From the IMG/VR virus record IMGVR_UViG_3300032220_000699, positions 62,001-126,000 of that record: a DNA stretch of 64,000 bases. One strand, 5' to 3'. The notes beneath the pieces are model-generated. The model worked only from the letters and a program-made list of their open reading frames with translations. It searched no databases and was not told the DNA's origin. The translations under genes were made by a program, and so were the position numbers. This document shows positions 1-64,000 of the stretch, in pieces. Source of the DNA: a virus. Positions within the stretch are counted from its first letter, which is position 1, and every line of letters starts with the position of its first letter.

Positions 1-30
1 AACCAACCAACACCAGACTGAACAAAATAG

Positions 31-552
31 TTACGAACAATTGCTTAAGCATTTAGGCTCCTTCAAATTTGGAAAGAAAGAATCAAAAACTTCATTAATG
101 GTATCGGCGTTACTAGCAGATAGTTGGTCATACTCCGTAATAGGAATAGTGATCGTAGTATCTGTCACAACAGTCTTCTTGTTAAGTTGATCAATGGTTG
201 CTTTATCTTTAGCTTCCTTTTTCTTCTTAGCTTCAATGATATCGTTCTGGATCTTTTCACGCTCTTTAGCAGAATCTACTAGAGCTTTGATCTCAGCTTT
301 ATGACGAGTCTCTTGAGCAGCTAAGTCGCTTTGAAGATCTTTGTTAACACGTTGGGCTGTTTCAAGCTCGCCTTGCAAACGAGTAACTTCGGCTTTCAGA
401 TTGGTAGCAGTTTCAAAACCAAACTTAGATAAAATGACACTGGAGTTAGAGAAGAGAAAAACACCGAAGATAATAGCAAAGATACCGATAAAGATACCGG
501 TAGAACTCATTACTTTATCACCGAAGAAAGTCTTAATTGCTGTCCACCACAT
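31..552 (-). CDS. Membrane-anchored coiled-coil protein, i-spanin (Rz)-like candidate
   Basis: 173 aa. An N-terminal membrane segment lies at about residues 17-35, followed by a long charged coiled coil (about 50-125) and a short tail ending in two cysteines. This N-in, coiled-coil-out layout is that of Rz-type inner-membrane spanins, which link to an outer-membrane partner to disrupt the envelope at lysis. No overlapping o-spanin gene is visible; it could lie to the left of the window. A general tail or membrane protein is the alternative. The start has a clear AAGGAG. The call rests on topology only. Confidence 0.4.
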   Translation of the reverse strand: MWWTAIKTFFGDKVMSSTGIFIGIFAIIFGVFLFSNSSVILSKFGFETATNLKAEVTRLQGELETAQRVNKDLQSDLAAQETRHKAEIKALVDSAKEREKIQNDIIEAKKKKEAKDKATIDQLNKKTVVTDTTITIPITEYDQLSASNADTINEVFDSFFPNLKEPKCLSNCS

Positions 553-573
553 TCTAAACTCCTTAAAATTTGT

Positions 574-1137
574 TTAACTTGTCTTTTCTCCGTCAGCGGC
601 ACGTTCTTCTAAGACTGACAGATAATGAACAAAACCGATTGCTATAGAATCAATTTCATGTTCAGACAAACCTTCTATTTCCTTAGTGATGATAATTTCT
701 TTATCTTCACGCTTTTTGTACAAGAACTGCTTGATAACTTCTTTAGAAGCTAAATGTTGTTTAGCGAAAAGCTTTTTAACCAATAAAGGTTCTACAAGCT
801 TCATTCCCAGTTGATTAGGAATAACAATAAGGTACTTAATCGAGAAGATAACTTCCAATAAAGAACCATATGCCATTGGAGTTAATGCATTATAAAATGG
901 TGCTTCAATAATCAGAGCATCAATTTTAGGATATGTGGTTAAGATCTCTTTGATCTTATTGATAATCGCCATTACTTTAACTGTGCGATTACCGAAACGA
1001 GTTTCAACGACTTTCTCTTCGTCAGTGAACTTTCTGGCATTCTTAACAAGCCAGGTATCTTTTACTGTGAATTCTGCGTCTAAATCAAGAACGGATAAAC
1101 CGCAATTGTTTATGCCGGGGTCGATACTAAGAATCAT
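574..1137 (-). CDS. RuvC-like Holliday junction resolvase
   Basis: 187 aa, close to the usual RuvC length. The N-terminus carries the RNase H-fold first-strand motif SIDPGINNCG with the catalytic Asp at residue 6. A second acidic strand follows (ALIIEAPFYN, about residue 75), and the C-terminus has an acidic helix (HEIDSIAIGFVH) carrying the last metal-binding residues. Such enzymes resolve branched replication and packaging DNA in phages. It lies 21 bp upstream of the spanin-like gene and is preceded by an AT-rich TAAATA-type sequence. The family call is good; exact substrate preference cannot be read. Confidence 0.75.
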   Translation of the reverse strand: MILSIDPGINNCGLSVLDLDAEFTVKDTWLVKNARKFTDEEKVVETRFGNRTVKVMAIINKIKEILTTYPKIDALIIEAPFYNALTPMAYGSLLEVIFSIKYLIVIPNQLGMKLVEPLLVKKLFAKQHLASKEVIKQFLYKKREDKEIIITKEIEGLSEHEIDSIAIGFVHYLSVLEERAADGEKTS

Positions 1138-1179
1138 TTTAGAAACCTATTTTGGTGTATTTATCAAACAATTTTAGCA

Positions 1180-1225
1180 AAAATGAAAAATGCCTAAGAG
1201 ACTAGGGATTTCTCCCTAGTCTCTT
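1180..1225 (-). terminator. Rho-independent terminator
   Basis: A 13-bp stem (AAGAGACTAGGGA with its complement) and a GAAA loop, followed on the minus strand by a T-rich tail. It ends the structural unit whose last gene stops at 1233. Confidence 0.85.
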
Positions 1226-1232
1226 TTAGTAT

Positions 1233-2078
1233 TTATACAGATTCATTAACCAATAAAGGCTCAACACTACCAATGTCAAGTTCAATCTGGACTTGAGTTG
1301 TATTAGCAGTAAGTGCATGGTATTGTGACAAGAAAGCAGCGACTTGTGCAGAGATAACGTCAGTATAATTACTAACGGTATTTCCAAAGTTACCTTGAAC
1401 TACTTTGTCAACACCATGAACCATAGCGATTTCATTAATAACAGCATAACGAGCATCACCGAACATAATGTCACAAGCTGTCAGAATTTCATTGATATCT
1501 TGTTGATTCAGTGTGAAAGTTGTCTTTGCTGTTGAGACAAGATAATCACCGTTTGGATTGTTCAGATCAACATTACTCAGATCTGGAGCAGTCGGAGAAA
1601 GATCAGACAGAGATGGTGAGAAAGAATTAGTAGTGATAACACCATCGTTGACATTACGCAGCTCAACAGCCGGAGAAATATCATCAATAGTGAGAGCACG
1701 CAGATAATAAGCAACGTACTGATTACCACCAATCGTAACAGGAACACGCAGACGATACTTCAGACGTTCTGTAGAACTCAGATCGTTAGCGATATCACGA
1801 ATCACAAAAGGAATAAAGTTATACAAGCTAGCGTGACGCGGAAGATGCGGAATAGGTGTGGTCAAAACAAAACCAGTTCCAGTTACATCGTAAGTCGCAC
1901 CTTTGTTACCGATACCGATATATCCCAGAACAGGGTATTCACCGACACCAGGAACTTCGCTTGCAAACAAGTTGAACTTCTGATTCAGCGTGCTGTTCGG
2001 CAGAATCGTAAACGGACGCTTTAACGATTTGCATGTTTGCAGGTGTGCTGAATAAATTGTTCTCTGAACACTATCCAT
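1233..2078 (-). CDS. Probable virion structural protein
   Basis: 281 aa, soluble, with no signal peptide or membrane segment. It is rich in beta-type and Asn/Thr/Ser residues (a D-L-S-N-V-D-L region near 165-180) and ends in a short acidic tail. It is separated by 10 bp from the larger upstream gene and shares its unit, next to tail fibre and portal genes. That context and the composition suggest a tail or neck component. I do not recognise the family. The start follows TTTAGGAG. Confidence 0.5.
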   Translation of the reverse strand: MDSVQRTIYSAHLQTCKSLKRPFTILPNSTLNQKFNLFASEVPGVGEYPVLGYIGIGNKGATYDVTGTGFVLTTPIPHLPRHASLYNFIPFVIRDIANDLSSTERLKYRLRVPVTIGGNQYVAYYLRALTIDDISPAVELRNVNDGVITTNSFSPSLSDLSPTAPDLSNVDLNNPNGDYLVSTAKTTFTLNQQDINEILTACDIMFGDARYAVINEIAMVHGVDKVVQGNFGNTVSNYTDVISAQVAAFLSQYHALTANTTQVQIELDIGSVEPLLVNESV

Positions 2079-2088
2079 TTAATGGCTC

Positions 2089-4263
2089 CTAAAGGTTTAA
2101 GGCTAAAAACTCTAATTGGTCATCACTAGATTGGTTTACCATCCAGGCTGAACCACCTAAATCATTTACAACTTTATTATTAAATAAAAGGTCTACTTTA
2201 CTAGTAGATTTACTACCAAATTCTAGTTTAGGAAGAAGTTCAAGTTCATACTTTTCAAGATAACTAAATCCATGGTTAATAACCTGATCGAATTCTAAAG
2301 TTTCATCGAGAAGAATTTTATAACCCATATCAATATTTAACTTAAAGAAATCATAATAATATAAACGACTATTTATATCTTCGCTGACAGAACAGCGATT
2401 ATCTTTAGGTCCACACAAAGTAGGACTGCTGCTGTAATAGTCATTGATAAGTTGAATTGTATAACTATTAAATTTCTTAAATACTTCAACGAGAGCTTTT
2501 TGAATAGTCTTATAACTATTAATAAAGTCAAGTTTATTGTCATAAAGATTATTAAGAATTGAGTAACTCATAGATTCCATAGCACTTGAATCATAAGTCA
2601 TTAAATCACTGATACCGATACGAATTAAAAAGTTTTGAACTGTTTCATTATTAAATGTGTAGGTGTCAGACTTACACATTCTTTCAATCATATATTCAAA
2701 CTGACCATTGATATCTTTATCGCTATAGTTACATGTGAGCAACCATATTCCGATATTTAAGTTATAAATAGATGAAATGTATTCTTGACACTGTGAACTT
2801 GTTGTAACAAAGCTATAGGTAGGAATGCTGTTACGAATATCGTCAATAGTGTCATGGTACCAATATTGAGGATTATAACACATCCCGATAAGCTGCTGTG
2901 TCGTAGGAAGATTTTCCTTGAACACACGCTTAATACAGTAGTCTGGAAAATCTGTTAACTCAACATTATTAGATTTATAAAGAACAATTACAAACAACTT
3001 GAAAAGATCTTTAGTTGTTAATTTAAGTTCATTGTTAGTTACAGGGTCTACTATTGTAACAAGATAGTTCATCTTGTTAGTTTTCAATAAATATGCCCAA
3101 TAATCGATAAGCGTAGGAATAAGTTTATGACGAACTGTGTCTGTATTGTCAACAATGATTGTTTCTAAGTCTTTTGTAAGCAAAGTGCTAAATAAAGAGT
3201 TCTTAAATTTATGATCAATAGTTTTAATGTTATAAGTTAACTCTTTAGGATTGCCATGAGTCAATCCAACTTCCTTTGCCTTAATATTGTCCAATGAAAA
3301 ATCATTCGGAGAATAAACAAGGTCAGCTTTATTCAGAAGTTTTTGATTACAGCGATACTTAATGTAATCAGAATCATCTGTATCATTTTCTTGTTTATAG
3401 ATATAGTTCACGAGAGAAATATTTCTATCAGTGAATAACTTATCAATAAGAATATTAAATGTGCTATTATGTCCAGCGTGATTATCAAGATACAATAAGT
3501 TTCTATAAAGGAACAAAGACTGTTTCTTAGTTAGGTAAGTATAGCTTTCATCGAGATAGTGATGACTAGCTAAATAGTTTTTAATGTGGAAAGTATGTGC
3601 TTTCAAAGTCTTAGCATTCTTTAAACGAATAGCCAAGATTTTCATTAGAATGAAGTTATAGAATACGTGATACTGACTAGCTAAGAAAAGATTATCAGAC
3701 AACGTATAATAAGGAATCATACGAATGTTCTTATAGTTATCAATTGCTTGTTGAAGTTCATACATGAGATCATGTTCATTTTCTTCAACTAGCTCAGTAG
3801 CATACGACACAATACTAAAATTCTCTAAACCAATAACTTCTTGAATTGTGTTATAGCGTTTATCACAAATAACAGCTTTAATGTATAACTCTTGTTCTGG
3901 AAATAGATCAATAATCTGTTTATAAAATAAGCCGAACTTTAAAAGTTCTTTCTTCGTTTTACGATGGAGATTAAGAATATTGCTATCCAGAGGAATGGAA
4001 GTGCCATTGTCCAGAGAAGTAATAACAATCTGAGTGTCCACCGCATGATACTCGCCCATTAAATGCTTATAATAACGCCATGTTGTTTTGTCAGATAAAT
4101 CTACAACATATGAAGGATAAGCAAGTTTAATATAGTCGTTATAAAGTTTTGCCTCATTATCATTTTTAATATTGATCGATTTGGTTAAATTGATCGTGTC
4201 TTTAATATATGTGTTAGCTAAGATATTATTACCTAATATCTTTTCAATGATCGGAGTAGACAT
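2089..4263 (-). CDS. Large protein of unknown function, probable virion component
   Basis: 724 aa, mostly alpha-helical in character, with many Asn, Tyr, Leu and Lys residues and no recognisable catalytic motif or membrane segment. The start follows AAAAGGAC. It sits between the kelch tail fibre and the 281-aa structural protein, downstream of a terminator, so it begins a two-gene unit. Size and position suggest a tail or baseplate part; this is inference from context. Confidence 0.45.
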   Translation of the reverse strand: MSTPIIEKILGNNILANTYIKDTINLTKSINIKNDNEAKLYNDYIKLAYPSYVVDLSDKTTWRYYKHLMGEYHAVDTQIVITSLDNGTSIPLDSNILNLHRKTKKELLKFGLFYKQIIDLFPEQELYIKAVICDKRYNTIQEVIGLENFSIVSYATELVEENEHDLMYELQQAIDNYKNIRMIPYYTLSDNLFLASQYHVFYNFILMKILAIRLKNAKTLKAHTFHIKNYLASHHYLDESYTYLTKKQSLFLYRNLLYLDNHAGHNSTFNILIDKLFTDRNISLVNYIYKQENDTDDSDYIKYRCNQKLLNKADLVYSPNDFSLDNIKAKEVGLTHGNPKELTYNIKTIDHKFKNSLFSTLLTKDLETIIVDNTDTVRHKLIPTLIDYWAYLLKTNKMNYLVTIVDPVTNNELKLTTKDLFKLFVIVLYKSNNVELTDFPDYCIKRVFKENLPTTQQLIGMCYNPQYWYHDTIDDIRNSIPTYSFVTTSSQCQEYISSIYNLNIGIWLLTCNYSDKDINGQFEYMIERMCKSDTYTFNNETVQNFLIRIGISDLMTYDSSAMESMSYSILNNLYDNKLDFINSYKTIQKALVEVFKKFNSYTIQLINDYYSSSPTLCGPKDNRCSVSEDINSRLYYYDFFKLNIDMGYKILLDETLEFDQVINHGFSYLEKYELELLPKLEFGSKSTSKVDLLFNNKVVNDLGGSAWMVNQSSDDQLEFLALNL

Positions 4264-4299
4264 AACAGTCCTTTTTCAAATAGTCAGAAAATTTGTTTA

Positions 4300-4340
4300 A
4301 AAAATAAAAAGAAACATCCAGAGAGTCTCCTCTCTGGATG
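4300..4340 (-). terminator. Rho-independent terminator after tail fibre gene
   Basis: The hairpin CATCCAGAGAG/CTCTCTGGATG is followed on the minus strand by TTTCTTTTTATTTTTT. It separates the tail fibre from the 724-aa gene. Confidence 0.85.
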
Positions 4341-4352
4341 CTCTTATATTAA

Positions 4353-7154
4353 TTAGTACTTGATGTAACTATAAGAACCAAATGGTTCATCGGCAGAAAG
4401 ATCAGGTAACAAGAATTTATCAGAATTATTTAAAGGAACTTCACCAAGTTGAGAACCATCAAAATAAGAAGAATAATCATTCATACCACTAGAAATACTA
4501 GCAGTAATAACAACACTAGTAGTTACATTACTACCAGATACATTACCACCCATTAAATAAATTCTATTTTTGGTAATAACAGAAGCAGAATAACCAATTG
4601 CTATAGAAATAGAACTGCCAGTTGTCCAAGTTCCAAGATTACCATTGTCATCAATAGGAGCAGTGTAAACAGCACTAGTTGCTGATGTATTACCGTTGAA
4701 ACCACCAAACATATAGAGACGATTCTTAGTCACAATACACTGTGAAGCAAGAAGACCTCCAGGCATTGTAGAGTGAACTGACCAAGAACTGATAAAACCA
4801 TCACTATTAATTGTAGCATAGTAAACAGTATTACTTAAGCCACCGTTCCAGCCACCACAATAATAAATTTTATTTTTAGTAATAGCAACACCACCTGTGC
4901 AGTAAGCTACAGGTATTGTTGTACCAGTAGTCCAAGTACCTAATGTACCATCACTATTAATAGGAGCAGTGTATGTTACACCAGAGTAACTACTATTGAT
5001 ATAACAACCAATTATATAAATTCTATTTCTAGTAATTACTGCAGTACCATAACCGGCAATCACTGGTAAAGCTGTACCAAGTACCCAAGTTCCTAATGTT
5101 CCGTCGGCATTGATATCAGCAGAATAAACATTAGCTGTACTACCACCTATGATATAAACTTTATTTCTAAACGCGATAACTTGTGACGCACTTATAGCTG
5201 AAGGTAAAATTGTACCGGTCGTCCAGTTACCTAATGTACCATCAGCGTTGATAGGAGCAGTATAAACTGTAGAAACAGATGTTCCACTAACATTACCACC
5301 AAGTAAATATACACGGTTCTTTGTGACAACAGCTTGTGAATTACCTAATTGACCAGGTAAATTACTAGAAGCAGAGGTCCAACCAGTTATATCTGTGGAT
5401 TGTGTAGTATTAATCTGATACTGTTGTTGCCATGGCTTACCAGCACCAGGTGTCAGATAGTTAGTTGTATCTTCACCATAATACGAAGAATAATCATTTA
5501 ATCCGCCATTAATAGGTGCAGAATAAATAGCTGATGTCAGTGTTCCGCCAGCGCCTTGACCACCAATTAAATATATTTTATTTTTAGTACAAATAACTGC
5601 AGTTGTTCCTAAACTAGTAGGTAAAGATGTTCCTATTTCCCAGGTGCCTAATGTGCCGTCGCTATTTATGGTAGTAGTATAAACAGTAGAAACATAAGAT
5701 GAACCATTATACCCACCAAGAAGATAGACACGATTCTTAGTTACGAGTGCTTGTGAATTGGCAAGTAGATTTGGTAAACTTCCTGATGTAGTCCAATTAC
5801 CAATTGTACCATCGTCGTTAATAACAGCTGTATGAATGTTATTAGATTGATAAGAACCTAACAGATATACACGATTCTTGGTAACAATGCATGAATACCC
5901 ACTTCCAGCTTGTGGTAAAGAAGGTCCAGTAGTCCAAGTACCTATAATTCCATCTGAAGATATAGATGCAGTATAAACTGTAGAAACAGAGACAGAACCA
6001 GCCGTATTTCCACCGCAAATATACACACGGTTCCTAGTGATAAAACCACTACTCCAGCCTAAAGCGACCGGTAACGATGTTCCAGTAGTCCAAGTACCCA
6101 AAGTACCATCGGCATTAACAACAGCGGTATAAACTGTTGAAACTTGTACAGAATTATCCGTGTAAGCACCAATTAGGTAAACACGGTTTTTAGTAATAAG
6201 AGCAACAGATAAAGACATAATACCAGGCAAAGCTGTGCCTGCTACCCATGCCCCTAGCGTACCGTCGGCGTTAATTGGTGCTGTTAAAACAGCATTAGTG
6301 TAAACACCATTCCATCCGCCAAGCATATAAACACGGTTCTTGGTAACGATAGCCTGAGAATAATATAATCCATTAGGAAGGGTTGAAGAATCAGCAGACC
6401 AACCTGTAATATCGTTAGACTGTGTTGAATTTATAAGATATTGTTGTTTCCAAGGCTGACCATTACCTACGATATTGTTATTTGAATATTGGTTACCAAT
6501 AACAGAATAAAGATTAGCGTAAGTCGTCTTATCAACTTCAGCGCCGTTACACTTCAAGAAACCGCTAGGTGTGGTCGAATAAGGTTTACGAAGAATATCA
6601 CCAACAGCAATACCACCATTACTGATAAGAGCATCAACATACTGCTTGGTGGCTATATGGCTACCAAGAGTAGGTTCATTTGAAATAGTTAAGAAACCAA
6701 GCATTGTAGCGCCATTAACACTGACACCATTAGTAATTCCGTAACCACTTAAAGTTGAAGGAAGTGATCCTTGATTAATTTTTGACCAGTTAAGTCCAAA
6801 AGGAATGTCAGAGTCATTGATATTTGACCCACCTGTAACAATACCTTTAGAATTAACCGTTACCTTTGAATATTCTCCAGCTATAACGCCGCTATTATTT
6901 AAAGTAAGTTGTGTTGTTCCAGGTGATGACTGAAGATCACCTGTGAAATTCGGAAGACGAGCAGCTGGTAAAGTTCCAGCTGTCAGATTACCGGCATTGA
7001 TACTGTTATAGTATGCATCAACATACTGTTTAGGAACAGCTTCCAGTGTTTGACTAGGATTACCAGCCAGCAGCAAAGGACCAGAAATATTACCACCATT
7101 TTCTGTGATGCCACCGCCAGAATAACCGCCCTCGGCATATAAATCTAATCTCAT
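4353..7154 (-). CDS. Tail fibre with collar domain and two kelch-type beta-propellers
   Basis: 933 aa. Residues 1-180 resemble fibre shaft and attachment repeats: Gly/Asn-rich, with PKQYVDAYYN and TKQYVDALIS units. A phage tail-collar-like segment follows (about 185-225, DILRKPYSTTPSGFLKCNGA). The rest is twelve repeats of about 50 aa of the form VTKNRVYLLGG...YTAPINADGTLGTW..G..LP. They fall in two sets of six, each opened by a similar linker (KPWQQQYQINTTQS type). Kelch repeats form beta-propellers, so the fibre probably carries two propellers in tandem that bind surface glycans or protein. It is transcribed divergently from the portal gene. The start follows AAGGAG. Confidence 0.85.
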   Translation of the reverse strand: MRLDLYAEGGYSGGGITENGGNISGPLLLAGNPSQTLEAVPKQYVDAYYNSINAGNLTAGTLPAARLPNFTGDLQSSPGTTQLTLNNSGVIAGEYSKVTVNSKGIVTGGSNINDSDIPFGLNWSKINQGSLPSTLSGYGITNGVSVNGATMLGFLTISNEPTLGSHIATKQYVDALISNGGIAVGDILRKPYSTTPSGFLKCNGAEVDKTTYANLYSVIGNQYSNNNIVGNGQPWKQQYLINSTQSNDITGWSADSSTLPNGLYYSQAIVTKNRVYMLGGWNGVYTNAVLTAPINADGTLGAWVAGTALPGIMSLSVALITKNRVYLIGAYTDNSVQVSTVYTAVVNADGTLGTWTTGTSLPVALGWSSGFITRNRVYICGGNTAGSVSVSTVYTASISSDGIIGTWTTGPSLPQAGSGYSCIVTKNRVYLLGSYQSNNIHTAVINDDGTIGNWTTSGSLPNLLANSQALVTKNRVYLLGGYNGSSYVSTVYTTTINSDGTLGTWEIGTSLPTSLGTTAVICTKNKIYLIGGQGAGGTLTSAIYSAPINGGLNDYSSYYGEDTTNYLTPGAGKPWQQQYQINTTQSTDITGWTSASSNLPGQLGNSQAVVTKNRVYLLGGNVSGTSVSTVYTAPINADGTLGNWTTGTILPSAISASQVIAFRNKVYIIGGSTANVYSADINADGTLGTWVLGTALPVIAGYGTAVITRNRIYIIGCYINSSYSGVTYTAPINSDGTLGTWTTGTTIPVAYCTGGVAITKNKIYYCGGWNGGLSNTVYYATINSDGFISSWSVHSTMPGGLLASQCIVTKNRLYMFGGFNGNTSATSAVYTAPIDDNGNLGTWTTGSSISIAIGYSASVITKNRIYLMGGNVSGSNVTTSVVITASISSGMNDYSSYFDGSQLGEVPLNNSDKFLLPDLSADEPFGSYSYIKY

Positions 7155-7264
7155 GTTAACTCCTTAAGTTAGCCTGTAAATATGGTTCACAGAATTCTTT
7201 TAATCAATTAGCTATATTAAAAAAATAAACCGAGAATTTTGTGACTATATCAAGAGGAATTGCT
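7155..7264. promoter_or_regulatory. Divergent intergenic region, tail fibre / portal
   Basis: AT-rich 110 bp between the minus-strand tail fibre and the plus-strand portal. It must hold promoters in both directions. I see an A+T stretch (TAGCTATATTAAAAAAATAAA) before the portal, but no copy of the ACATATATAAT motif used by the accessory genes. Confidence 0.4.
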
Positions 7265-9868
7265 ATGCCTGTCAAACCAAGCAGTTTAGTGTCCATTATT
7301 AATCAAAATAAAGACAAGAAACTTGTAGCGTCTAAGATTATTGAGACTAACCCTAAAGTCCTTCCTGTTCTTCCTAAGCTCATTGCCGATGCCGAAACAT
7401 CGAGAAGTATGGCTAATCCGGATAACAGACTGAACATTAATCGTAGTCTCTTAGAAAATATTTATCATAAAATCAAAAGTGTTAAACAGAATAACAAGAA
7501 CATTATCAAATTGTTTCCTGATATTGAACTTGCCATTCAGATTCTTGTGAGTTCTATTCTGTCTCCTAAAAAAATGACAGATATTCAGTTGAACTATAAA
7601 CTGGATAAGAATTTCGATATCAACACAGTTGTTGTTGCTAACATCATTGAAAAGGTTAAGACCTATATTAATGATGAATATGAGTTAGAAGAAAAGCTTC
7701 CTGAGATTCTTCGTGAAGCTCTCTTTAACTCTGGTGCATATGCATTAGCAGTGATTCCTGAATCGTCGGTTGACGAAATCATTAACACAGATTTGCTTCC
7801 GTCTTATTCTACAGAAGACTTTAAACAACGTGCTGATATTCTTATCAGTAACTTGGTTAAGCCTATTAATATTCTTAACACCCAAGATCGTGTCGTTCCT
7901 TTAGAAACAACTGGTAAACCGACTGCTGATAATCTTATTAAACATATGGCTTCGGAAGCCTTTGTTAGTATCACTGACAATATCGGTGTCCTAAAGTTTA
8001 GTAGTATTCGTGAGAAGATTAATAAGTCTCTTGTGAAGAATGCTATCAAGAGTAATATTGCTATTTCTACTGAGTCAAGAGAAAAGCTTGACTACATGGA
8101 TATATTCCGTCAGAAGAGTTCAATGTCTCAGATTAAAGATATTGAATTCATTAAGACAAAGACTGAAACAAAACGTAAGTCTGTCGGTAAACCGATGGTT
8201 ATTAAGATTCCGACTGAATCAGTTATTCCTATTTTTATTCCTGGTGATGAAACTGAACATATCGGTTATTTCATTCTGTTGGATGAAACAGGTAAACCAT
8301 TAAATACAGAAATTAAGGATACCGATTTAAGTCAACTTAATTCTGTTATTAATCAGAGTTCACAGGCTAGTCAGTTAACTCCTGTTCAGAAGGCTTACAA
8401 TAGTCTTGTAGGGGATAATACATCCAATGTTGATATCAATCAACTATTTAGTCTTTATAAAGATGTTCTTGAACGTCAAATCTATCAGTCCGTAAAGAAT
8501 AGTCTTTACGGTTCTAATATTGAAATTGCCAATAAAAACGATATCTATTTCTTGATGTTTACTCGTGCTCTATCAGAACAAAGGACTTCTGTTCTTTATG
8601 TTCCGAAAGACATGCTTATCTATTTTGCTTTCTATTACAATGAACTTGGTCTTGGTAAATCTCTTCTTGAGAACCTTTCTGTTCTTTGTAGTCTTCGTGC
8701 TATCCTTCTTTTCTCCAAGGTCATGGCCTATGCCAAGCAGTCTATTGACGTGACCAAGGTGAATATTGCTCTCGATCCGAATGATCCTGACCCTGAGAAG
8801 ACTATTGAACAAGTTCAAGACTCTGTTTTGAAACTTCGTCAGAATTATTTCCCATTGGGTATTAATAATCCAGCTGACTTGGTTAACTGGATTCAGAGAG
8901 CAGGTTTGCAGTTTAGCTATAGCAATAATCCATTGTTGCCGAATATTCAGATTGACTTTGAAAATGCTAATCTTCAACACACTGTTCCTAGTTCTGAACT
9001 GGAAGAAGACCTTCGTAAGCAGACTATTCTTGCACTGGGTCTTACACCTGAAACGATTGATAGTGGATTCACACCTGAATTTGCTACAACTGTTGTTAAT
9101 AATAACATTCTTCTCTCGAAGCGTGTTTCTATTTATCAGAAAGCTCTGATTAAACATCTATCATCTTTCTTGTCTGCTATTATCTATAACGATGAAGACC
9201 TTCGTAACGAGCTTCGTAAAGAAGTTCTGGAAAATGTTGATGCATTGAATGATCAACTTAGCGATGAAGAGAAACAACTTCTCACCAAGAGTAAAGATGA
9301 GTTTATCGAATACTTCTTGAATAAGTTTGGTGAAAGCCTGTATATCGAGCTTCCGAAGCCTGAGAATACTAATCTCACTAACTTGTCTGCTGAATACGAT
9401 ATTTATAAAGAAAATCTTGAGAAAGTTCTTGATTCCATTCTTTCTAGTGAAATCTTTACTGAAAATATTGCTGGTGAATTGTCTAATCATATCGACACCA
9501 TTAAAAATGTTTACAAACATCATTTGCTTCGTACTTGGATGGCAAATAACAACTTCTATCCTGAAGCTCTGGAATTTGGCAAACAGAATAATGAAACAGA
9601 TGACGCTGATAAGCTTCTCGAAATCATCCAAGAACACTTGGTTGGTACTTCGAGAAATGCTGATAAGCTTATTAATGTTCTTCAGACCTATAAGGATGCT
9701 CTAAATAAGGATCTTGAAAAGGTTAATGGTGAAGGCGGTGCTTCTTCCTCATCAGGTTCATACGGTGGCGGAGGTGGTGACGATGAATCCTCCACTGGAG
9801 ATAATCCTGACGGTGGTGGCGATGATGCATTCGGACTAGGTGCCGGTGATTTAGATCTAAGTTTGTAA
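7265..9868 (+). CDS. Portal protein, phiKZ-type
   Basis: 867 aa from the ATG at 7265, which has AGAGGAAT ahead of it; an upstream GTG at 7241 lacks a ribosome site. The length matches the giant portal proteins of phiKZ-like phages. Features are a long helical N-terminus, a central alpha/beta part (VPKDMLIYFAFYYNE), the helical segment with TPEFATTVVNNN, and a Gly/Ser/Asp-rich flexible C-terminal tail (about 830-867). Portals form the dodecameric DNA gate at one capsid vertex. The gene is the only plus-strand one here, diverging from the tail fibre and converging on the Gln/Met-rich gene. The family call rests on overall resemblance. Confidence 0.7.
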   Translation: MPVKPSSLVSIINQNKDKKLVASKIIETNPKVLPVLPKLIADAETSRSMANPDNRLNINRSLLENIYHKIKSVKQNNKNIIKLFPDIELAIQILVSSILSPKKMTDIQLNYKLDKNFDINTVVVANIIEKVKTYINDEYELEEKLPEILREALFNSGAYALAVIPESSVDEIINTDLLPSYSTEDFKQRADILISNLVKPINILNTQDRVVPLETTGKPTADNLIKHMASEAFVSITDNIGVLKFSSIREKINKSLVKNAIKSNIAISTESREKLDYMDIFRQKSSMSQIKDIEFIKTKTETKRKSVGKPMVIKIPTESVIPIFIPGDETEHIGYFILLDETGKPLNTEIKDTDLSQLNSVINQSSQASQLTPVQKAYNSLVGDNTSNVDINQLFSLYKDVLERQIYQSVKNSLYGSNIEIANKNDIYFLMFTRALSEQRTSVLYVPKDMLIYFAFYYNELGLGKSLLENLSVLCSLRAILLFSKVMAYAKQSIDVTKVNIALDPNDPDPEKTIEQVQDSVLKLRQNYFPLGINNPADLVNWIQRAGLQFSYSNNPLLPNIQIDFENANLQHTVPSSELEEDLRKQTILALGLTPETIDSGFTPEFATTVVNNNILLSKRVSIYQKALIKHLSSFLSAIIYNDEDLRNELRKEVLENVDALNDQLSDEEKQLLTKSKDEFIEYFLNKFGESLYIELPKPENTNLTNLSAEYDIYKENLEKVLDSILSSEIFTENIAGELSNHIDTIKNVYKHHLLRTWMANNNFYPEALEFGKQNNETDDADKLLEIIQEHLVGTSRNADKLINVLQTYKDALNKDLEKVNGEGGASSSSGSYGGGGGDDESSTGDNPDGGGDDAFGLGAGDLDLSL

Positions 9869-9912
9869 AAAAAAAAATAAGACTAGAGAGGGAGTGATCC
9901 CTCTCTAGTTCT
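9868..9912. terminator. Bidirectional terminator between converging genes
   Basis: The hairpin ACTAGAGAGGGA/TCCCTCTCTAGT has an A-run on its left (a T-run for minus-strand transcription) and TTCTTTATT on its right. It serves both the portal and the converging gene. Confidence 0.8.
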
Positions 9913-9919
9913 TTATTGT

Positions 9920-11230
9920 TTACATCTTCTTGATAAAGATCTGACCCTTAAGATTGCGGGACAGTTGGATAACATATTTGTCGATGCTAACCATATAACA
10001 AACAGCAGTGTTCTGTGCTTCAAACATAAACTCAGCAGCAGATAACAGGAACTTGTTAATTAGATTGTCTTCAATCACAGTGAGTGTAGAAGGAGCATTG
10101 ACAATACCAAGTTCATGTGAGTACTTATCGACATAAGCAATGGTGTAAAGTTCCGGAACATATGTAACGGCTTTACCTTCTTGCTGATCAAGTTGTTTCA
10201 AACTATCAAGAGCACCCTTAGTATCTTCAACAAAGGCATTCATATAGTTAATCAATTCGTCTTCAAGATCTTCATCAGTGTCTTCCAGATTACGGAGGAA
10301 CTTAAGAAGTTCATTGAAATCGGTCATGAAGGAATCAATATTGACCGGGACAGGACTGTTGACACCAATGAAGTCATTGATAGCTGTAGTCATGATTGTG
10401 TCAAAAGAATCCAGCAGATGGATATCGTATTTACTAGTCAATGTAGGCCACAAGGCTTTCATTGCTTTATAGATCGCCTTGACATCATTATCAAGGATCA
10501 GTTCGTTAAATTTAGCTTGTTCGAAAGACTTATAGAAGCTATTCTCGACAAGATAATTGCCAATGACCATCAGCTTATTGATACCTTCATCGTGAGCGTG
10601 ATCAATAGCACTTTCAACCGCTTCTTCAAAGCAATCGGTCAGCGTAAGCTTATCCTTAAGCGTGAAGATTTGGTTGGGTTTGATTTCATCATAAAAGCTT
10701 GACAGGATAACTTTTGTATTACCTGCAAACTTAACACCCTTACTTACATCAATGCTAAACACTGACGGGGGTTCTTGTGTTTCAACTTGTTGTTCCACAG
10801 CTTGTGTCCCTGTATTAGTATTCAATGACTGAAAGCGAGAATCGGACATCATTTCCATCTCGCCGCTCATAGTACCTGTAAGATGACCAGATAACGTTTG
10901 ATTTTGATTACCAAAACGTCCTGGGTTAGTAGGCATACCACCTTGCATCGGCATCATTCCGCCATGCATCGGCATTCCTACATTCATAGGCATACCCGTG
11001 TTCATGGGCATCATATTCATATTGTTCGGCATTTGCAAAGCTCCACTAGCTATCAGAGCCTGTGCCTGTTGTGGAGTTACTTGCTGACCATTAGGAAGTA
11101 CAATCAATCCATTCGGCAACTGAACCAGTCCGGGAACTTGTTGTTGCTGTTGCTGAACCATTTGCTGATGCTGTTGTTGCATCTGCATGTGGCCACCAGC
11201 TGGATGTGGACTAGAAAAACGATGATGCAT
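9920..11230 (-). CDS. Gln/Met-rich low-complexity protein of unknown function
   Basis: 436 aa. Residues 1-30 are rich in His and Gln, including a QQQQQQ run. Residues 35-70 have LPNG repeats, and about 70-110 contain repeated GMPM/GMMPM units with Asn and Gly. This is a prion-like, probably disordered region. Residues 165-436 are an ordinary folded, acidic, helical domain with no known motif. It lies between portal and capsid genes, so a head, scaffold or assembly role is possible. The ATG follows AAAGGAG. The function is unknown. Confidence 0.45.
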   Translation of the reverse strand: MHHRFSSPHPAGGHMQMQQQHQQMVQQQQQQVPGLVQLPNGLIVLPNGQQVTPQQAQALIASGALQMPNNMNMMPMNTGMPMNVGMPMHGGMMPMQGGMPTNPGRFGNQNQTLSGHLTGTMSGEMEMMSDSRFQSLNTNTGTQAVEQQVETQEPPSVFSIDVSKGVKFAGNTKVILSSFYDEIKPNQIFTLKDKLTLTDCFEEAVESAIDHAHDEGINKLMVIGNYLVENSFYKSFEQAKFNELILDNDVKAIYKAMKALWPTLTSKYDIHLLDSFDTIMTTAINDFIGVNSPVPVNIDSFMTDFNELLKFLRNLEDTDEDLEDELINYMNAFVEDTKGALDSLKQLDQQEGKAVTYVPELYTIAYVDKYSHELGIVNAPSTLTVIEDNLINKFLLSAAEFMFEAQNTAVCYMVSIDKYVIQLSRNLKGQIFIKKM

Positions 11231-11250
11231 ATCTACTATTCTCCTTTGAC

Positions 11251-12993
11251 TTAATCAGTGTCAATTTGTTCCATCAATTCAAAATCGTCAGACGAACTAT
11301 CATCGTCTTCGAGTTCGACCCCTTCTGCTAACAGTAGATCCGGAACAAACTCGTCACCATCCTGAATGTCTTCCGACACAGTGATGTTAGCGAGCAGTCT
11401 ATCCGTTTCTTCAATAATGTTATTAAAGACAGGATGCGGGAGCACAGATCCCGTAGCCAAATCAATATTAACGTAAGGGTTAAGACGAACCACAGGAACA
11501 GGGTTCTTCTTACTCAGTCCGAGAATACTTCCAACTGTCGCCATACTAGCCACAATCTTCTTTCTCTCGGATGTATTTACGTCAGCATTATTAATGTTAA
11601 CGAAATCAGATTCTTGTTGAACAACCATAGCCGTATTTTTCGGATACAGATGATCACCAGAATACTCGATACTCGTTACATATTGTTTGTCTTTCTTAAG
11701 CGAAAATATCGCTCGAGTGACGAAGTATTTCTTAAAGATTTTATCAACAATCTTAGAGTCAAGCTTTTCGTTATTGATACGAAGCTCTTCTTTATTAATA
11801 TCAAGAACTATACGAGTGATACGAGAAGTCAGATGCGACAAAATAAACGATTCGATCTCATATGTCTTGTTATGATATAGACTACGAACTTCTGCATTCA
11901 TAATCCAGTTATTAAACTGTTTAAAGATAACACCAAGCAACCCGATCAGGTTGTTAGAGTCAACACCAATATCACGCAGTTTACCAATCGTAATCGTATC
12001 AAAGCTCGAGTTCAGATCGTTAAAGTGTGCATTGATTTTTTCACTGAGATAAGCAAGACCGTGATTACCAGAGTGGATGATCTCACCAAGCAAACGTTTC
12101 CAGATAAGCGTGTTATCCAGTTCGTCAATGCTAATAGCTTCAGGGAAGTTATCGATGATGTAAAACAGATTACCAACAACGTAAAGAACATCTTCGTTGT
12201 ATTTGTCTTCATCAACAACAAACTTAATACTCGTCTTCTGATAGAGTTGTTTGTTCCTGATATAACCATGAGGTGCGTTACCAGTGCTTGATAACACAAC
12301 CTTATCAGTCTTACTATAATCATACATCGGCTTAGGAACAAACCCAAGCAACATATGCATAGTCTTTGTGAAACCATAGTTAGCAAGCAGGTAATGCATA
12401 ACCGTAGTGTTAGCCTTGGTCGTATCTTCCAGCTTCTTAACTTGATTCTTATAAAGTTCAGTGTTCACAATAGAAACACGATTAAACACACCACTGGTTT
12501 GACCAGGTTGCTGAACTTGAATACTGAAGTAAGTACGAGTGAAACTATACTTAGCAGTCAGGATGTTAATGAAGATGATCTTATCACCGATACTGATAAC
12601 CTTATCCGATAGAACAGGCATCACAAGGAAGTTATTACCACTCAGATGAATGATGTTACCCTTGTTCATATACGGGATATAGAAATGATGACGACGAATA
12701 TTTTCTTCATCACCATACTTAAACATAAACTCAACAAGATAAATATCGTTTTCAGCGATATCGTGAATAACCTTGCTAGTCTTATTAAACAAAAACTTAT
12801 TTTCTTCCTTAGGCAACAGTTCCCTGTAGCCTAAGTATTGTAAATGGGTGTTCGTCTTACTGTTACATGAATACTTAATAAAGTTATCGATATATGCAAT
12901 AGCATTGTTCAATCGGTGGTAGCAGAGACCTTCTACTGCCTGTTGATTGAATTTAGGAGTTTTATCCGCGATAAATTGGGCTAGTGTTTTCAA
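11251..12993 (-). CDS. Large protein of unknown function with acidic C-terminus
   Basis: 580 aa. It starts at a TTG six bases after a perfect AGGAGG. The body mixes alpha and beta segments, with no recognisable motif. The last 40 residues are strongly acidic (DDDSSSDDFELMEQ). It lies 20 bp upstream of the Gln/Met-rich gene and is transcribed with it. Position in the virion block suggests a structural or assembly role, but I cannot assign one. Confidence 0.4.
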   Translation of the reverse strand: MKTLAQFIADKTPKFNQQAVEGLCYHRLNNAIAYIDNFIKYSCNSKTNTHLQYLGYRELLPKEENKFLFNKTSKVIHDIAENDIYLVEFMFKYGDEENIRRHHFYIPYMNKGNIIHLSGNNFLVMPVLSDKVISIGDKIIFINILTAKYSFTRTYFSIQVQQPGQTSGVFNRVSIVNTELYKNQVKKLEDTTKANTTVMHYLLANYGFTKTMHMLLGFVPKPMYDYSKTDKVVLSSTGNAPHGYIRNKQLYQKTSIKFVVDEDKYNEDVLYVVGNLFYIIDNFPEAISIDELDNTLIWKRLLGEIIHSGNHGLAYLSEKINAHFNDLNSSFDTITIGKLRDIGVDSNNLIGLLGVIFKQFNNWIMNAEVRSLYHNKTYEIESFILSHLTSRITRIVLDINKEELRINNEKLDSKIVDKIFKKYFVTRAIFSLKKDKQYVTSIEYSGDHLYPKNTAMVVQQESDFVNINNADVNTSERKKIVASMATVGSILGLSKKNPVPVVRLNPYVNIDLATGSVLPHPVFNNIIEETDRLLANITVSEDIQDGDEFVPDLLLAEGVELEDDDSSSDDFELMEQIDTD

Positions 12994-13039
12994 GGGAACC
13001 TCCTGGTGGCGACAAACTATTCTAGATTAATTATTAAAT

Positions 13040-13080
13040 TATTAAAAAATAATGACACACCTGTACTTAACAGGTGTGTT
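13040..13080 (-). terminator. Rho-independent terminator
   Basis: The stem ACACACCTGT/ACAGGTGTGT is followed on the minus strand by CATTATTTTTTAATAATTT. It ends the 486-aa gene unit. Confidence 0.8.
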
Positions 13081-13117
13081 ATATGTTTTATATATGCGAT
13101 TGAATAGTCTTCTGTCA

Positions 13118-14578
13118 CTAGGCTTTCCCAAGCTGTTTGACAATAACAAAACCAGTAGCAACAACACCAGCAACGGCAGCAACAGTTTTAAGTGTTTCGA
13201 GAGACGAGTCTCGTTCATGCCGAAGATCATCTCGAGCATACTTTCTTTCATCGAAATGATGTTTCATAGTGTTACTACTCCAATCATAGGCTGCTTTAGA
13301 GTTAAGAGATTCTTGCTCTAATTTATGTTTAAAAGCCGCATGGTCTTCTTCCATTTTTCTAAGTTTAATCTTAGATTCATGTTCGAACTGTGCTCTTTCA
13401 AGCTTTAACTCATTCTCCCTTTCTCTGAAACTAGCTTCTCTATCTTTAAGATCACGCTCACGTTTTTCTCTCAAATTGCATGCATCTCGAGCTTCATCTT
13501 GATGCTCAAAAAGAAAGTCAACAGTGTTAATTTCATTTACAGGAATATGGTATGCTTCAACAACATCAAAGTTCTTATCAAATTTACCAATCCAGAGACC
13601 CCTTTCCCTAGACTTTGATTTGATCTTAGGTACAAGATGAACTTTGTTATGTAATGAATAATAACGAGGTTTCATTTCGTTATCAGGATCTACCATGAAT
13701 ATACAAGGAGACCCAGGGACTACATTTTCTTTTAACTCAGCAAAGTCAGAACTACGGCTACACGCTGGGTTAATAATAGGCACGAAGTTTTTACTCTTCG
13801 TAAAATATAAATCTAAATCACGGAAGAAAACAGAAACTTCTTCTTCAGTTGTATCATCTATAAACATTCTGGGCGTAAGAACACCCATAGTGATAGCTTT
13901 AATTTCTGGAACATCTGTATCTTCATTTTTCTCAATAAAACTATCCCAAGCCTGAGATACGAAATAACGAAGCTTTAAACTCTGATGAAATTTATCACCA
14001 GGCATTTTATCCATTTCAGATGGATTAAATTTATGATGATCCAGATAGTCTTTTAAATAATTACCGCTGATTCCAGTTGCTCTACTATGGTTAGTAGGCG
14101 TTGTTATACGATGAATTGCAAAAACAATAATTTTACCTTCAAAGGCTTTTGTTAGTCTATTCTGTTCTACTGGATGGAAAACAGTTGACCCATTTAGATT
14201 GTCATAAACAGTGATCGGTTCAGTCGTGAAATTAGCAACTATAAAAGCAGGACCTAGGGAGAGACCACCCTTTTCAATGATAAATTTATTTTCTTTACGA
14301 ACATTGATGTGTAGATTTTTTCTACTATTATTAGGATCATAGTCCTCGATATCTCTGCTAACATTTGTATGGATAACAGGAGAATCAGAATTTAAACCCT
14401 TTTTAACTTCATAGTAACAAAACTTAATACCAGCAGTTGGATTGATATCAAATTGTTGTATAACAGGAAGATAGTTTGTTTCGTACGTCTTATCGTTAAC
14501 ACCCAAGAATGCTTTATTGAGACTAGTTAAATAGGCAGCAACATTCACCATTCTTAGACTTTTTGTAACTACTTTCAC
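13118..14578 (-). CDS. C-terminally membrane-anchored coiled-coil protein of unknown function
   Basis: 486 aa from a GTG with GGGAG ahead. Residues 1-355 are a folded domain without known motifs. About 360-455 is a highly charged coiled coil (ERERENELKLERAQFEHE type). Residues 465-483 are a Val/Ala-rich membrane helix followed by KQLGKA, as in tail-anchored proteins. It has its own copy of the ACATATATA-type promoter and its own terminator, unlike its capsid-gene neighbour, so it may be an early or middle gene placed in the virion block. A host-membrane role is possible. Confidence 0.45.
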   Translation of the reverse strand: MKVVTKSLRMVNVAAYLTSLNKAFLGVNDKTYETNYLPVIQQFDINPTAGIKFCYYEVKKGLNSDSPVIHTNVSRDIEDYDPNNSRKNLHINVRKENKFIIEKGGLSLGPAFIVANFTTEPITVYDNLNGSTVFHPVEQNRLTKAFEGKIIVFAIHRITTPTNHSRATGISGNYLKDYLDHHKFNPSEMDKMPGDKFHQSLKLRYFVSQAWDSFIEKNEDTDVPEIKAITMGVLTPRMFIDDTTEEEVSVFFRDLDLYFTKSKNFVPIINPACSRSSDFAELKENVVPGSPCIFMVDPDNEMKPRYYSLHNKVHLVPKIKSKSRERGLWIGKFDKNFDVVEAYHIPVNEINTVDFLFEHQDEARDACNLREKRERDLKDREASFRERENELKLERAQFEHESKIKLRKMEEDHAAFKHKLEQESLNSKAAYDWSSNTMKHHFDERKYARDDLRHERDSSLETLKTVAAVAGVVATGFVIVKQLGKA

Positions 14579-14608
14579 GTGAACTCCCTATGTCATATGA
14601 ACAAGTAC

Positions 14609-14617
14609 TATATATGG
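14609..14617 (-). promoter_or_regulatory. Conserved ACATATATA-type promoter motif
   Basis: Minus-strand CCATATATA 31 nt upstream of the GTG start of the 486-aa gene, just after a terminator. One of about twenty such copies. Confidence 0.55.
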
Positions 14618-14641
14618 TATTAACATTTCTTCAGAAACAAA

Positions 14642-14680
14642 AGATAAAAATACCAAGAGGCATTGCTGCCTCTTGGTATC
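14642..14680 (-). terminator. Rho-independent terminator after major capsid gene
   Basis: The stem ATACCAAGAGGCA/TGCCTCTTGGTAT is followed on the minus strand by TTTTTATCTTTTG. Confidence 0.85.
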
Positions 14681-14695
14681 TTATATTGCTACTGA

Positions 14696-16849
14696 TTAAA
14701 CAGTATGCATATTGACAGTAACCTTGCCAGTAACTTCCGGCAGACCGGTCACTTCGAGCATGGTCATCATCGGCAGATTGACAGTGTGCAGGAAGCGCGG
14801 AGAAACGATCAGTTCCTTAGAAACTTGACCATCGCGGCTAACCGGCATAACAACGGTCAGTTCCGGCGACCACAGCATGTTGCCGAAGTTCAGCGGATTG
14901 ATACCGGTGTTACGAGCAGAGTCAAACACACCGAAGGACACGAAGATCTTGCCCTTGACACGGCTATCCAGAGTCGAAACGATACGGACGTCGAAGGTTT
15001 CACCCAGCGTACGCAGATCGCCATCGGCTTGCAGATAGTTGTAGATCACCGGATCGGTACCAACGATAATGGTCGGCTTGAAGCCAGTGTTGCCAGTCAG
15101 AACAGCGGCAGCAGCCTTGTATTCCGAAGAGCGATACATTTCATTAGCGTAGTAACGCAGCTTTTCAACCAGAGCAGCACGGATGTCCTTGATCTTCTCA
15201 TGGGACTTCAGGCTGTCAACGGTGCCTTCCAGATTGATAGCTTCGTGGAAGTAGATCGGCTTGACATACAGATGACCGAAAGCATTGATTTCTGGCAGGT
15301 CGCCGTTAGCGTCAGCAACCGGAGCGTACGAAGCCAGGGAGACTTGAGCACGCAGCAGAGCTGAAACAGCTTCGTTCGAAACACGGATACCAGTGGTGGT
15401 GATCAGGGTTTGCAGAGCGGAGTTGTCATCACCAGAAGCATTAACAACCGGCATGATGATGGACAGCGGTGAACGGTACGGAACCGGAATCACACGGTAT
15501 TCGACTTGAGAGTCGAGCAGCTGACCACGTTGACGGATGTTGCTGTTAGCACGGAAGGCAGTCAGCGTATAGCCGATGACTTCAGCAGCAGCGATCTTAC
15601 CAGCCAGGGTGTTGAAGGTAGCACCAGAGACCAGCATGTCGGAAGCATTACGCAGAGCAACCAGACCCAGCGTACCACCAGAAACCAGGCAGTCACCCTT
15701 GTCCAGAGACACGTTACCAGAGATAGACAGCTGGATACGAGCCTTGTGAGTAGCCAGTTCAGGCAGAGAAGCCGGAGCAGCACCAGTGACGTCCAGAGTC
15801 GAAGCGTCCAGAACCAGAGCGTCCGAATCCATTGCCAACAGCATACGACGATAGTTGCCTTGCGGAGCATACGTGAACGTAGAGCCCGGCTTTTCGTCAA
15901 CTTGAACGCGGATGACATCGGTGTTGGTACCGTCGGTAACCTTCAGGTAAACTGATTCCAGCTTGATGAAGGTGTCCAGAGCGTCTGAAGGACCCATGAT
16001 ACCGCTGTTCAGCAGTTCGTTGGTCTGAGAAATACCGATCAGATCGATCTTGGTGTCAACCTTAACAGCACCAGTTTGGATACTGATACCACCGCCGACA
16101 GCAACAGTCCAGGCCGGAACATCAGCAACCGGAACGAACTTGTCAGAGTTGTCGTCAGAACCGCCACCGTTACGGAGAACCGGAATAGCACGGGTCATTT
16201 CGTTCTTCAGGATTTCAGCATCAGCATAGGCGCGGATAACACTCTTACGAGCATAGTTAGCCAGCGATCCGGTGACAGAACGCTTGAAGTCATTGAAGAC
16301 GTAGAACAGCTTAGCGGACAGGGTAACACCGACTTCATTCGGGTTAACAACGATCGTCGGGAAGAAGGTTTCGCCGAATTCGTCTTGACGTGAGGCCAGC
16401 AGATTGTAGATGATCGAGAACAGCTGTGCATTACGGTTGTCACGCTCGTCATAAGCTTCGGTAGCGACTTGCGGACGTTCCATGAAGCTATCAGCAACAC
16501 CAGAAACCATAACGATAGCGTCAGAACCAACGCTCTTCGGCTTGGTGCTCAGGAATTGCTTCGGATTGCTGCCCAGCATACCGGACAGAGTTGCAGCTTC
16601 CAGTTGGAAACCTTCAACAGCCAGACCGAATTGTTGAGCGATCGTCTTCATCGAAGATTCGATGTTGTTATAGACGTTCGTCAGGGCGCTTTCAGCAGCA
16701 GAGTCAAGGCTTTCAGCAGCCAGATATTGACCGATCTTTTCGTCATTGAAACTGCGGGAAGCAGTGATCTGACCAACTTGTTCAGTCAGTTGACCAATCG
16801 GATCAACAACCAGCGACTTACGACCAGCGAGAAGTTTGTGAATAGACAT
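14696..16849 (-). CDS. Major capsid protein, phiKZ-type
   Basis: 717 aa, close to the large capsid proteins of phiKZ-like phages. It has an N-terminal helical arm (about 1-150), a middle region with FPTIVVNPNEVGVT, and C-terminal segments such as GFKPTIIVGTDP and SRDGQVSKELIVSP that resemble that family. It forms the head shell. The gene is visibly richer in G+C than its neighbours and avoids rare codons, as expected for the most abundant virion protein. It follows AGGAG and has its own terminator. Another abundant virion protein, such as a tail sheath, is the alternative. Confidence 0.65.
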   Translation of the reverse strand: MSIHKLLAGRKSLVVDPIGQLTEQVGQITASRSFNDEKIGQYLAAESLDSAAESALTNVYNNIESSMKTIAQQFGLAVEGFQLEAATLSGMLGSNPKQFLSTKPKSVGSDAIVMVSGVADSFMERPQVATEAYDERDNRNAQLFSIIYNLLASRQDEFGETFFPTIVVNPNEVGVTLSAKLFYVFNDFKRSVTGSLANYARKSVIRAYADAEILKNEMTRAIPVLRNGGGSDDNSDKFVPVADVPAWTVAVGGGISIQTGAVKVDTKIDLIGISQTNELLNSGIMGPSDALDTFIKLESVYLKVTDGTNTDVIRVQVDEKPGSTFTYAPQGNYRRMLLAMDSDALVLDASTLDVTGAAPASLPELATHKARIQLSISGNVSLDKGDCLVSGGTLGLVALRNASDMLVSGATFNTLAGKIAAAEVIGYTLTAFRANSNIRQRGQLLDSQVEYRVIPVPYRSPLSIIMPVVNASGDDNSALQTLITTTGIRVSNEAVSALLRAQVSLASYAPVADANGDLPEINAFGHLYVKPIYFHEAINLEGTVDSLKSHEKIKDIRAALVEKLRYYANEMYRSSEYKAAAAVLTGNTGFKPTIIVGTDPVIYNYLQADGDLRTLGETFDVRIVSTLDSRVKGKIFVSFGVFDSARNTGINPLNFGNMLWSPELTVVMPVSRDGQVSKELIVSPRFLHTVNLPMMTMLEVTGLPEVTGKVTVNMHTV

Positions 16850-16893
16850 GGTTACTCCTGTTTACGAAAAAAGGGAAAGTTGAAAAATCTGTT

Positions 16894-17427
16894 TTAGTTA
16901 AAACGAGACTTGATAAGATTGAAGTAAGTATCATTCAGCTTCATGCTGACATAGGTCTTGAACAGAGAACTGAACAAGTTAAATTTATATTGATAACAGA
17001 GGCAATCTAGGATAAACTGTAAGAAGTTTTCCTTAGACTCTGTTACAAATGTCAAGAAGCCTTCTTCGACAACAATCAAAAGAGTGTTATCAGGAAGGAC
17101 AACAATTTCATAATATTTTTTATCACTGTAACATTCAGGGGTTACCTTGCCACAGAAATTGACCTTGAAGCTATCTTTTACATACTGACGTTCTTGAGCA
17201 CTCAGAAGAATCAGAGCGTCGTAGAAATCATCAGACAGTGATGAGAAGTACAAGAGTTTATTAAGTTCACGATTCAAATTAACAATAGAAGCTCTTGTCA
17301 ACAATGAAACATTAGGGAAGTCTTTATAGGGAATTTTAGAAACATCTTCGTTACTAAAACTTGCACCTTGTAAACTTTCATAATTAGTTCGGTCAACAAA
17401 GACCAAAGTTGTATATTTCTTTTCCAT
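16894..17427 (-). CDS. Protein of unknown function, upstream of capsid gene
   Basis: 177 aa from the ATG at 17427 (TAGGAG ahead). A longer reading from an upstream TTG would include the ribosome site itself, so I reject it. The protein has a Thr/Leu-rich beta-like N-terminus and a hydrophobic segment around 125-140, probably core and not membrane. It is paired with the next gene upstream and lies 45 bp before the capsid gene, so a head-related role is likely but unproven. Confidence 0.45.
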   Translation of the reverse strand: MEKKYTTLVFVDRTNYESLQGASFSNEDVSKIPYKDFPNVSLLTRASIVNLNRELNKLLYFSSLSDDFYDALILLSAQERQYVKDSFKVNFCGKVTPECYSDKKYYEIVVLPDNTLLIVVEEGFLTFVTESKENFLQFILDCLCYQYKFNLFSSLFKTYVSMKLNDTYFNLIKSRFN

Positions 17428-17444
17428 GGATATTCTCCTATAGC

Positions 17445-17828
17445 TCAAAGAATATCGAACGGAATGCCTAGTAATCTAAGCTGATCACGGACAGCACTAT
17501 ATTGTGCATTAGAAATGTTGTTCAGTCTAATGGTGTAATTCAAACCAGATGACTCTTCAACACTACCACTGATAATCCAAACATCAGCAATCACAACATC
17601 CTTATCATTGTGTTTGAACAAGTAATAAGTATATTCAATGTGATTAGAATTTGTACCAGGAGGAAGATACGGATAGATTTGTTTATGCAGAAGTTCAATA
17701 TTAGAAAACTTCAACGCAGTATTGTAATCCAAAATAGAAACAAGTTTGGCATTCTTATAAACAGTACCCAGAACAGAGTTAGGATAAAGAGAGAAGCCGT
17801 AGTGCTTGTTAAGTGACAAAGTAGGCAT
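17445..17828 (-). CDS. Small protein of unknown function
   Basis: 127 aa from the ATG at 17828 (CGGGA ahead). It has mixed alpha/beta composition with many Tyr and Asn residues and no motif. It is the first gene of a three-gene set that ends with the capsid protein; the stop lies 17 bp before the start of the 177-aa gene. Confidence 0.45.
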   Translation of the reverse strand: MPTLSLNKHYGFSLYPNSVLGTVYKNAKLVSILDYNTALKFSNIELLHKQIYPYLPPGTNSNHIEYTYYLFKHNDKDVVIADVWIISGSVEESSGLNYTIRLNNISNAQYSAVRDQLRLLGIPFDIL

Positions 17829-17871
17829 ATTTGTATCCCGATTGTAATTAATCAAAAAATTCACCTAAAAC

Positions 17872-17907
17872 CAAAAAAAAAAAGAACAGAGACTTAACTC
17901 TGTTCTT
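17872..17907 (-). terminator. Rho-independent terminator
   Basis: The stem AAGAACAGAG/CTCTGTTCTT is followed on the minus strand by a long T-run. It marks the border between the accessory block and the capsid unit. Confidence 0.85.
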
Positions 17908-17914
17908 ATATTAC

Positions 17915-18190
17915 TTACTTCTTTTTATTATGTTCTAGCATACATTCAGAAGTCATTACTCGAAGAGTGGTTTCATCACAAATGTCAATATACCAGACAG
18001 CCTTGCTAAATTCCACAAACTCTTTAATAAAGGTATGAACATGTTCTTTAGCTTTAGACATTAAATAATGAACCTGGTCATCAACTTCTTTGTCATCCGA
18101 CTGATTGATAATAGCAGAAACAACCGGGCGATTGTCCTGTAGATGACGAATAACAACAGCAATTAATTTACCATGATGACTATTACTCAT
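17915..18190 (-). CDS. Small protein of unknown function
   Basis: 91 aa from the ATG at 18190, which follows AAGGAG. The protein is His- and Lys-rich and helical (HHGKLIAVVIRHL near the start), with no signal or motif. It is a monocistronic unit between a promoter motif at 18219 and a terminator. Confidence 0.45.
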   Translation of the reverse strand: MSNSHHGKLIAVVIRHLQDNRPVVSAIINQSDDKEVDDQVHYLMSKAKEHVHTFIKEFVEFSKAVWYIDICDETTLRVMTSECMLEHNKKK

Positions 18191-18218
18191 AACTTTCTCC
18201 TTGGTTAAGTTCAATAAG

Positions 18219-18227
18219 TATATATGT
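18219..18227 (-). promoter_or_regulatory. Conserved ACATATATA promoter motif
   Basis: Minus-strand TTACATATATACTTATTG about 30 nt upstream of the 91-aa gene and right after a terminator hairpin. Confidence 0.6.
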
Positions 18228-18235
18228 AACTATAG

Positions 18236-18266
18236 AAAAATCAGAGACCGGTCACCCGGTCTCTGA
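18236..18266 (-). terminator. Rho-independent terminator
   Basis: The stem TCAGAGACCGG/CCGGTCTCTGA is followed on the minus strand by TTTTTC. Confidence 0.8.
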
Positions 18267-18271
18267 CTTGA

Positions 18272-18553
18272 CTATTTTACTTTAAGATTACCAGAGATAA
18301 TCTTTCCGCCTTTACGTTTCACCTTAGCTTCTGTGTCGAGAGGAATAGTTCCATATCGAAACACATAAGCTTTGTGCATACGGTTTAACTTCGCAATATC
18401 GTCATCATTAAAGACAGTCACGTTTAATCGACGAGCAGCTCGACTAAGCATCATAAGCTCATGATCATCTTTGAGCAAATGAACAAGTGACTTCTCAATA
18501 AAAACGACAGGTTTGAAACCTTGAGCTTGGACTTCTTGAATTTGTTGTTCCAT
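18272..18553 (-). CDS. Small protein of unknown function
   Basis: 93 aa. It has a Gln-rich N-terminus, a central alpha/beta stretch (PVVFIEKSLVHLLKDD), and a basic C-terminus (KVKRKGGKIIS). It is the last gene of the unit that includes the hub-like protein. No family is recognised. Confidence 0.4.
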   Translation of the reverse strand: MEQQIQEVQAQGFKPVVFIEKSLVHLLKDDHELMMLSRAARRLNVTVFNDDDIAKLNRMHKAYVFRYGTIPLDTEAKVKRKGGKIISGNLKVK

Positions 18554-18576
18554 TGCTACACCTAGTTAGGTGACAG

Positions 18577-19023
18577 TTATTTTTGTGCTAACAGTTTAAT
18601 TTCAAAAATCTTCAGAGGGAGAACAGGATCAGCGTCTGACAGATAATTGATTAAAAGAAGAATATTCTTTACAGGACTCTTGCCGAACATCTGGGTGTAG
18701 ATATTATCCTCATCACTGTGTTCGTCCAAATAAACTTCAAAATTGGCAAGGTTAACCGCGATCGGATGAACACGATCACCTTCCATCTTATCAGAGTAAT
18801 AAAAGTAATCAGGTTTCAGTGAGTTAGCATCAATCTTAGCAATAAAATCATTAAGATCGGTGACCCAGTTACCAGACACTTTATCTTTAATACGGTACTG
18901 TTCAATACCATCACCATGAACTTTACGTTCAATCAGACGAGTAAGAAAAGCTTGAATAGAGAAAATGCGATCATCGCCAAGATTTGCGACGATAACATCT
19001 TTTACTTGTGAGTTGGTCATCAT
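18577..19023 (-). CDS. Small protein of unknown function
   Basis: 148 aa, acidic, mixed alpha/beta, with no signal or motif. There are two adjacent ATGs after AAGGAG; I use the first. It lies between the 93-aa and 140-aa genes, in the same unit as the hub-like protein, so a tail-assembly role is conceivable. Confidence 0.4.
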   Translation of the reverse strand: MMTNSQVKDVIVANLGDDRIFSIQAFLTRLIERKVHGDGIEQYRIKDKVSGNWVTDLNDFIAKIDANSLKPDYFYYSDKMEGDRVHPIAVNLANFEVYLDEHSDEDNIYTQMFGKSPVKNILLLINYLSDADPVLPLKIFEIKLLAQK

Positions 19024-19036
19024 TTAAAAAAACTCC

Positions 19037-19459
19037 TTACGAAATTTCAACAGGGTTAATCGGTGTCATGAACTCGTGAAAATCCTTAACAGAAATTTTC
19101 ATGCTGAGATCTATATTGTAAATAACTTCACGCATAGTTAAGCGAATGTTTACAATATCATTCACTTCATTAGTTTCAGTTTCAACACCAACAATATCAA
19201 AAGTCATGCCTTCAAGTAAAGCAGTGTTAAACTTATGACATACTCCTGGTATTTCTTTCACATTGAAATAGAACTGAGCTAATTTATTCAGTTCACCATT
19301 ATTTATGATTTCACCTTTTTTAAGACGATCAATCAATGGACCAATTTCTGGATCAAGATCTCGTTTAGCGTTTGATCCCTGAGTAGCATCTGTTGTCGTA
19401 GAACTAAACTTTTTTAATACATCTTTCTTACCAATAAGTCTTTGTAGAAATTTTTTCAT
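19037..19459 (-). CDS. Small protein of unknown function
   Basis: 140 aa from the ATG at 19459. It has a basic N-terminal 20 residues (KKFLQRLIGKKDVLKKF), then an acidic, beta-rich domain. Its start lies 9 bp after the stop of the hub-like gene, which suggests coupled expression. No family is recognised. Confidence 0.4.
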   Translation of the reverse strand: MKKFLQRLIGKKDVLKKFSSTTTDATQGSNAKRDLDPEIGPLIDRLKKGEIINNGELNKLAQFYFNVKEIPGVCHKFNTALLEGMTFDIVGVETETNEVNDIVNIRLTMREVIYNIDLSMKISVKDFHEFMTPINPVEIS

Positions 19460-19467
19460 TTTTAATC

Positions 19468-20883
19468 TCACTTACTATTAACAAATACCTGTAAGGATGT
19501 GTGAGCAGTTAAACTAACAGTTTGACTGCGTTGAGACATAACAGGACTCGGATTTGGATTACTATAACTGATGATAGCCATATGAATAACGCCGAAGACT
19601 TCAGTAATACCACCACCTTTATCTTCGTACAAAATTTTACATTTAGCAGCTGGGTATATAAAATCATGGTCTAAGTTGCTAACCTCAACTTTAATATAGT
19701 TCCCATTCTTACGTAGAAGGTCTGCAGTCAATTTAAACTGATTACCTGACACACTCTTATTAGGTGCAAAATTAAGACCGTCAGAACGCGATTTAAAGAT
19801 AACTTCAGAGCTAAGTTCATTACGTTTAAACTTAGGACCAGATTCAGTCATTTCAACAGGTTTCTTCATAAAGCTATTGGCGTTAGACATTCTAAAACCA
19901 CTACCTGAAGACATCACAGAAGTTTCTTTGTTATCACTGATCTTGGATATGTTATGCGGCAATATTCTAAGAACTTTATCTTTATACTTATAGGTGTTAT
20001 CACCACCAGAGTGACTTGACGAAATAGGAGCAAAGAACATTGTCTTAAACTCTGATTTTTGATATTTGTCTCCATTGTAGAGACTATAAATAAACATATT
20101 CTTTTTATAAGTATAAGGGTCAGTTCCAAACTTCTGAACATAACATCCTATACCACCGTTATAAACACCAATATTCTTTTCTTGAATTAACTCAGGAAGT
20201 TCAATAATTCGTGTGAATGAAGGAACAGTGACTGCCTTTAAATTATCGGAGTTATCTGGTTCTTCAATATCAATACCATCTAGAGCTGGTTTATTTTCAA
20301 TAAGTATCTTATTGGATTGTTCTGAGATTAGACTCTTAAAGAAAGTCGCAATCCCCATGTCTTTATTACCATTGATACCTTTATCAAAGTTACCTTGAGT
20401 CGTTTTTATCCGCAATGTTTCAACCGAACGATCTAACAACTGAAAAGTAACAATCAACGGCATCTGATTATTTAAATCATCTTTTGTTTGTTTAATAGTG
20501 TTAGGAACAGAACTATTCTTTTCTAATAAGTAAACACCCTTATAACGTTCTTTAACAGTTAAAGGTGAACCATTGGTTTGACGAAGTTGTTTCGTCGTAA
20601 TAATAGTGATTTCGATATTATCGAGTTTATCGTAAACATCATATAAGAAAGTACCAGGAGGTATGCTCAGTTTAACTTCAATATAGTCAGAAATATTTTC
20701 AATATAATCTCTAACAATATAGATATCAACAAGAGCAATACCATCAGTATAATCTAAGTCTTTTTCATCTGTATGCAGTTTTGTTTCGAAAGCAAAAATT
20801 GCATCATAATCTTGAGCTGGATTCTCGATGATGTCCTGAATATCTGGATAGAGCATCGAGGATTCTACGGACATTGCAGACAT
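19468..20883 (-). CDS. Probable baseplate or tail hub protein
   Basis: 471 aa from the ATG at 20883 (GGGA ahead). The protein is beta-rich, with a middle low-complexity part (SSSHSGG, MSSGSGFRMSN) and a C-terminal region (KVEVSNLDHDFIYPAAKCKI) that resembles hub or baseplate domains of contractile tails. It leads a four-gene unit. The resemblance is general, so treat the call as tentative; another virion protein is possible. Confidence 0.35.
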   Translation of the reverse strand: MSAMSVESSMLYPDIQDIIENPAQDYDAIFAFETKLHTDEKDLDYTDGIALVDIYIVRDYIENISDYIEVKLSIPPGTFLYDVYDKLDNIEITIITTKQLRQTNGSPLTVKERYKGVYLLEKNSSVPNTIKQTKDDLNNQMPLIVTFQLLDRSVETLRIKTTQGNFDKGINGNKDMGIATFFKSLISEQSNKILIENKPALDGIDIEEPDNSDNLKAVTVPSFTRIIELPELIQEKNIGVYNGGIGCYVQKFGTDPYTYKKNMFIYSLYNGDKYQKSEFKTMFFAPISSSHSGGDNTYKYKDKVLRILPHNISKISDNKETSVMSSGSGFRMSNANSFMKKPVEMTESGPKFKRNELSSEVIFKSRSDGLNFAPNKSVSGNQFKLTADLLRKNGNYIKVEVSNLDHDFIYPAAKCKILYEDKGGGITEVFGVIHMAIISYSNPNPSPVMSQRSQTVSLTAHTSLQVFVNSK

Positions 20884-20927
20884 AATAATCCCAGAATGAT
20901 AGGTCAAATCATGAATAGGATAAGTTA

Positions 20928-20963
20928 AAAAAAAAAAAGCACCAGAGTGTTACCTCCGGTGTC
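20928..20963 (-). terminator. Rho-independent terminator
   Basis: The stem CACCGGAG/CTCTGGTG is followed on the minus strand by a run of about twelve T. It ends the 94-aa gene unit. Confidence 0.8.
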
Positions 20964-20967
20964 TTTT

Positions 20968-21252
20968 TTATTCTGGTTGACTTAAATCTAAAGACTTAGG
21001 AAGTTTGATAGTTCCATTAGCAATAGCCTTAGACAACATATCGTCTATTTCCTGTAAATCTTTCCTACGTTCTATATCGTCAGGATGCATTGGTTTTTCA
21101 TCTTCCTCGATAGGAACAGGTTTCCAATCCATCCAGCTTTGTTCTCTATATTGAAGTTGATCATGATGAACCAATACATATTGAGTAGGTCCACCTAGTC
21201 TTCCATTCCTATCGGGAACATAAGACCAAGATCTAAAGATACGTATTTCCAT
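20968..21252 (-). CDS. Small protein of unknown function
   Basis: 94 aa. The ATG at 21252 overlaps the stop of the upstream gene (TAATG), which fits translational coupling. The N-terminus is Arg/Trp/Tyr-rich and looks like a short beta-sheet domain; the C-terminal half is acidic and helical. No family is recognised. Confidence 0.4.
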   Translation of the reverse strand: MEIRIFRSWSYVPDRNGRLGGPTQYVLVHHDQLQYREQSWMDWKPVPIEEDEKPMHPDDIERRKDLQEIDDMLSKAIANGTIKLPKSLDLSQPE

Positions 21253-21482
21253 TATCTTTTCAGCACACAAACTTCATAATCACCAATAGGATTAGCTTTA
21301 TTTAATTTAGCACAATCCTCTTCAGCTTCTTTAAAATCTTCGTAGCTTGGTTTGATATTTAGCGTCATAGCAGTAAAACTTCCATGACAGGAATACGATG
21401 CATGGACTGCATCAAGTTTTGGATCTTCAACAAAATAATGAACCCAAGAAGGTCCAGCATTTTTAACAATAATATATACCAT
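21252..21482 (-). CDS. Small protein of unknown function
   Basis: 76 aa, starting 5 bases after AGGAG. It has aromatic-rich beta strands (WVHYFVEDPK) and three cysteines, with no signal. It is the first of a two-gene unit under the motif at 21508. Confidence 0.4.
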   Translation of the reverse strand: MVYIIVKNAGPSWVHYFVEDPKLDAVHASYSCHGSFTAMTLNIKPSYEDFKEAEEDCAKLNKANPIGDYEVCVLKR

Positions 21483-21507
21483 GTTTACTCCTGATTAGTA
21501 CAATCAA

Positions 21508-21516
21508 TATATATGT
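21508..21516 (-). promoter_or_regulatory. Conserved ACATATATA promoter motif
   Basis: Minus-strand GACATATATATTGATTG 26 nt upstream of the 76-aa gene start and after the reductase terminator. Confidence 0.6.
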
Positions 21517-21529
21517 CAACCATTTATTT

Positions 21530-21570
21530 TCAAATATAAAAAGAGCTACTGGTGATGCCAGTAGCTCTTC
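21530..21570 (-). terminator. Rho-independent terminator after ribonucleotide reductase
   Basis: The stem AAGAGCTACTGG/CCAGTAGCTCTT is followed on the minus strand by TTTATATTTG. Confidence 0.85.
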
Positions 21571-21577
21571 TATTTAA

Positions 21578-24088
21578 TTAACCACAGGTTCCTTCGTATC
21601 CACAAGCTTCGCAAATAGAACAACCATCACGTTTAACAAGATTATAAGCACCGCAGTCAGGACACTTTTTACCGGTTGGTGCAAGTTCCTTAACTTCAGA
21701 TGTCTCATTTTTGACTTCATTATTAGTAACAACCTCATCGACTTCATCAGTCATAGGTTCACCAGTGTCATTAACGATCTTATATTTCTTAGCCAATTTA
21801 CCTTCCTTGGTTAAGAAACCATCTTCAATCAGAGCTTGTTCAATAATATAACCCATAGCAGCGGCATCAGAACTATGCCACAGCGGAACAGGTTTGTTAT
21901 CCTTCATCTTGGTGCCATATCGAACAGTGCCATGTTCCCAACTGATCTCGCGCAGATTTTCAATCAGTTTAGTGACAGGAACACCGTAACGCGCACCAAC
22001 ACTCATCGTACGGAAAGCAGAGTCCCAAGAGGAACTGCTAACACCAAAGTTTGCTTCAAGAATAAATTCAACAGGACGACGAATAGTGATAGTACCAAAA
22101 CGAGTCTTGCGAATGATCTTCATGAAGCTAATAACAATCAGGAACTTCTTTTCACCATCGCTGGTATGGAAACGTTCCTTAATAGTAATGCTAGGCAGAG
22201 TACCATCTTTGCGTGACTCAAATGGTTGAGCATACATTTCATCGATGATCTGATCGAGTGTTTTGCCATTATCATCAAATTCTTCCTTGACGACAGGAGC
22301 GACAGTTGTCTCTTCCTTCTTAACAGAAAGAACCGCGCCCAGAATGTCATTCGGACGATAGGTGGCAAGACCTTTCAGACCAGACTTCCAAGCATACATG
22401 TACAGATCTTTAAACTTTTCATACGGATAATCAGCAGGAATATTAACTGTCTTAGAAATAGCTGTATCGATATAAGGTTGAACAGCCTTCATAATGTCAG
22501 TATGTGCTTCAACCGACATTTCCAAAGCTGTCACAAAGTTATCAGGCAACTTAGTCATGTCATGACCCATTGCACGATAATAACGCCAAGCATGGTCTGC
22601 CACTTCAAAAGTCTTCTTACTACCATCAGCCATACGCTTCAAACGGTCATAAACCCACGAGAACGGAGGTTCAATACCATTGGAAGCATTATCAGCAAAT
22701 GCCAAAGAGATCGTGCCGGTAGGAGCGATCGACAGCAGATGGGAGTTACGAATACCATGTTCAGCAATACGATCTTTGATATATTGCGGAAGCCGAGAAA
22801 TAAACTTACCTGACAAATACTTTTCTTTATCAAAGAACGGGAAAGCACCCTTTTCAATAGCAAGATCAATTGAAGTCATATATGCGGTGTCGCGCATAAC
22901 TTCAGAAACATACTTAGCAAAATCAACACCATCGGACTTGTTATACCACTTACCAAGCATGATGATTGCGTCACCAATGCCAAGGAAGCCAAGACCAATA
23001 CGGCGTTTATTCATTGCTTCTTGACGCTGCTTTTCCAGAGGCCAGGCAGTAGCGTCAAGAACATTATCCAACATACGAATAGCGATACGGACAGTATCCC
23101 TGAAGGCGTCTTCATCAAAGTAAGCTTCAGGTGTAAACGGGTTACGAACAAACTTGGTTAGATTGATGGAACCAAGATCACAGCAACCGTAAGGAGGAAG
23201 AGGTTGTTCAGCACACGGATTAGTGGCTTCAATGGTTTCGCAATAGTAAAGATTATTTTCTTCATTCATGCGATCAAGGAACAGGATACCTGGTTCGGCA
23301 AAGTCGTATGTCGACTTCATGACCAGATCCCAAAGATCAGATGCAGGAATAGTTTTCCAAACCCAGACACCTGTTGCTTCATCTAAGTAGCTATTGTTTT
23401 CTTCGATATAACCAGGACAAGGTTTAGCTTTGTGAACAAGTTGCCACATAGCTTTATCTTCAACAGCCTTCATGAACTTATCAGTCACACCGATAGATAG
23501 GTTGAAGTTATTGAATTCACCCTTGGTGCGTTTAGCTGTAATAAAACTAAAGATGTCTGGATGATCACAACGCAGAACACCCATTTGTGCTCCACGACGA
23601 CCGCCAGCAGATTCAACTGTTTCACACGAACGATCGAAAACACGCATGTAAGACAACGGACCTGATGCATGTGACTGAGTACCCTTGACGTACGCATCGA
23701 ACGGACGAATGCGACTAAAGTCATACCCCACACCACCGCCACGACGCATCGTTTCAGCAGCTTCACCCAGGGCAATATAAATAGAAGGATAACCGTCATG
23801 ATCAAAACCACTGACAGCATCACCAACTGGTTGGATAAAACAGTTAATTAAAGTAGATTCAGAGTTCATACCAGCGGCAGAATTAATGCGACCACCAGGA
23901 ATGAAACCATTCTGTTGTGCTTCAAAGAAAACAGGACCCCAATGATTAGGATCTTGCTCAATAGAAGCTAATGCAACCGCTACACGGCTTTGCAGTTGCG
24001 GAATATCTTGTTCACTACCTTTAGCATACTTCTCCATGAAGGCATCAATGCTAATTTCTTGCGGTTCAAGGTGCACAGCGGTGTTCAT
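21578..24088 (-). CDS. nrdJ: Class II (adenosylcobalamin-dependent) ribonucleotide reductase
   Basis: 836 aa from the ATG at 24088 (AAAAGGAC ahead); upstream in-frame starts lack a ribosome site. It reduces ribonucleotides to deoxyribonucleotides for phage DNA synthesis. Visible hallmarks are GGRINSAAG, the redox cysteine near STLINCF, the Cys/Glu radical site in ATNPCAEQPLPPYGCC, and APTGTISL. A C-terminal Cys cluster (CPDCGAYN, CSICEACGYEGTCG) forms a zinc ribbon and redox tail. The single-chain layout with this C-terminus matches B12-type NrdJ, so it needs host cobalamin but works with or without oxygen. No cobalamin riboswitch box is visible upstream. Confidence 0.9.
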   Translation of the reverse strand: MNTAVHLEPQEISIDAFMEKYAKGSEQDIPQLQSRVAVALASIEQDPNHWGPVFFEAQQNGFIPGGRINSAAGMNSESTLINCFIQPVGDAVSGFDHDGYPSIYIALGEAAETMRRGGGVGYDFSRIRPFDAYVKGTQSHASGPLSYMRVFDRSCETVESAGGRRGAQMGVLRCDHPDIFSFITAKRTKGEFNNFNLSIGVTDKFMKAVEDKAMWQLVHKAKPCPGYIEENNSYLDEATGVWVWKTIPASDLWDLVMKSTYDFAEPGILFLDRMNEENNLYYCETIEATNPCAEQPLPPYGCCDLGSINLTKFVRNPFTPEAYFDEDAFRDTVRIAIRMLDNVLDATAWPLEKQRQEAMNKRRIGLGFLGIGDAIIMLGKWYNKSDGVDFAKYVSEVMRDTAYMTSIDLAIEKGAFPFFDKEKYLSGKFISRLPQYIKDRIAEHGIRNSHLLSIAPTGTISLAFADNASNGIEPPFSWVYDRLKRMADGSKKTFEVADHAWRYYRAMGHDMTKLPDNFVTALEMSVEAHTDIMKAVQPYIDTAISKTVNIPADYPYEKFKDLYMYAWKSGLKGLATYRPNDILGAVLSVKKEETTVAPVVKEEFDDNGKTLDQIIDEMYAQPFESRKDGTLPSITIKERFHTSDGEKKFLIVISFMKIIRKTRFGTITIRRPVEFILEANFGVSSSSWDSAFRTMSVGARYGVPVTKLIENLREISWEHGTVRYGTKMKDNKPVPLWHSSDAAAMGYIIEQALIEDGFLTKEGKLAKKYKIVNDTGEPMTDEVDEVVTNNEVKNETSEVKELAPTGKKCPDCGAYNLVKRDGCSICEACGYEGTCG

Positions 24089-24171
24089 TATCAGTCCTTT
24101 TCTTGTGTGAAAATTTGAAGAAATCTGTAATCCAAGTGATGGATGATAAAAATAAAAAAATGAATATTCGG

Positions 24172-24206
24172 GTAAAAATAAAAAGAGAGAGAACAAGTTC
24201 TCTCTC
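24172..24206 (-). terminator. Terminator inside the reductase leader
   Basis: A perfect 10-bp stem GAGAGAGAAC/GTTCTCTCTC is followed on the minus strand by TTTTTATTTTTACCC. It lies between the previous gene's terminator and the reductase start. Confidence 0.75.
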
Positions 24207-24329
24207 GGTAAAATACCTGTTTCAACTCATAGCGATATTACCAACTTTGAGTCTCAAAACATGAAAAAATAAACTATTCCTGAATCCTTAGTGTCGTTAT
24301 TTTTGTACCTGTGTACAAGGTATTTATAG
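24172..24329 (-). ncRNA. Candidate small RNA or attenuated leader upstream of reductase
   Basis: About 150 nt of gene-free sequence bounded upstream by one terminator (24332-24368) and downstream by a second. On the minus strand it begins with CTATAAATA, then a near-palindrome ACCTTGTACACAGGT, then TTTGAGACTCAAA. It has no open frame longer than a few codons. A second terminator without a gene before it suggests either a short independent RNA or transcription attenuation of the reductase. This is inferred from layout only. Confidence 0.4.
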
Positions 24330-24331
24330 TA

Positions 24332-24368
24332 AAATAAATAAAAAATCAGAGGGCTAGATGCCCTCTGA
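24332..24368 (-). terminator. Rho-independent terminator
   Basis: The stem TCAGAGGGC/GCCCTCTGA is followed on the minus strand by TTTTTTATTTATTTT. It ends the 24.4-26.3 kb unit. Confidence 0.85.
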
Positions 24369-24373
24369 TCTTC

Positions 24374-24577
24374 TTACGTTTGACATGTCTCGCAAATAGG
24401 TCTAACGATAATAAAGTACTCTTTAGTTGAAGAGTCTTGATAGTAAAAATTAGGTTGACAATTAGCCATATAAAGAAAATCTTTCAGGCTATATACTTTT
24501 GTCTTTCTTTTAATTTCAGTGTCACATTCAGCACACTGATAGATAACTATTGCCTCAATAGTCTGTTCAATTGTCAT
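24374..24577 (-). CDS. Small zinc-ribbon-like protein
   Basis: 67 aa with two Cys pairs, CAEC (residues 15-18) and CETC near the end, spaced as in a zinc ribbon. The start overlaps the upstream gene by 11 nt. It is the last gene of a six-gene unit. The partner or target is unknown. Confidence 0.5.
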   Translation of the reverse strand: MTIEQTIEAIVIYQCAECDTEIKRKTKVYSLKDFLYMANCQPNFYYQDSSTKEYFIIVRPICETCQT

Positions 24578-24911
24578 TATGATAGTCTCTGAGATTCTTC
24601 AGACAATTATCACAGAGATGGTAAATAGGACCACAGGAACCTTCATCAGGATCTCGTGTAGCAGTTGTTTTACAATCAACAGCTTGACAATGATCACAAC
24701 TATAATTATATTCAGGATTTTCTTTAGCAGACAAGTACTTGTTATAACACTCGTCACACCAATCAATCAACTCACTACCGAATGAGTCAGTTTCCCCTAC
24801 TATACGATGTGTAGCAGGACGATCTTCATGATCATCACACATCATACCTTCAGGAACTTTAAGCTGTTGACCGGGAAGATAACTATTAGGTCCAATAACG
24901 TCAGCCATCAT
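24567..24911 (-). CDS. Cysteine-rich zinc-finger protein
   Basis: 114 aa with several paired metal ligands: CDDH near residue 25 with RPATHR after it, then CDEC, CDHC and CDNC. This is typical of small phage treble-clef or zinc-ribbon proteins that bind nucleic acid or protein. The start overlaps the upstream gene (ATGA-type). Specific function unknown. Confidence 0.55.
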   Translation of the reverse strand: MMADVIGPNSYLPGQQLKVPEGMMCDDHEDRPATHRIVGETDSFGSELIDWCDECYNKYLSAKENPEYNYSCDHCQAVDCKTTATRDPDEGSCGPIYHLCDNCLKNLRDYHNDN

Positions 24912-25300
24912 ACTTCCACAGTAATGAGTTTATTTTCTATCAGATACTTGGTAACAAATACTTCTGTATCCAAATAACACTCAACATGTTCTTTATAAAC
25001 TCCTGAGTCTATTGTGGTTTCCATATTTTCATTTGTTTTATGTACCATATCTTTATTTTTTCTAGCAAAACTATCAAACAACGTAACCTGAATATTAGGT
25101 TGCTCGTGATTAAACGGTAAACGAAGTTTTCCAATTCTTTCATTTTTATAATAGATATAGGTCGACGAGTCAAACTTCAGTCCGATTTCGTTGGACATTT
25201 CATCTACAACAAAAGTACTGTCATCATTTAAATCAAGAAATAGACCAAAGCCTTCATCACCTACATCGAAAGCACGGACATTAATGCAGCGTTCTTTCAT
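24908..25300 (-). CDS. Small protein of unknown function
   Basis: 130 aa, acidic, beta-rich (several alternating hydrophobic strands), with no signal or motif. The start follows AAAGGAG, and its stop overlaps the next start by 4 nt. Confidence 0.45.
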   Translation of the reverse strand: MKERCINVRAFDVGDEGFGLFLDLNDDSTFVVDEMSNEIGLKFDSSTYIYYKNERIGKLRLPFNHEQPNIQVTLFDSFARKNKDMVHKTNENMETTIDSGVYKEHVECYLDTEVFVTKYLIENKLITVEV

Positions 25301-25719
25301 TTTGTTACTCCTTTTTCTTCAGGGAATAGATATTCACGACACCAATCAACACGAGTTTGCATAAACTTGTGCATGTAATCAGCAATGATTTTATTATAGA
25401 ATTCTTCGATCGTAAACTTTTCATCAGGTTTAGGACCAAAGATAATACTTTCACCCAAAGGAACAATACCATTGAATGGAGCCATAATGATCTCAAGATA
25501 CAAAGTAGGTCGAGCACCTATCTCGAACTCTTTAATCTGAATCATCTCACGAAAAGCATTATCAATAACAATGAGAATATCTTTCAACCGCATATTGTTA
25601 TGGTATAAAGGACCTAGACACTCACGAAGAGATTCAACAGTAAAAGATTCTGCGTGACGTTTTGAGAAACGAAGAAGCTCGCATAAAGTTTCAGAAAAAG
25701 GTTTTTCTTTGGTTTCCAT
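25297..25719 (-). CDS. Small protein of unknown function
   Basis: 140 aa with a helical N-terminal half (CELLRFSKRHAESF) and an alpha/beta C-terminal half. It is linked by short overlaps to both neighbours in the unit, implying coupled translation. No family is recognised. Confidence 0.45.
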   Translation of the reverse strand: METKEKPFSETLCELLRFSKRHAESFTVESLRECLGPLYHNNMRLKDILIVIDNAFREMIQIKEFEIGARPTLYLEIIMAPFNGIVPLGESIIFGPKPDEKFTIEEFYNKIIADYMHKFMQTRVDWCREYLFPEEKGVTK

Positions 25720-25997
25720 TATTTCACCAGTTCAATTTCGTGTTCTCTTACAAGAACGATGTCACTATTATCAGGATAGTTTTCTATCCCGCCCTTACCA
25801 AGTTTATTTTCAAAGAAATCTTGACTTAATAACAAGTAGACCGTAAAAGGTTTACGATCAGTAAAAATATTGGTGAAACCAAAGACATACATGGTTTCAC
25901 CACGCTGAGCGGCAGCCCAGCCATTTTCATTAAATAGAGTTTCTTTAATAATAACTTTATCGTTTTGCTTAAACTTAGTTTTGATCGGCGGATGCAT
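25719..25997 (-). CDS. Small protein of unknown function
   Basis: 92 aa, apparently a compact beta-barrel-like fold (KFKQNDKVIIKE at the start resembles an SH3-type strand pattern). The start overlaps the upstream gene by 23 nt, with GAGAGG ahead. The resemblance is weak. Confidence 0.4.
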   Translation of the reverse strand: MHPPIKTKFKQNDKVIIKETLFNENGWAAAQRGETMYVFGFTNIFTDRKPFTVYLLLSQDFFENKLGKGGIENYPDNSDIVLVREHEIELVK

Positions 25998-26322
25998 TAG
26001 TAGCCTCTCTAGCTGCTTTGTTCAAAGCTTTAAGATATTCAATAATCTTTTCATCTGTCCAAGCATGAACCATAGTGTTATCTTTCGTAACATCATCTTC
26101 AGTGATAACTTTACGAATACTAGTATCAGACCAATCAATATTGACAACACGTTTGCGGTTACCAATCTCGATCAAACCAAGTGGAGTCTTAACTAACCAC
26201 CAAGGGTTAGCCATAATCATATCGACATATGCGGAAGGCCAATATTTGTTTTCAAGTTTCCATAATTTAAGAACTTTGATATCTGCAAGCAGGAACAAAG
26301 CCTTTACTTTTTCTTCAGTCAT
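25975..26322 (-). CDS. Small protein of unknown function
   Basis: 115 aa, Trp-rich in its first half (LWKLENKYWPS, NPWWLVKTP), with a helical Ala-rich C-terminus. It is the first gene of the six-gene unit, after AGGAG and the motif at 26353. Confidence 0.4.
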   Translation of the reverse strand: MTEEKVKALFLLADIKVLKLWKLENKYWPSAYVDMIMANPWWLVKTPLGLIEIGNRKRVVNIDWSDTSIRKVITEDDVTKDNTMVHAWTDEKIIEYLKALNKAAREATNASADQN

Positions 26323-26352
26323 TTATTTCTCCTGTACGTTATATACAATTAT

Positions 26353-26361
26353 TATATATGG
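26353..26361 (-). promoter_or_regulatory. Conserved ACATATATA-type promoter motif
   Basis: Minus-strand GCCATATATAATAATTG 31 nt upstream of the 115-aa gene, right after a terminator. Confidence 0.6.
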
Positions 26362-26383
26362 CATCATAGTACTTTCTAAAACA

Positions 26384-26417
26384 TAAAAAAAAAAACAAGG
26401 GACCGAAGTCCCTTGTT
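26384..26417 (-). terminator. Rho-independent terminator
   Basis: The stem AACAAGGGAC/GTCCCTTGTT is followed on the minus strand by about eleven T. Confidence 0.85.
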
Positions 26418-26418
26418 C

Positions 26419-27255
26419 TTATTTGCAAGCAAGCGTTAGCAGAATTTCTTTCATCTGTGTAACACCGCCATTACAGAAGATCAGACCAGGATGTTCACGA
26501 ACACAATCTTGGTGACCGTGATTGATGTGACCAACAATCAGAACAACATAGTCACAGTGCTTTGCCTGAGAACGAATTAGGCTTAGGTTTTCTTCTTGCT
26601 TATAAAAACGCAAGTCGAGCATTTCGCCATATTCCGATTCAGTCTGGAAAGCAACTTCTCCCATAACACCAATCACCATGACTCTTGGCAGTTGTTGTCT
26701 CTTTTGCCCTGTGATCTTGCGAGCATCTTCCAACTTCTTAGCGAAGCTTCGTTCAACATTACCGAGGGCTGTGCTTAAAGCAGCTTCAAGTTCATTGGTA
26801 AGCTGGTCTTCAAACTGCTTTGCCAAACAGCTAGCCATTTCTGAGATCTTGTCACTGAAAGTAAAACGATCAAGAATACCAGGTATTTTCTTTGGCTTGG
26901 TATAATTAGGCATTATTGGCGGAGCAACATCAGGACCTTTGTAAGTCTGTGTTGGTTGAAAACCAGTACCTAGTGATGGAAGTTTGACTTCAGGCTTTTC
27001 AACCGTTTCCTTTGGCTTTTCACCATAGAACAAAGGGTTAACAACAATCTTACCCATGGAGGCTCTTTTCTTCAGATCTTCCGAAATATTGTAAAAAGTT
27101 CCTTTTGAGTAATGTTTTTCCTTAGGAAAAAGATCTGACTGAACTTGCATAAGACAACCGACCCAGGTTGCATTTTTATTTGCATTCTGAAGAATTGCTG
27201 CATTGTGAACAAGTCTGTCAAGATCTTCTTCAGACATTCTGTATTTTTTCGTCAT
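26419..27255 (-). CDS. Coiled-coil protein with DUF2325-like C-terminal domain
   Basis: 278 aa. Residues 1-70 are basic and helical, 75-120 are Pro-rich and probably flexible, and 125-190 are helical with coiled-coil character. About 190-278 form an alpha/beta domain with RVMVIGVMG at the start, then CDYVVLIVGHINHGHQDCV and FCNGGVTQMKEIL. That order (a GG-type strand, a D-x-V strand, a His-containing turn, a closing helix) resembles DUF2325 domains, whose function is unsettled. It is a single-gene unit with its own promoter motif and terminator. Confidence 0.5.
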   Translation of the reverse strand: MTKKYRMSEEDLDRLVHNAAILQNANKNATWVGCLMQVQSDLFPKEKHYSKGTFYNISEDLKKRASMGKIVVNPLFYGEKPKETVEKPEVKLPSLGTGFQPTQTYKGPDVAPPIMPNYTKPKKIPGILDRFTFSDKISEMASCLAKQFEDQLTNELEAALSTALGNVERSFAKKLEDARKITGQKRQQLPRVMVIGVMGEVAFQTESEYGEMLDLRFYKQEENLSLIRSQAKHCDYVVLIVGHINHGHQDCVREHPGLIFCNGGVTQMKEILLTLACK

Positions 27256-27304
27256 TTAATGCTCCTTACTCATTTAAGAGTGTAGTGGTTAATATTCCAT
27301 TTAT

Positions 27305-27313
27305 TATATATGT
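27305..27313 (-). promoter_or_regulatory. Conserved ACATATATA promoter motif
   Basis: Minus-strand TTACATATATAATAAATGG about 50 nt upstream of the 278-aa gene. Confidence 0.6.
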
Positions 27314-27327
27314 AATCATAAAAAATT

Positions 27328-27364
27328 CAAAAAAAAAAAGAACTAGGTGGTTACCCACCTAGTC
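27328..27364 (-). terminator. Rho-independent terminator
   Basis: The stem ACTAGGTGG/CCACCTAGT is followed on the minus strand by a run of T. It ends the unit of the two genes at 27.4-27.9 kb. Confidence 0.85.
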
Positions 27365-27366
27365 TT

Positions 27367-27525
27367 CTATTTCTTTTTAGACTTCTTACAGTCACACTTG
27401 ATTACATCATATTCAGTCATCGATCCGATCTTATAGGCGGGTCGAAGTATTTCACCAGTATCTTTACATTTAGGACAAGGTGGTTTAGGTTTCTTTTTAA
27501 ATAGATTTTTCAACCAGTTAAACAT
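27367..27525 (-). CDS. Tiny basic zinc-motif protein
   Basis: 52 aa. The start lies 1 nt after the stop of the upstream 137-aa gene, so translation is probably coupled. It has a Lys-rich N-terminus (LKNLFKKKPKPP) and two Cys pairs, CPKC and CDC, suggesting a small zinc ribbon. It ends right at a strong terminator, which supports a real gene. Confidence 0.6.
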   Translation of the reverse strand: MFNWLKNLFKKKPKPPCPKCKDTGEILRPAYKIGSMTEYDVIKCDCKKSKKK

Positions 27526-27526
27526 T

Positions 27527-27940
27527 TTAATCATCCAGTTTAATTGTTTCAGGAGGAACTTCAGAAGGATTGAGAATTTTGTAAGTTAAAAACTCTTGAG
27601 CAGATTCTTTTATTGATTCACAGACACAAGAGATATTTCTATAGACTCCTGTGCCGTGCGATTTAGTATTATGCACACGATAAACAATATGTTCGTAATA
27701 ACCAAACCACCAATGTTTGCTAACAATTTCAATAATACCAATAGAACCATCTTCACGTTGGAAAGCAGTTCCAATAGCTGGATGATTTTTAATACGAGTA
27801 ATAAGTTCAGGTCTTGAAGTATCTTGACCTATGGCTTCTCGATATTTTCGATACTGACCATAGTTAAAACAATGCTTCATAATAACACCACCGATTAGCG
27901 GTGTTTCGAATGTATACATTTCACCATCTCTAGTTAACAT
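27527..27940 (-). CDS. Small protein of unknown function
   Basis: 137 aa with aromatic-rich strands (KHWWFGYYEHIVYRV). There is no signal and no known motif. The ATG follows AAAGGAG and the promoter motif at 27968; it is the first of a two-gene unit. Confidence 0.45.
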   Translation of the reverse strand: MLTRDGEMYTFETPLIGGVIMKHCFNYGQYRKYREAIGQDTSRPELITRIKNHPAIGTAFQREDGSIGIIEIVSKHWWFGYYEHIVYRVHNTKSHGTGVYRNISCVCESIKESAQEFLTYKILNPSEVPPETIKLDD

Positions 27941-27967
27941 GATATCTCCTTTTTATTAGTCAGTAGA

Positions 27968-27976
27968 TATATATGC
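27968..27976 (-). promoter_or_regulatory. Conserved ACATATATA-type promoter motif
   Basis: Minus-strand TGCATATATATCTACTG 28 nt upstream of the 137-aa gene. Confidence 0.55.
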
Positions 27977-27992
27977 AATTATTTAATATTCA

Positions 27993-28700
27993 CTAACCTT
28001 TAAGTTTAGTAGTAACAAGATATTCTAAAGCACCTAATACCTTCTTAAGAGAATCTACCATATTAAAAACATAAATAACTTCGTCTTTGTCAGGTGTTTT
28101 GGTCATGTAAGTAGACCAACCCTGAAGTGCTTTAACAACGTCCTCTTCTTCTGCTAAAGAAGAAACATTCATCGTAACTTTAATTTCTTTATAAAGAGCT
28201 ACAAATTGTGTTTTATTGATATCAAGTTTTACTTTCCTCATGAGTTGTTTAGCACGCGCATAGTCGTACTGTTCAATCATGGAATCACAATTAAATGTAA
28301 TTGGTTTTGTTTTTACAAACCAGTAAAAAGGAATTAATTTTTCAGAATTACTGTCATAGTTAGTTGAAGCATCTGCGTAAGATAAAACAGCATAACTCCA
28401 CTCGTCACAAATTTGTTTATAAAGTTTTAGTTCTTTATCTGTTGTAGGTTTTTTCGGAAGATAAACAAATGTAATTAATTCTGTTTGTAATTTATCAGAA
28501 GGATAAAGATAAGCTTTATATAGAAGATTATAGTTTGTTTGGCTATATTTCTTTGTTGGTGTAATAATAATAGGCGCAGAAGAAACAGTTGTTTCGCGTT
28601 GCATCTCTGGAGGTGATTCTAAAGTTCTTATTTCAGAAACTTTAGTAGCTGAACAACCTGTTATAAAAATTACAGCAAGAAATAAAATAAACTTAGTCAT
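27993..28700 (-). CDS. Phage-encoded lipoprotein
   Basis: 235 aa from the ATG at 28700, which overlaps the upstream stop; a TTG six codons earlier is possible. Residues 1-16 are a lipoprotein signal ending in FITGC, so the Cys is lipidated and the protein is anchored in the envelope facing the periplasm. The rest is soluble, with many Tyr and Lys residues and no known domain. It follows a small two-helix membrane protein in the same unit. Roles such as superinfection exclusion are possible but not shown. Confidence 0.6.
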   Translation of the reverse strand: MTKFILFLAVIFITGCSATKVSEIRTLESPPEMQRETTVSSAPIIITPTKKYSQTNYNLLYKAYLYPSDKLQTELITFVYLPKKPTTDKELKLYKQICDEWSYAVLSYADASTNYDSNSEKLIPFYWFVKTKPITFNCDSMIEQYDYARAKQLMRKVKLDINKTQFVALYKEIKVTMNVSSLAEEEDVVKALQGWSTYMTKTPDKDEVIYVFNMVDSLKKVLGALEYLVTTKLKG

Positions 28701-28950
28701 TTTCTTCTTTCTCCGCAAGTTGAGTTGGTTCTACCTTTTCTTGAGATAGCTCATAAATCTTTGCTAACAAAAGAAAAATGAAAATTGAAAAAAGAAACGT
28801 GAACATAAAGAAAAGAATAATCTCTTCCTGATCACCTAACCCATAATGCCTAACTTCAACTGCTGTCAGAATAATCGACACAATTAAAGTTAGTAACAGA
28901 CCTAAGGGTGCTACCTTCCCTTGAAGAAAACAGATTAATTTTTCTAACAT
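28693..28950 (-). CDS. Small two-helix membrane protein
   Basis: 85 aa from the ATG at 28950 (GGGAG ahead). It has two hydrophobic helices, about residues 13-30 (GLLLTLIVSIILTA) and 43-65 (ILFFMFTFLFSIFIFLLLA), then a charged cytoplasmic tail rich in Glu. Its stop overlaps the lipoprotein start, so the two are coupled and may work together in the membrane. A holin is possible from topology, but there is no other support. Confidence 0.55.
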   Translation of the reverse strand: MLEKLICFLQGKVAPLGLLLTLIVSIILTAVEVRHYGLGDQEEIILFFMFTFLFSIFIFLLLAKIYELSQEKVEPTQLAEKEEND

Positions 28951-28987
28951 TATAACTCCCAAAAAGCTATTTACCCAAATTAGTTAG

Positions 28988-29024
28988 AAAAAGAAAAAAG
29001 ACACCAGGAGTAACCTGGTGTCTT
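28988..29024 (-). terminator. Rho-independent terminator
   Basis: The stem AGACACCAGG/CCTGGTGTCT is followed on the minus strand by TTTTTTCTTTTTC. Confidence 0.85.
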
Positions 29025-29027
29025 CTA

Positions 29028-29264
29028 TCATTCAGCTGTAAGTATAAGCTGATAATTACCTAAATCAGAAACATCAACATTGACATTCAGTTTAGCTTCA
29101 CAAACAGGACATTCAGCTTTCACATTTTCTTCCCTGTCGAATGCCGGACTATATTCTTCCAACCTATCACAGAGTTCATCAATAATTGGACTCTTAGAGC
29201 GTTTGTCAGAAAGCAGCTGAAGAAGTTCTTTATCAGTGTAATTTGAATAGTTAGTGTGACTCAT
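29028..29264 (-). CDS. Small zinc-motif protein
   Basis: 78 aa from the ATG at 29264, which overlaps the stop of the upstream gene by 14 nt; longer readings run through that gene. It has a helical N-terminus (DKELLQLLSDK) and a CPVC pair at about residue 56. No family is recognised. Confidence 0.45.
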   Translation of the reverse strand: MSHTNYSNYTDKELLQLLSDKRSKSPIIDELCDRLEEYSPAFDREENVKAECPVCEAKLNVNVDVSDLGNYQLILTAE

Positions 29265-29622
29265 TCTGGTTAGCTTCGCGGTAAGGTTCAAGAGAACTTG
29301 ACAGCAAAGACATAGTGGAAGTAATACTCTTAGCTGCCTCATTGTAAATGTTGATAGCCTTAGATAAACGAAGCAACTCGGCGTGTTGCGACTTCTTATC
29401 ATTTTCCAAAGTCTGAACTTTATGAATCAGAATTTGGTTATCCATCATTAACTTACCAAAAGCAATATTAGCTTGTTCAAGTGTAGCAAACTTACCAACC
29501 ATCTTATAAGGTAAGTCATGATCATTCGGATGAACTTTTGCACAATGTTGAAGAAGTTGATCTTCTTTCTCACACTCAAATCCACAACAGCTACAACGAT
29601 AATTCATTTTCTTCTTACCCAT
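29251..29622 (-). CDS. C2H2 zinc-finger coiled-coil protein
   Basis: 123 aa from the ATG at 29622 (GAGAAGG ahead). The N-terminus carries a classic C2H2-type finger, YRCSCCGFECEKEDQLLQHCAKVH, with ligands within residues 8-29. About 55-110 is a coiled coil. Such proteins often bind DNA or RNA as dimers, so a regulatory role is plausible. It overlaps both neighbours in a four-gene unit. Confidence 0.6.
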   Translation of the reverse strand: MGKKKMNYRCSCCGFECEKEDQLLQHCAKVHPNDHDLPYKMVGKFATLEQANIAFGKLMMDNQILIHKVQTLENDKKSQHAELLRLSKAINIYNEAAKSITSTMSLLSSSLEPYREANQNESH

Positions 29623-29839
29623 TTTCCTTCTCCCGGAATTTGATAAGAATTTCACAGGTCTTCATGTTGCAGAGCATGCCATCAACATGAGCACAACCTT
29701 CCTTCTTATAAACATCACAGTGTTTAACCGGATCGTCTTTACGACCAAAAATCGCATCATGTCGATTACCAAATTTCTCACGATCGGTAATAGGACGTTC
29801 AGCAGATCCTTTACCACCAGCACCAGTAACGATACCCAT
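29615..29839 (-). CDS. Small protein of unknown function
   Basis: 74 aa. It has a Gly-rich N-terminus (GIVTGAGGKGSAERP) and several Cys/His residues in the C-terminal half (HCDVYKKEGCAHVDGMLCNMKTC) that could bind a metal. The stop overlaps the zinc-finger gene start by 8 nt. Confidence 0.45.
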   Translation of the reverse strand: MGIVTGAGGKGSAERPITDREKFGNRHDAIFGRKDDPVKHCDVYKKEGCAHVDGMLCNMKTCEILIKFREKENG

Positions 29840-29865
29840 TTATTTATTCTCCGTATTGGAAAGAG

Positions 29866-30156
29866 TTATTTAAAGTAGTAACTAATCACATCAAGTGCTA
29901 TTGCGCCATAGCGATAAATAATATAACCAACCAAAACAACAATGATTAGTCTAACAGAAATAAAAACGAGTTTATTGTCTACACCACAGTTAGAATCACA
30001 ATCCTCGTGATTTATATTTCTCTGTGTAAAAACAATAGCTGGTGACACACCGCCATGTTTAACAATAGAACATTTACGACATTTTTCACTTTGCTCTTTG
30101 TTAAATACAAAGAAGGATTTTATTTTCTCTATACCTCTGTTGATGAAGTTAAGCAT
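29866..30156 (-). CDS. Small membrane protein with Cys cluster
   Basis: 96 aa. The soluble N-terminal part has five Cys residues (CRKC, CDSNC), and a membrane helix lies near the C-terminus (about 67-83, FISVRLIIVVLVGYIIY). It starts after AGGAG and is first in the unit. Topology is probably N-in with a short tail. Function unknown. Confidence 0.5.
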   Translation of the reverse strand: MLNFINRGIEKIKSFFVFNKEQSEKCRKCSIVKHGGVSPAIVFTQRNINHEDCDSNCGVDNKLVFISVRLIIVVLVGYIIYRYGAIALDVISYYFK

Positions 30157-30204
30157 ATGCTTCTCCTAATTATATCATGATATTATTATTATAGTAAAAA
30201 ACTA

Positions 30205-30582
30205 TTATAAGCTGTCACGAATAATATTAAGCTTCTTAGTCATCTCGACAGCTGATTCTTTACCACCATGTTTATCAGGATGACAAAGTTGAATAAGAGA
30301 CTTTAGATCTTCTTTACTCAATTGAATACCTGCGGGTTGAAATGTTGCATTTTGAAGAAATTGTTCTCCGCCTTTTTCATTGATACGTTTAACTAACTTA
30401 TTATACTCATTAAGAAGTTGTTCATAACGAGCTTTATACATAATAGAATTAATAGTGTTATCAAAAGCTCTATTAGCTTCTTCTAACTGTTTCTGACGGT
30501 GTTTCTTTTCTTCTTTAATAGCGTAATGAGCTTCCTTGACAGCATACCAGACTCTCATAATTTTCTTAATAAATTCTACCAC
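30205..30582 (-). CDS. J-domain (DnaJ-like) protein
   Basis: 125 aa from a GTG after TTAGGAG. Residues 1-80 are charged and helical. About 88-125 read LSKEDLKSLIQLCHPDKHGG followed by a KKLNIIRDSL-type helix. This is the core of a J domain: helix II, the HPD loop that stimulates Hsp70 ATPase, and helix III, placed at the C-terminus. It may recruit host DnaK to a phage target. The N-terminal helix could bind a client. Confidence 0.65.
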   Translation of the reverse strand: MVEFIKKIMRVWYAVKEAHYAIKEEKKHRQKQLEEANRAFDNTINSIMYKARYEQLLNEYNKLVKRINEKGGEQFLQNATFQPAGIQLSKEDLKSLIQLCHPDKHGGKESAVEMTKKLNIIRDSL

Positions 30583-30610
30583 GGTAATCTCCTAACAGAT
30601 ATTGTCAAGT

Positions 30611-30619
30611 TATATATGT
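30611..30619 (-). promoter_or_regulatory. Conserved ACATATATA promoter motif
   Basis: Minus-strand TTACACATATATAACTTG about 29 nt upstream of the J-domain gene. Confidence 0.55.
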
Positions 30620-30637
30620 GTAATTAAATTAACATCA

Positions 30638-30672
30638 AGAACAAGATAAGGTAGCCTTAGCTACCTTATCTT
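30638..30672 (-). terminator. Probable terminator hairpin
   Basis: The stem AAGATAAGGTAGC/GCTACCTTATCTT has only a weak T-run (TTGTTCTTG) after it on the minus strand. Confidence 0.6.
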
Positions 30673-30674
30673 TC

Positions 30675-31157
30675 TTAAATCACAAAAGTTGCATTACCTT
30701 CATCGTCTAACTGTAACTCATAAATATCAACATCTACATACTTATTAGGTTTAGTGTAATCAATATTACCACGACGACGAAGATGCATGTCCAGCATATT
30801 ATCGTCATGAGTTCCTATTTCTAAATGATCAGGATTACAACAAGGAGGATTGTCACAAACTTTGTGTCGTACAATCATACCAGGAGGAATTTCAACACCT
30901 TCCGATAAAGTTTTAGCAACACGATGTGCTTTTAGATCATATTTGTTTCTACTTCCATCTGGGTTACGTTCTCCTTCAACCATGATGAGACCGTAACCAC
31001 GTTCAGACACACGCCCTTTCCATTCCCAGCAACGATTACCTTGCTGTATATCTACATTAGACCAGAAACGTTCTTTGTCATTTGCATCCATCTTATCAAG
31101 AATAGGAACTGTAACGTAGTGCGGGTCTTTTTCTTGGTTTTGTACTTCGTTTTGCAT
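30675..31157 (-). CDS. HNH homing-type endonuclease
   Basis: 160 aa from the ATG at 31157 (AAAGGAG ahead). It has a WxW-type entry (CWEWKGRVSERGYGLI), an AHRVAKTL helix, and the HNH_3 core VRHKVCDNPPCCNPDHLEIGTHDDN with its metal-binding His and Asn residues. Such enzymes nick or cut DNA and usually spread as free-standing homing genes. It lies alone between two terminators, not next to a tRNA, unlike the other two HNH genes here. Confidence 0.8.
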   Translation of the reverse strand: MQNEVQNQEKDPHYVTVPILDKMDANDKERFWSNVDIQQGNRCWEWKGRVSERGYGLIMVEGERNPDGSRNKYDLKAHRVAKTLSEGVEIPPGMIVRHKVCDNPPCCNPDHLEIGTHDDNMLDMHLRRRGNIDYTKPNKYVDVDIYELQLDDEGNATFVI

Positions 31158-31194
31158 TTTATACTCCTTTTTGCGTTGTATCAAAAAGTTTAAT

Positions 31195-31232
31195 AAAAAA
31201 TAAAAAAAAAGACGAGAGTAACCCCGTCTTTT
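31195..31232 (-). terminator. Rho-independent terminator
   Basis: The stem AAAAAGACG/CGTCTTTTT around a GC-rich loop; the T-run continues on the minus strand. Confidence 0.7.
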
Positions 31233-31241
31233 TTGATTAGG

Positions 31242-32168
31242 TCAATAGTACTTAACTTGACTATTTACGGAAAGTTTATCTTTCATAACTTTCGGTGCAT
31301 TGATTTTGAATTGTGTTCCATTAATCTCTACAGTCTGTTGACCGCGAAGATAAGATGTAACATCAATATCAATACCATTCTTCAGCCTACGTTTATGAGA
31401 CTCAATCAGATGCAGAACAGGTCTTTTACGACCAGTCTCTGTAACTGGCAGAGAGCGCGCATACAGAAGAGATTTTATTTCTTCCTGCATGCAACCAAGA
31501 TGAACTTTTGCCTTTTCTTCTTGAGCAGTAATTGTCCAGCAAAAACGACGGTCGGCCGAGATTTGCAAAACAACTGAACCCATCATTTCTGTTTCTTTGA
31601 GAATAACAGGTTCTGTTTCAATTACCTGGTGTTTGTAATAACCAGCAGGTGATTGAAATACTTGTTTACATGGGAAAACCATTCCGGTTTTATCAACCGT
31701 AATATAACGACGTTCACCCATAATTCCACCAGCTTTAAGGGCGTAAAGAAAAGTCAATTCATATAAAGTTCCACCACTTTGCTGCCGCCAGTATTTCCCG
31801 AGAATATTAGCTTTCTTGAAATGAACAGTGATAGCATAAGTATCGGGATTGGTTTCTGCAGTTTTCCCTTCTGGCAAAATAGTGTAACAACCAGACTCAG
31901 GCAGAACATCGTTTTGCATATCAAAACCCCAACGAGTTTTGAAGATGTCCTCTTCGTCATATGCTTCAGCAGTAAGAAATCTAGAGCTGCTTGCAATATA
32001 AGGACCTGATTGACGTATGGCAAAAAGACGTTCTTCCGTTAAACGATCAGGAGGCGGCGCTCCTTTTAACTTTTTAATCTTGGTTTCAAAACAAGATATC
32101 AAAGCACTAGATACAGTTTCTTCAAAATCTTCTTGTGTCCAAAAATCTTTATCAGTTGCAGTGTTCAT
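31242..32168 (-). CDS. Protein of unknown function
   Basis: 308 aa after AAGGAG. The N-terminal 60 residues are helical; the rest is mixed beta and alpha, with many Arg/Lys residues in the last 90 (HKRRLKNGIDIDVTSYLRGQ). No signal peptide, membrane segment or catalytic motif is visible. It is a single-gene unit under the motif at 32208. Confidence 0.45.
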   Translation of the reverse strand: MNTATDKDFWTQEDFEETVSSALISCFETKIKKLKGAPPPDRLTEERLFAIRQSGPYIASSSRFLTAEAYDEEDIFKTRWGFDMQNDVLPESGCYTILPEGKTAETNPDTYAITVHFKKANILGKYWRQQSGGTLYELTFLYALKAGGIMGERRYITVDKTGMVFPCKQVFQSPAGYYKHQVIETEPVILKETEMMGSVVLQISADRRFCWTITAQEEKAKVHLGCMQEEIKSLLYARSLPVTETGRKRPVLHLIESHKRRLKNGIDIDVTSYLRGQQTVEINGTQFKINAPKVMKDKLSVNSQVKYY

Positions 32169-32207
32169 TTATTTCTCCTTAAGGAATTGATAGGTTCCAT
32201 CTTTTAA

Positions 32208-32216
32208 TATATATGT
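32208..32216 (-). promoter_or_regulatory. Conserved ACATATATA promoter motif
   Basis: Minus-strand ATACATATATATTAAAAG about 40 nt upstream of the 308-aa gene. Confidence 0.6.
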
Positions 32217-32233
32217 ATTTAAAAAAATATCAA

Positions 32234-32270
32234 AAACAAAAAAAAAACACCAGGAGTTACCCTGGTGTTC
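32234..32270 (-). terminator. Rho-independent terminator
   Basis: The stem AACACCAGG/CCTGGTGTT is followed on the minus strand by TTTTTTTGTTTTTG. Confidence 0.85.
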
Positions 32271-32282
32271 TTCTTATCGAGC

Positions 32283-32873
32283 TTATTTGTTGTACAGAAT
32301 ATCTGCGCAAACAAGTTCTGCTTCACGAATCGGCATAACCCGTTTACTGGAACCACTGCCCAGATTCAGGTTACTGTTACCGACATACTTGGCAACAAAG
32401 TAGATCGGACGACCGACAGACACATTGTCACGCAACCACTTGGTTGTCTTAACGGTATTGAGCGAATAACCCCATTCACGAGAACCACCGAGGTTTGTCG
32501 TGCGGGTATAAATCTCACTACCGTTGACACCAATAATTTCCGTCACATCAGAGAACAACTGTCCCTGAGGTTGCGGCTTGATTGCTTCGTTGTTGCGCGT
32601 AACACTGAGACCGTACGGACGAGAGCCGATTTCAGAGCTGGGAATTTTTACTTCAGCAATATCGTTACACGACTTGATATTTGCATAGTTCCCTGCCATG
32701 ACTTGAGACTTCAGCGGAATCTTCTGTTTGTCGAAGAAGTCAGCACCAACTGCCGATTTCTTACCACCGACATAATTGTCTGCGCAGTCATCATCATCCG
32801 GATGACAAGCAGCGATAGCATTCCCACTAACTATCGAAAGAGCAAGAAAAACAATACTAATCAAATGTTTCAT
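32283..32873 (-). CDS. Secreted (periplasmic) protein with Sec signal
   Basis: 196 aa. Residues 1-21 are a typical Sec signal peptide (basic start, hydrophobic core, AIA before the cut), leaving a mature protein that begins with CHPDDDDC. The mature part is beta-rich and has more Cys (SCND, VCAD), which may form disulfides in the periplasm. The DNA is somewhat richer in G+C than its neighbours, which could mean a recent host origin. No family is recognised. Confidence 0.6.
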   Translation of the reverse strand: MKHLISIVFLALSIVSGNAIAACHPDDDDCADNYVGGKKSAVGADFFDKQKIPLKSQVMAGNYANIKSCNDIAEVKIPSSEIGSRPYGLSVTRNNEAIKPQPQGQLFSDVTEIIGVNGSEIYTRTTNLGGSREWGYSLNTVKTTKWLRDNVSVGRPIYFVAKYVGNSNLNLGSGSSKRVMPIREAELVCADILYNK

Positions 32874-32912
32874 TTTATCACCTCATGAAGGAATTGAATT
32901 TACTACACTTAT

Positions 32913-32921
32913 TATATATGT
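32913..32921 (-). promoter_or_regulatory. Conserved ACATATATA promoter motif
   Basis: Minus-strand TTACATATATAATAAGTG 40 nt upstream of the secreted-protein gene. Confidence 0.6.
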
Positions 32922-32943
32922 AACCAAGATTTTTTCAAACGTA

Positions 32944-32975
32944 TAAAAAAGAAAAAGGTAGCCGAAGCTACCTTA
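32944..32975 (-). terminator. Rho-independent terminator
   Basis: The stem AAGGTAGC/GCTACCTT is followed on the minus strand by TTTTCTTTTTTATAC. Confidence 0.8.
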
Positions 32976-32981
32976 ATCTGA

Positions 32982-33317
32982 TTAAATATCGTAATAATCC
33001 CAAGCATGTGGTTCATGCTTATTCATAAAGTCTTGAAAACCTTCTTCAGTGTCCACATACACTTCTTCTTCAAAGTTTCCCCACACTCGTCCGTAGACAG
33101 GATGGATTGCTTCAAAGTCATTAACCCAATAGTAATAATCCTCAACAATCCTACCAGATATGATCCAACCATCAGGATGAACTCTGACGAATGTACCAGT
33201 CTCACGGTTATGATTCTCAAGAACTTCTTCTGGATTTAAAGTATAAGCAGCGGCACTAAAGAATTTTTTCTGCTCTTCTTCAACAAAAAAATCTACACCA
33301 AGTTTTTTCGTAATCAT
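32982..33317 (-). CDS. Small acidic protein of unknown function
   Basis: 111 aa, rich in Glu, Tyr and Trp, with beta-strand character (WIISGRIVEDYYYWVND). No signal or motif. It starts after AAGGTG. Confidence 0.4.
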   Translation of the reverse strand: MITKKLGVDFFVEEEQKKFFSAAAYTLNPEEVLENHNRETGTFVRVHPDGWIISGRIVEDYYYWVNDFEAIHPVYGRVWGNFEEEVYVDTEEGFQDFMNKHEPHAWDYYDI

Positions 33318-33411
33318 GATATCACCTTAGACAGTTAAACAGCTGGTCTAAAGCTAAGATGATCACAATTACCACAATTACTATTTACTTAGTGTCAATT
33401 AATATAGATTT

Positions 33412-33446
33412 AAATAAAAAAACAAGGTGACCAAAGTCACCTTGTT
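33412..33446 (-). terminator. Rho-independent terminator
   Basis: The stem AACAAGGTGAC/GTCACCTTGTT is followed on the minus strand by TTTTTATTTAAATC. Confidence 0.85.
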
Positions 33447-33450
33447 CCTG

Positions 33451-33600
33451 TTATGCTTCTTTCTTTTTACTGAACTTCGCAGTGAGAGAATCCTTCATAG
33501 CTTTAGCTTTCCAACCAAGCCAGAAGAATAGGACACCAGTCATTCCCATTGCAAGAATAACGTCACCCCGTCCTGCGAATATACCAACCGCTGTGTTCAT
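33451..33600 (-). CDS. Tiny single-pass membrane protein
   Basis: 49 aa. Its ATG overlaps the stop of the upstream lipoprotein gene (ATGA), and its stop lies just before a terminator. A hydrophobic helix (about 14-30, VILAMGMTGVLFFWLGW) is followed by a Lys-rich tail (KAMKDSLTAKFSKKKEA). Coupling suggests it acts with the lipoprotein in the envelope. Confidence 0.6.
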   Translation of the reverse strand: MNTAVGIFAGRGDVILAMGMTGVLFFWLGWKAKAMKDSLTAKFSKKKEA

Positions 33601-34049
33601 TTACCGGTGAACGACTTGAATGGCAGCTTAATGCCGAGGTTACACTGCTTCAGCTCTTTGTAGAAAGCAGTATCGATAAAGTCCTTCTCAAGGAAGCAAC
33701 CCATCTGAGCAGAGTGGGTCGAGCAGTAAGCCTTGTACTTTTCGACTTCCTTGGTCTTCTCGTTCTTTTCACCCATGAACGAAACCCAGATCCAACCGGA
33801 ACCTTGCAAGCACTCGGATGTCATCATCAAATCAGGATGAGTCACAATCTTCATACCAGTAAGGCGTGGATTAGCATCACGATACTCACGTGCCAGTGTA
33901 TCGGCATTGCTGATCGTGGTGGCACGATAAGAGTCCAGGATATCAGCATTGCGGATAGCCAGTTCATCCTTCGTTGGTGCGCGTTCACCACAACCAACCA
34001 TGATGAATGCGGCCAGAGCAATACAAACCATACCAAACATCTTCTTCAT
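33597..34049 (-). CDS. Phage-encoded lipoprotein
   Basis: 150 aa from the ATG at 34049 (AGGAG ahead). The N-terminus is a lipoprotein signal ending in IMVGC, predicting a lipidated Cys at about residue 20. The mature part has several Cys (SECL, YCSTH, GCFL, QCNL) that may form disulfides. It is transcribed with the tiny membrane protein and lies just downstream of the tmRNA terminator. Related roles could be superinfection exclusion or lysis control; neither is shown. Confidence 0.6.
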   Translation of the reverse strand: MKKMFGMVCIALAAFIMVGCGERAPTKDELAIRNADILDSYRATTISNADTLAREYRDANPRLTGMKIVTHPDLMMTSECLQGSGWIWVSFMGEKNEKTKEVEKYKAYCSTHSAQMGCFLEKDFIDTAFYKELKQCNLGIKLPFKSFTGK

Positions 34050-34083
34050 ACGAAACTCCTTTTTATTGAAAGTTGCTACTGGA

Positions 34084-34123
34084 AAAAACAAAATAAAAAG
34101 ACATGAACTATTTGTTCATGTCT
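34084..34123 (-). terminator. Terminator of the tmRNA transcript
   Basis: The stem AGACATGAAC/GTTCATGTCT is followed on the minus strand by TTTTTATTTTG. It lies right after the last conserved helix of the coding piece. Confidence 0.85.
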
Positions 34124-34251
34124 GTAAGGAAAGAGAAGGTCCACCTGCCTATTTGGGTAATAAGGACTCCGTCATGATCGGGAGAGCAGGTGGCTTGGAA
34201 GACCGAAGTCAACCAATGACCCCATCGCTAGTCAACTTAGGCTAACCGCTG

Positions 34252-34296
34252 TTAGGCGGCGAGCTTCAGCTGAGGTGCGAACTGTGCATCATTTGC
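34252..34296 (-). other. tmRNA tag-peptide reading frame
   Basis: Fourteen codons and TAA encode ANDAQFAPQLKLAA, with the AND start and LAA end typical of proteolysis tags. An in-frame GCA at 34314 would extend it to 20 residues. I prefer the shorter form because AND is the common opening. Confidence 0.75.
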
Positions 34297-34387
34297 GGCA
34301 GTTATTGAGTTTGCTAGATTTACGTCATTCGCCTGACGTGTCGTTCCTTATCCACTAGTTATGCGCTGTCGAAACCTGTACATCCCC

Positions 34388-34504
34388 ATCAGAGACAGTC
34401 TGAACCAATCGGTCACAATTAACACGTTGACTGCGGTTTTATCCGGAGGCGCTTAACTGTAAATGCCGTTCGCCTTAAACAAGCAAACGCAACCAGACTG
34501 TCTT
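34388..34504 (-). other. Intervening segment of the permuted tmRNA precursor
   Basis: 117 nt between the CCA of the acceptor piece and the first base of the coding piece. Its ends form a perfect 10-bp helix (AGACAGTCTG with CAGACTGTCT) that extends the acceptor stem. The interior is AT-mixed with no reading frame. It is expected to be removed by tRNA-type processing. Confidence 0.75.
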
Positions 34505-34590
34505 TGGTGGAGATGGGGGGAATCGAACCCCCGTCCAACACACTTTCATTTCTAAAGTCTCAGAGAGTTACCTCTCCATACGACAATATT

Positions 34591-35115
34591 CCTTCGCCAT
34601 TGATGAGCATGGGCCGAAGATTGAAGCTAGTTAGTCCTCGGGCATTCTATCCCGAATTAGATGCTCTCACATCCCACTTGTTTTAAAGTTCCTGGTGAGA
34701 GACCAGATCCTCTTTGTCAAGCGTTTACGTCAATGTCCGTAGAACTAAAAAGCAAACTTGCCTGGTTACACATCCAGGTTGCTGGGATTAAGCAATGCGA
34801 ACGGATCTACATTTCAATAGTCCGGTTGTTAATCGAATTACACTTATAGATGAGCGACATCTATAAGACACTTGTGAAAGGTCCCACTTTCATCAAGAAC
34901 TGAGCATGTAAGAGCTAAAGATATGGCAGTGGAGAGATCATGTTTAGACGTGACCATGACCCCTAAACCCCACTATTCTGTCTCGATGTAGCAGACCGCG
35001 ATATCCACATCATCGTCGAGCCATATCCTTAGCAAACTAGTCGGGATTCGTCCTAGCCTTAGACGATATCTCTCCGAGATAGTGAGGAAGTTGAACCTCA
35101 CATAAATCCCTTACT
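34591..35115 (-). ncRNA. Large hairpin-rich noncoding RNA upstream of the tmRNA
   Basis: About 520 nt with no plausible gene. On the minus strand it is full of strong hairpins: GTGAGG/CCTCAC, TATCTC-GGA-GAGATA, GAAAG/CTTTC, CTTATAGATG/CATCTATAAG (10 bp), CCTGG/CCAGG, CTGGT/ACCAG and TCGGG/CCCGA. A long-range AGTGG/CCACT pairing encloses a CATG/CATG hairpin. Base composition is less AT-rich than the flanks. Length, tRNA/tmRNA neighbourhood and phage context recall the giant ornate phage RNAs GOLLD and ROOL, but I cannot match a consensus. It may be cotranscribed with, or be the leader of, the tmRNA. Confidence 0.55.
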
Positions 35116-35123
35116 CGTAGTGC

Positions 35124-35453
35124 CTAAGCACAATTCTTTTGTTCAGCTCGCCGCGCATTCAAGCGATCAGCCGTAGTGGTTGACTTGCGAGAATTAAGAC
35201 GGTTAGCCAAAGCGATCGGGTGAATACGATAAACACCCTTAGCGATGCGGCGAGTATATTTACGCCATGTCGGAGAATGTTCGCTGGTATCCATCTCAGC
35301 GTTACTGAGAAGAACACCGGTATAAGACTTCTTGATCTTCTCAAAAAAGTCCATAACTTCCTGACGAGTTACGATCAAACCTTTACCGATTTGACCATCA
35401 AGCATAGCATCCAGAAGCGAGTCATGAATGCTGCTAGTGACGTATGTTGCCAT
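35124..35453 (-). CDS. Small basic protein of unknown function
   Basis: 109 aa from the ATG at 35453 (AAGGAGA ahead); a GTG just before is possible. It has a helical N-terminus and a strongly basic C-terminal half (KYTRRIAKGVYR, NRLNSRK, DRLNARR), which suggests nucleic-acid binding. It lies between tRNA-Leu and the large noncoding RNA, so an RNA-binding role is an attractive but unproven idea. Confidence 0.45.
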   Translation of the reverse strand: MATYVTSSIHDSLLDAMLDGQIGKGLIVTRQEVMDFFEKIKKSYTGVLLSNAEMDTSEHSPTWRKYTRRIAKGVYRIHPIALANRLNSRKSTTTADRLNARRAEQKNCA

Positions 35454-35511
35454 CACAGTCTCCTTAAAAGAGAGGGTTAAGATTTACTGCGGTTTATACG
35501 TGAAGAGTTAA

Positions 35512-35597
35512 TGGTGCCGGGAACGGGAATCGAACCCGTACACTCAATGAGCGAGAGATTTTAAGTCTCTTGTGTCTACCAATTTCACCACCCCGGC
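35512..35597 (-). tRNA. tRNA-Leu (anticodon UAA)
   Basis: 86 nt with encoded CCA. The acceptor GCCGGGG pairs with TCCCGGC (one G-U), and the T-arm is ACGGG-TTCGATT-CCCGT. It has a long variable arm and an anticodon loop with TAA (GACTTAAAATC). It serves UUA codons, which are common in this AT-rich genome. Confidence 0.95.
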
Positions 35598-35624
35598 AAC
35601 TTTAAAACTCTTTAGTACAAATAA

Positions 35625-35633
35625 TATATATGT
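35625..35633 (-). promoter_or_regulatory. Conserved ACATATATA promoter motif upstream of tRNA-Leu
   Basis: Minus-strand AATAACATATATATTATTTG 28 nt upstream of the tRNA-Leu 5' end. It probably drives tRNA-Leu, the 109-aa gene and the RNA locus below. Confidence 0.6.
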
Positions 35634-35646
35634 TATTAAAAAAGTA

Positions 35647-36069
35647 TCAGCTGCAGATCTCTTCGTCAGCATCTGAAGCTAGTGATTTATAACCTTTGTA
35701 AGTAGGATGAATTTTATCCTTACTTAAATCAGACTTTCTAGGACTAATAGTAGTGTCTCTATATATACCAGCAACTTGCCTTACAAATTCATATTGTTCT
35801 GGTTTAATATCTTTATTGGGTAATATCCAAGTAACACATTTACTTCTAATTCCCATCCTTAACTTCAGAAGAGAGTTAAAAGTTGGTGTGACCTTTGTAT
35901 CATTTGTTCCCAAACTAATAATAGTATGTTTATTATATATGTTAACTGGTCCATATCTATTAACATAATTTTCCGAATTGATTCCAGATTGAACGTATGC
36001 TTGACATTCTTTTCTGACTTGTGAAATTCCTACACCAATGGAATCTCCAAGTATCAGGCATTCTAACAC
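35647..36069 (-). CDS. SGNH/GDSL-family hydrolase
   Basis: 140 aa. It carries the family blocks in order: LILGDSIGVG (nucleophile Ser, residues 6-15), ISLGTNDT (block III, with the oxyanion-hole Asn) and DKIHPTYKGY (block V, with the Asp and His of the catalytic set). SGNH enzymes are esterases or acetyl-hydrolases. Here it could act on lipid or on surface or cell-wall acetyl groups. It is short for the family but keeps all key residues. There is no signal peptide, so it works in the cytoplasm or in the virion. It sits between tRNA-Arg and tRNA-Leu. Confidence 0.7.
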   Translation of the reverse strand: MLECLILGDSIGVGISQVRKECQAYVQSGINSENYVNRYGPVNIYNKHTIISLGTNDTKVTPTFNSLLKLRMGIRSKCVTWILPNKDIKPEQYEFVRQVAGIYRDTTISPRKSDLSKDKIHPTYKGYKSLASDADEEICS

Positions 36070-36090
36070 TGTTAACTCCTTGAGAAATGA

Positions 36091-36166
36091 TGGCCTCCCG
36101 TAGACGGTTCGAACGTCTGACCTGAATCTTAGAAGGATTCTGCTCTTCCAACTGAGCTAACGGGAG
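36091..36166 (-). tRNA. tRNA-Arg (anticodon UCU)
   Basis: 76 nt with encoded CCA. The acceptor CTCCCGT pairs with ACGGGAG, the D-arm contains GCTCAGTTGGAAGAGC, the anticodon loop is CTTCTAA (UCU), and the T-arm is AGACG-TTCGAAC-CGTCT. It serves AGA/AGG codons, which are rare in many hosts. Its first 10 nt overlap the end of the HNH gene. Confidence 0.95.
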
Positions 36167-36621
36167 TTATTTTGAAACGGACTATTCTTACTAATTGTAT
36201 TATGAAATCTAGCAGAACAACTTCTAGAACAAAAAAGATGTTGAACACCCTTTCTAATTCTATTATTTATTTCACCTTGAGTTATATAAAATAAATTTCT
36301 ACAATTATCACATGGAACTATTGTCCATTGTACAACCATAGCGGAATACCACCATTGTTGTTTTAATAAATTCTGCTCTTGCGATAGCAATTGTAGATTA
36401 TTAATATCATCATTAGTTTTATCATCGTCCTTATGATCTACTTCAAAGTCATCAGGAACTTCATATCCAAGTTTAATACCCATAAGGTATCTAGCATAAG
36501 AAATAGTTGTTCTATCTGAATTTGAATTAAACAGATCAACTATTCTTCTATTTTCATTTGATATTCTTAAGTAACCTTTTTTCCATTTACTTCTAAAAGG
36601 TTCTTGTAATTCTATTAACAT
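36157..36621 (-). CDS. HNH endonuclease linked to a tRNA gene
   Basis: 154 aa. The N-terminal 60 residues are basic and resemble DNA-binding parts of phage HNH proteins. The HNH core is FEVDHKDDDKTNDDINNLQL (about 85-105), followed by a zinc-finger-like tail, CDNC and FCSRSC. Its TAG stop lies inside the first ten bases of tRNA-Arg. It is a paralogue of the HNH gene at 60928-61413, with nearly identical DNA in the core. A tRNA 5' remnant lies just upstream. It is probably a homing endonuclease that moves among tRNA loci. Confidence 0.85.
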   Translation of the reverse strand: MLIELQEPFRSKWKKGYLRISNENRRIVDLFNSNSDRTTISYARYLMGIKLGYEVPDDFEVDHKDDDKTNDDINNLQLLSQEQNLLKQQWWYSAMVVQWTIVPCDNCRNLFYITQGEINNRIRKGVQHLFCSRSCSARFHNTISKNSPFQNNSR

Positions 36622-36651
36622 GCTAATGCTCCAAAAGCTATTGACATGTAT

Positions 36652-36660
36652 TATATATGT
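36652..36660 (-). promoter_or_regulatory. Conserved ACATATATA promoter motif
   Basis: Minus-strand AATAACATATATAATACATG 31 nt upstream of the HNH gene, between it and the tRNA remnant. Confidence 0.6.
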
Positions 36661-36670
36661 TATTGAATAA

Positions 36671-36698
36671 ATCCCATATCCAACTGAGCTATAGGCAC
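36671..36698 (-). pseudogene. tRNA 5'-half remnant, related to tRNA-CAU
   Basis: Minus-strand TGTGCCTATAGCTCAGTTGG then ATATGGGA. The 17 nt GCCTATAGCTCAGTTGG (36680-36696) are identical to the start of the complete tRNA-CAU at 50605-50681. Similarity stops in the D-arm, and no anticodon or T-arm follows. Confidence 0.75.
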
Positions 36699-36737
36699 AC
36701 TTACTCTTTACAAACTATGTTGTTATCTAGTATTTTT

Positions 36738-36944
36738 TTAAAACCTTGGTGGCGGTGAAGGATACATAAACATAACAGAAAGATCCATCATAAATTCTCC
36801 AGGCGCGGGATTATCTACAATCTCAAATCCTGGATCTTTTTTCATTCCCTCAAAAAGTTTTTGAAGTTCAGGGTTACCACAGTTTAAAGAAGCTGATTCC
36901 AGATCACCCATATGTCCACGTGACACTCTGATTTTACCAGTCAT
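36738..36944 (-). CDS. Small protein of unknown function
   Basis: 68 aa, Met/Pro-rich at the C-terminus (FMYPSPPPRF), preceded by GGAGAAAATAA. It is the second gene after the 169-aa protein, 13 bp apart. Nothing is recognised. Confidence 0.4.
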   Translation of the reverse strand: MTGKIRVSRGHMGDLESASLNCGNPELQKLFEGMKKDPGFEIVDNPAPGEFMMDLSVMFMYPSPPPRF

Positions 36945-36957
36945 TTATTTTCTCCAG

Positions 36958-37467
36958 TTACTTATTGTGAGAAGTTTTATAGATCATATATTCTAGTTCA
37001 CCTCGGCCTATACGTAAATTATTTTTTGCTAATATTGGTACGTCTTTTCCTTCACCACCAATTTCTTCAAATGTGAAAGATTTAAATTCTTTTATTATTT
37101 CTATCTTTCCTTTTGTCAATGCCACTAAATCAATATAACCGATTCTAACCATTTCAATAGGTCTGATAAACCAATGCTCGTGATTTTTTCTAAAATCAGA
37201 CACAGCAGGTGGTAAGTAAGGTCTATCAGAAGTCATATAAATAGCCGGAGGATTCCAACCATTTTCTTCATTTCTGCATTCGATAATAATATCCATACTG
37301 TAAAGTTGTTTATTGCTAGAAATAGATCTTAAGCAATAAAGTAATTCTGGTGCAACACAAACTCTAGGTATATTACCTTCCTTATTTATGATAGCTGATT
37401 CAGGAAGTTTTGGTCTGAATTTAAAAACAGGACCGTGATCCTTTTTTGAAACATGGTAAAACAACAT
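36958..37467 (-). CDS. Protein of unknown function
   Basis: 169 aa after AGGAG. It starts LFYHVSKKDHGPVFKFRPKLP, with IPRVCVAPELLYCL further on. The YHVS start and a later charged half vaguely recall small ADP-ribosyltransferase-like folds, but a full catalytic triad is not evident, so I leave it unassigned. Confidence 0.4.
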   Translation of the reverse strand: MLFYHVSKKDHGPVFKFRPKLPESAIINKEGNIPRVCVAPELLYCLRSISSNKQLYSMDIIIECRNEENGWNPPAIYMTSDRPYLPPAVSDFRKNHEHWFIRPIEMVRIGYIDLVALTKGKIEIIKEFKSFTFEEIGGEGKDVPILAKNNLRIGRGELEYMIYKTSHNK

Positions 37468-37481
37468 TTATTTCTCCTAGT

Positions 37482-37516
37482 AAAAAAAGAAGAGAGGGAT
37501 TTCTCCCTCTCTTCTT
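37482..37516 (-). terminator. Rho-independent terminator
   Basis: The stem AAGAAGAGAGGGA/TCCCTCTCTTCTT is followed on the minus strand by a T-run. Confidence 0.85.
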
Positions 37517-37517
37517 C

Positions 37518-37703
37518 CTAGTCGTTTAAAGACTCTTCAATGAACTTCCTGAAGAAAACCTTCTCACTACCGCGTTTCTTTTTCCGCATGAACTTAACGC
37601 GCTTAGGTCCTTTAGGAGCAGGAGTGCAACAAGCACACTTCCAACCACCAGGTCCCAGCTCTTCGCTCTGAATCATACGAATAAAACGTTTTTCACTAAT
37701 CAT
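37518..37703 (-). CDS. Tiny basic protein with Cys motif
   Basis: 61 aa with CACC at about residue 23 and a Lys/Arg-rich middle (PKGPKRVKFMRKKKRG). It starts after AGGAG. It may be nucleic-acid-binding; no family is recognised. Confidence 0.45.
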   Translation of the reverse strand: MISEKRFIRMIQSEELGPGGWKCACCTPAPKGPKRVKFMRKKKRGSEKVFFRKFIEESLND

Positions 37704-37772
37704 GATATTGCTCCTGTTAAGATCAATGGTTCATGATAGCCTCCATTTGGTTATTAAACTACAGGAAAAAGT

Positions 37773-37985
37773 TTACATATTAATCAGATTCCGAAAGGCG
37801 TCGCAAGCCTCCTTCGCTTCCTTCAAACTGCACTCATTATTCTGCTTACGATAAGCACGAATACCAAGCACATGAAGATCACGGCTGACCAGATGCCTCC
37901 AGTCATATTCCAAAATCTCCTTATCAAGAAGATCAAGAGTTTTGTTAACGTGTTTGCGAACTTCCAGAATTTCAGTCAAAGTCAT
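37773..37985 (-). CDS. Small helical protein of unknown function
   Basis: 70 aa, almost wholly helical and charged (LTEILEVRKHVNKTLDLLDKEIL). No signal. It starts after TTAGGA. Confidence 0.4.
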   Translation of the reverse strand: MTLTEILEVRKHVNKTLDLLDKEILEYDWRHLVSRDLHVLGIRAYRKQNNECSLKEAKEACDAFRNLINM

Positions 37986-38044
37986 GATTGTTCCTAAGAA
38001 CTATGGCAACATTACCATAGATTATTCATGACAATCTCCTTATG

Positions 38045-38281
38045 TTAGTTAATGGTTCTAGGCGTTCCTATTTTGTCAAGAACACTACAAGCAGCCTCAA
38101 CACATTCTGTCGGAGACTTATTATTTTTATGTGCATCAAGAAGAGCATGTTTAGCCTCTTCTATACGAGCACACATTTCTCTAATAAAGGCAGCCTTTTC
38201 AGCCTGAGACATGCCTTGTAATTTTTGTTTAACCTTTTCTAACTCTGCGTCAAGATCAGGTATAGGTGGAAATTCAATCAT
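38045..38281 (-). CDS. Small helical protein of unknown function
   Basis: 78 aa, charged and helical (ELEKVKQKLQGMSQAEKAAFIREM). The start lies 2 nt after the stop of the upstream gene, so expression is probably coupled. No family is recognised. Confidence 0.4.
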   Translation of the reverse strand: MIEFPPIPDLDAELEKVKQKLQGMSQAEKAAFIREMCARIEEAKHALLDAHKNNKSPTECVEAACSVLDKIGTPRTIN

Positions 38282-38283
38282 GC

Positions 38284-38598
38284 TTAATAAAGGTTTTCAG
38301 AGTACAGAGTACCACCATTAGCGGTATCCCCACCACAGCGATAAACAATTTGCCCAGCGGCCTCTGCAACTTTCCAAGCCTCTGTGCGAGACATGAAGAC
38401 ACCCCACTGATCGATAAACCCTTGATCATCGTAATCATGAAAGTCAAGATCAAGACACAGACGAACATGCATTCGCATGACATCATCCATATGACGAGGT
38501 CCTAAAACAATACGACCTGTTTTACTTGAACGACATGCTGCGCAGACAACACGACGTTGTTTTGTTAATTCATCTTTAGTACATCCATCTGCAAACAT
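38284..38598 (-). CDS. Small protein with CxxC motif
   Basis: 104 aa from the ATG at 38598 (AGAGG ahead), 1 nt after the upstream stop. A CAAC motif near residue 19 with RRVV and RSSKTGRIVLGPRH nearby suggests a small zinc-binding domain, followed by an acidic part. Function unknown. Confidence 0.45.
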   Translation of the reverse strand: MFADGCTKDELTKQRRVVCAACRSSKTGRIVLGPRHMDDVMRMHVRLCLDLDFHDYDDQGFIDQWGVFMSRTEAWKVAEAAGQIVYRCGGDTANGGTLYSENLY

Positions 38599-38599
38599 T

Positions 38600-39259
38600 T
38601 TATACCTCTGACAGTTTCTTCTGCCTGTAGAAATTATAAGCAGAATAGAATTCAACATAGAAATCTCTTAATTTCAATATATGACTATCATTAGGATTTT
38701 CTAATGCAAGTTCTTGATATTGTTTATACCGAGAACAAACATCTTCATAGGTAAGCTCACCAGCTTTGTGCTTGAGAGCATAAAGATACATCTCTGGATC
38801 TTTAAGTGAACGTTCTGATGCTTTTTCTTGAGCCATCGATATTCTGACAGTGTCAAGAATATTTAATAAAAGAGCAGGTTTGATTTTCTTGATAATGTCT
38901 TTGCAAACAATAAGACATTTTTTAGCTTCTTCAATTTCTTCTTCATCAAAACCCATTGCTTCAAACATACGGTTCTGAAGAATTTGTAATGGATAAGTAT
39001 TGTATGTAACATTGTTCTTGTTACAGTAAATAGAAATGATCTCAATATAAACCTTTAAAGAACTTACAAAGGACTGGTTATTACCAGCACCATCTTTAAA
39101 GATAAACATCCCTTCTCCATCTACTTCAACTTCCCCTGTTTCAAGTAGACGATCAAGTGCTTTCTCAAAAGGAAGAAAGGAGTTCATTTGTGTCACGAGA
39201 CTAGGATAACGAATATCTCTAGGCACGTATTTCTTTTTTGGTTTCTTATTGTTTGCCAT
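38600..39259 (-). CDS. Helical protein of unknown function
   Basis: 219 aa. It has a Lys-rich N-terminus (NNKKPKKKYVPRD) and a mostly helical body ending in aromatic-rich helices (YVEFYSAYNFYRQKK). No motif. It lies 2 bp after the gene upstream, in a long unit. Confidence 0.4.
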   Translation of the reverse strand: MANNKKPKKKYVPRDIRYPSLVTQMNSFLPFEKALDRLLETGEVEVDGEGMFIFKDGAGNNQSFVSSLKVYIEIISIYCNKNNVTYNTYPLQILQNRMFEAMGFDEEEIEEAKKCLIVCKDIIKKIKPALLLNILDTVRISMAQEKASERSLKDPEMYLYALKHKAGELTYEDVCSRYKQYQELALENPNDSHILKLRDFYVEFYSAYNFYRQKKLSEV

Positions 39260-39261
39260 GA

Positions 39262-39627
39262 TTATTGATTTTTAAAGTCAATAACAACAAAAACAGTTTG
39301 AATAATTTCAACATCATCAGCAGACTGAATAGCTGAACAAAATTCTGGTTTTGATTTCTTACCAGGAAACAATTTTGTTACTTCTCGTGTGACAACATGA
39401 AATGAATGAACAACATCTTTCACAATACCAGCTGTAACATGATTATGAAAAATAATATTATCTTTATGATCGGAATGAACATTCTTAAAAATAAGATCGA
39501 ATAGGTTCATTTTTAATTTTATTGTTTCACCGATCTGAGGTATCTGACCAACTTCAATTTCACAACCACGTCGAATTTCAGTTGAGTCAGTATTACTATC
39601 ACCGTATAAACATGGAATAATTTTCAC
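39262..39627 (-). CDS. Small protein of unknown function, GTG start
   Basis: 121 aa from the GTG at 39627, which follows AAGGAGATTAAA. An ATG nine codons upstream lies inside the promoter motif region and precedes the ribosome site, so it cannot be the start. The protein is beta-rich with an acidic N-terminal half. Function unknown. Confidence 0.45.
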   Translation of the reverse strand: MKIIPCLYGDSNTDSTEIRRGCEIEVGQIPQIGETIKLKMNLFDLIFKNVHSDHKDNIIFHNHVTAGIVKDVVHSFHVVTREVTKLFPGKKSKPEFCSAIQSADDVEIIQTVFVVIDFKNQ

Positions 39628-39654
39628 TTTAATCTCCTTATTAATTACAATCAT

Positions 39655-39663
39655 TATATATGG
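39655..39663 (-). promoter_or_regulatory. Conserved ACATATATA-type promoter motif
   Basis: Minus-strand TACCATATATAATGATTG about 28 nt upstream of the GTG start. Confidence 0.55.
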
Positions 39664-39683
39664 TAATGTTTTTTATTCTAATG

Positions 39684-39715
39684 CAAAAAAAAGAAGGACC
39701 CAAAGGTCCTTCTTC
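39684..39715 (-). terminator. Rho-independent terminator
   Basis: The stem AAGAAGGACC/GGTCCTTCTT is followed on the minus strand by TTTTTTGC. Confidence 0.85.
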
Positions 39716-39719
39716 TTAT

Positions 39720-40118
39720 TTATGCAGCTTTATCACACATAACGCCAGAGCGATTACCCTTAGCAGGAGATGCAAGCATCCGCATAAAGTCCAGAAGACG
39801 CCAGCAGTCATCTGGATTGGTAATATCGATCAGACGAATTTCATGTGACCGAGACACACGAACAGCCAAACGAATACCAACATACTCGTTATTCTTGGTA
39901 AAGGCACGCAGAGTGTATTTGGTGCCTTCGACATTCGTAAACTGATGAACATTGTGACCCTGTTCCCAGGTTTCAAAACCAAGAGTTTCAAGAGGTTTTT
40001 CAAGACGCTCAATGAACGGCTTGATTGCTTCCGCATGGTGATCAGCATTGCGTTTGGTACCAACAATACCAAGACCATTTGCACGAAGAGGGATGATGTT
40101 AGTTTGAGGTTTTTTCAT
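39720..40118 (-). CDS. Small protein of unknown function
   Basis: 132 aa with a basic N-terminus, then an alpha/beta domain with RLAVRVSRSHEIRL strands. No signal. The start follows AAAGGC. The 99 bp upstream to the next gene have no clear motif. Confidence 0.4.
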   Translation of the reverse strand: MKKPQTNIIPLRANGLGIVGTKRNADHHAEAIKPFIERLEKPLETLGFETWEQGHNVHQFTNVEGTKYTLRAFTKNNEYVGIRLAVRVSRSHEIRLIDITNPDDCWRLLDFMRMLASPAKGNRSGVMCDKAA

Positions 40119-40217
40119 TTTGTTGCCTTTCTGACGTTCAACGTCGAGTGGGTGCTACTATTAAAATGACCGCTAGGGTCGTTAACACTGGAGCATAAAC
40201 TCTCAGTGGTACTACAA

Positions 40218-41213
40218 CTACAATGTTGCTACTTCTGCTTTATAAGGACGTGAGTAGGTTTTGTTGAGATAGTCAATAAGTTCATCAACTGTTCCAATAT
40301 ACATCTTTTCAATATGATGCAACTTGATATAATCATCGACAGTTTTTAGAATGCCGTCAGGGAAAGCTTCACGAGGTGCAACTTCATGAGGCATGACAGA
40401 GCTTGAAGAAACAAGATCATTAGGAAGATATCCCACACCGATGCAGTAATCATCAGTGAAGAAGAAAACTTCATTGTTCCTGATGCAAGTGATTGTCTGA
40501 CCTTTATCGACTTTCTCTTGCATCTCTTCCTTAGTCAGAACACCCTTGATCTGCTTACCACTCTTAGCAAGCAGTTTTGACATGTGGGAATTGTTTAACA
40601 GTGTTTCCTTATCGAAAACAAAGTCAACCGAATAATCACGTTGATCGATATGATAGTTCATTGCTAAATGATCATTATAGTCTTCTTCCCAGTCCCTTGT
40701 CATTTCATCCAGTGCATCACCCATCTGGTCACATGAGTCATCATGTTCACAGATATAATTGATGTAGCTTACAGCTTTCAGACAAGCGTCCAGGATGTAA
40801 GCTTTGATCTGCCGCTCACTCAAGTATGTCCTGGGACCTTCCTGGTTATAATTGGTGTAGACCGACTCGTAACGATAATCGTTCTTGGGGTCAAGATGAA
40901 GCTGAATGCCACCGTAACGATGATTAAGCTTACGCTTACAGATGATACCAGATTCAACCTGCTTCCAAATTTCCTTGAAAGCGAATTCAGCAAAGCCAGG
41001 TTTACTGGCACCTTCCATCATGGCAGCAAAGCCACCTTTAGCCTTGCGTTGCTCATGATAATGCCGACGAATGTTTTCTTCATCAGGTTTATAACCCATG
41101 AGATAAACATACGCAGCACCTGCGATTGTACGACCAACTTCCGTGTCATTGATCTGCCAAACTTTCTTACCTACACGGAAATTATTCATCAGCCACGACA
41201 TTGTTCTTTGCAT
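40218..41213 (-). CDS. Protein of unknown function
   Basis: 331 aa after AAGGAG. The protein is charged and aromatic-rich, with an acidic middle (CEHDDSCDQMGDALDEMTRDWEEDYND) and a basic N-terminal part. No signal, membrane segment or known motif. It is 2 bp from the upstream 164-aa gene. Confidence 0.4.
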   Translation of the reverse strand: MQRTMSWLMNNFRVGKKVWQINDTEVGRTIAGAAYVYLMGYKPDEENIRRHYHEQRKAKGGFAAMMEGASKPGFAEFAFKEIWKQVESGIICKRKLNHRYGGIQLHLDPKNDYRYESVYTNYNQEGPRTYLSERQIKAYILDACLKAVSYINYICEHDDSCDQMGDALDEMTRDWEEDYNDHLAMNYHIDQRDYSVDFVFDKETLLNNSHMSKLLAKSGKQIKGVLTKEEMQEKVDKGQTITCIRNNEVFFFTDDYCIGVGYLPNDLVSSSSVMPHEVAPREAFPDGILKTVDDYIKLHHIEKMYIGTVDELIDYLNKTYSRPYKAEVATL

Positions 41214-41215
41214 TT

Positions 41216-41710
41216 TTAAATCTCCTTATTGGGATTATCGATCCAATTAATCGCTTCTTCGACAGTGTGGAATCCATCTTTAGCTACCTGTTTGGTATCC
41301 GGTTTATGGAACACACAGACATGGTTTTGACAACCACCCATGGAAATACCTGCTGTTGAAACACTGACCAGATACTCTTTATAGTAGAACTGACAGAGAG
41401 CATCGATCGGAAGATATCCAGACTGTGCGTCACCGATGATATGGAAATCACGAATCTGAAGCATGTCCTTGTGTTCATAAGGTCCCGGCATCGGACAAGG
41501 ACGAAGGTATTTCCAACCTTTGGTATCGACATAAATACCAGTACCGACATTACCTGAATGACTCCAGCGTTGAACACCAGGGTTCCATTGAAGAACAACT
41601 ACTTCGTGCTCACGCCCATCAAAATCGATGTGTTGCACCCAGTGGTGACCACCAAGTCGAGAATGATGACCGGGAGGTTTCGGTTCAACCTGAATTTGTT
41701 CTTTAATCAT
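41216..41710 (-). CDS. Protein of unknown function
   Basis: 164 aa from the ATG at 41710 (AAGGAG ahead). It has His/Pro-rich N-terminal residues, a Trp-rich beta middle (VLQWNPGVQRWSHSGN), and a C-terminal helix (TVEEAINWIDN). It is the first gene of the unit under the motif at 41751. Confidence 0.4.
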   Translation of the reverse strand: MIKEQIQVEPKPPGHHSRLGGHHWVQHIDFDGREHEVVVLQWNPGVQRWSHSGNVGTGIYVDTKGWKYLRPCPMPGPYEHKDMLQIRDFHIIGDAQSGYLPIDALCQFYYKEYLVSVSTAGISMGGCQNHVCVFHKPDTKQVAKDGFHTVEEAINWIDNPNKEI

Positions 41711-41750
41711 TTCTATACTCCTTAAGGAATTGAAGATATCCATCAACTTT

Positions 41751-41759
41751 TATATATGC
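41751..41759 (-). promoter_or_regulatory. Conserved ACATATATA-type promoter motif
   Basis: Minus-strand TGCATATATAAAAGTTG about 40 nt upstream of the 164-aa gene. Confidence 0.55.
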
Positions 41760-41779
41760 AATCAATTTAATTTCAAATG

Positions 41780-41814
41780 AAAAAAAAAAAGAAGAGGGAT
41801 TACTCCCTCTTCTT
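41780..41814 (-). terminator. Rho-independent terminator
   Basis: The stem AAGAAGAGGGA/TCCCTCTTCTT is followed on the minus strand by ten T. It overlaps the last bases of the upstream gene. Confidence 0.85.
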
Positions 41815-42808
41815 ATGCCGCTAACAATGTTCCGTTGGTAACACCAACTTCACCAATGTTTGCATTAATATAAGCACCGCGACCTTTCCTACGTTCAGGA
41901 AGAAGTTTAGGTTCAAGGTAATCGACTTCAGAAACAATCAATTCCTTTAATGCCTTATCCTGAGTAATACCGAAGAAGTTAGCTTCTCGCAACAGATCTT
42001 CTTCATTACCAGACTTGACATACATAGCGACCATGAAAAGTTGGTCCAGCATCGGGGTATCTACCGCATATACACAAAGATTTGCGATATGAATCCCTGT
42101 CTTAGTAAATAGTTCTAAACCGAAAGGTGTTCCATGTCCTGGTCTTTCAGTTCTTTCAATGATATTGTTATATCTTCTCTTGGTGAGTACAAACTTAAAC
42201 AAAGAGTCTGGATGACTAACTTCGATCTCATCACCTTTAAGAAAGATTTTAGTATCTTCTTCCATACCAAAGTTATCAAGAAGTTTCAAGGCTCGTTTGA
42301 TAGAGTTCTTAACAGGCTTCCTGACTTCTCGTGGTGTAGATTTTCCACAGACTACTCTTCCTGTTGTATAAACAGGAACACATGGATTACCATTGTAATA
42401 AACAAAGTTACCATTATCCGTTTGATAAACAGCTAATGTTGTCTGTGTTATACAAGTCCCAGTAGTGCTAGCTGTTCCTTCTTGGAAGTAAGGCCATGTT
42501 ACTGAACTTGTTGATGTCGCGGATGTATTAACCCAGATTCTATTCGTTTGAATTTGGTCTGGACCAATTGTTCTATCAGTAATATAGATACCTGTGGCAT
42601 TCGTATAAATACGTGTAGTTCCATTTGCCGGTAACTGTATAGATGTATTATTGGGTAAAGCTATTAAGCCTGTGTTTGGTGTTGCTGGTACCGGATCAGG
42701 CTCAATAACTGGAACAGGAAGATCAGGAATCTCATCAGGAAAGATATTAGCTAGTAACATCGATTGTGTTATTTCTGCTTCCCGTTCCGCAAGCCTAAGG
42801 AAAGACAT
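41813..42808 (-). CDS. Two-part protein of unknown function
   Basis: 331 aa. Residues 1-165 are Thr/Pro/Asn-rich and beta-like, with an adhesin-like feel (TNATGIYITDRTIGPDQIQTN). Residues 165-331 form a separate charged alpha/beta domain. The start overlaps the upstream stop (TAATG). The N-terminal half resembles fibre-type sequence, so a minor virion protein is possible. Confidence 0.4.
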   Translation of the reverse strand: MSFLRLAEREAEITQSMLLANIFPDEIPDLPVPVIEPDPVPATPNTGLIALPNNTSIQLPANGTTRIYTNATGIYITDRTIGPDQIQTNRIWVNTSATSTSSVTWPYFQEGTASTTGTCITQTTLAVYQTDNGNFVYYNGNPCVPVYTTGRVVCGKSTPREVRKPVKNSIKRALKLLDNFGMEEDTKIFLKGDEIEVSHPDSLFKFVLTKRRYNNIIERTERPGHGTPFGLELFTKTGIHIANLCVYAVDTPMLDQLFMVAMYVKSGNEEDLLREANFFGITQDKALKELIVSEVDYLEPKLLPERRKGRGAYINANIGEVGVTNGTLLAA

Positions 42809-43248
42809 TACCCGCCACGAATAGGTTTCATAGCAACAGAGTTAGACTCAACAACTTCTTCAGCTGTCTTTGCCTTCTTCATTGCTTGTAGATCCTTACC
42901 TTTCTTGATCTTACCTACACGCGCTTTATCATTCTTAACAAGTGTCGCAAGATCAGCATCATCAAAATCAGCCATCATTTTTTCGAACTGTTCGTCGGTA
43001 ATGATGATATCTTCAAGTTTACCACGGCGAAGATCTCGTTCGGTAACTTCACCTTTACGTTTAATCTGACCGAATAGATACTTCTTGGTTGTGAAGAAAA
43101 CATAACCTTCTTTCATCTTACGACGAATAACCTCAAGGATATGTTCTTTATTCTGTTCATCCCATTGTATAGTAAGATCTCCCAGCATTCCTAAGAATGT
43201 ACAGGAAAAAGTTTGTTCAGTTACAGTGTTTTCAAGAACAGCTTCCAT
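42808..43248 (-). CDS. Protein of unknown function
   Basis: 146 aa after TGGAG. It has a beta-type N-terminal third and a charged, Lys-rich middle and C-terminus (KNDKARVGKIKKGKDLQAMKKAK). It is coupled with the 331-aa gene by a 1-nt overlap. Confidence 0.4.
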   Translation of the reverse strand: MEAVLENTVTEQTFSCTFLGMLGDLTIQWDEQNKEHILEVIRRKMKEGYVFFTTKKYLFGQIKRKGEVTERDLRRGKLEDIIITDEQFEKMMADFDDADLATLVKNDKARVGKIKKGKDLQAMKKAKTAEEVVESNSVAMKPIRGG

Positions 43249-43263
43249 GAATTTCTCCAGTTT

Positions 43264-43680
43264 TCAGTTTTCAGTTTTAGAAATACCAAGTATTGGTCGC
43301 CAGCCATTAGTTGTAAAAATATAACAACACTCTAAACGATCTTTTGTTTTTTCATCAAGAGGATACCCAAGATAAGTCTTAGGTGTAAAATAAAATGCAT
43401 CACCTTCTTCAGCCACATCTGGAAAGTAATCAGAAGGAGGGTACCATGTCATCCCCGTAAAGAAAGCTGGTCCTGGTACTCTTGCTAAAGATTTTGTATT
43501 AGCGGCGCCGAAATGATCAACAGTTAAATGATCAAATTTACCAAGAGTAACCTTTTTACCATCAACATAGATACCAGGTTCTGGATTAATGATAGTTGGT
43601 TTTTGTTTAGCAGGAAGAGTCGGAGCAACAGCTAACCCAACAAACCCAGCTAAAGATTGAAGAAATCCACGACGTTTCAT
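43264..43680 (-). CDS. Exported protein with twin-arginine (Tat) signal
   Basis: 138 aa. The N-terminus is MKRRGFLQSLAGFVGLAVAP, with RRxFL, a modest hydrophobic core and an APTLPA-type cut region, as in Tat substrates. The mature part is beta-rich with Tyr, Pro and Phe and no known domain. Tat export implies it folds in the cytoplasm, perhaps with a cofactor, before going to the periplasm. Sec export is the alternative. It starts after AGGAG. Confidence 0.55.
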   Translation of the reverse strand: MKRRGFLQSLAGFVGLAVAPTLPAKQKPTIINPEPGIYVDGKKVTLGKFDHLTVDHFGAANTKSLARVPGPAFFTGMTWYPPSDYFPDVAEEGDAFYFTPKTYLGYPLDEKTKDRLECCYIFTTNGWRPILGISKTEN

Positions 43681-43681
43681 A

Positions 43682-44179
43682 TCACACTCCTAGTTGTTTC
43701 TTTTTATCCAGCAATAAAGCATAAATTGCTAGAAGTTCATCAAGACATAATTCACTACCTAATTCAGCGTGAATCTTTCCATCTATAATTTTACACGTCT
43801 TAAAGTTACAATAACCATTAGCACGATATTTATAAACTTGTTCTGCTACATCATATTCCATGATAGGAAGTTTAAGATTATTCTCTTCATCAAATAACAA
43901 ATTAGCACATAAGAAACCATGCTGTGTGTCATCTATTTCTGTAAAGTTAATAATAAAAGGAATATCGATACTAATAACTTCTTGACTAACAACAGCAGCA
44001 TAAACGAATAAAGCATAAATTTCATCTTCAGAAACCATACCATGATCAAACCAATATCGACCACCTTTGCTTGGTGAAAAATAAGGAAGATTGGATGGCT
44101 TTAATTTATTACATGTCTTTTTGTTAATAACCGGATTAGGATTCTCTAATAGAATCTTAAATGCTTCATTGATGTTCAT
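43682..44179 (-). CDS. Protein of unknown function
   Basis: 165 aa after GAGG. It is alpha/beta, with a hydrophobic central helix (EIYALFVYAAVVSQEVISI) that is probably internal. It is 1 bp from the Tat-signal gene and under the motif at 44208. Confidence 0.4.
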   Translation of the reverse strand: MNINEAFKILLENPNPVINKKTCNKLKPSNLPYFSPSKGGRYWFDHGMVSEDEIYALFVYAAVVSQEVISIDIPFIINFTEIDDTQHGFLCANLLFDEENNLKLPIMEYDVAEQVYKYRANGYCNFKTCKIIDGKIHAELGSELCLDELLAIYALLLDKKKQLGV

Positions 44180-44207
44180 AATAACCTCAACTATATATCA
44201 CAATTAT

Positions 44208-44216
44208 TATATATGA
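44208..44216 (-). promoter_or_regulatory. Conserved ACATATATA-type promoter motif
   Basis: Minus-strand TTCATATATAATAATTG 28 nt upstream of the 165-aa gene. Confidence 0.5.
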
Positions 44217-44235
44217 AGTTAAAAAACATTCCATA

Positions 44236-44270
44236 ACAAAGAAAAAAGAAGGACCCGAAGGTCCTTCTTC
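44236..44270 (-). terminator. Rho-independent terminator
   Basis: The stem AAGAAGGACC/GGTCCTTCTT is followed on the minus strand by TTTCTTTG. Confidence 0.85.
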
Positions 44271-44465
44271 TTACATTCCGTTAGCGTCTTTAAACGCTTC
44301 CAGATAACCCTTACGCCACAACCAGTGACGGCAGTCACTTTCAGGATATGGGTTATTAGCACACATGTCCTTACCACCGGCGTGAGCACGATAACCATCA
44401 TCCTTGATTTCCTGTTGCTGCTCAGGAGTATAAAGGTTGTTAGCAGTCGTAGTGTGATCTTGCAT
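44271..44465 (-). CDS. Ribosome-modulation-factor-like small protein
   Basis: 64 aa. The pattern GYRAHAGGKDMCANNPYPES then WLWRKGYLEAF matches the RMF/CrpP-type layout: a G-x-A-x-x-G helix, C-x-N-P-Y, then W..G.. helix. Host RMF silences ribosomes by dimer formation. Phage relatives are usually uncharacterised. It starts after GTGAGG and lies at the 3' end of the 44.3-46.2 kb unit. The match is by pattern only. Confidence 0.5.
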   Translation of the reverse strand: MQDHTTTANNLYTPEQQQEIKDDGYRAHAGGKDMCANNPYPESDCRHWLWRKGYLEAFKDANGM

Positions 44466-44474
44466 AATTCCTCA

Positions 44475-44978
44475 CTAAGTTTGATTAATCCTCGCTAAAT
44501 CATCAGCAAGGTAAGTTTTAATATACTCTTTGGTTTTCTCGATATAACGTTCAACATTATTATCACGTTCACCAAAGGTATGACCATATTTTAAAAGATC
44601 GTTAGGATCAGTTAATAGTTCAAGAAATACACCATCATCCAAGTTATATTCTTGATCCAGTTCAGAAATATCACGAATGCCTTTAGCGTCAAATATCAGA
44701 TTTGAAGTTGTATCAACAACACAGAAAGCATGGACAAGTCCATTTGCTATTTCTTTAACTTCCTGTAGTGGTGATGGAGTATAACTGACCTCAGGAATAC
44801 CAACCAGCTTTCCTTCTTCGCCGACAATCACGACACGTTTTTCAAGAAGTGCTCCAACTTGAATAGGTGCAGCTAATTCAGCCAGAGCAATCGTGAAGAT
44901 ATGACAACAACCATTTAGATAATCTTCCTTTTCTGACATAGGAAGAACATCAGGTAGATCAAATACTACTTCAGACAT
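44475..44978 (-). CDS. Protein of unknown function
   Basis: 167 aa after AAGGAG. It has an acidic N-terminus, then HIFTIALAELAAPIQVGALLEKRVV and a helical C-terminus. The start overlaps the upstream stop by 1 nt. It has some look of a small hydrolase or regulatory fold, but no motif is clear. Confidence 0.4.
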   Translation of the reverse strand: MSEVVFDLPDVLPMSEKEDYLNGCCHIFTIALAELAAPIQVGALLEKRVVIVGEEGKLVGIPEVSYTPSPLQEVKEIANGLVHAFCVVDTTSNLIFDAKGIRDISELDQEYNLDDGVFLELLTDPNDLLKYGHTFGERDNNVERYIEKTKEYIKTYLADDLARINQT

Positions 44979-46249
44979 TACTCAACTCCTTGTGTTGCTT
45001 CATCACCTTTCTGCTCAGCTAAGCGATTAGTGATGGAATTATTAAAACGCAACATGATATCATCCTTCTTTGCGAGAAGTTGACCACCATAATAAAGAAC
45101 AAATAGTTTATAGTCTTCACCATAGTAACGAAGAGCAGTTTCTGTGTCACGAGAACTATCTGTTTTTGTATAACCATCAAATGTTACTTCAGAGTTTTCT
45201 TCTTTTCTATTAAGCAAGCTATAATTAAGAGACTGAGAAACACCATCCAACTTAATTTTAATTTTATCAACAGAACCGAAGTGATGATCTTCAATTTTTA
45301 TATTGATATACTTTCTATTACTAGACGATCCATCTTGGTCATCTGGCAATTTAAATACAAACTGGAAAGTAGTTGCGTGACTACCGACACTAAACTTAAA
45401 GTCAGAATCATATACCAAATCGAAGTTACCATATTCATAGTCTTTACGTTTGATATTTGACCAATCTTCATAACGAGTTTTCAGGAAAGCAGTGAGAAGT
45501 TCTTCCAAGAAAAGCATAAACTGATTATTGACTTCTTGAAATTTAAAGTAGTCAAAACCAAGTTGTTCTTTATAGGCATTATTAACTGCGTGGCTAATAT
45601 TCTCGTCAAGTTCAGGGCAGCTATTTATTGAGCTAAGCCTGACAAAACCTTGTAAGCTATTATCCAGCTGAATATCGAACATATTCATATTGTTATCATA
45701 TCTGAAAGTTACAGGAGCATTTGCTTCCCAGATATCAGATTCAGAACTAGCAATCTTAATATTGTTCTTTACATTATAACCAAACACATTTGATAACTTA
45801 TCCAGAGACATAATTGGATTGGGAATAGTGGTTCTTCCGTCTGTTGAGAACCCCTTAGAATAAGTTTCAGAATAATAATTATTATCCCAGTAAATAAAAT
45901 ATTTCTTAAATGTTCTATCCAAACGTTCACGTTGATTAGGGTCAGCGACAAGCTTCAGAAAATCAATATGACGTTTAAAGGTAGTGATAACTTCGGTGTC
46001 ACCTTGAAGGATATCAATACTATCATTAACAGTGTTGATTAAACTAGCAATGGAACCATGTTGAACAACCATAGGCATAATAGGATTTTGCGGAAAGTTA
46101 GCACGAAAAGAACTTTCTACATTTATACCAACTTGAATTAACATTTGTTCCATTGTGGTGAACTTTGTCATTAAGTCATTTTTGATCTTATCTTTTTCAG
46201 CTTTGATAGACTTAATAGTTTCACGAATAAATTCACGAGTCATTTCCAT
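44978..46249 (-). CDS. Large protein of unknown function
   Basis: 423 aa after AAGGAG. Residues 1-130 are helical with coiled-coil character (FIRETIKSIKAEKDKIKNDLM). The rest is mixed, with beta strands in the last third. No known motif. It heads a unit of three genes. Confidence 0.4.
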   Translation of the reverse strand: MEMTREFIRETIKSIKAEKDKIKNDLMTKFTTMEQMLIQVGINVESSFRANFPQNPIMPMVVQHGSIASLINTVNDSIDILQGDTEVITTFKRHIDFLKLVADPNQRERLDRTFKKYFIYWDNNYYSETYSKGFSTDGRTTIPNPIMSLDKLSNVFGYNVKNNIKIASSESDIWEANAPVTFRYDNNMNMFDIQLDNSLQGFVRLSSINSCPELDENISHAVNNAYKEQLGFDYFKFQEVNNQFMLFLEELLTAFLKTRYEDWSNIKRKDYEYGNFDLVYDSDFKFSVGSHATTFQFVFKLPDDQDGSSSNRKYINIKIEDHHFGSVDKIKIKLDGVSQSLNYSLLNRKEENSEVTFDGYTKTDSSRDTETALRYYGEDYKLFVLYYGGQLLAKKDDIMLRFNNSITNRLAEQKGDEATQGVE

Positions 46250-46292
46250 TTATATAGCTCCTTGAAAACATATGAGAGATTGTTTCAAATAG

Positions 46293-46299
46293 TATATGT
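46293..46299 (-). promoter_or_regulatory. Weaker ACATATA promoter motif
   Basis: Minus-strand AATAACACATATACTATTTG 44 nt upstream of the 423-aa gene. Confidence 0.45.
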
Positions 46300-46321
46300 G
46301 TTATTAAAAAAACACCCAACA

Positions 46322-46356
46322 CAAAAAAAAAAGAAGAGACCCGGAGGTCTCTTCTT
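46322..46356 (-). terminator. Rho-independent terminator
   Basis: The stem AAGAAGAGACC/GGTCTCTTCTT is followed on the minus strand by about nine T. Confidence 0.85.
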
Positions 46357-46359
46357 CTA

Positions 46360-46563
46360 TTACGCAAACAGAATGTGTGCTTCCTTGTGATCCCAGATCA
46401 ACGGAGGGTTACTGTAAATCATGATATCTTCATCATGTTCTACGGCAACAGATTGTTTAACACGCTCACGAGCTTGATCACGACTATTAGCCGTAACCAC
46501 AAACCGTTTGATCTTCTTTTCCTTGTCCTGGGTATGGATAAAGAAAACAGTACGATTACTCAC
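46360..46563 (-). CDS. Small protein of unknown function, GTG start
   Basis: 67 aa from a GTG after GGAGG, overlapping the upstream stop. It is a beta-alpha pattern (RTVFFIHTQDKEKKIKRFVVTA, then a helix). Probably a compact small domain; function unknown. Confidence 0.45.
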   Translation of the reverse strand: MSNRTVFFIHTQDKEKKIKRFVVTANSRDQARERVKQSVAVEHDEDIMIYSNPPLIWDHKEAHILFA

Positions 46564-46835
46564 ACAGCCTCCTTTCGTTTTTCTTTTCGATCTTGTTCAA
46601 GCTGTTCTATTTTCCGACCAGCTGCAACACCGACATCATAAACAGACCGAAAAACACTGAGAAGACTATCGCCATTTAATAGAGTCTTTCCTTCAAATAG
46701 CTTTTTCATGTTTTCTTCAAATGGTCTGTAGAAGTTATCGGCATGAAGTTTTACAAACATTTCATCGACACCGACAAACCCTTTAAAGGGGTCAGCCGGT
46801 GTCTCAGATGTCGGTGCTATATTAGCAGTTGGCAT
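46560..46835 (-). CDS. Small protein of unknown function
   Basis: 91 aa from the ATG at 46835, which overlaps the upstream gene by 14 nt; upstream in-frame starts lack a ribosome site. It has a Pro/Thr-rich N-terminus, then helices, ending in a basic tail (EQDRKEKRKEAV). Confidence 0.4.
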   Translation of the reverse strand: MPTANIAPTSETPADPFKGFVGVDEMFVKLHADNFYRPFEENMKKLFEGKTLLNGDSLLSVFRSVYDVGVAAGRKIEQLEQDRKEKRKEAV

Positions 46836-47538
46836 CCTCAAGATCCTTATCGAATATATGTTCGAGGACATAAGTTTCAGCCTTCTCGATCATAGGTAGA
46901 TATTTTTGGTAGTTATCAATAACCCATTGGTCTGACATATGTTTTTCATTGTCACCAAACTCCTTAGTGTAAGTCAACAAGAAAAGCAGACTACCACGAT
47001 TGAAATTGATACCGTGTTTTTCCCAATCACGTTCATACCCACGACACTTATCACCGTGAGCAGAAACAATACCACCGCACCACATTTCAGATGGAGTCTT
47101 ACCGAAGACTTCTTTCCAGAAGGGTTCGAGAATACGATTGAGATAATCATAGTGACTGGAGAAGTAAACCTTCTTAGTATTGTAGACTAAGATTTCGCAA
47201 GGCTTAAAACCCTTACCGGACCAACGCATCGGTGTTTCAGACCACATGCGTTCCATAAAGATATCGATAGCAGAGTCTTGTTGATCGATAGGCCAGTATT
47301 CACCACCGCCACAGATACTGTATTTTTCACCAGGTTCGGTTGCCTCAGGATCAAACTCAGCAAACAGAATCTCGTAAAGATCAACAGGTTCCTTCATCAG
47401 GAACTGAACATCGTTACTACGGCGAATACAGAGGATGTTGTTATTAGGAAGTTTATAGTGAACTTCCAGTCCTTGGTTGAGCTTCTTGATAATGGTTTGT
47501 TTGTCAAGAGCTTCTTTATGAGTGGTGCAGAATTCCAT
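46822..47538 (-). CDS. Protein of unknown function
   Basis: 238 aa from the ATG at 47538 (GAGG ahead). It is alpha/beta, with Cys and Trp residues in CGGGEYWPI and GKTPSEMWCGGIVSAHGDK. No known family. Upstream TTG or ATG starts would run into the neighbour without ribosome sites. Confidence 0.4.
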   Translation of the reverse strand: MEFCTTHKEALDKQTIIKKLNQGLEVHYKLPNNNILCIRRSNDVQFLMKEPVDLYEILFAEFDPEATEPGEKYSICGGGEYWPIDQQDSAIDIFMERMWSETPMRWSGKGFKPCEILVYNTKKVYFSSHYDYLNRILEPFWKEVFGKTPSEMWCGGIVSAHGDKCRGYERDWEKHGINFNRGSLLFLLTYTKEFGDNEKHMSDQWVIDNYQKYLPMIEKAETYVLEHIFDKDLEDANC

Positions 47539-47548
47539 GTTAACCTCG

Positions 47549-48136
47549 TTAGTGAAGTACTTTGTGTTCTTGTTGTTCGGCTTGTTCATTATCCATATCA
47601 AACATCTGGAATTGAACATTACCACCCAAACTTTCCAGCAAGTGTGTCAAAGGGTTAGTTTGATTTTCGTACTTGTTGTACATAGTCTTCAGAACACTTG
47701 GAAGAGAATCCACGTCAAACTGTGTTTCGACAAATATTTCAGGTGTCAGCAAACCTGTAAGAATAGGTGTCTCTTCCATATGAACATCAGCTCGAAATAA
47801 ACGAAACGCTGCCGCGACCATCTCGTCGATTTCTTCAGACTTTTCATAGATCTGTGTCGGTGACAATGACCCACCTAATCCGACAGTGAAGAAACAGGTG
47901 TCAACAATATAACTAAACACCGGTTTATTATCACGATCTTCAGAGTTTATAAAGGTAGTAATGACATCTTTGAAGTCATTAGTCTGTTTAACTACCGAGT
48001 CAGATGCCAGATTAAACAAACGAGCAAACATCAAAGCAAAAGAAGCAACAAGAAAATCTACACGCTTGTTCAGTGCTTCTTCGGTAGACACACCAGCTTT
48101 ACACCACATGCATTTGCAACCTTCTTCTTTTTCCAT
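47549..48136 (-). CDS. Protein of unknown function with N-terminal Cys cluster
   Basis: 195 aa after AAGGAG. A CKCMWCKAG motif at residues 7-14 may bind a metal. The body is helical, including LVASFALMFARLFNLASD, and the C-terminus is rich in Gln and Glu. Function unknown. Confidence 0.4.
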   Translation of the reverse strand: MEKEEGCKCMWCKAGVSTEEALNKRVDFLVASFALMFARLFNLASDSVVKQTNDFKDVITTFINSEDRDNKPVFSYIVDTCFFTVGLGGSLSPTQIYEKSEEIDEMVAAAFRLFRADVHMEETPILTGLLTPEIFVETQFDVDSLPSVLKTMYNKYENQTNPLTHLLESLGGNVQFQMFDMDNEQAEQQEHKVLH

Positions 48137-48160
48137 TTTATTCTCCTTGCCATTTAAGGC

Positions 48161-48388
48161 TTAATTGAATACAAAAATTTCCTTGATCAAATTGACAGCA
48201 TGTTCACCGTCTTTCGCATACAGATTATGCAACGAAGTTTGATCATCGATCTTGTGCAGATTCATTTTGTTGTAAAAAGCCTGACCAAGACGCTGGGTAC
48301 CGTACTTACCCTTCTTGAAGTCAGCCATGAAATTATCGAACGTACGTTGTTCGATGCTGGGTTTAACCAACTTAACCGTTTCCGACAT
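48161..48388 (-). CDS. Small helical protein of unknown function
   Basis: 75 aa, helical and charged (TFDNFMADFKKGKYGTQRLGQAFYN). It overlaps the upstream gene by 17 nt, with AAAGGAAAG ahead. Nothing is recognised. Confidence 0.45.
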   Translation of the reverse strand: MSETVKLVKPSIEQRTFDNFMADFKKGKYGTQRLGQAFYNKMNLHKIDDQTSLHNLYAKDGEHAVNLIKEIFVFN

Positions 48389-48644
48389 CTTCTTTCCTTT
48401 CAGGTCTTTGAGCCTTAACTGCTAAAATGACACTGCAAACTTCAGGGCCAAGTGCTTCCCATAGCTTATACCAGTGACCTAGCGTGAGTCCTTCAACATC
48501 ACATTTGACCGCTGGCATTTTGTTAAACCCTAAACGACTTTTGATATCTGCTTCGCGACAGATATTCAGCACTGCTTGAATAACAGCGTCAGGATCTTTT
48601 ACCTGAACATCTTTCGGAAGTTTTAGATCAGTGTTGCGTTTCAT
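48372..48644 (-). CDS. Small protein of unknown function
   Basis: 90 aa. Its start overlaps the 47-aa gene stop (ATGA) and its stop overlaps the next start, so it sits within a coupled chain. Alpha/beta. No family is recognised. Confidence 0.45.
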   Translation of the reverse strand: MKRNTDLKLPKDVQVKDPDAVIQAVLNICREADIKSRLGFNKMPAVKCDVEGLTLGHWYKLWEALGPEVCSVILAVKAQRPERKEDVGNG

Positions 48645-48784
48645 TTTGACCTCTCAGTTCTACACTGACGAAGAAGTTCTTTAAGAGCAACTTCATCTCC
48701 ATTTTTTGCTAAGCCAGAAAGCATAGGAATACTCATCTTAGAATATTCTTTATCTCTATGGTTAATTTTCTTTGGTTTCTTCAT
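48641..48784 (-). CDS. Tiny basic helical protein
   Basis: 47 aa filling an otherwise empty 117-bp gap. The start lies within the end of the upstream gene, and the stop forms ATGA with the next start. The sequence is Lys/Arg-rich with one helix (SGLAKNGDEVALKELLRQC). The chained overlaps support it. Confidence 0.55.
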   Translation of the reverse strand: MKKPKKINHRDKEYSKMSIPMLSGLAKNGDEVALKELLRQCRTERSK

Positions 48785-49115
48785 CGATCAATTCCACCTG
48801 ATCAAGTCCATATTCAAAGGTACTACCAACAGCATTCTGCATTCCAGAAGCTGTGATAGTCACATAGACCGGAAATCGACCACCTGGATAGAAACCACGA
48901 TCAGAAGTATTCGGTCCTTTGACCACACCAGTGTGACTGGTGTACTTAACCTTACACTTACGACCAATCCAACTAGTCACTAATTCAATAACTTCAGGTG
49001 CTGGTGCATCACGATCACCTTGAAGATCCTTGTAAAGCTTATACACATCGTCCTGAGAAGCTCCATTACTTGCAGCTTGCAAAAGAAGACCAGCAGTAAC
49101 ACCGTCGAATGACAT
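48762..49115 (-). CDS. Small protein of unknown function
   Basis: 117 aa. The N-terminal 40 residues are helical; the rest is beta-like, with SWIGRKCKVKYTSHTGVVKGP suggestive of a small barrel. It directly abuts the upstream gene. Confidence 0.4.
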   Translation of the reverse strand: MSFDGVTAGLLLQAASNGASQDDVYKLYKDLQGDRDAPAPEVIELVTSWIGRKCKVKYTSHTGVVKGPNTSDRGFYPGGRFPVYVTITASGMQNAVGSTFEYGLDQVELIDEETKEN

Positions 49116-49415
49116 TTATTTATCCTTATATGGATTTTCGGCATTAGCACCGATATGGTAAATGGTTTCAGTGTTCGATATGTTGCTAACACCAACTTTG
49201 AACTTAATGGTTGCAATCGGATAATCAAAGTTAGAACTTGTGATTTCTATCACATCACCAGGTTGAGCAAAGAACATAACCCAACCAGGAGCTTTGGCAA
49301 CAGCATTTTCAAGTTTGCTGTAATACCGTGTCCAGAGAACAAGAGATATTTTCTTACCCTTGTGACGAAGAAGCTGAGCACGTATCTTACGTTTGTACTC
49401 TTTGAACTTAGCCAT
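49116..49415 (-). CDS. Small basic protein of unknown function
   Basis: 99 aa after AAGGAG. It has a basic helical N-terminus (FKEYKRKIRAQLLRHKGKK), then beta strands. Possibly nucleic-acid-binding. First gene of a chain of overlapping genes. Confidence 0.4.
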   Translation of the reverse strand: MAKFKEYKRKIRAQLLRHKGKKISLVLWTRYYSKLENAVAKAPGWVMFFAQPGDVIEITSSNFDYPIATIKFKVGVSNISNTETIYHIGANAENPYKDK

Positions 49416-49447
49416 AATTAAAACTCCTTATCAGAATGATCATTTTT

Positions 49448-49456
49448 TATATATGT
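49448..49456 (-). promoter_or_regulatory. Conserved ACATATATA promoter motif
   Basis: Minus-strand ATACATATATAAAAAATG about 32 nt upstream of the 99-aa gene. Confidence 0.6.
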
Positions 49457-49469
49457 ATTTAAAATCATT

Positions 49470-49508
49470 TCAAATAAAGAAAAAAGAACGGGTAGTTAGC
49501 CCGTTCTT
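49470..49508 (-). terminator. Rho-independent terminator
   Basis: The stem AAGAACGGG/CCCGTTCTT is followed on the minus strand by TTTTCTTTATTTG. Confidence 0.85.
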
Positions 49509-49512
49509 CCTA

Positions 49513-50256
49513 TTACTTCTTCATGATAGCTGATAGCTCTTCATTAGCAATCTCACCAGCAGCCACAGAATCAATCGCTGGCTTGATCAAATGACCAACA
49601 AGCATCATGTGTTCAAGTTTCTCTTTAGAAGCTTCCTGTGACGCATACAGCCACGGGAATTCGTATTCCTTAGCACAGTCTTTACAAAGAACAATAATGC
49701 CAGTCATACGAACAAGTTGAACTTTATCTTGTTGATTTTTACGATTGATAACTTGTTTCAGTTTCCAGTCAGGATAGGTAGCATTAACCTCAATACGACG
49801 AAGAGGGACTTTGTCTTCACCTAGCTCTTTACGAACCATATCACGTACTTGTTGATTAGGACCAAATACACCGTCCTTTACGTCAAAGGCAGGAATAGGT
49901 TCAGAAGAACGAAGTTCTGCTTTGGACATATTAATTAAGTAACGTTCCATAATGATATGTTCATAAACACCATCCTTATGACAACACCAGCAATGTTTAT
50001 TGGGATCTTTAAATCCCATTGATGAAAACATCTCATCACGTGTCATCTCTGGTTGGTTCTTATTAAAGTTCCAACTAGGACGTTCAGCACGATGTTTGCT
50101 TTGTTCAAGATCAGCTTTCTTAGCTTGTTCATTAACACTATGAGCTTCTTGAACTTCAGGGTGGTGTCGACAAGCACGACCATCCTTGTAAGCGTAAGAC
50201 TGAGGTTTACTAACTTCAGCTTGACAGATCACACATTGAAAAGTTTTAGCAGCCAT
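49513..50256 (-). CDS. Multi-zinc-motif protein of unknown function
   Basis: 247 aa with several metal-binding pairs: CVIC with CRHH (residues 8-32), CWCC with H near residue 90, and CKDC near 195. The linker is charged. Such architecture suggests RNA or DNA binding, or a scaffold in transcription or translation control. No named family is recognised. The start follows AAGAGG. Confidence 0.5.
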   Translation of the reverse strand: MAAKTFQCVICQAEVSKPQSYAYKDGRACRHHPEVQEAHSVNEQAKKADLEQSKHRAERPSWNFNKNQPEMTRDEMFSSMGFKDPNKHCWCCHKDGVYEHIIMERYLINMSKAELRSSEPIPAFDVKDGVFGPNQQVRDMVRKELGEDKVPLRRIEVNATYPDWKLKQVINRKNQQDKVQLVRMTGIIVLCKDCAKEYEFPWLYASQEASKEKLEHMMLVGHLIKPAIDSVAAGEIANEELSAIMKK

Positions 50257-50270
50257 TTTATCCTCTTGTA

Positions 50271-50462
50271 TTAAGAAGTAAGAACCTTGACCGCAACTTC
50301 CAGCCAGGCGTCTTTAGAACGACGTTCAAGATACTCAAACTTCTTACAATAAGTATCTTGGATAAGATTCATTCTTTTTTGATAAACATCAAAAAGTTCT
50401 TCAGCTTTTGCTTGAATTACTTCTTGCGGAATAGTGACAGTTACTGAACCATCAGCGTTCAT
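50271..50462 (-). CDS. Small helical protein of unknown function
   Basis: 63 aa. It has a short Val-rich beta start (GSVTVTIPQEVIQ), then one long charged helix. It starts after AGGAG and precedes the zinc-motif gene. Confidence 0.4.
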   Translation of the reverse strand: MNADGSVTVTIPQEVIQAKAEELFDVYQKRMNLIQDTYCKKFEYLERRSKDAWLEVAVKVLTS

Positions 50463-50492
50463 TTTTTATCTCCTAACAGTTAATGTCAATTA

Positions 50493-50503
50493 ATAAATAT
50501 GTA
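50493..50503 (-). promoter_or_regulatory. Weak ACATATTTA promoter motif
   Basis: Minus-strand TTACATATTTATTAATTG, one base off the usual core, 30 nt upstream of the 63-aa gene. Confidence 0.45.
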
Positions 50504-50523
50504 ATTAAAAAAACTTCTATCGT

Positions 50524-50571
50524 AGAAAAAAAAAATAACAATCCACGGCCAGTGATAGCCGTGGATTGTTT
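50524..50571 (-). terminator. Terminator of the second RNA locus
   Basis: A long stem AACAATCCACGGC/GCCGTGGATTGTT is followed on the minus strand by ATTTTTTTTTT. It ends the transcript carrying tRNA-Asn, the structured RNA and tRNA-CAU. Confidence 0.9.
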
Positions 50572-50604
50572 AAAAAGTCGCCGTAGCGCGACTCAAGGGG
50601 TTCG

Positions 50605-50681
50605 TGGTGGGCCCAGTCTGACTTGAACAGACGACCAATGGATTATGAGTCCACTGCTCTAACCAACTGAGCTATAGGCCC
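50605..50681 (-). tRNA. tRNA with CAU anticodon (Ile2 or Met)
   Basis: 77 nt with encoded CCA. The acceptor GGGCCTA pairs with TGGGCCC (with a U-G wobble), and the T-arm is GTCTG-TTCAAGT-CAGAC. The anticodon loop has CAT. The T-loop and the TTGGTCG variable region look more like tRNA-Ile2, whose C34 becomes lysidine to read AUA, than elongator Met. This cannot be settled from sequence alone. Confidence 0.9.
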
Positions 50682-51012
50682 TAAAACTTTACAACTAGTA
50701 GGCGAAAGGATACTTGGCAGTACACTTTCGGCTACTACTCTGAATTCTATCCAGAGCACTAGATTTAACACCGATAGTCAGATGGGCCTTATCCGACAAT
50801 GGCGCCGGTTGCTTCTCACTGCGGCTAAACGGTTTCCAAAGAAAGGATACCAACGCGGCTAGAGAAACAGCTTCAAGTCCAATTGAGTTTACCCAACACT
50901 CAAAAGTTCCTGCGTACAGTTTATGACTGGGTTGTCAAACTTGTATAGGACGCGCGCTTTACACTGTTAGTTAGCGGACGAACATTTGGCAAACAGCATG
51001 GAGCTATAAGCC
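50682..51012 (-). ncRNA. Structured noncoding RNA between two tRNAs
   Basis: About 320 nt without a gene, less AT-rich than its flanks. On the minus strand it holds ATTTGGC/GCCAAAT, AGTTT/AAACT, TTGAGT/ACTCAA, GTTTCTC/GAGAAGC enclosing a GGTATCC/GGAAACC hairpin, CTCTG/CAGAG and CGAAAG/CTTTCG. An ACATATATA motif lies just upstream, and the transcript continues into tRNA-CAU. No known RNA family is recognised. Spacer sequence between tRNAs is the null alternative, but the hairpin density argues for a functional RNA. Confidence 0.5.
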
Positions 51013-51018
51013 AAATAG

Positions 51019-51027
51019 TATATATGT
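51019..51027 (-). promoter_or_regulatory. Conserved ACATATATA promoter motif before the structured RNA
   Basis: Minus-strand GGTTACATATATACTATTTG directly upstream of the structured RNA, after tRNA-Asn. Confidence 0.6.
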
Positions 51028-51055
51028 AACCAGTTATTTTCCAGTTACATAAATG

Positions 51056-51131
51056 TGGCTCCCCGACCTGGGCTCGAACCAGGGACCTACGGATTAACAG
51101 TCCGGCGCTCTACCGACTGAGCTATCGAGGA
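51056..51131 (-). tRNA. tRNA-Asn (anticodon GUU)
   Basis: 76 nt with encoded CCA. The acceptor TCCTCGA pairs with TCGGGGA, the D-arm is GCTCAGTCGGTAGAGC, the anticodon loop is CTGTTAA, and the T-arm is CCTGG-TTCGAGC-CCAGG. All arms are canonical. Confidence 0.95.
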
Positions 51132-51174
51132 ATTACGTTACTCTTTTCAAATAATACTGGAAACTAGTAACTTT

Positions 51175-51642
51175 TTAATATGGTTTAGGAATAGGTCCAA
51201 AAACCTCAAAGATTTCTAGGGCTTGACTATTACCTTCGTAGGCCCAGTAATTCATATTGTTAACTTGTAACCATTTTCTATTAGGTTCAGTGTCATCCCG
51301 GCATTCAGCAGGGAAGAAAGGACCATTTGTTCCTTTGCTACAAACCCAATAATAATGATTAGCTATTAACTGATTATTAGAAGTGATCTTCTCGAAATGA
51401 AGATTGTTTTTCTCCGGATCTCGAGATTTCAATAAAGCTTCGATCTGGTCAACCAAAGCTATGCGTTTATTGAGTTCTTCATCATTATCCAAAATAAATG
51501 GATATTGTTTATCTTTATACCAAACTGACAACTTCACACTGTTATCAGAGTAGTACAATGCATGTGCTTTATTTTCACCAGGAGGAAGTCGTCTGTGCAA
51601 TTCTTGTAGAACTACACCAATAGAAGTTGACATTGTAGTCAT
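51175..51642 (-). CDS. Protein of unknown function
   Basis: 155 aa after AAGGGA. Alpha/beta, with a C-terminal Trp/Tyr-rich portion (ANHYYWVCSKGTNGPFFPAE). Nothing is recognised. It follows dCTP deaminase by 9 bp. Confidence 0.4.
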   Translation of the reverse strand: MTTMSTSIGVVLQELHRRLPPGENKAHALYYSDNSVKLSVWYKDKQYPFILDNDEELNKRIALVDQIEALLKSRDPEKNNLHFEKITSNNQLIANHYYWVCSKGTNGPFFPAECRDDTEPNRKWLQVNNMNYWAYEGNSQALEIFEVFGPIPKPY

Positions 51643-51651
51643 TTATTTCCC

Positions 51652-52434
51652 TTACATCTTAGGAAGAACTGGTCCTGCTTCCTGATGCTGATATTTACCA
51701 TCACGATCAGCATAAGAAGTGAAACAATTCTCACCTTCAAAGAAAAGCACTTGTGCAGCGCCTTCGTTTGCGAATAGCATTGCAGGAAGAGGTGTCGTAT
51801 TGGAGAACTCCAATGTAACATAACCTTCCCATTCTGCTTCAAGTGGTGTAGCAATACACACAATACCACAACGAGCATAAGTAGACTTACCAAGAACAAC
51901 TCCAGTCACATTGCGTGGCATACGAATATATTCTTTCGATGCTGCAAGTACAAATGAGTTCGGAGGAATAATACAAACATCACCTTCAAACTCACTAAAC
52001 GAACCACGGTCAAAGTTCTTAGGATTAACAACTGTAGAATTAATATTGGTAAAGATTTTAAATTCATGACCAATACGAAGATCATAACCGAAACTTGATG
52101 TTCCATAAGAAATAATCTTATCACCTTTTTCATTTTTATTAACGCTACCAAAATGGAAAGGTTCAATCATGGGTTTCCAATTGTCCAGTTCCTTTTCAGT
52201 GATAGGACGAATAATATTGGTTTCCATTACAGGAAGTTGTGGGTGTCCTACCTTACCAATTTCTTCATTGGTAACAAGTAGTTCATGATAAACATCTTGA
52301 TGATGTTGAATTTGTTGCTGCATTGGAGTAAAGAATGGATGCACTGCGTATTCAATACTACCATCATACTTCTCAACAACATGCGTCGGCCGTTGAGATT
52401 GTGCACGTAGCCACAGATCAGACTTGATGCTCAT
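51652..52434 (-). CDS. dcd: dCTP deaminase
   Basis: 260 aa. It deaminates dCTP to dUTP on the route to dTTP. The core is [12 protein letters not shown] (about residue 110), then [31 protein letters not shown] with the substrate-contacting Ser/Arg pair, and the catalytic Glu region [16 protein letters not shown]. The C-terminus has the [10 protein letters not shown] closing strand. The first 80 residues are an N-terminal extension longer than in cellular enzymes. It acts with the ribonucleotide reductase and the MazG-like protein in phage nucleotide supply. Confidence 0.85.
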
Positions 52435-52904
52435 TTCCTTTTCTTCCTTTTTGGACGACCGATATAAGAGGTCTTGTTTTGTTTCTGGAGTTTCATTAGC
52501 TCCAGCTTAAGGTCAATTCGATTCGGATGTTTTTGTACAGCTTTTTGCAACTCCTCAAGTGTCCACTGAGTATGCATTTTATTATACGCAGACTCGGTGA
52601 ACACTTGGGTTATTTTCTTCATACCGTTCCAGATAACTTTACAAGCTTTAGCAAAATCTTCTTGCTCTTTAGTTACACCTGGACGTTCTTGTCTTATTTT
52701 TTCATGAAGTTCTGGAAATGCAAACCGAAGTCTATCTTTTTCATAATCTTCACGAGGAATAATAAATGGCATAGGAGGACGATGACAAGCCTCTTTATAA
52801 AGTCTCTCCATTTCTTCCGGAGATCTATTAAGTAGAGAATGACCATAATTGATATTCTCTATAATTTCTTCATGAGATAATTCTTTCCAACCAGGAAGTA
52901 TCAT
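52431..52904 (-). CDS. Protein of unknown function with shared C-terminal module
   Basis: 157 aa, basic and helical. The last 40 residues ([20 protein letters not shown] region, then a Lys/Arg-rich end) are closely related to the C-terminus of the neighbouring 92-aa gene. Its ends overlap both neighbours by 4 nt. Confidence 0.45.
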
Positions 52905-53179
52905 TTCTTTTTCTTCCTTTTACCGATCTTCGGTTTGACTCGACTTTGAAGTTTCATTAACTCCATTTTCAAATCGGTACGTTGTGGATGTTTAGCAACA
53001 AGTTTTTGCAGTTCAGCTAAACGATCAAGATCCACATGACTATTGCCACGAACATCAACACTATTAAAATTAGTTTGATGATGATATGGATAAATTACAT
53101 TAATAGATGTCCCGGCAGTAATACAACCAGTGATTGTTAAAGTCCCACTGGTTGCGTTATAGTCAGAAAATAACCCCAT
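52901..53179 (-). CDS. Small protein with shared C-terminal module
   Basis: 92 aa. The N-terminal half is beta-like (NATSGTLTITGCITAGTSIN). The C-terminal half is ELQKLVAKHPQRTDLKMEL plus a basic tail, the same module as in the gene that follows. It starts after AGGAG. Confidence 0.45.
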   Translation of the reverse strand: MGLFSDYNATSGTLTITGCITAGTSINVIYPYHHQTNFNSVDVRGNSHVDLDRLAELQKLVAKHPQRTDLKMELMKLQSRVKPKIGKRKKKK

Positions 53180-53188
53180 AACTTTCTC

Positions 53189-53434
53189 CTAAACAGGAAT
53201 TTGCATTGGTCGATAATGCGAGTTATAATTGCGACGCTGGATTGATAAATTAATACCGATACGTTTTGATTCTTGTTCACATTTAATCTGGAACCAAGTC
53301 TTACGTTTGGTGACACGGTTTTCATAACGAAGACGCCTAAGAGTACCACGAACGCCAGCGGGACGATGTCGAACAAAACGCTTAGTCCAGAAAATCGAAA
53401 TATAAGGACTGATATACTTAAAACAATTAGCCAT
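53189..53434 (-). CDS. Small highly basic protein
   Basis: 81 aa, rich in Arg, with many Tyr and Phe (FWTKRFVRHRPAGVRGTLRRL). Probably nucleic-acid-binding; family unknown. First in the unit under the motif at 53465. Confidence 0.45.
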   Translation of the reverse strand: MANCFKYISPYISIFWTKRFVRHRPAGVRGTLRRLRYENRVTKRKTWFQIKCEQESKRIGINLSIQRRNYNSHYRPMQIPV

Positions 53435-53464
53435 TTATTATCTCCTATCATATAGACAGTTATT

Positions 53465-53473
53465 ATATATGTA
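53465..53473 (-). promoter_or_regulatory. Conserved ACATATATA promoter motif
   Basis: Minus-strand CCTACATATATAATAACTG 30 nt upstream of the 81-aa gene. Confidence 0.6.
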
Positions 53474-53481
53474 GGTAAAAA

Positions 53482-53889
53482 TTATCCTATTGTTAAAGAT
53501 TGCAAATGTTCAGAATAAGGTTCAATATACTGTCTATCATCATGATCAACATGTTCTAAAAGAATTTTATGCAGTCTCTGAATTAATAAATATTTATTAC
53601 TACCTTTATCTTTTAAACTAGTAATAATTTTATTAAACTCACATTTAAGTCTGGTGTGAGAATCAAAGTGAGCTACTATATATTTGAAATTAATTTGTCT
53701 CATTAATTCTTCTTCATATTCTAAATGATAAATAAAAATTTTATTTAACTCTTCTATTTTTTCAAACAACGTTTCTATTGCTGAAGTTTTATTTCTTAAT
53801 ATTTCATTTGATATCATGAGAATAGATAGATGTTGTTTATCTATTTCTTCTATGTTTGTTTTGTAGTGTACAAATGCTTCAGGGGACAT
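53482..53889 (-). CDS. Hemerythrin-like diiron protein
   Basis: 135 aa, the normal bacteriohemerythrin size. All metal ligands are visible in order: His in EEIDKQH, His in FIYHLEYEEE with the Glu four residues on, the two His in AHFDSH, and His-x4-Asp in EHVDHDD. The four-helix fold is clear. Such proteins bind O2 or iron at a diiron site. In a phage it could buffer oxygen or NO, or supply iron. The ribosome site is weak. It lies after a 188-aa gene and is followed by a promoter-linked unit. Confidence 0.75.
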   Translation of the reverse strand: MSPEAFVHYKTNIEEIDKQHLSILMISNEILRNKTSAIETLFEKIEELNKIFIYHLEYEEELMRQINFKYIVAHFDSHTRLKCEFNKIITSLKDKGSNKYLLIQRLHKILLEHVDHDDRQYIEPYSEHLQSLTIG

Positions 53890-53916
53890 CGCTAAATCTT
53901 TCTTTAAACTAATTAA

Positions 53917-54483
53917 TTATGAGAAACGACCACCAGAATCACCACCACCAGGTTTACGTTTAATTAGATTACGTATGCCTTGGTAATCTGGTTTCTCAAC
54001 AACCTTGCGCTCTTCTTCAGCTCTAACCAATGGGTTAACCAAACCAATGTTAACCTTCTTACTAATAAACAGATTATCAATAACTTCACGAGGTTTAGCT
54101 TTCTCGTAAATATGTTTAGATAGTTTTTCAAGAGCCGTTATAAGCTCTTTATTATTCTGAGCATCCATTTGTCCATGAATACTCACACGAATATATTCTT
54201 TCCATTCTGCAAGATATAATTCAATATGCTTATGCATAGTAATCATATCTTCACGATTAGGAATTTGTACTTCTATACCTCGATCATAATAATCAAGAAT
54301 TTTGCTAATAGGAATTTTAACCATTGTAAGATTATTTTCAAGCATCTTATCAACGTTTTTATTCTGAGTAATATAAGTTCCAAAACGTCTAATGTGTTCT
54401 GGATCTAATGTAGTTTGTTCTGGAATATAAACTGTGTAAAGATTATCCCATATCTTCGGCGCGTGCATTGACGGGAACGTCAT
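53917..54483 (-). CDS. Protein of unknown function
   Basis: 188 aa after TAGGAG. A helical middle and a short Gly/Arg-rich tail (RKPGGGDSGGRFS). No signal or motif. It is in the same unit as the hemerythrin; whether they work together is unknown. Confidence 0.4.
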   Translation of the reverse strand: MTFPSMHAPKIWDNLYTVYIPEQTTLDPEHIRRFGTYITQNKNVDKMLENNLTMVKIPISKILDYYDRGIEVQIPNREDMITMHKHIELYLAEWKEYIRVSIHGQMDAQNNKELITALEKLSKHIYEKAKPREVIDNLFISKKVNIGLVNPLVRAEEERKVVEKPDYQGIRNLIKRKPGGGDSGGRFS

Positions 54484-54521
54484 GATGTACTCCTAGCATT
54501 AATCAATTTATTTTGTTAAAT

Positions 54522-54560
54522 ATAAAAAAAGAAAAGAGACTACCATATGGTAGTCTCTTA
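54522..54560 (-). terminator. Rho-independent terminator
   Basis: The stem AAGAGACTACCAT/ATGGTAGTCTCTT is followed on the minus strand by TTCTTTTTTTATA. Confidence 0.85.
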
Positions 54561-54563
54561 TTT

Positions 54564-55613
54564 TTAATACCGAACTGTTTTAATTTTCATGATGATGGTG
54601 TCACCATTTCTTAAAACAAAAGTAAAAATATCACCGCTGACAGATACAGCCTCATTTATATTTGTAGGTTCAATATACTCAGGCATACTGAATTTATCTG
54701 TAGAAATAAAGTTAAAGTTTATATAATTATCACGAACATCAGGTCGAATAGTTTTAGGATCTACTTTTGTACCATCAGCCTTTGTATACGAGATAACCTG
54801 AACTTCTTCTTGTTTAGGGTCACGACAGAGGCTAACATTTAATATTTCCAAATGTTCAGCCAATTTACCGCCATAGAGTTTCCACTCATTGATTAAGCAA
54901 CTAACAATATCAAAACTCAAGACCTTTAACTTTGTACAAAGTGCAAGAAGTTCTTTAGTAACTTTTTCAGGAACTTTCATATCGTCACAATACTCCTGAA
55001 TAACATCATCACTAAGGCGAGCATACTTGAAGTGGTAGTGAACACGACCAGGTCGATTTAATAAATATTCAGAAATAAGCCCAACATCATTTTCTGTAAA
55101 TAGATGTAGACGCTTAGAATTACCAAGTCCATCTAGTAGACTTAATAAACCAGATTGTGTAGGAACACCACCGCCACTATCATAAGTCTTATAGTTTTTA
55201 CCGAACTCGTCAAAAACCAAAACACAGTTTCCAACGTTTTCGATAAAATTAAATATTTCTGCACCTGGATAAGGTTTATTAATTTGGATAACAGGGGTAC
55301 CTGTGTCAATCATTGCATTTGCAATGAACTTAGTGAAAAGAGATTTACCAGAACCTTTAAGACCTGTTGACAGAATTCCTGTATTACCTTGCTTACGAAG
55401 ATGTGTTTTAATAACACGTTCTGCCGCCGCAGCATAATTCCCATATGTTTTAGCAGGTAATGAATATTTATCAGCAACTTCTAAAAGGTAAAAACCATTA
55501 TCTCTATCAAATTCCAGAGAGTAAAGTTTAGAATTAAGACTTTCAGTCTTTAGTCCATCGGGCAACTTTTCAACAAAAGTCTTTTGCCCAGAAATAATGA
55601 ATTGTACCGACAT
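54564..55613 (-). CDS. AAA+ ATPase
   Basis: 349 aa. Walker A is GLKGSGKS (about residue 84-91), Walker B is CVLVFDEFG (about 130-138), sensor-like residues lie in RLHLFTEND, and an arginine-rich RPGRVHYHF follows. The C-terminal 130 residues are a separate beta domain. These AAA+ proteins remodel other proteins or DNA-protein complexes. Here it is a single-gene unit. Partner and substrate are unknown; a replication or assembly role is plausible. Confidence 0.75.
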   Translation of the reverse strand: MSVQFIISGQKTFVEKLPDGLKTESLNSKLYSLEFDRDNGFYLLEVADKYSLPAKTYGNYAAAAERVIKTHLRKQGNTGILSTGLKGSGKSLFTKFIANAMIDTGTPVIQINKPYPGAEIFNFIENVGNCVLVFDEFGKNYKTYDSGGGVPTQSGLLSLLDGLGNSKRLHLFTENDVGLISEYLLNRPGRVHYHFKYARLSDDVIQEYCDDMKVPEKVTKELLALCTKLKVLSFDIVSCLINEWKLYGGKLAEHLEILNVSLCRDPKQEEVQVISYTKADGTKVDPKTIRPDVRDNYINFNFISTDKFSMPEYIEPTNINEAVSVSGDIFTFVLRNGDTIIMKIKTVRY

Positions 55614-55677
55614 GTTTCGTCCTCAATAAGTTTCAACCGATGTGACAAATATTTTTTATTCAATCAAAGCCAATTAT

Positions 55678-55684
55678 TATATGT
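55678..55684 (-). promoter_or_regulatory. ACATATA-type promoter motif
   Basis: Minus-strand TATACATATAATAATTGG about 65 nt upstream of the AAA+ gene. Confidence 0.5.
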
Positions 55685-55701
55685 ATAGTTATAACTGATT
55701 C

Positions 55702-55738
55702 AAAAACAAATAAGACTGGAGGGTAACCTCCAGTCTTA
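55702..55738 (-). terminator. Rho-independent terminator
   Basis: The stem AAGACTGGAGG/CCTCCAGTCTT is followed on the minus strand by ATTTGTTTTTG. Confidence 0.85.
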
Positions 55739-55741
55739 TCA

Positions 55742-56236
55742 TTACCAATTTTCTAAACTCTTTTTATCTTTGATCATCTCTTCTAATTTATCAAGAGCTT
55801 GTAATTTATCAGGTATATATTCTTTATCTGACGCAGAGTTAATTTTTTCACGTGCATTTTTCATAGTTTCCCATGAATAAGGCACAGCGTCTCCTTCTGA
55901 ATCATGTTTAGAATCATCTTTACGTACATATTCAGCAGTAACCCAGATATCTGTACTACCTTTATAAAGTTTAGCTCTTTCAGGTTTATCAAACTCAAAT
56001 TCATGAGTAATCTCTAATCCAATAGGTTTTACATTTTTAATAAGAATACCAACTTCTTCTAAACATTCTTTAATAGCCGTATTGATAAGATCATCGCCAT
56101 TATCAAATCCACCGCCAGGAAAAATATATGAAGAAAATTTACCTTTAATATATTTCTTACAAAGAAGAATAGAGTTACCATTTGTGATAATAACTCTAAC
56201 ACATTTTCGAAGTGTTCTTGTATCTTGTTCCGACAT
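55742..56236 (-). CDS. Nudix-family hydrolase with atypical box
   Basis: 164 aa from the ATG at 56236 (GAGG ahead). The Nudix segment is FPGGGFDNGDDLINTAIKEC with LEEVGI next. The first conserved Glu is Asp and the usual Arg of RExxEE is Glu, but LEEVG is intact. Such enzymes cut nucleoside diphosphates linked to other groups. The altered box may change or reduce activity. It lies just downstream of a structural-type gene, with 11 bp between. Confidence 0.65.
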   Translation of the reverse strand: MSEQDTRTLRKCVRVIITNGNSILLCKKYIKGKFSSYIFPGGGFDNGDDLINTAIKECLEEVGILIKNVKPIGLEITHEFEFDKPERAKLYKGSTDIWVTAEYVRKDDSKHDSEGDAVPYSWETMKNAREKINSASDKEYIPDKLQALDKLEEMIKDKKSLENW

Positions 56237-56247
56237 ATTAACCTCAG

Positions 56248-57621
56248 TTAAGAATTTACTTTTATTAAGAACCAAAGGACAGGAAGCAAATAAAGCTGAT
56301 GAAGTAAACTAAACTCCATATACTTTTCAATAGCAATAACTAGATCTTCTTTAGCAATAGCTTGTTTAGTCACATGCTTAAAGATTAAAAGTTCAATATA
56401 ACTCAGATTAGCAAAGGTGGAATTATCTGTTATATAGTTATAAAAGTTTTCAGATACTACATAGTAGTCATCTAAGAATAATTCATGTAAAAGATGCTGA
56501 TTAAAAACAGCATTATTATTGACAGCCTGGATAGGAATAACAGGAACAAAATAGTTCTTAGTCGACTTAACTGACTCAATAAAGGAATTCAGTTCAGCGT
56601 CAGGAGCAATTTCATCTATATTTACAGACGTATTAGGTTCCACAGGAAAATTAATGTAGTCAGCACCTGTGTGAAATACAGTCCCAAGCCTAGCTCTATT
56701 CGGAAGCATATGACTTGGTATAAAATTATAACGTTTATTAATACCGCTGATAGTATTAATATTTCTGGTAAATAATAAGTCAAATATGGATTTTTGGTTA
56801 ATGTACTTATTATCACCGTAATTGTGCCTAAAGAATGGAACATCTGCTAACTCACGATAGTCAATGATCTTAGAGAGAAAACCTAATAACAAAGGATCAT
56901 AGACTTTGTAAGGTAATCCAGGAATAAGAATAGTACCAGCTTCTTTTTGCGCAAACGTGGAGAAGTAGTAATCCTTAGATTCCTGTGTTAAAACTCTAAG
57001 ACGATCAATAGCTTCTTTAACAGACGGCTTTATAAGCACATCACGATTAAAGTAGTTTGTATCTTTGTTAAAGAAATAAGAATCCTGGATACGTGCTTTA
57101 AGACTAGCAATGAAATCAGGTTCTTCTGATGTATAGTAAAGAAGATTATAATTAATTTCGTAAATAGAATCTTTACGGAATGTTTTACGAACAACACTGT
57201 TAACCATGAAGACAGCATCTTCACCAGAGTCAACAGGTGCAATGAAGATATCACCTACATTAGGTGTTAAACTATAAGGACTTAGCGCTGATCCAGTAAC
57301 AGTAGTGATACCTGTAGCGGCATCATAACTACTAGATAACGGAGAAGAAACTTGAATAACCATACCGTTAACTTCATAGTAAGGTTGATTCAGGTTAGGA
57401 ACACTCGGATCAAAGTTCTCAAGTGTATTATTCTTATTTAGAATTTGTCCATAGAAGTTAACAGTCCAAGGATAACCTTCAACATACTTCAATAAAGATG
57501 TAATTTTAGATTCAGGTACCAAGGTTGTAAATATAGATTTAGATGGTTCTTGAATTGCCTGTGGCAGTGTTTGTTCTGCCGCAACCGGTGGTTGGTCAGG
57601 TTGTAATCTAACTAAGCCCAT
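56248..57621 (-). CDS. Probable virion structural protein
   Basis: 457 aa from the ATG at 57621 (AAAGGA ahead). It has a Pro/Gln-rich N-terminus, a beta-rich middle, and a hydrophobic end (SLLHQLYLLPVLWFLIKVNS) that could be a membrane-contacting helix. Its length and composition resemble the structural proteins at the window start. No family is recognised. Confidence 0.4.
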   Translation of the reverse strand: MGLVRLQPDQPPVAAEQTLPQAIQEPSKSIFTTLVPESKITSLLKYVEGYPWTVNFYGQILNKNNTLENFDPSVPNLNQPYYEVNGMVIQVSSPLSSSYDAATGITTVTGSALSPYSLTPNVGDIFIAPVDSGEDAVFMVNSVVRKTFRKDSIYEINYNLLYYTSEEPDFIASLKARIQDSYFFNKDTNYFNRDVLIKPSVKEAIDRLRVLTQESKDYYFSTFAQKEAGTILIPGLPYKVYDPLLLGFLSKIIDYRELADVPFFRHNYGDNKYINQKSIFDLLFTRNINTISGINKRYNFIPSHMLPNRARLGTVFHTGADYINFPVEPNTSVNIDEIAPDAELNSFIESVKSTKNYFVPVIPIQAVNNNAVFNQHLLHELFLDDYYVVSENFYNYITDNSTFANLSYIELLIFKHVTKQAIAKEDLVIAIEKYMEFSLLHQLYLLPVLWFLIKVNS

Positions 57622-57655
57622 GATTGTTCCTTTATATAGAGTCAAATCATTTTTA

Positions 57656-57697
57656 AACAAAAAAAAAAACACCTACCCCCTGTTTGGGATAGGTGCT
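57656..57697 (-). terminator. Rho-independent terminator
   Basis: The stem CACCTATCCC/GGGGTAGGTG is followed on the minus strand by about nine T. Confidence 0.85.
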
Positions 57698-57702
57698 CTT
57701 TA

Positions 57703-58224
57703 TCAGTTCACAGTCTTACTGACAGGAACAGTTGCGCTGCTATCCATCATATCAGCTTGAAGTGTGTGAGCAAGATTATCAATGAACTGATCAAACCCAC
57801 CAGCATCTTGAATCATTTCATCAACTTTCTCATGGTTAATTGTGATAATACCTGGTTCATTAGGAATAGTAAAACCATCCCACCAGTGACCACAATAATC
57901 CATAGCAGCTTGCAACACTTCTCGAATATCCTTAATTCTGATCTGACCATTCTTATGTTCGATCAAACCAGATATTTCAGGATGAGCCATTTGATTATAA
58001 ACCCTAGCGTGTTGCAAAGGCTTAATCCAACGGAACAATTCATGCTGACCAAAATTGATCGATGTTTTTTCTTCTTTCTCCATCATGGTGACCATGAGTA
58101 TATCATCAACGATACTTTGCCGAAGTTCCTCATCCGACATATTGTTGATGCTGAAGATATTATTATGAACAACGCTAAACATCAAAACGTCATTCATTGT
58201 TTCTTCAATACTTCTTTTAAACAT
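57703..58224 (-). CDS. Protein of unknown function
   Basis: 173 aa after AGGAG. Acidic, helical, with His and Trp residues (FGQHELFRWIKPLQHAR; MDYCGHWWDGF). No known motif. Coupled to the 201-aa gene by an 8-bp gap. Confidence 0.4.
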   Translation of the reverse strand: MFKRSIEETMNDVLMFSVVHNNIFSINNMSDEELRQSIVDDILMVTMMEKEEKTSINFGQHELFRWIKPLQHARVYNQMAHPEISGLIEHKNGQIRIKDIREVLQAAMDYCGHWWDGFTIPNEPGIITINHEKVDEMIQDAGGFDQFIDNLAHTLQADMMDSSATVPVSKTVN

Positions 58225-58232
58225 GTCAGCTC

Positions 58233-58838
58233 CTAGCAGACGTATTTAACTTTCTGAGATTGATGAATTTCTTCCAACCGTTTACAGTGCGGTGTGTTGA
58301 CAGTATAGAAAGAATCTTTCTTGACCCGTTGCATGAAGGCTTCTACAGAAAAAGCAATATCATCCGGAGAAAAGTACTGACCGTTAGCCATCATGTAATG
58401 ATGACTATTTTCTTCATCATCGGAATCACCGCTGTAAGTACCCTTGAAGTATTCACCGAAAGTCAGTTCGATATATTCCACCCAAACAGTTTCATTGTTC
58501 AGATGGAACAAACCCCAGCTATGAGACAGAACAACAATGTCTTCATTTTCCAGTTTTACCTGGATACTGTTACTGGTTTTCAGAATGTTCAGGATATCAG
58601 TCATAGATTTCATCAAGAAATCATTCTTATTTATTTCGAAATTCTTGAACGGCACCCATTCTTTTTTCTGTTGATCACGATAATGGGTGTTGGAAATACC
58701 ATTATCATACCAATCAACAGCATTAACAGAACCACCGCCATAACCGGCAGCTGCGAAAGCTTTGTCGATGGTTTCGCCATAGATATGAGACTTCGAACCA
58801 TCCAGCCAGTAGACGGTAAACCATTGATTCCTATCCAT
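58233..58838 (-). CDS. Protein of unknown function
   Basis: 201 aa after AGGAG. It has a Trp/Tyr-rich N-terminus (QWFTVYWLDGSKSHIYG), a middle with many acidic residues (GDSDDEEN) and a basic end. No signal. First gene of its unit. Confidence 0.4.
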   Translation of the reverse strand: MDRNQWFTVYWLDGSKSHIYGETIDKAFAAAGYGGGSVNAVDWYDNGISNTHYRDQQKKEWVPFKNFEINKNDFLMKSMTDILNILKTSNSIQVKLENEDIVVLSHSWGLFHLNNETVWVEYIELTFGEYFKGTYSGDSDDEENSHHYMMANGQYFSPDDIAFSVEAFMQRVKKDSFYTVNTPHCKRLEEIHQSQKVKYVC

Positions 58839-58863
58839 TTGTTTCTCCTAATAACTTAATAAT

Positions 58864-58894
58864 TTAAAAAAACAAGAGACCCGAAGGTCTCTTA
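58864..58894 (-). terminator. Rho-independent terminator
   Basis: The stem AAGAGACC/GGTCTCTT is followed on the minus strand by GTTTTTTTAAATT. Confidence 0.8.
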
Positions 58895-58897
58895 TTC

Positions 58898-59134
58898 TTA
58901 GAAGTGGATAACCACTTGTTCTTCTTCAACAACCGGTTCCCATTTGAAAGGGAGATCTGCTGACGTCAAACCGTCGAGCGGAGTATGGATGGTCAGGTAA
59001 ATTTTACCTGTACCTTCTTTACCGTTGTTAAACACAGAAAACGGTTCCATCTCTTTGCCAGCAAAAACAGCATCGATGATGGTGTCAGATTTTTCACGAA
59101 CAGACAATTGTTTTTGCCCTTGAATCAGTTCCAT
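58898..59134 (-). CDS. Small protein of unknown function
   Basis: 78 aa from the ATG at 59134 (AAAGGAG ahead); longer readings upstream lack ribosome sites. Beta-type small domain (KIYLTIHTPLDG), acidic end. Function unknown. Confidence 0.45.
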   Translation of the reverse strand: MELIQGQKQLSVREKSDTIIDAVFAGKEMEPFSVFNNGKEGTGKIYLTIHTPLDGLTSADLPFKWEPVVEEEQVVIHF

Positions 59135-59209
59135 TTTTTTAACTCCTTTGTCCTTTTGGTGGAATAGTTTAAAGTAAGGACATAAACTTTGAACTATATA
59201 GTCAGATTT

Positions 59210-59218
59210 TATATATGT
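59210..59218 (-). promoter_or_regulatory. Conserved ACATATATA promoter motif
   Basis: Minus-strand GGTTACATATATAAAATCTG about 75 nt upstream of the 78-aa gene. Confidence 0.6.
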
Positions 59219-59225
59219 AACCAAA

Positions 59226-59271
59226 CATTTTTCAAACACAGCTAGCAGGGATTTCTCCCTGCTAGTTTTTT
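59226..59271 (-). terminator. Rho-independent terminator
   Basis: The stem CTAGCAGGGA/TCCCTGCTAG with a GAAA loop, preceded by an A-run and followed by a modest T-run (TTTGAAAAATG). Confidence 0.75.
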
Positions 59272-59272
59272 A

Positions 59273-60070
59273 TTACTGAAACTCGTGTTTGTGTTTAGCC
59301 CAAAGGTCATTAATTTCTTCATCATCAAAACCAATAAAGAAGTTAACAGGCGCTACACCGTGCATTAATACTTCTAATACACTATTAGGTTGAATAGTAA
59401 GCGAGGTTTGTTCAGGCACTATCTGAACATCTACCATAGATAAGAAATTTTTATTTTGTTCAGTATTATACTTATGCCCAGTAATAAGTGATTTAATTAC
59501 ATCGTTCTTAAAATGGGTAAGTTCAATAGAAAATTGTTCTGTTAATTGCGGCGATACACCATTAGGCATCGCCTGAGTTTTAATCTTTTCAACAGTGTAA
59601 TCAAACAACTGTTGAGCAAATTCTTTTTGTCTAATAGGATTATAAATAGTTGTCAAACACTCTATTACTCTATCTTTTTCAACAAGAGTTGGATATTCAA
59701 AAAAGTTTGTCTTTGGTTCAGTGATAGGAATAACTGCCTGTGTAACTGTACCAAGTTCTTTAGCAACTTCCATATACTTCAGAACTTTTCTCTTCTTGGC
59801 TTCAATCTTGTCACGATTGTCAATTCCGAAAAGAGGAACACCGGCTTCTTGAAGAAGTTCAACACAAGCTTTCAGATCAATTAGCTCATTAACAAGCATC
59901 TCGATCTTAGTCAATCCAGTTGCAGGATCAACATCAGTAAAGCCAAAACGAAGAGCTTTGTGAAGATCTTTCGAAAGCTTAAGAGATACCTTACCAAGTT
60001 CAAAAGCTAGTTCAGCAACTTCACCAGCTTCTTCAGATGTACAAACAGTCAGATGGTTAATTGGTGTCAT
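59273..60070 (-). CDS. MazG-like NTP pyrophosphohydrolase, two-part
   Basis: 265 aa. Residues 1-75 hold the MazG-type all-alpha core: SEEAGEVAELAFELGKVSLK, then KALRFG and NELIDLKACVELL, giving the paired E..E and E..D metal ligands. These enzymes hydrolyse NTPs or dNTPs to monophosphates, in phages often to keep modified or wrong nucleotides out of DNA, or to alter alarmone levels. About 110-265 is an extra domain of unknown role. It overlaps the small gene upstream by 14 nt. Confidence 0.7.
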   Translation of the reverse strand: MTPINHLTVCTSEEAGEVAELAFELGKVSLKLSKDLHKALRFGFTDVDPATGLTKIEMLVNELIDLKACVELLQEAGVPLFGIDNRDKIEAKKRKVLKYMEVAKELGTVTQAVIPITEPKTNFFEYPTLVEKDRVIECLTTIYNPIRQKEFAQQLFDYTVEKIKTQAMPNGVSPQLTEQFSIELTHFKNDVIKSLITGHKYNTEQNKNFLSMVDVQIVPEQTSLTIQPNSVLEVLMHGVAPVNFFIGFDDEEINDLWAKHKHEFQ

Positions 60071-60257
60071 TTTTTTCTTTCAGTTTCCAGTTACAGTTTT
60101 CATTATCCCAGACATAGTCATCATTATTACCTTTAAACCCGAAAGTATATTCCTTCAAACCTAATGCATCACAGGCACCTTGAAAGGAAGTGGCATTGAT
60201 GACATGGCGTTTACCATTGCTGGAATAAATGGTAAACGCCTCAAATTTAACTTGCAT
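60057..60257 (-). CDS. Small protein of unknown function
   Basis: 66 aa with beta-alpha-beta character (VKFEAFTIYSSNGKRH; FQGACDALGLKEYTFGFKG). It overlaps both neighbours by a few bases. No family is recognised. Confidence 0.45.
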   Translation of the reverse strand: MQVKFEAFTIYSSNGKRHVINATSFQGACDALGLKEYTFGFKGNNDDYVWDNENCNWKLKEKNDTN

Positions 60258-60664
60258 TAGTGAATAGGGTTGATATAAGCTTCATCAGTGTTAGGATTAA
60301 CCGTAACATGAATAGACTTAGCATTGGACATAAGTTCTTTCACATGGTCGGTATCTTCGATTGCTTCATAAGCAAACTTAAGGATATCACCATTAAGCAG
60401 AGCTTCTTCAATCTTCTCTTTGTCGATAGAGAAGTGAATACTCAACAAAATATAAAGCGTCATATGGAATATCTTATCACTACGACGATACAACGTATGG
60501 TACATATTCTTATGTTGATCGAAGAATGCATTCATAGGTTCTGAATTTTCAGGTGAACCATACATATCACGATTAGTTTTGTTACGGATATAGTCATTCA
60601 GTAAATAGATCTTGGCACTGTCGTCCACATATTCAGCATCAATATGAGCTGTAGGGTGAGTCAT
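60257..60664 (-). CDS. Small protein of unknown function
   Basis: 135 aa from the ATG at 60664 (AAGGAG ahead); a longer reading would run through tRNA-Tyr and is rejected. Helical and acidic. First gene of the set that ends with the MazG-like protein. Confidence 0.45.
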   Translation of the reverse strand: MTHPTAHIDAEYVDDSAKIYLLNDYIRNKTNRDMYGSPENSEPMNAFFDQHKNMYHTLYRRSDKIFHMTLYILLSIHFSIDKEKIEEALLNGDILKFAYEAIEDTDHVKELMSNAKSIHVTVNPNTDEAYINPIH

Positions 60665-60689
60665 TTTATTCTCCTTGGTGGTGAAAGAT

Positions 60690-60727
60690 GAAAAAGTATA
60701 GACAGAGGTTAACCTCTGTCTATACTC
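60690..60727 (-). terminator. Rho-independent terminator after tRNA-Tyr
   Basis: A 14-bp stem AGTATAGACAGAGG/CCTCTGTCTATACT is followed on the minus strand by TTTTTCATC. Confidence 0.9.
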
Positions 60728-60736
60728 TTTTAGTTG

Positions 60737-60821
60737 TGGTGGACCGGGCATGATTCGAACATGCGAAGCACGAGGCGTCAGATTTACAGTCTGATGGGTT
60801 TGACCGCTCCCCAACCAGTCC
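60737..60821 (-). tRNA. tRNA-Tyr (anticodon GUA)
   Basis: 85 nt with encoded CCA. The acceptor GGACTGG pairs with CCGGTCC (one U-G), it has a long variable arm, the anticodon loop is CTGTAAA, and the T-arm is GCATG-TTCGAAT-CATGC. All arms are canonical. Confidence 0.95.
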
Positions 60822-60838
60822 AGAGTACTACAAATGTT

Positions 60839-60926
60839 TGGCGGAGGCGGTGAGATTCAAACTCACGAAGGGTTTCCCCTTGCTGGTTTTCAAGACCAGT
60901 GCAATCGATCGCTCTGCCACACCTCC
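60839..60926 (-). tRNA. tRNA-Ser (anticodon UGA)
   Basis: 88 nt with encoded CCA. The acceptor GGAGGTG pairs with CGCCTCC, it has a long variable arm, the anticodon loop is CTTGAAA, and the T-arm is GTGAG-TTTGAAT-CTCAC. It lies one base after the stop of an HNH gene. Confidence 0.95.
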
Positions 60927-60927
60927 T

Positions 60928-61413
60928 TTAATCTTTATATTTAGTTCCATGCTGTCCATATTGATTTGCAGCATTGTATTTGGATCTACAAGATCTGCTA
61001 CAGCATAAATCATCTGTAACTTTTATTCTGTCTTTATACTCACTGTCTGAAAGATAAAACAATTCATTACAGTAAGAACAAGGTAATATATGATAGTTAA
61101 GCAATTCTTCAAACTGCTTCAACTCATATTTCTTTTTGTTTTCCTCAGATGTAAGAACCTGAAGATTATTAATATCATCGTTGGTTTTATCATCGTCCTT
61201 ATGATCTACTTCTTCATCAGGAGTTAATAAACGATCAAGTTTATCTTCCATCATTACTCTTGATAGAGCTTTAGACGGAGTGTTACCTTTTTCAAAATAG
61301 ATGACGCATCTTTTCCTACCATCCTTACTTTCATAAGGACCTAAGATGTTTTTGCATCCATATAGCTTCTTCAGCTTTTCTTTGTCAAATGGTATATCTG
61401 TTTCTTTCGACAT
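60928..61413 (-). CDS. HNH endonuclease linked to a tRNA gene
   Basis: 161 aa. HNH core EEVDHKDDDKTNDDINNLQV (about residues 68-87), followed by a zinc-finger-like tail, CSYC and CCSRSC. It is a paralogue of the HNH gene at 36157-36621: the core DNA (61162-61212 versus 36394-36444) is almost identical, while the N-termini differ. It ends 1 nt before tRNA-Ser, and a tRNA-Ser 5' remnant lies just upstream. Probably a homing endonuclease of tRNA loci. Confidence 0.85.
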   Translation of the reverse strand: MSKETDIPFDKEKLKKLYGCKNILGPYESKDGRKRCVIYFEKGNTPSKALSRVMMEDKLDRLLTPDEEVDHKDDDKTNDDINNLQVLTSEENKKKYELKQFEELLNYHILPCSYCNELFYLSDSEYKDRIKVTDDLCCSRSCRSKYNAANQYGQHGTKYKD

Positions 61414-61442
61414 AATGATACTAACTGTATTGCGACAATTAA

Positions 61443-61451
61443 TATATATGT
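61443..61451 (-). promoter_or_regulatory. Conserved ACATATATA promoter motif
   Basis: Minus-strand ATGACATATATATTAATTG 30 nt upstream of the HNH gene. Confidence 0.6.
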
Positions 61452-61469
61452 CATTAATTAGTATTCTAT

Positions 61470-61502
61470 TGGAGGTGCTTTCAACCGCTCAGCCAAACCT
61501 CC
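61470..61502 (-). pseudogene. tRNA-Ser 5'-half remnant
   Basis: Minus-strand GGAGGTTTGGCTGAGCGGTT then GAAAGCACC, the acceptor and D-arm of a tRNA-Ser, followed by TCCAATAG with no anticodon or T-arm. It differs from the complete tRNA-Ser at 60839-60926 at several sites, so it comes from a second tRNA-Ser. Confidence 0.75.
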
Positions 61503-61527
61503 TTTTCCAATCTATTATGTAAACTAG

Positions 61528-61716
61528 TTAATTTTTAATGAGTCTATGGTGATGGAAGTCACAACAAACTACATTTGTGTCAGAACTAAAGTGTTCGATT
61601 AATTGATTATTCTTAAACCTAGTTTCTTTAATTAGTTCAAGAGTATTTAGCATTTGTTCTTCCATTTTATCCATTACTTCATTAAGCTTTATAAGATCTT
61701 TAAGCTCAACAGACAT
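61528..61716 (-). CDS. Small helical protein of unknown function
   Basis: 62 aa from the ATG at 61716; a GTG two codons upstream is possible. A long charged helix (LKDLIKLNEVMDKMEEQML) is followed by a His/Cys-rich tail (CCDFHHHR). The start overlaps the upstream stop region. Function unknown. Confidence 0.4.
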   Translation of the reverse strand: MSVELKDLIKLNEVMDKMEEQMLNTLELIKETRFKNNQLIEHFSSDTNVVCCDFHHHRLIKN

Positions 61717-61718
61717 GA

Positions 61719-63443
61719 TCACTTGTCCTGTCTTAAAGCTATAACATGAGTATTCATAACTGACTTCATAACACCTTCAACGTCATTATAGTTGTAAGTA
61801 GATCTAAAGTTTTGTTTTGAATCTTCTATGAATCCACGTTGACTAATATAGTTAAATAGTTCAGGGAACATATTAAACAAAATATCAAATAACTGAGTGT
61901 AGATATAAGGATTAGTTTTTACTACCAATAGAAAATCTTTAAGAGAATTATCATCATCTATCATTCTGTAATGGTTAAGGATGTGAATAAAGACTCTAAA
62001 AAGATCATTCATTGTATCGAATATTCTACTAAATTCTGTTTTAAAGTTATCAAACGCATTCATCCATTCTTTAATAAATAAAAATAGAACAGGTTTATTA
62101 TTAAGTAAACGATCTAAGGCGCGTTTATCAAGCATTGTTATATCGACAATAATGCTTAATGTAACTCTAACTGGTTTAAACAAACTTAATTCATTAACAG
62201 ATTTAATAGTTAAGTTTTGATCTATTTCACCGTAAGCATCAAATAAAGCACCATCCTGATGTAGTCCAACATAAATGAACGACATATAAGGATGTTTAAT
62301 AAATTCATGTTCACCATCACTAATATAATTTAATAGAATATCAGGAATATAAAATGGGTCAATTTCTTTTAGATTTAGTAATGTCTTCTTATCTGTTTCA
62401 TCGACTTCAGTTAAGAATGATGCAAGAATAACATAACCTTTATGAGCTTGACGAAGATTAAAATCGTCGAACGCAGGAACATTAATAGGGTAGTTAATAT
62501 CGACTCTATTTTCTAATTGACGATGAGCTTCAAAATGACTTAAAGCATGAAGGCTCTGTGTATAACTTAAGTTACGCTTTCTTTCTTCAATAGAATTAAC
62601 CTTAGCATCTTCAATGAACTGTACATACTTAGCAGGTAAAAGCTTATTACAGATCATGACAGGATAACGGATACCTATAGCTCTAGGAACATCGAAAGAT
62701 AATTTATAACTGAAACTTACTTTATAGTTGGAGTTTTCATTATCAGCATCAACCTTCTCAGGCATGCTACTAAAATCAAAAAGACCAAGTATACGAACTT
62801 GTTTTTCAAAAATTGCGATCTTTGCATTTTCCTTGTTAGCCATGTCTGTAATCAGATGCATGCGCTTCGTAGAATGCTCTCTGAAATATTCCTCAAGAGA
62901 CTGAGGAACAAGTCTGTTCTTTAGTGTATGTACATCTGCAATAAATTCTTCAACGATATCAGGAAGAAGAATATCGTACTGGATATCATGGATACCAATG
63001 TTTCTGGTTTGGGATAAACGAATACGGATATCATCTCTTATTCTGTTAGCTTCTGTTTTAGAAGGAGTGAAGTAACTGAACTCAATCGTTATATCAGATT
63101 TAACATAAATAGGGAAAACAAAGACATCAATTTGTCTATCTTCAAAAATAGGGAAAGCGTTAACTTGATGAACAGCTGTTGTGGTCAGTTCATCTTCATT
63201 ATACTCTTCTATAATGTTTGCACTGATACGTCTTAATGACGCAGTTGAAGGAAGATTCTTCTTCTCAACTCCTGTTTCATTTGTTTTGTTATCAGTGAGT
63301 GTATAGTCAATATCCTTATGCACAGCAATAACAGCTGTATGTGGGATTTTTGTTGCTTCGACGATATCACCGATAATCTTAAAATAAGCTTCATTCAAGA
63401 TAGTACGGTTTGTATCCTCTAGGGTTAAGGAAACTGTAGGCAT
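61719..63443 (-). CDS. Large protein of unknown function, probable virion component
   Basis: 574 aa from the ATG at 63443 (AAGGAAT ahead); upstream in-frame starts lie in the terminator. Mixed alpha/beta, with no signal or known motif. Composition (Asp, Asn, Ile-rich; helical C-terminal third with LFNMFPELFNYIS) resembles the 724-aa protein at the window start. Probably a virion protein; family unknown. Confidence 0.4.
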   Translation of the reverse strand: MPTVSLTLEDTNRTILNEAYFKIIGDIVEATKIPHTAVIAVHKDIDYTLTDNKTNETGVEKKNLPSTASLRRISANIIEEYNEDELTTTAVHQVNAFPIFEDRQIDVFVFPIYVKSDITIEFSYFTPSKTEANRIRDDIRIRLSQTRNIGIHDIQYDILLPDIVEEFIADVHTLKNRLVPQSLEEYFREHSTKRMHLITDMANKENAKIAIFEKQVRILGLFDFSSMPEKVDADNENSNYKVSFSYKLSFDVPRAIGIRYPVMICNKLLPAKYVQFIEDAKVNSIEERKRNLSYTQSLHALSHFEAHRQLENRVDINYPINVPAFDDFNLRQAHKGYVILASFLTEVDETDKKTLLNLKEIDPFYIPDILLNYISDGEHEFIKHPYMSFIYVGLHQDGALFDAYGEIDQNLTIKSVNELSLFKPVRVTLSIIVDITMLDKRALDRLLNNKPVLFLFIKEWMNAFDNFKTEFSRIFDTMNDLFRVFIHILNHYRMIDDDNSLKDFLLVVKTNPYIYTQLFDILFNMFPELFNYISQRGFIEDSKQNFRSTYNYNDVEGVMKSVMNTHVIALRQDK

Positions 63444-63463
63444 TTGGAATTCCTTCTTATAGG

Positions 63464-63496
63464 TCAAAAAATGTCCGGAGGTTTCCCTCCGGACAT
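63464..63496 (-). terminator. Rho-independent terminator
   Basis: The stem ATGTCCGGAGG/CCTCCGGACAT is followed on the minus strand by TTTTTTGACC. Confidence 0.85.
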
Positions 63497-63502
63497 CTTC
63501 TA

Positions 63503-64000
63503 TTAGAATTGCTTGGCACACTTATAGAGATACTTAATCATCTCATATCGACATTCTTGATGAATACCCATCAGTCCAACTGAAACTTCTTTCAAGAGAA
63601 CCTGGATAACATTAAGATAGTTAATAATAAATTTATGCAGATCTTCAAGTTTATCAATAACTTCTTTGCTATGTCTAGTCGGCTTATCGTTATTTCCACT
63701 ATTACCAAAATCTAATTCAGGTTCATCTAAATTAGGTCTTCTGGTAAATCCAGCGGCACCCAACATATCATTAGCCTGACTAGCTGAAATAGTGCTGGAA
63801 GATTCATCTTCATCTGTAGCCGTAACTGGGAAAGGATCGTCTTCCGTTGGCATTACATTTTCAGTAGCAATTGTAAAAGGATCACGAATAGTAGTTGTCA
63901 GTCTGTCAATTTCTTTGTCAAACTTTTCAACAGTTTTCTGAACTTGTTCAATTTTTACTGTTTTACTAAAGTCTTTATAGAAATCATAAAGACGCAAGAG
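63503..64000 (-). CDS. Protein of unknown function, 5' end outside window
   Basis: At least 164 aa. The frame runs to the window edge without a convincing ribosome site, so the true start probably lies beyond 64000. The visible part has a helical N-terminus (VEKFDKEIDRLTTTI), an acidic Ser-rich linker (DEDESSSTISAS) and a helical C-terminus. Unknown function. Confidence 0.4.
   Translation of the reverse strand, partial: LLRLYDFYKDFSKTVKIEQVQKTVEKFDKEIDRLTTTIRDPFTIATENVMPTEDDPFPVTATDEDESSSTISASQANDMLGAAGFTRRPNLDEPELDFGNSGNNDKPTRHSKEVIDKLEDLHKFIINYLNVIQVLLKEVSVGLMGIHQECRYEMIKYLYKCAKQF

Follow-up and report, generated by a model that had tools for sequence, protein, structure and literature searches.

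Whether a jumbo phage can carry its own gene for the RNA that rescues stalled ribosomes, and in what form, is the question raised by one locus in the window, the whole 64,000-base stretch analyzed here (G000:62001-126000, from a virus record of 189,134 bases). A preliminary description of this DNA had proposed that it is phage DNA with a tmRNA (ssrA) gene in circularly permuted form. Our analysis leads us to regard the locus as very probably an intact-looking, phage-borne permuted ssrA gene of beta type in a phiKZ-like jumbo phage, where it would supply rescue RNA via host factors.

Identity, anatomy, and carrier of the window gene

Two Rfam covariance models place the gene on the minus strand: tmRNA_permuted (RF04321) scores 102 bits over 34562-34252 (cut-off 47, E 9.5e-19), and beta_tmRNA (RF01850) scores 96.2 bits over 34639-34191 (cut-off 84, E 6.2e-28), the latter being the match retained for its clan. 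ARAGORN likewise calls a permuted tmRNA at 34161-34597 on the minus strand, with the tag AANDAQFAPQLKLAA. These were the searches that the preliminary description had proposed as a check; all are positive and, with phage genes on the same contig, they bear out its central claim. The CCA-bearing acceptor piece lies 5' of the coding piece on one strand (Table 1), and the GGGGATG/CATCTCC acceptor stem, with a G-U wobble at pair 3-70, is present as previously read, on a strand that had not been named.

Table 1. Coordinates of the features discussed (window positions unless a contig is named)
Feature	Position	Strand	Basis or remark
phiKZ-type major head protein	14696..16849	-	phrog_3231, E 5e-156
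10-bp hairpin, then a T-rich tail; candidate intrinsic terminator	34099..34123	-	sequence scan
Coding piece: GGGGATG, GGTTTCGAC, resume site, tag frame, 3' hairpin	34191..34387	-	Rfam, ARAGORN
Tag frame, AANDAQFAPQLKLAA-stop	34252..34299	-	Rfam, ARAGORN, direct translation
Acceptor 5' strand GGGGATG	34387-34381	-	direct reading
Spacer, 117 nt, expected to be cut out of the precursor	34504-34388	-	direct reading
Encoded ACCA	34508-34505	-	direct reading
Acceptor 3' strand CATCTCC	34515-34509	-	direct reading; partner of GGGGATG
T arm GGGGG-TTCGATT-CCCCC	within acceptor piece 34505..34600	-	direct reading
Acceptor (3' tRNA-like) piece, transcribed first	34505..34600	-	RF04321/RF01850, ARAGORN, direct reading; 5' end approximate
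tRNA-Leu(taa)	35512..35597	-	ARAGORN; upstream of tmRNA
tRNA-Arg(tct)	36091-36166	-	ARAGORN
HNH endonuclease, phage families	36157-36621	-	10-base overlap with tRNA-Arg
Permuted tmRNA of contig G182, interrupted T loop	L377 1958-1501; contig about 132,793-133,250	-	RF04321; ARAGORN after removal of the insert

The 3' end of the coding piece is approximate, falling at 34191 by RF01850 and at 34161 by ARAGORN. Between the two pieces, the inner pairs of P2 can form, and the RF04321 alignment flags seven other P2 pairs as non-standard; an alternative inter-piece duplex of -12.7 kcal/mol includes an 8-bp run. The tag frame reads A-ANDAQFAPQLKLAA-stop; the preliminary description had correctly recognized a frame ending in LKLAA with its stop, while its version of the tag lacked the first Ala. 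Taken together, the model matches and structural elements are far above chance.

The head protein returned 204 phage records in a tblastn search, Burkholderia phage FLC9 being listed first at 40% identity. Outside the window, the same record encodes RNA polymerase subunits (phrog_2987, E 3.8e-127; phrog_2986, E 2.7e-166) and chimallin, the protein of the nuclear shell (phrog_4795, E 2.7e-67). The latter came from a profile search; a tblastn search with seven 201phi2-1 proteins matched only one of the seven in the record. This gene content suggests that the carrier is a nucleus-forming phiKZ-like jumbo phage. A twin contig, IMGVR_UViG_3300034198_008895, showed 100% identity in comparisons of 3,551 and 20,355 bases; it was rejected as independent support and counted as the same population.

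Besides the two tRNA genes of Table 1, ARAGORN finds four more elsewhere in the window, and several ORFs near the tmRNA gene have no clear family matches. Terminator-like sites number three in the 4-kb region, against 2.4 by chance. A scan of the minus strand from the tmRNA gene to 35620 found no sigma-70-like promoter; phiKZ-like phages transcribe with their own polymerases. No riboswitch match was found at 34050-35200. Separately, about 480 bases upstream of the tmRNA gene (34640-35123) contain no minus-strand ORF of 80 amino acids and no Rfam match at E 1.

Permuted tmRNA genes, tags, and spacer helices in viruses

By implication, the preliminary description had treated a permuted tmRNA gene in a phage as a rarity. 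That part does not hold: such genes are numerous in viral contigs and already published (PMC9004378). We rejected rarity on the basis of at least 195 permuted ARAGORN calls, alongside at least 64 standard ones, from 329 viral loci among the matches listed; the loci come from three motif-selected IMG/VR sets, and the counts are not a prevalence. The first 120 IMG/VR loci listed for the T-arm pattern yielded 60 permuted and 38 standard calls (the 60 being 62 calls minus L001 and L002, which lie outside the 120). Published surveys report tmRNA in 402 of 18,146 phages, with a two-piece form suggested for 53 of 133 unique structures (PMC9004378), and 79 bacteriophage sequences among the 97,179 of a 2025 tmRNA database (PMC11915505); huge phages with both tmRNA and SmpB have also been described (PMC7162821). 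A permuted tmRNA gene in a phage is thus of a known kind, and what is unusual here is the phage clade. As reported, methylophage Melnitz likewise carries a complete two-piece ssrA in a myophage; its gene is of alphaproteobacterial type and lies under a predicted glutamine riboswitch (PMC9004378), whereas the window gene is of beta type and resides in a phiKZ-like phage.

At 15 residues, the window tag carries PQLK between ANDAQFA and LAA. Across the 195 viral permuted tags among the matches listed, all from motif-selected loci, the modal length is 10 residues (122 tags); 32 tags have 13-15 residues, 177 end in AA, and 161 contain N[DE]xx[FYW]. The tag ANDAQFALAA occurs at no fewer than nine viral loci among these 195 listed calls. 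Retargeting of rescue or proteolysis, which the preliminary description had anticipated from the tag, is not indicated, because the window tag keeps ANDxxF...LAA, as do most of the viral permuted tags compared.

The 10-bp helix earlier placed at the spacer ends is confirmed as 10 Watson-Crick pairs between 34503-34494 and 34402-34393, matched by 1 of 20,000 mononucleotide shuffles; with G-U pairs allowed, 11 pairs form, a number reached in 0.3-0.4% of shuffles. It begins one nucleotide after the CCA and stops 5 nt before G1. We surveyed 121 T-arm matches (120 listed viral loci plus the window gene) with a strict sequence rule for the coding piece, which was found downstream in 53; by that rule there was none in 68. 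A helix of at least 8 pairs, starting 0-2 nt past the CCA and ending 3-6 nt before G1, was present in 35 of the 49 unique other viral permuted genes, absent from 14, and formed in 47 of 9,800 shuffled spacers. Among viral permuted tmRNA genes, this helix is a family trait. In the usual register four leader bases face the ACCA; the window gene has five. Two of three bacterial permuted genes, one of them read one base off, did not show the helix, a set too small to support a conclusion, and the spacer helix of the G182 gene considered below was no better than shuffles (0.65).

This helix may serve to present the RNase P and 3' cut sites. Leader bases paired with RCCA reportedly inhibit one step of RNase P action (PMC9433436), and an open ACCA would therefore make sense. 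In the minimum-energy fold of the window precursor, part of the ACCA is paired with the leader, which might slow RNase P cleavage. A recurrent helix that leaves ACCA opposite a leader of about 4 nt would offer a simple model in which the helix presents the two cut sites of a permuted precursor.

Origin, proposed role, and competing explanations

The window gene is of betaproteobacterial type. Like betaproteobacterial tmRNA of the RF01850/RF04321 kind, it combines the same piece order with an acceptor stem bearing G3-U70, an encoded CCA, GGUUUCGAC, an ANDxxF...AA tag, and a 3' hairpin. Unlike those genes, it is phage-borne, scores lower, has a tag lengthened by PQLK, and does not conserve seven of the model's P2 pairs. 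In one bacterial order, chosen through a Methylotenera genome, 3 of 150 genomes passed the RF01850 cut-off; three bacterial permuted genes score 169-296 bits with this model, as compared with 96 for the window gene, and carry the tags ANDEHFAIAA, ANDERFALAA, and ANDENFALAA.

Capture from a host lineage with a permuted gene, as the preliminary description had proposed, is plausible. Identities leave a host and another phage both open as the source, because the nearest viral gene compared (75% over 109 nt) and the nearest bacterial gene (73% over 114 nt) are about equally close; for the same reason, we abandoned the idea of a closest relationship to viral genes. An exact T-arm pattern proved uninformative about a bacterial source: a genome scan returned mostly standard-form genes from unrelated phyla, with at least 119 loci, 109 of them standard and three permuted with implausible tags, among the matches listed.

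The anatomy of the gene and the nearby tRNA genes point to a role in supplying rescue RNA. In the scheme that we infer, one precursor would be transcribed; its spacer ends would pair and the acceptor stem form, leaving the ACCA facing a short leader. RNase P would cut before G34387, 3' processing would stop at A34505, and the two pieces would stay joined through the acceptor stem and P2. Host AlaRS would charge the tmRNA by way of G3-U70. No SmpB match was found up to E 10 in the window record or the twin, and therefore host SmpB would bring the charged RNA to ribosomes stalled on broken messages. Rescued ribosomes would append AANDAQFAPQLKLAA before stopping and recycling, after which the tagged product would be cleared by host proteases of the ClpXP type; the roles of AlaRS, SmpB, ClpXP, and RNase P invoked here are general knowledge. 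The phage would thereby gain, alongside its tRNA genes, a rescue supply independent of the host chromosome, one that could provide rescue RNA in infection while host transcription declines.

Several other explanations would account for parts of these data. The lower RF01850 score relative to the three bacterial genes, the seven lost P2 pairs, and the occurrence of the window gene in one population only are what a functionless, degenerate relic of a host tmRNA gene might show; yet the acceptor stem with G3-U70, the CCA, the T arm, the spacer helix, and the open LAA-ending tag are all intact, where under drift one would expect some of them to be broken, and we consider a relic quite unlikely. 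The window RNA could instead act as a decoy, competing with the host's tmRNA so that rescue is blocked, much as the CDS-less tmRNA of phage DS6A is reported to inhibit the endogenous one (PMC11915505). Short forms with only a tRNA-like part do occur in viral contigs, but a decoy has no need of a full tag frame with a stop and a proteolysis-type end, such as the window gene has, which makes this reading very improbable.

A tag longer than the modal 10 residues and carrying PQLK could also send its products to some other fate, such as slower proteolysis or a phage protease. Against this, the LAA end and ANDxxF are kept and tags of 13-15 residues are not rare (32/195 among the matches listed), and we judge such a fate unlikely. 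Finally, contamination or a misjoined contig might have put a bacterial gene into a phage, given that this is a metagenome record and that the twin contig, identical where compared, may share reads with it. Yet phage-family genes (major head protein, HNH endonuclease) flank the tmRNA gene on the same contig, and another phiKZ-like contig also has a permuted tmRNA; an artifact of this kind seems exceedingly improbable.

tmRNA in phiKZ-like phages and an interrupted permuted gene

Within the phiKZ-like clade, tmRNA looks rare. Nine named phiKZ-like or nucleus-forming records gave no permuted-model match at E 0.1, and none reached the standard-model cut-off. FLC9, PhiPA3, 201phi2-1, and Goslar share the head protein family, chimallin, and RNA polymerase genes with the window phage but, unlike it, have no permuted-model match; weak standard-model matches in FLC9 were set aside as lying inside a tRNA cluster, one coinciding with a tRNA. 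We also examined 70 related viral contigs, found with a profile of ten head proteins and two short peptide patterns and representing part of the clade, many as fragments. At E <=0.001, RF04321 matched two of 50 mostly longer contigs, namely the twin (over the cut-off) and G182 (below it), and the standard model passed its cut-off in none of the 50. The other 20 gave no RF04321 match at E 0.001, an absence that carries little weight as many of the contigs are fragments. Chimallin was detected in 44 of the 50, the twin and G182, both possibly fragments, not being among them; a search of 25 further viral records that have permuted calls, several of them short, did not find it. The closest relative by head protein (L308, 71%, an 88.6-kb fragment) gave no tmRNA match, and in four open jumbo-phage papers that use the word tmRNA, it appeared only within a reference to ARAGORN.

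G182 (IMGVR_UViG_3300030508_000013; 165,072 bases), with a head protein at 40% identity, is a distant relative with a stranger version of the gene. Its permuted gene scores 30.9 bits with RF04321 in a strict search and 40.4 bits in a laxer one, both below the cut-off of 47, and the T loop is interrupted by 237 positions in the alignment. The acceptor pairs GGGCCAG with CTGGTCC, including G3-U70; the CCA is encoded and followed by GGTTTCGA, and the tag is ASNDSTYDQRLAA. ARAGORN calls nothing here until 236 nt are removed, which restores the T loop TTCGATT and yields a permuted tmRNA; the same call results when the removal is shifted by -3 to +1, but from none of the larger shifts tried, so the exact base is not fixed.

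Sitting between T-loop residues U59 and U60, the insert obeys the site and end rules given for tmRNA T-loop group I introns (PMC11915505): the U at -1 pairs with a G of P1, the last base of the insert is a G, and its removal restores the T loop. By our count, and on our reading of the numbering in that source, it would lie at position 7, the commonest intron site there. A core of P1, P3, P4, P6, P7 with a bulged A, and P8 can be fitted to the insert; 13 of 20,000 dinucleotide shuffles fit the descriptor with P1 and 179 of 20,000 without it, the descriptor having been tuned after the sequence was seen. A looser group I descriptor was discarded as evidence, 32 of 400 shuffles fitting it as well, and folding of the insert alone is weak (z -2.16; 5 of 200 shuffles). 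The general group I model RF00028 gave no match to the insert at E <=10, a weak test in that the model may miss tmRNA introns, and BLAST returned no match for the G182 gene among phages or for the insert among plasmids.

In a search of nine sequences, the insert matched locus L630 (75% over 96 nt, E 1e-13), which is cut by the end of the available stretch; it is also 93% identical over 27 nt to L623, apparently a gene of standard form whose T loop holds an intron. As read off the alignment, the P3 strands GGUGGC/GCCACC of G182 correspond to GAGAGC/GCUCUC in L623, three pairs being changed on both sides, and P8 differs with pairing still possible. This homology is the strongest evidence that the insert is related to tmRNA group I introns; self-splicing is putative. 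The tmRNA form table of PMC11915505 has entries for standard, permuted, and intron genes and for two forms lacking a CDS; a permuted form with an intron is absent from it, intron and permuted being treated as separate forms, while G182 appears to be both and the window gene has no intron. We consider it likely that phiKZ-like phages hold a fourth tmRNA form, represented by G182, in which a gene both permuted and intron-bearing would give a working tmRNA assembled from three of its segments through self-splicing, RNase P, and 3' cuts; the window gene would be the intron-free counterpart.

Searches for a second such gene were negative within their scope. A scan for intron-bearing tmRNA 3' ends gave 40 matches at 39 loci (15 with intact T arms, many others plainly unrelated coding sequence), none with a coding piece downstream. 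Coding-piece matches outside any ARAGORN gene numbered 30 of 126 in viruses; no permuted, intron-bearing gene was found at 16 loci with such matches, nor in another 16 partnerless loci, several of them cut by the end of the stretch.

These surveys also turned up other forms. Group-I-like introns precede tmRNA-type 3' ends in L623, L624, L648, L619, L633, L642, L653, L654, and L630, with a standard-form 5' part upstream of the intron in L623, L624, and L648. L416, L418, L464, L467, L475, L479, and L487 appear to be short forms with only a tRNA-like domain and no evident tag frame, resembling the CDS-less form of DS6A. A tmRNA-like 5' start at 1123 of L429 (minus strand) has no acceptor partner within 900 bases and is possibly intron-bearing. 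In the tRNA region of G182, L496 7099-8873 (minus) contains several matches resembling YrlA Y RNA (RF02553; best 45.3 bits, cut-off 69). L496 11637-11792 (minus) holds a tRNA-like gene that ARAGORN reads only with an intron allowed (62 nt).

If the reading of G182 is right, tmRNA genes would no longer divide cleanly into standard, permuted, and intron forms. Such a gene can escape gene finders: ARAGORN needs the insert removed, and RF04321 leaves G182 below its cut-off. More broadly, the window gene suggests that phages thought to shield their DNA in a protein shell, transcribing apart from stalled ribosomes, can still encode rescue RNA, and the presence of tmRNA in a nucleus-forming clade makes it testable whether such phages sustain or steer ribosome rescue during infection.
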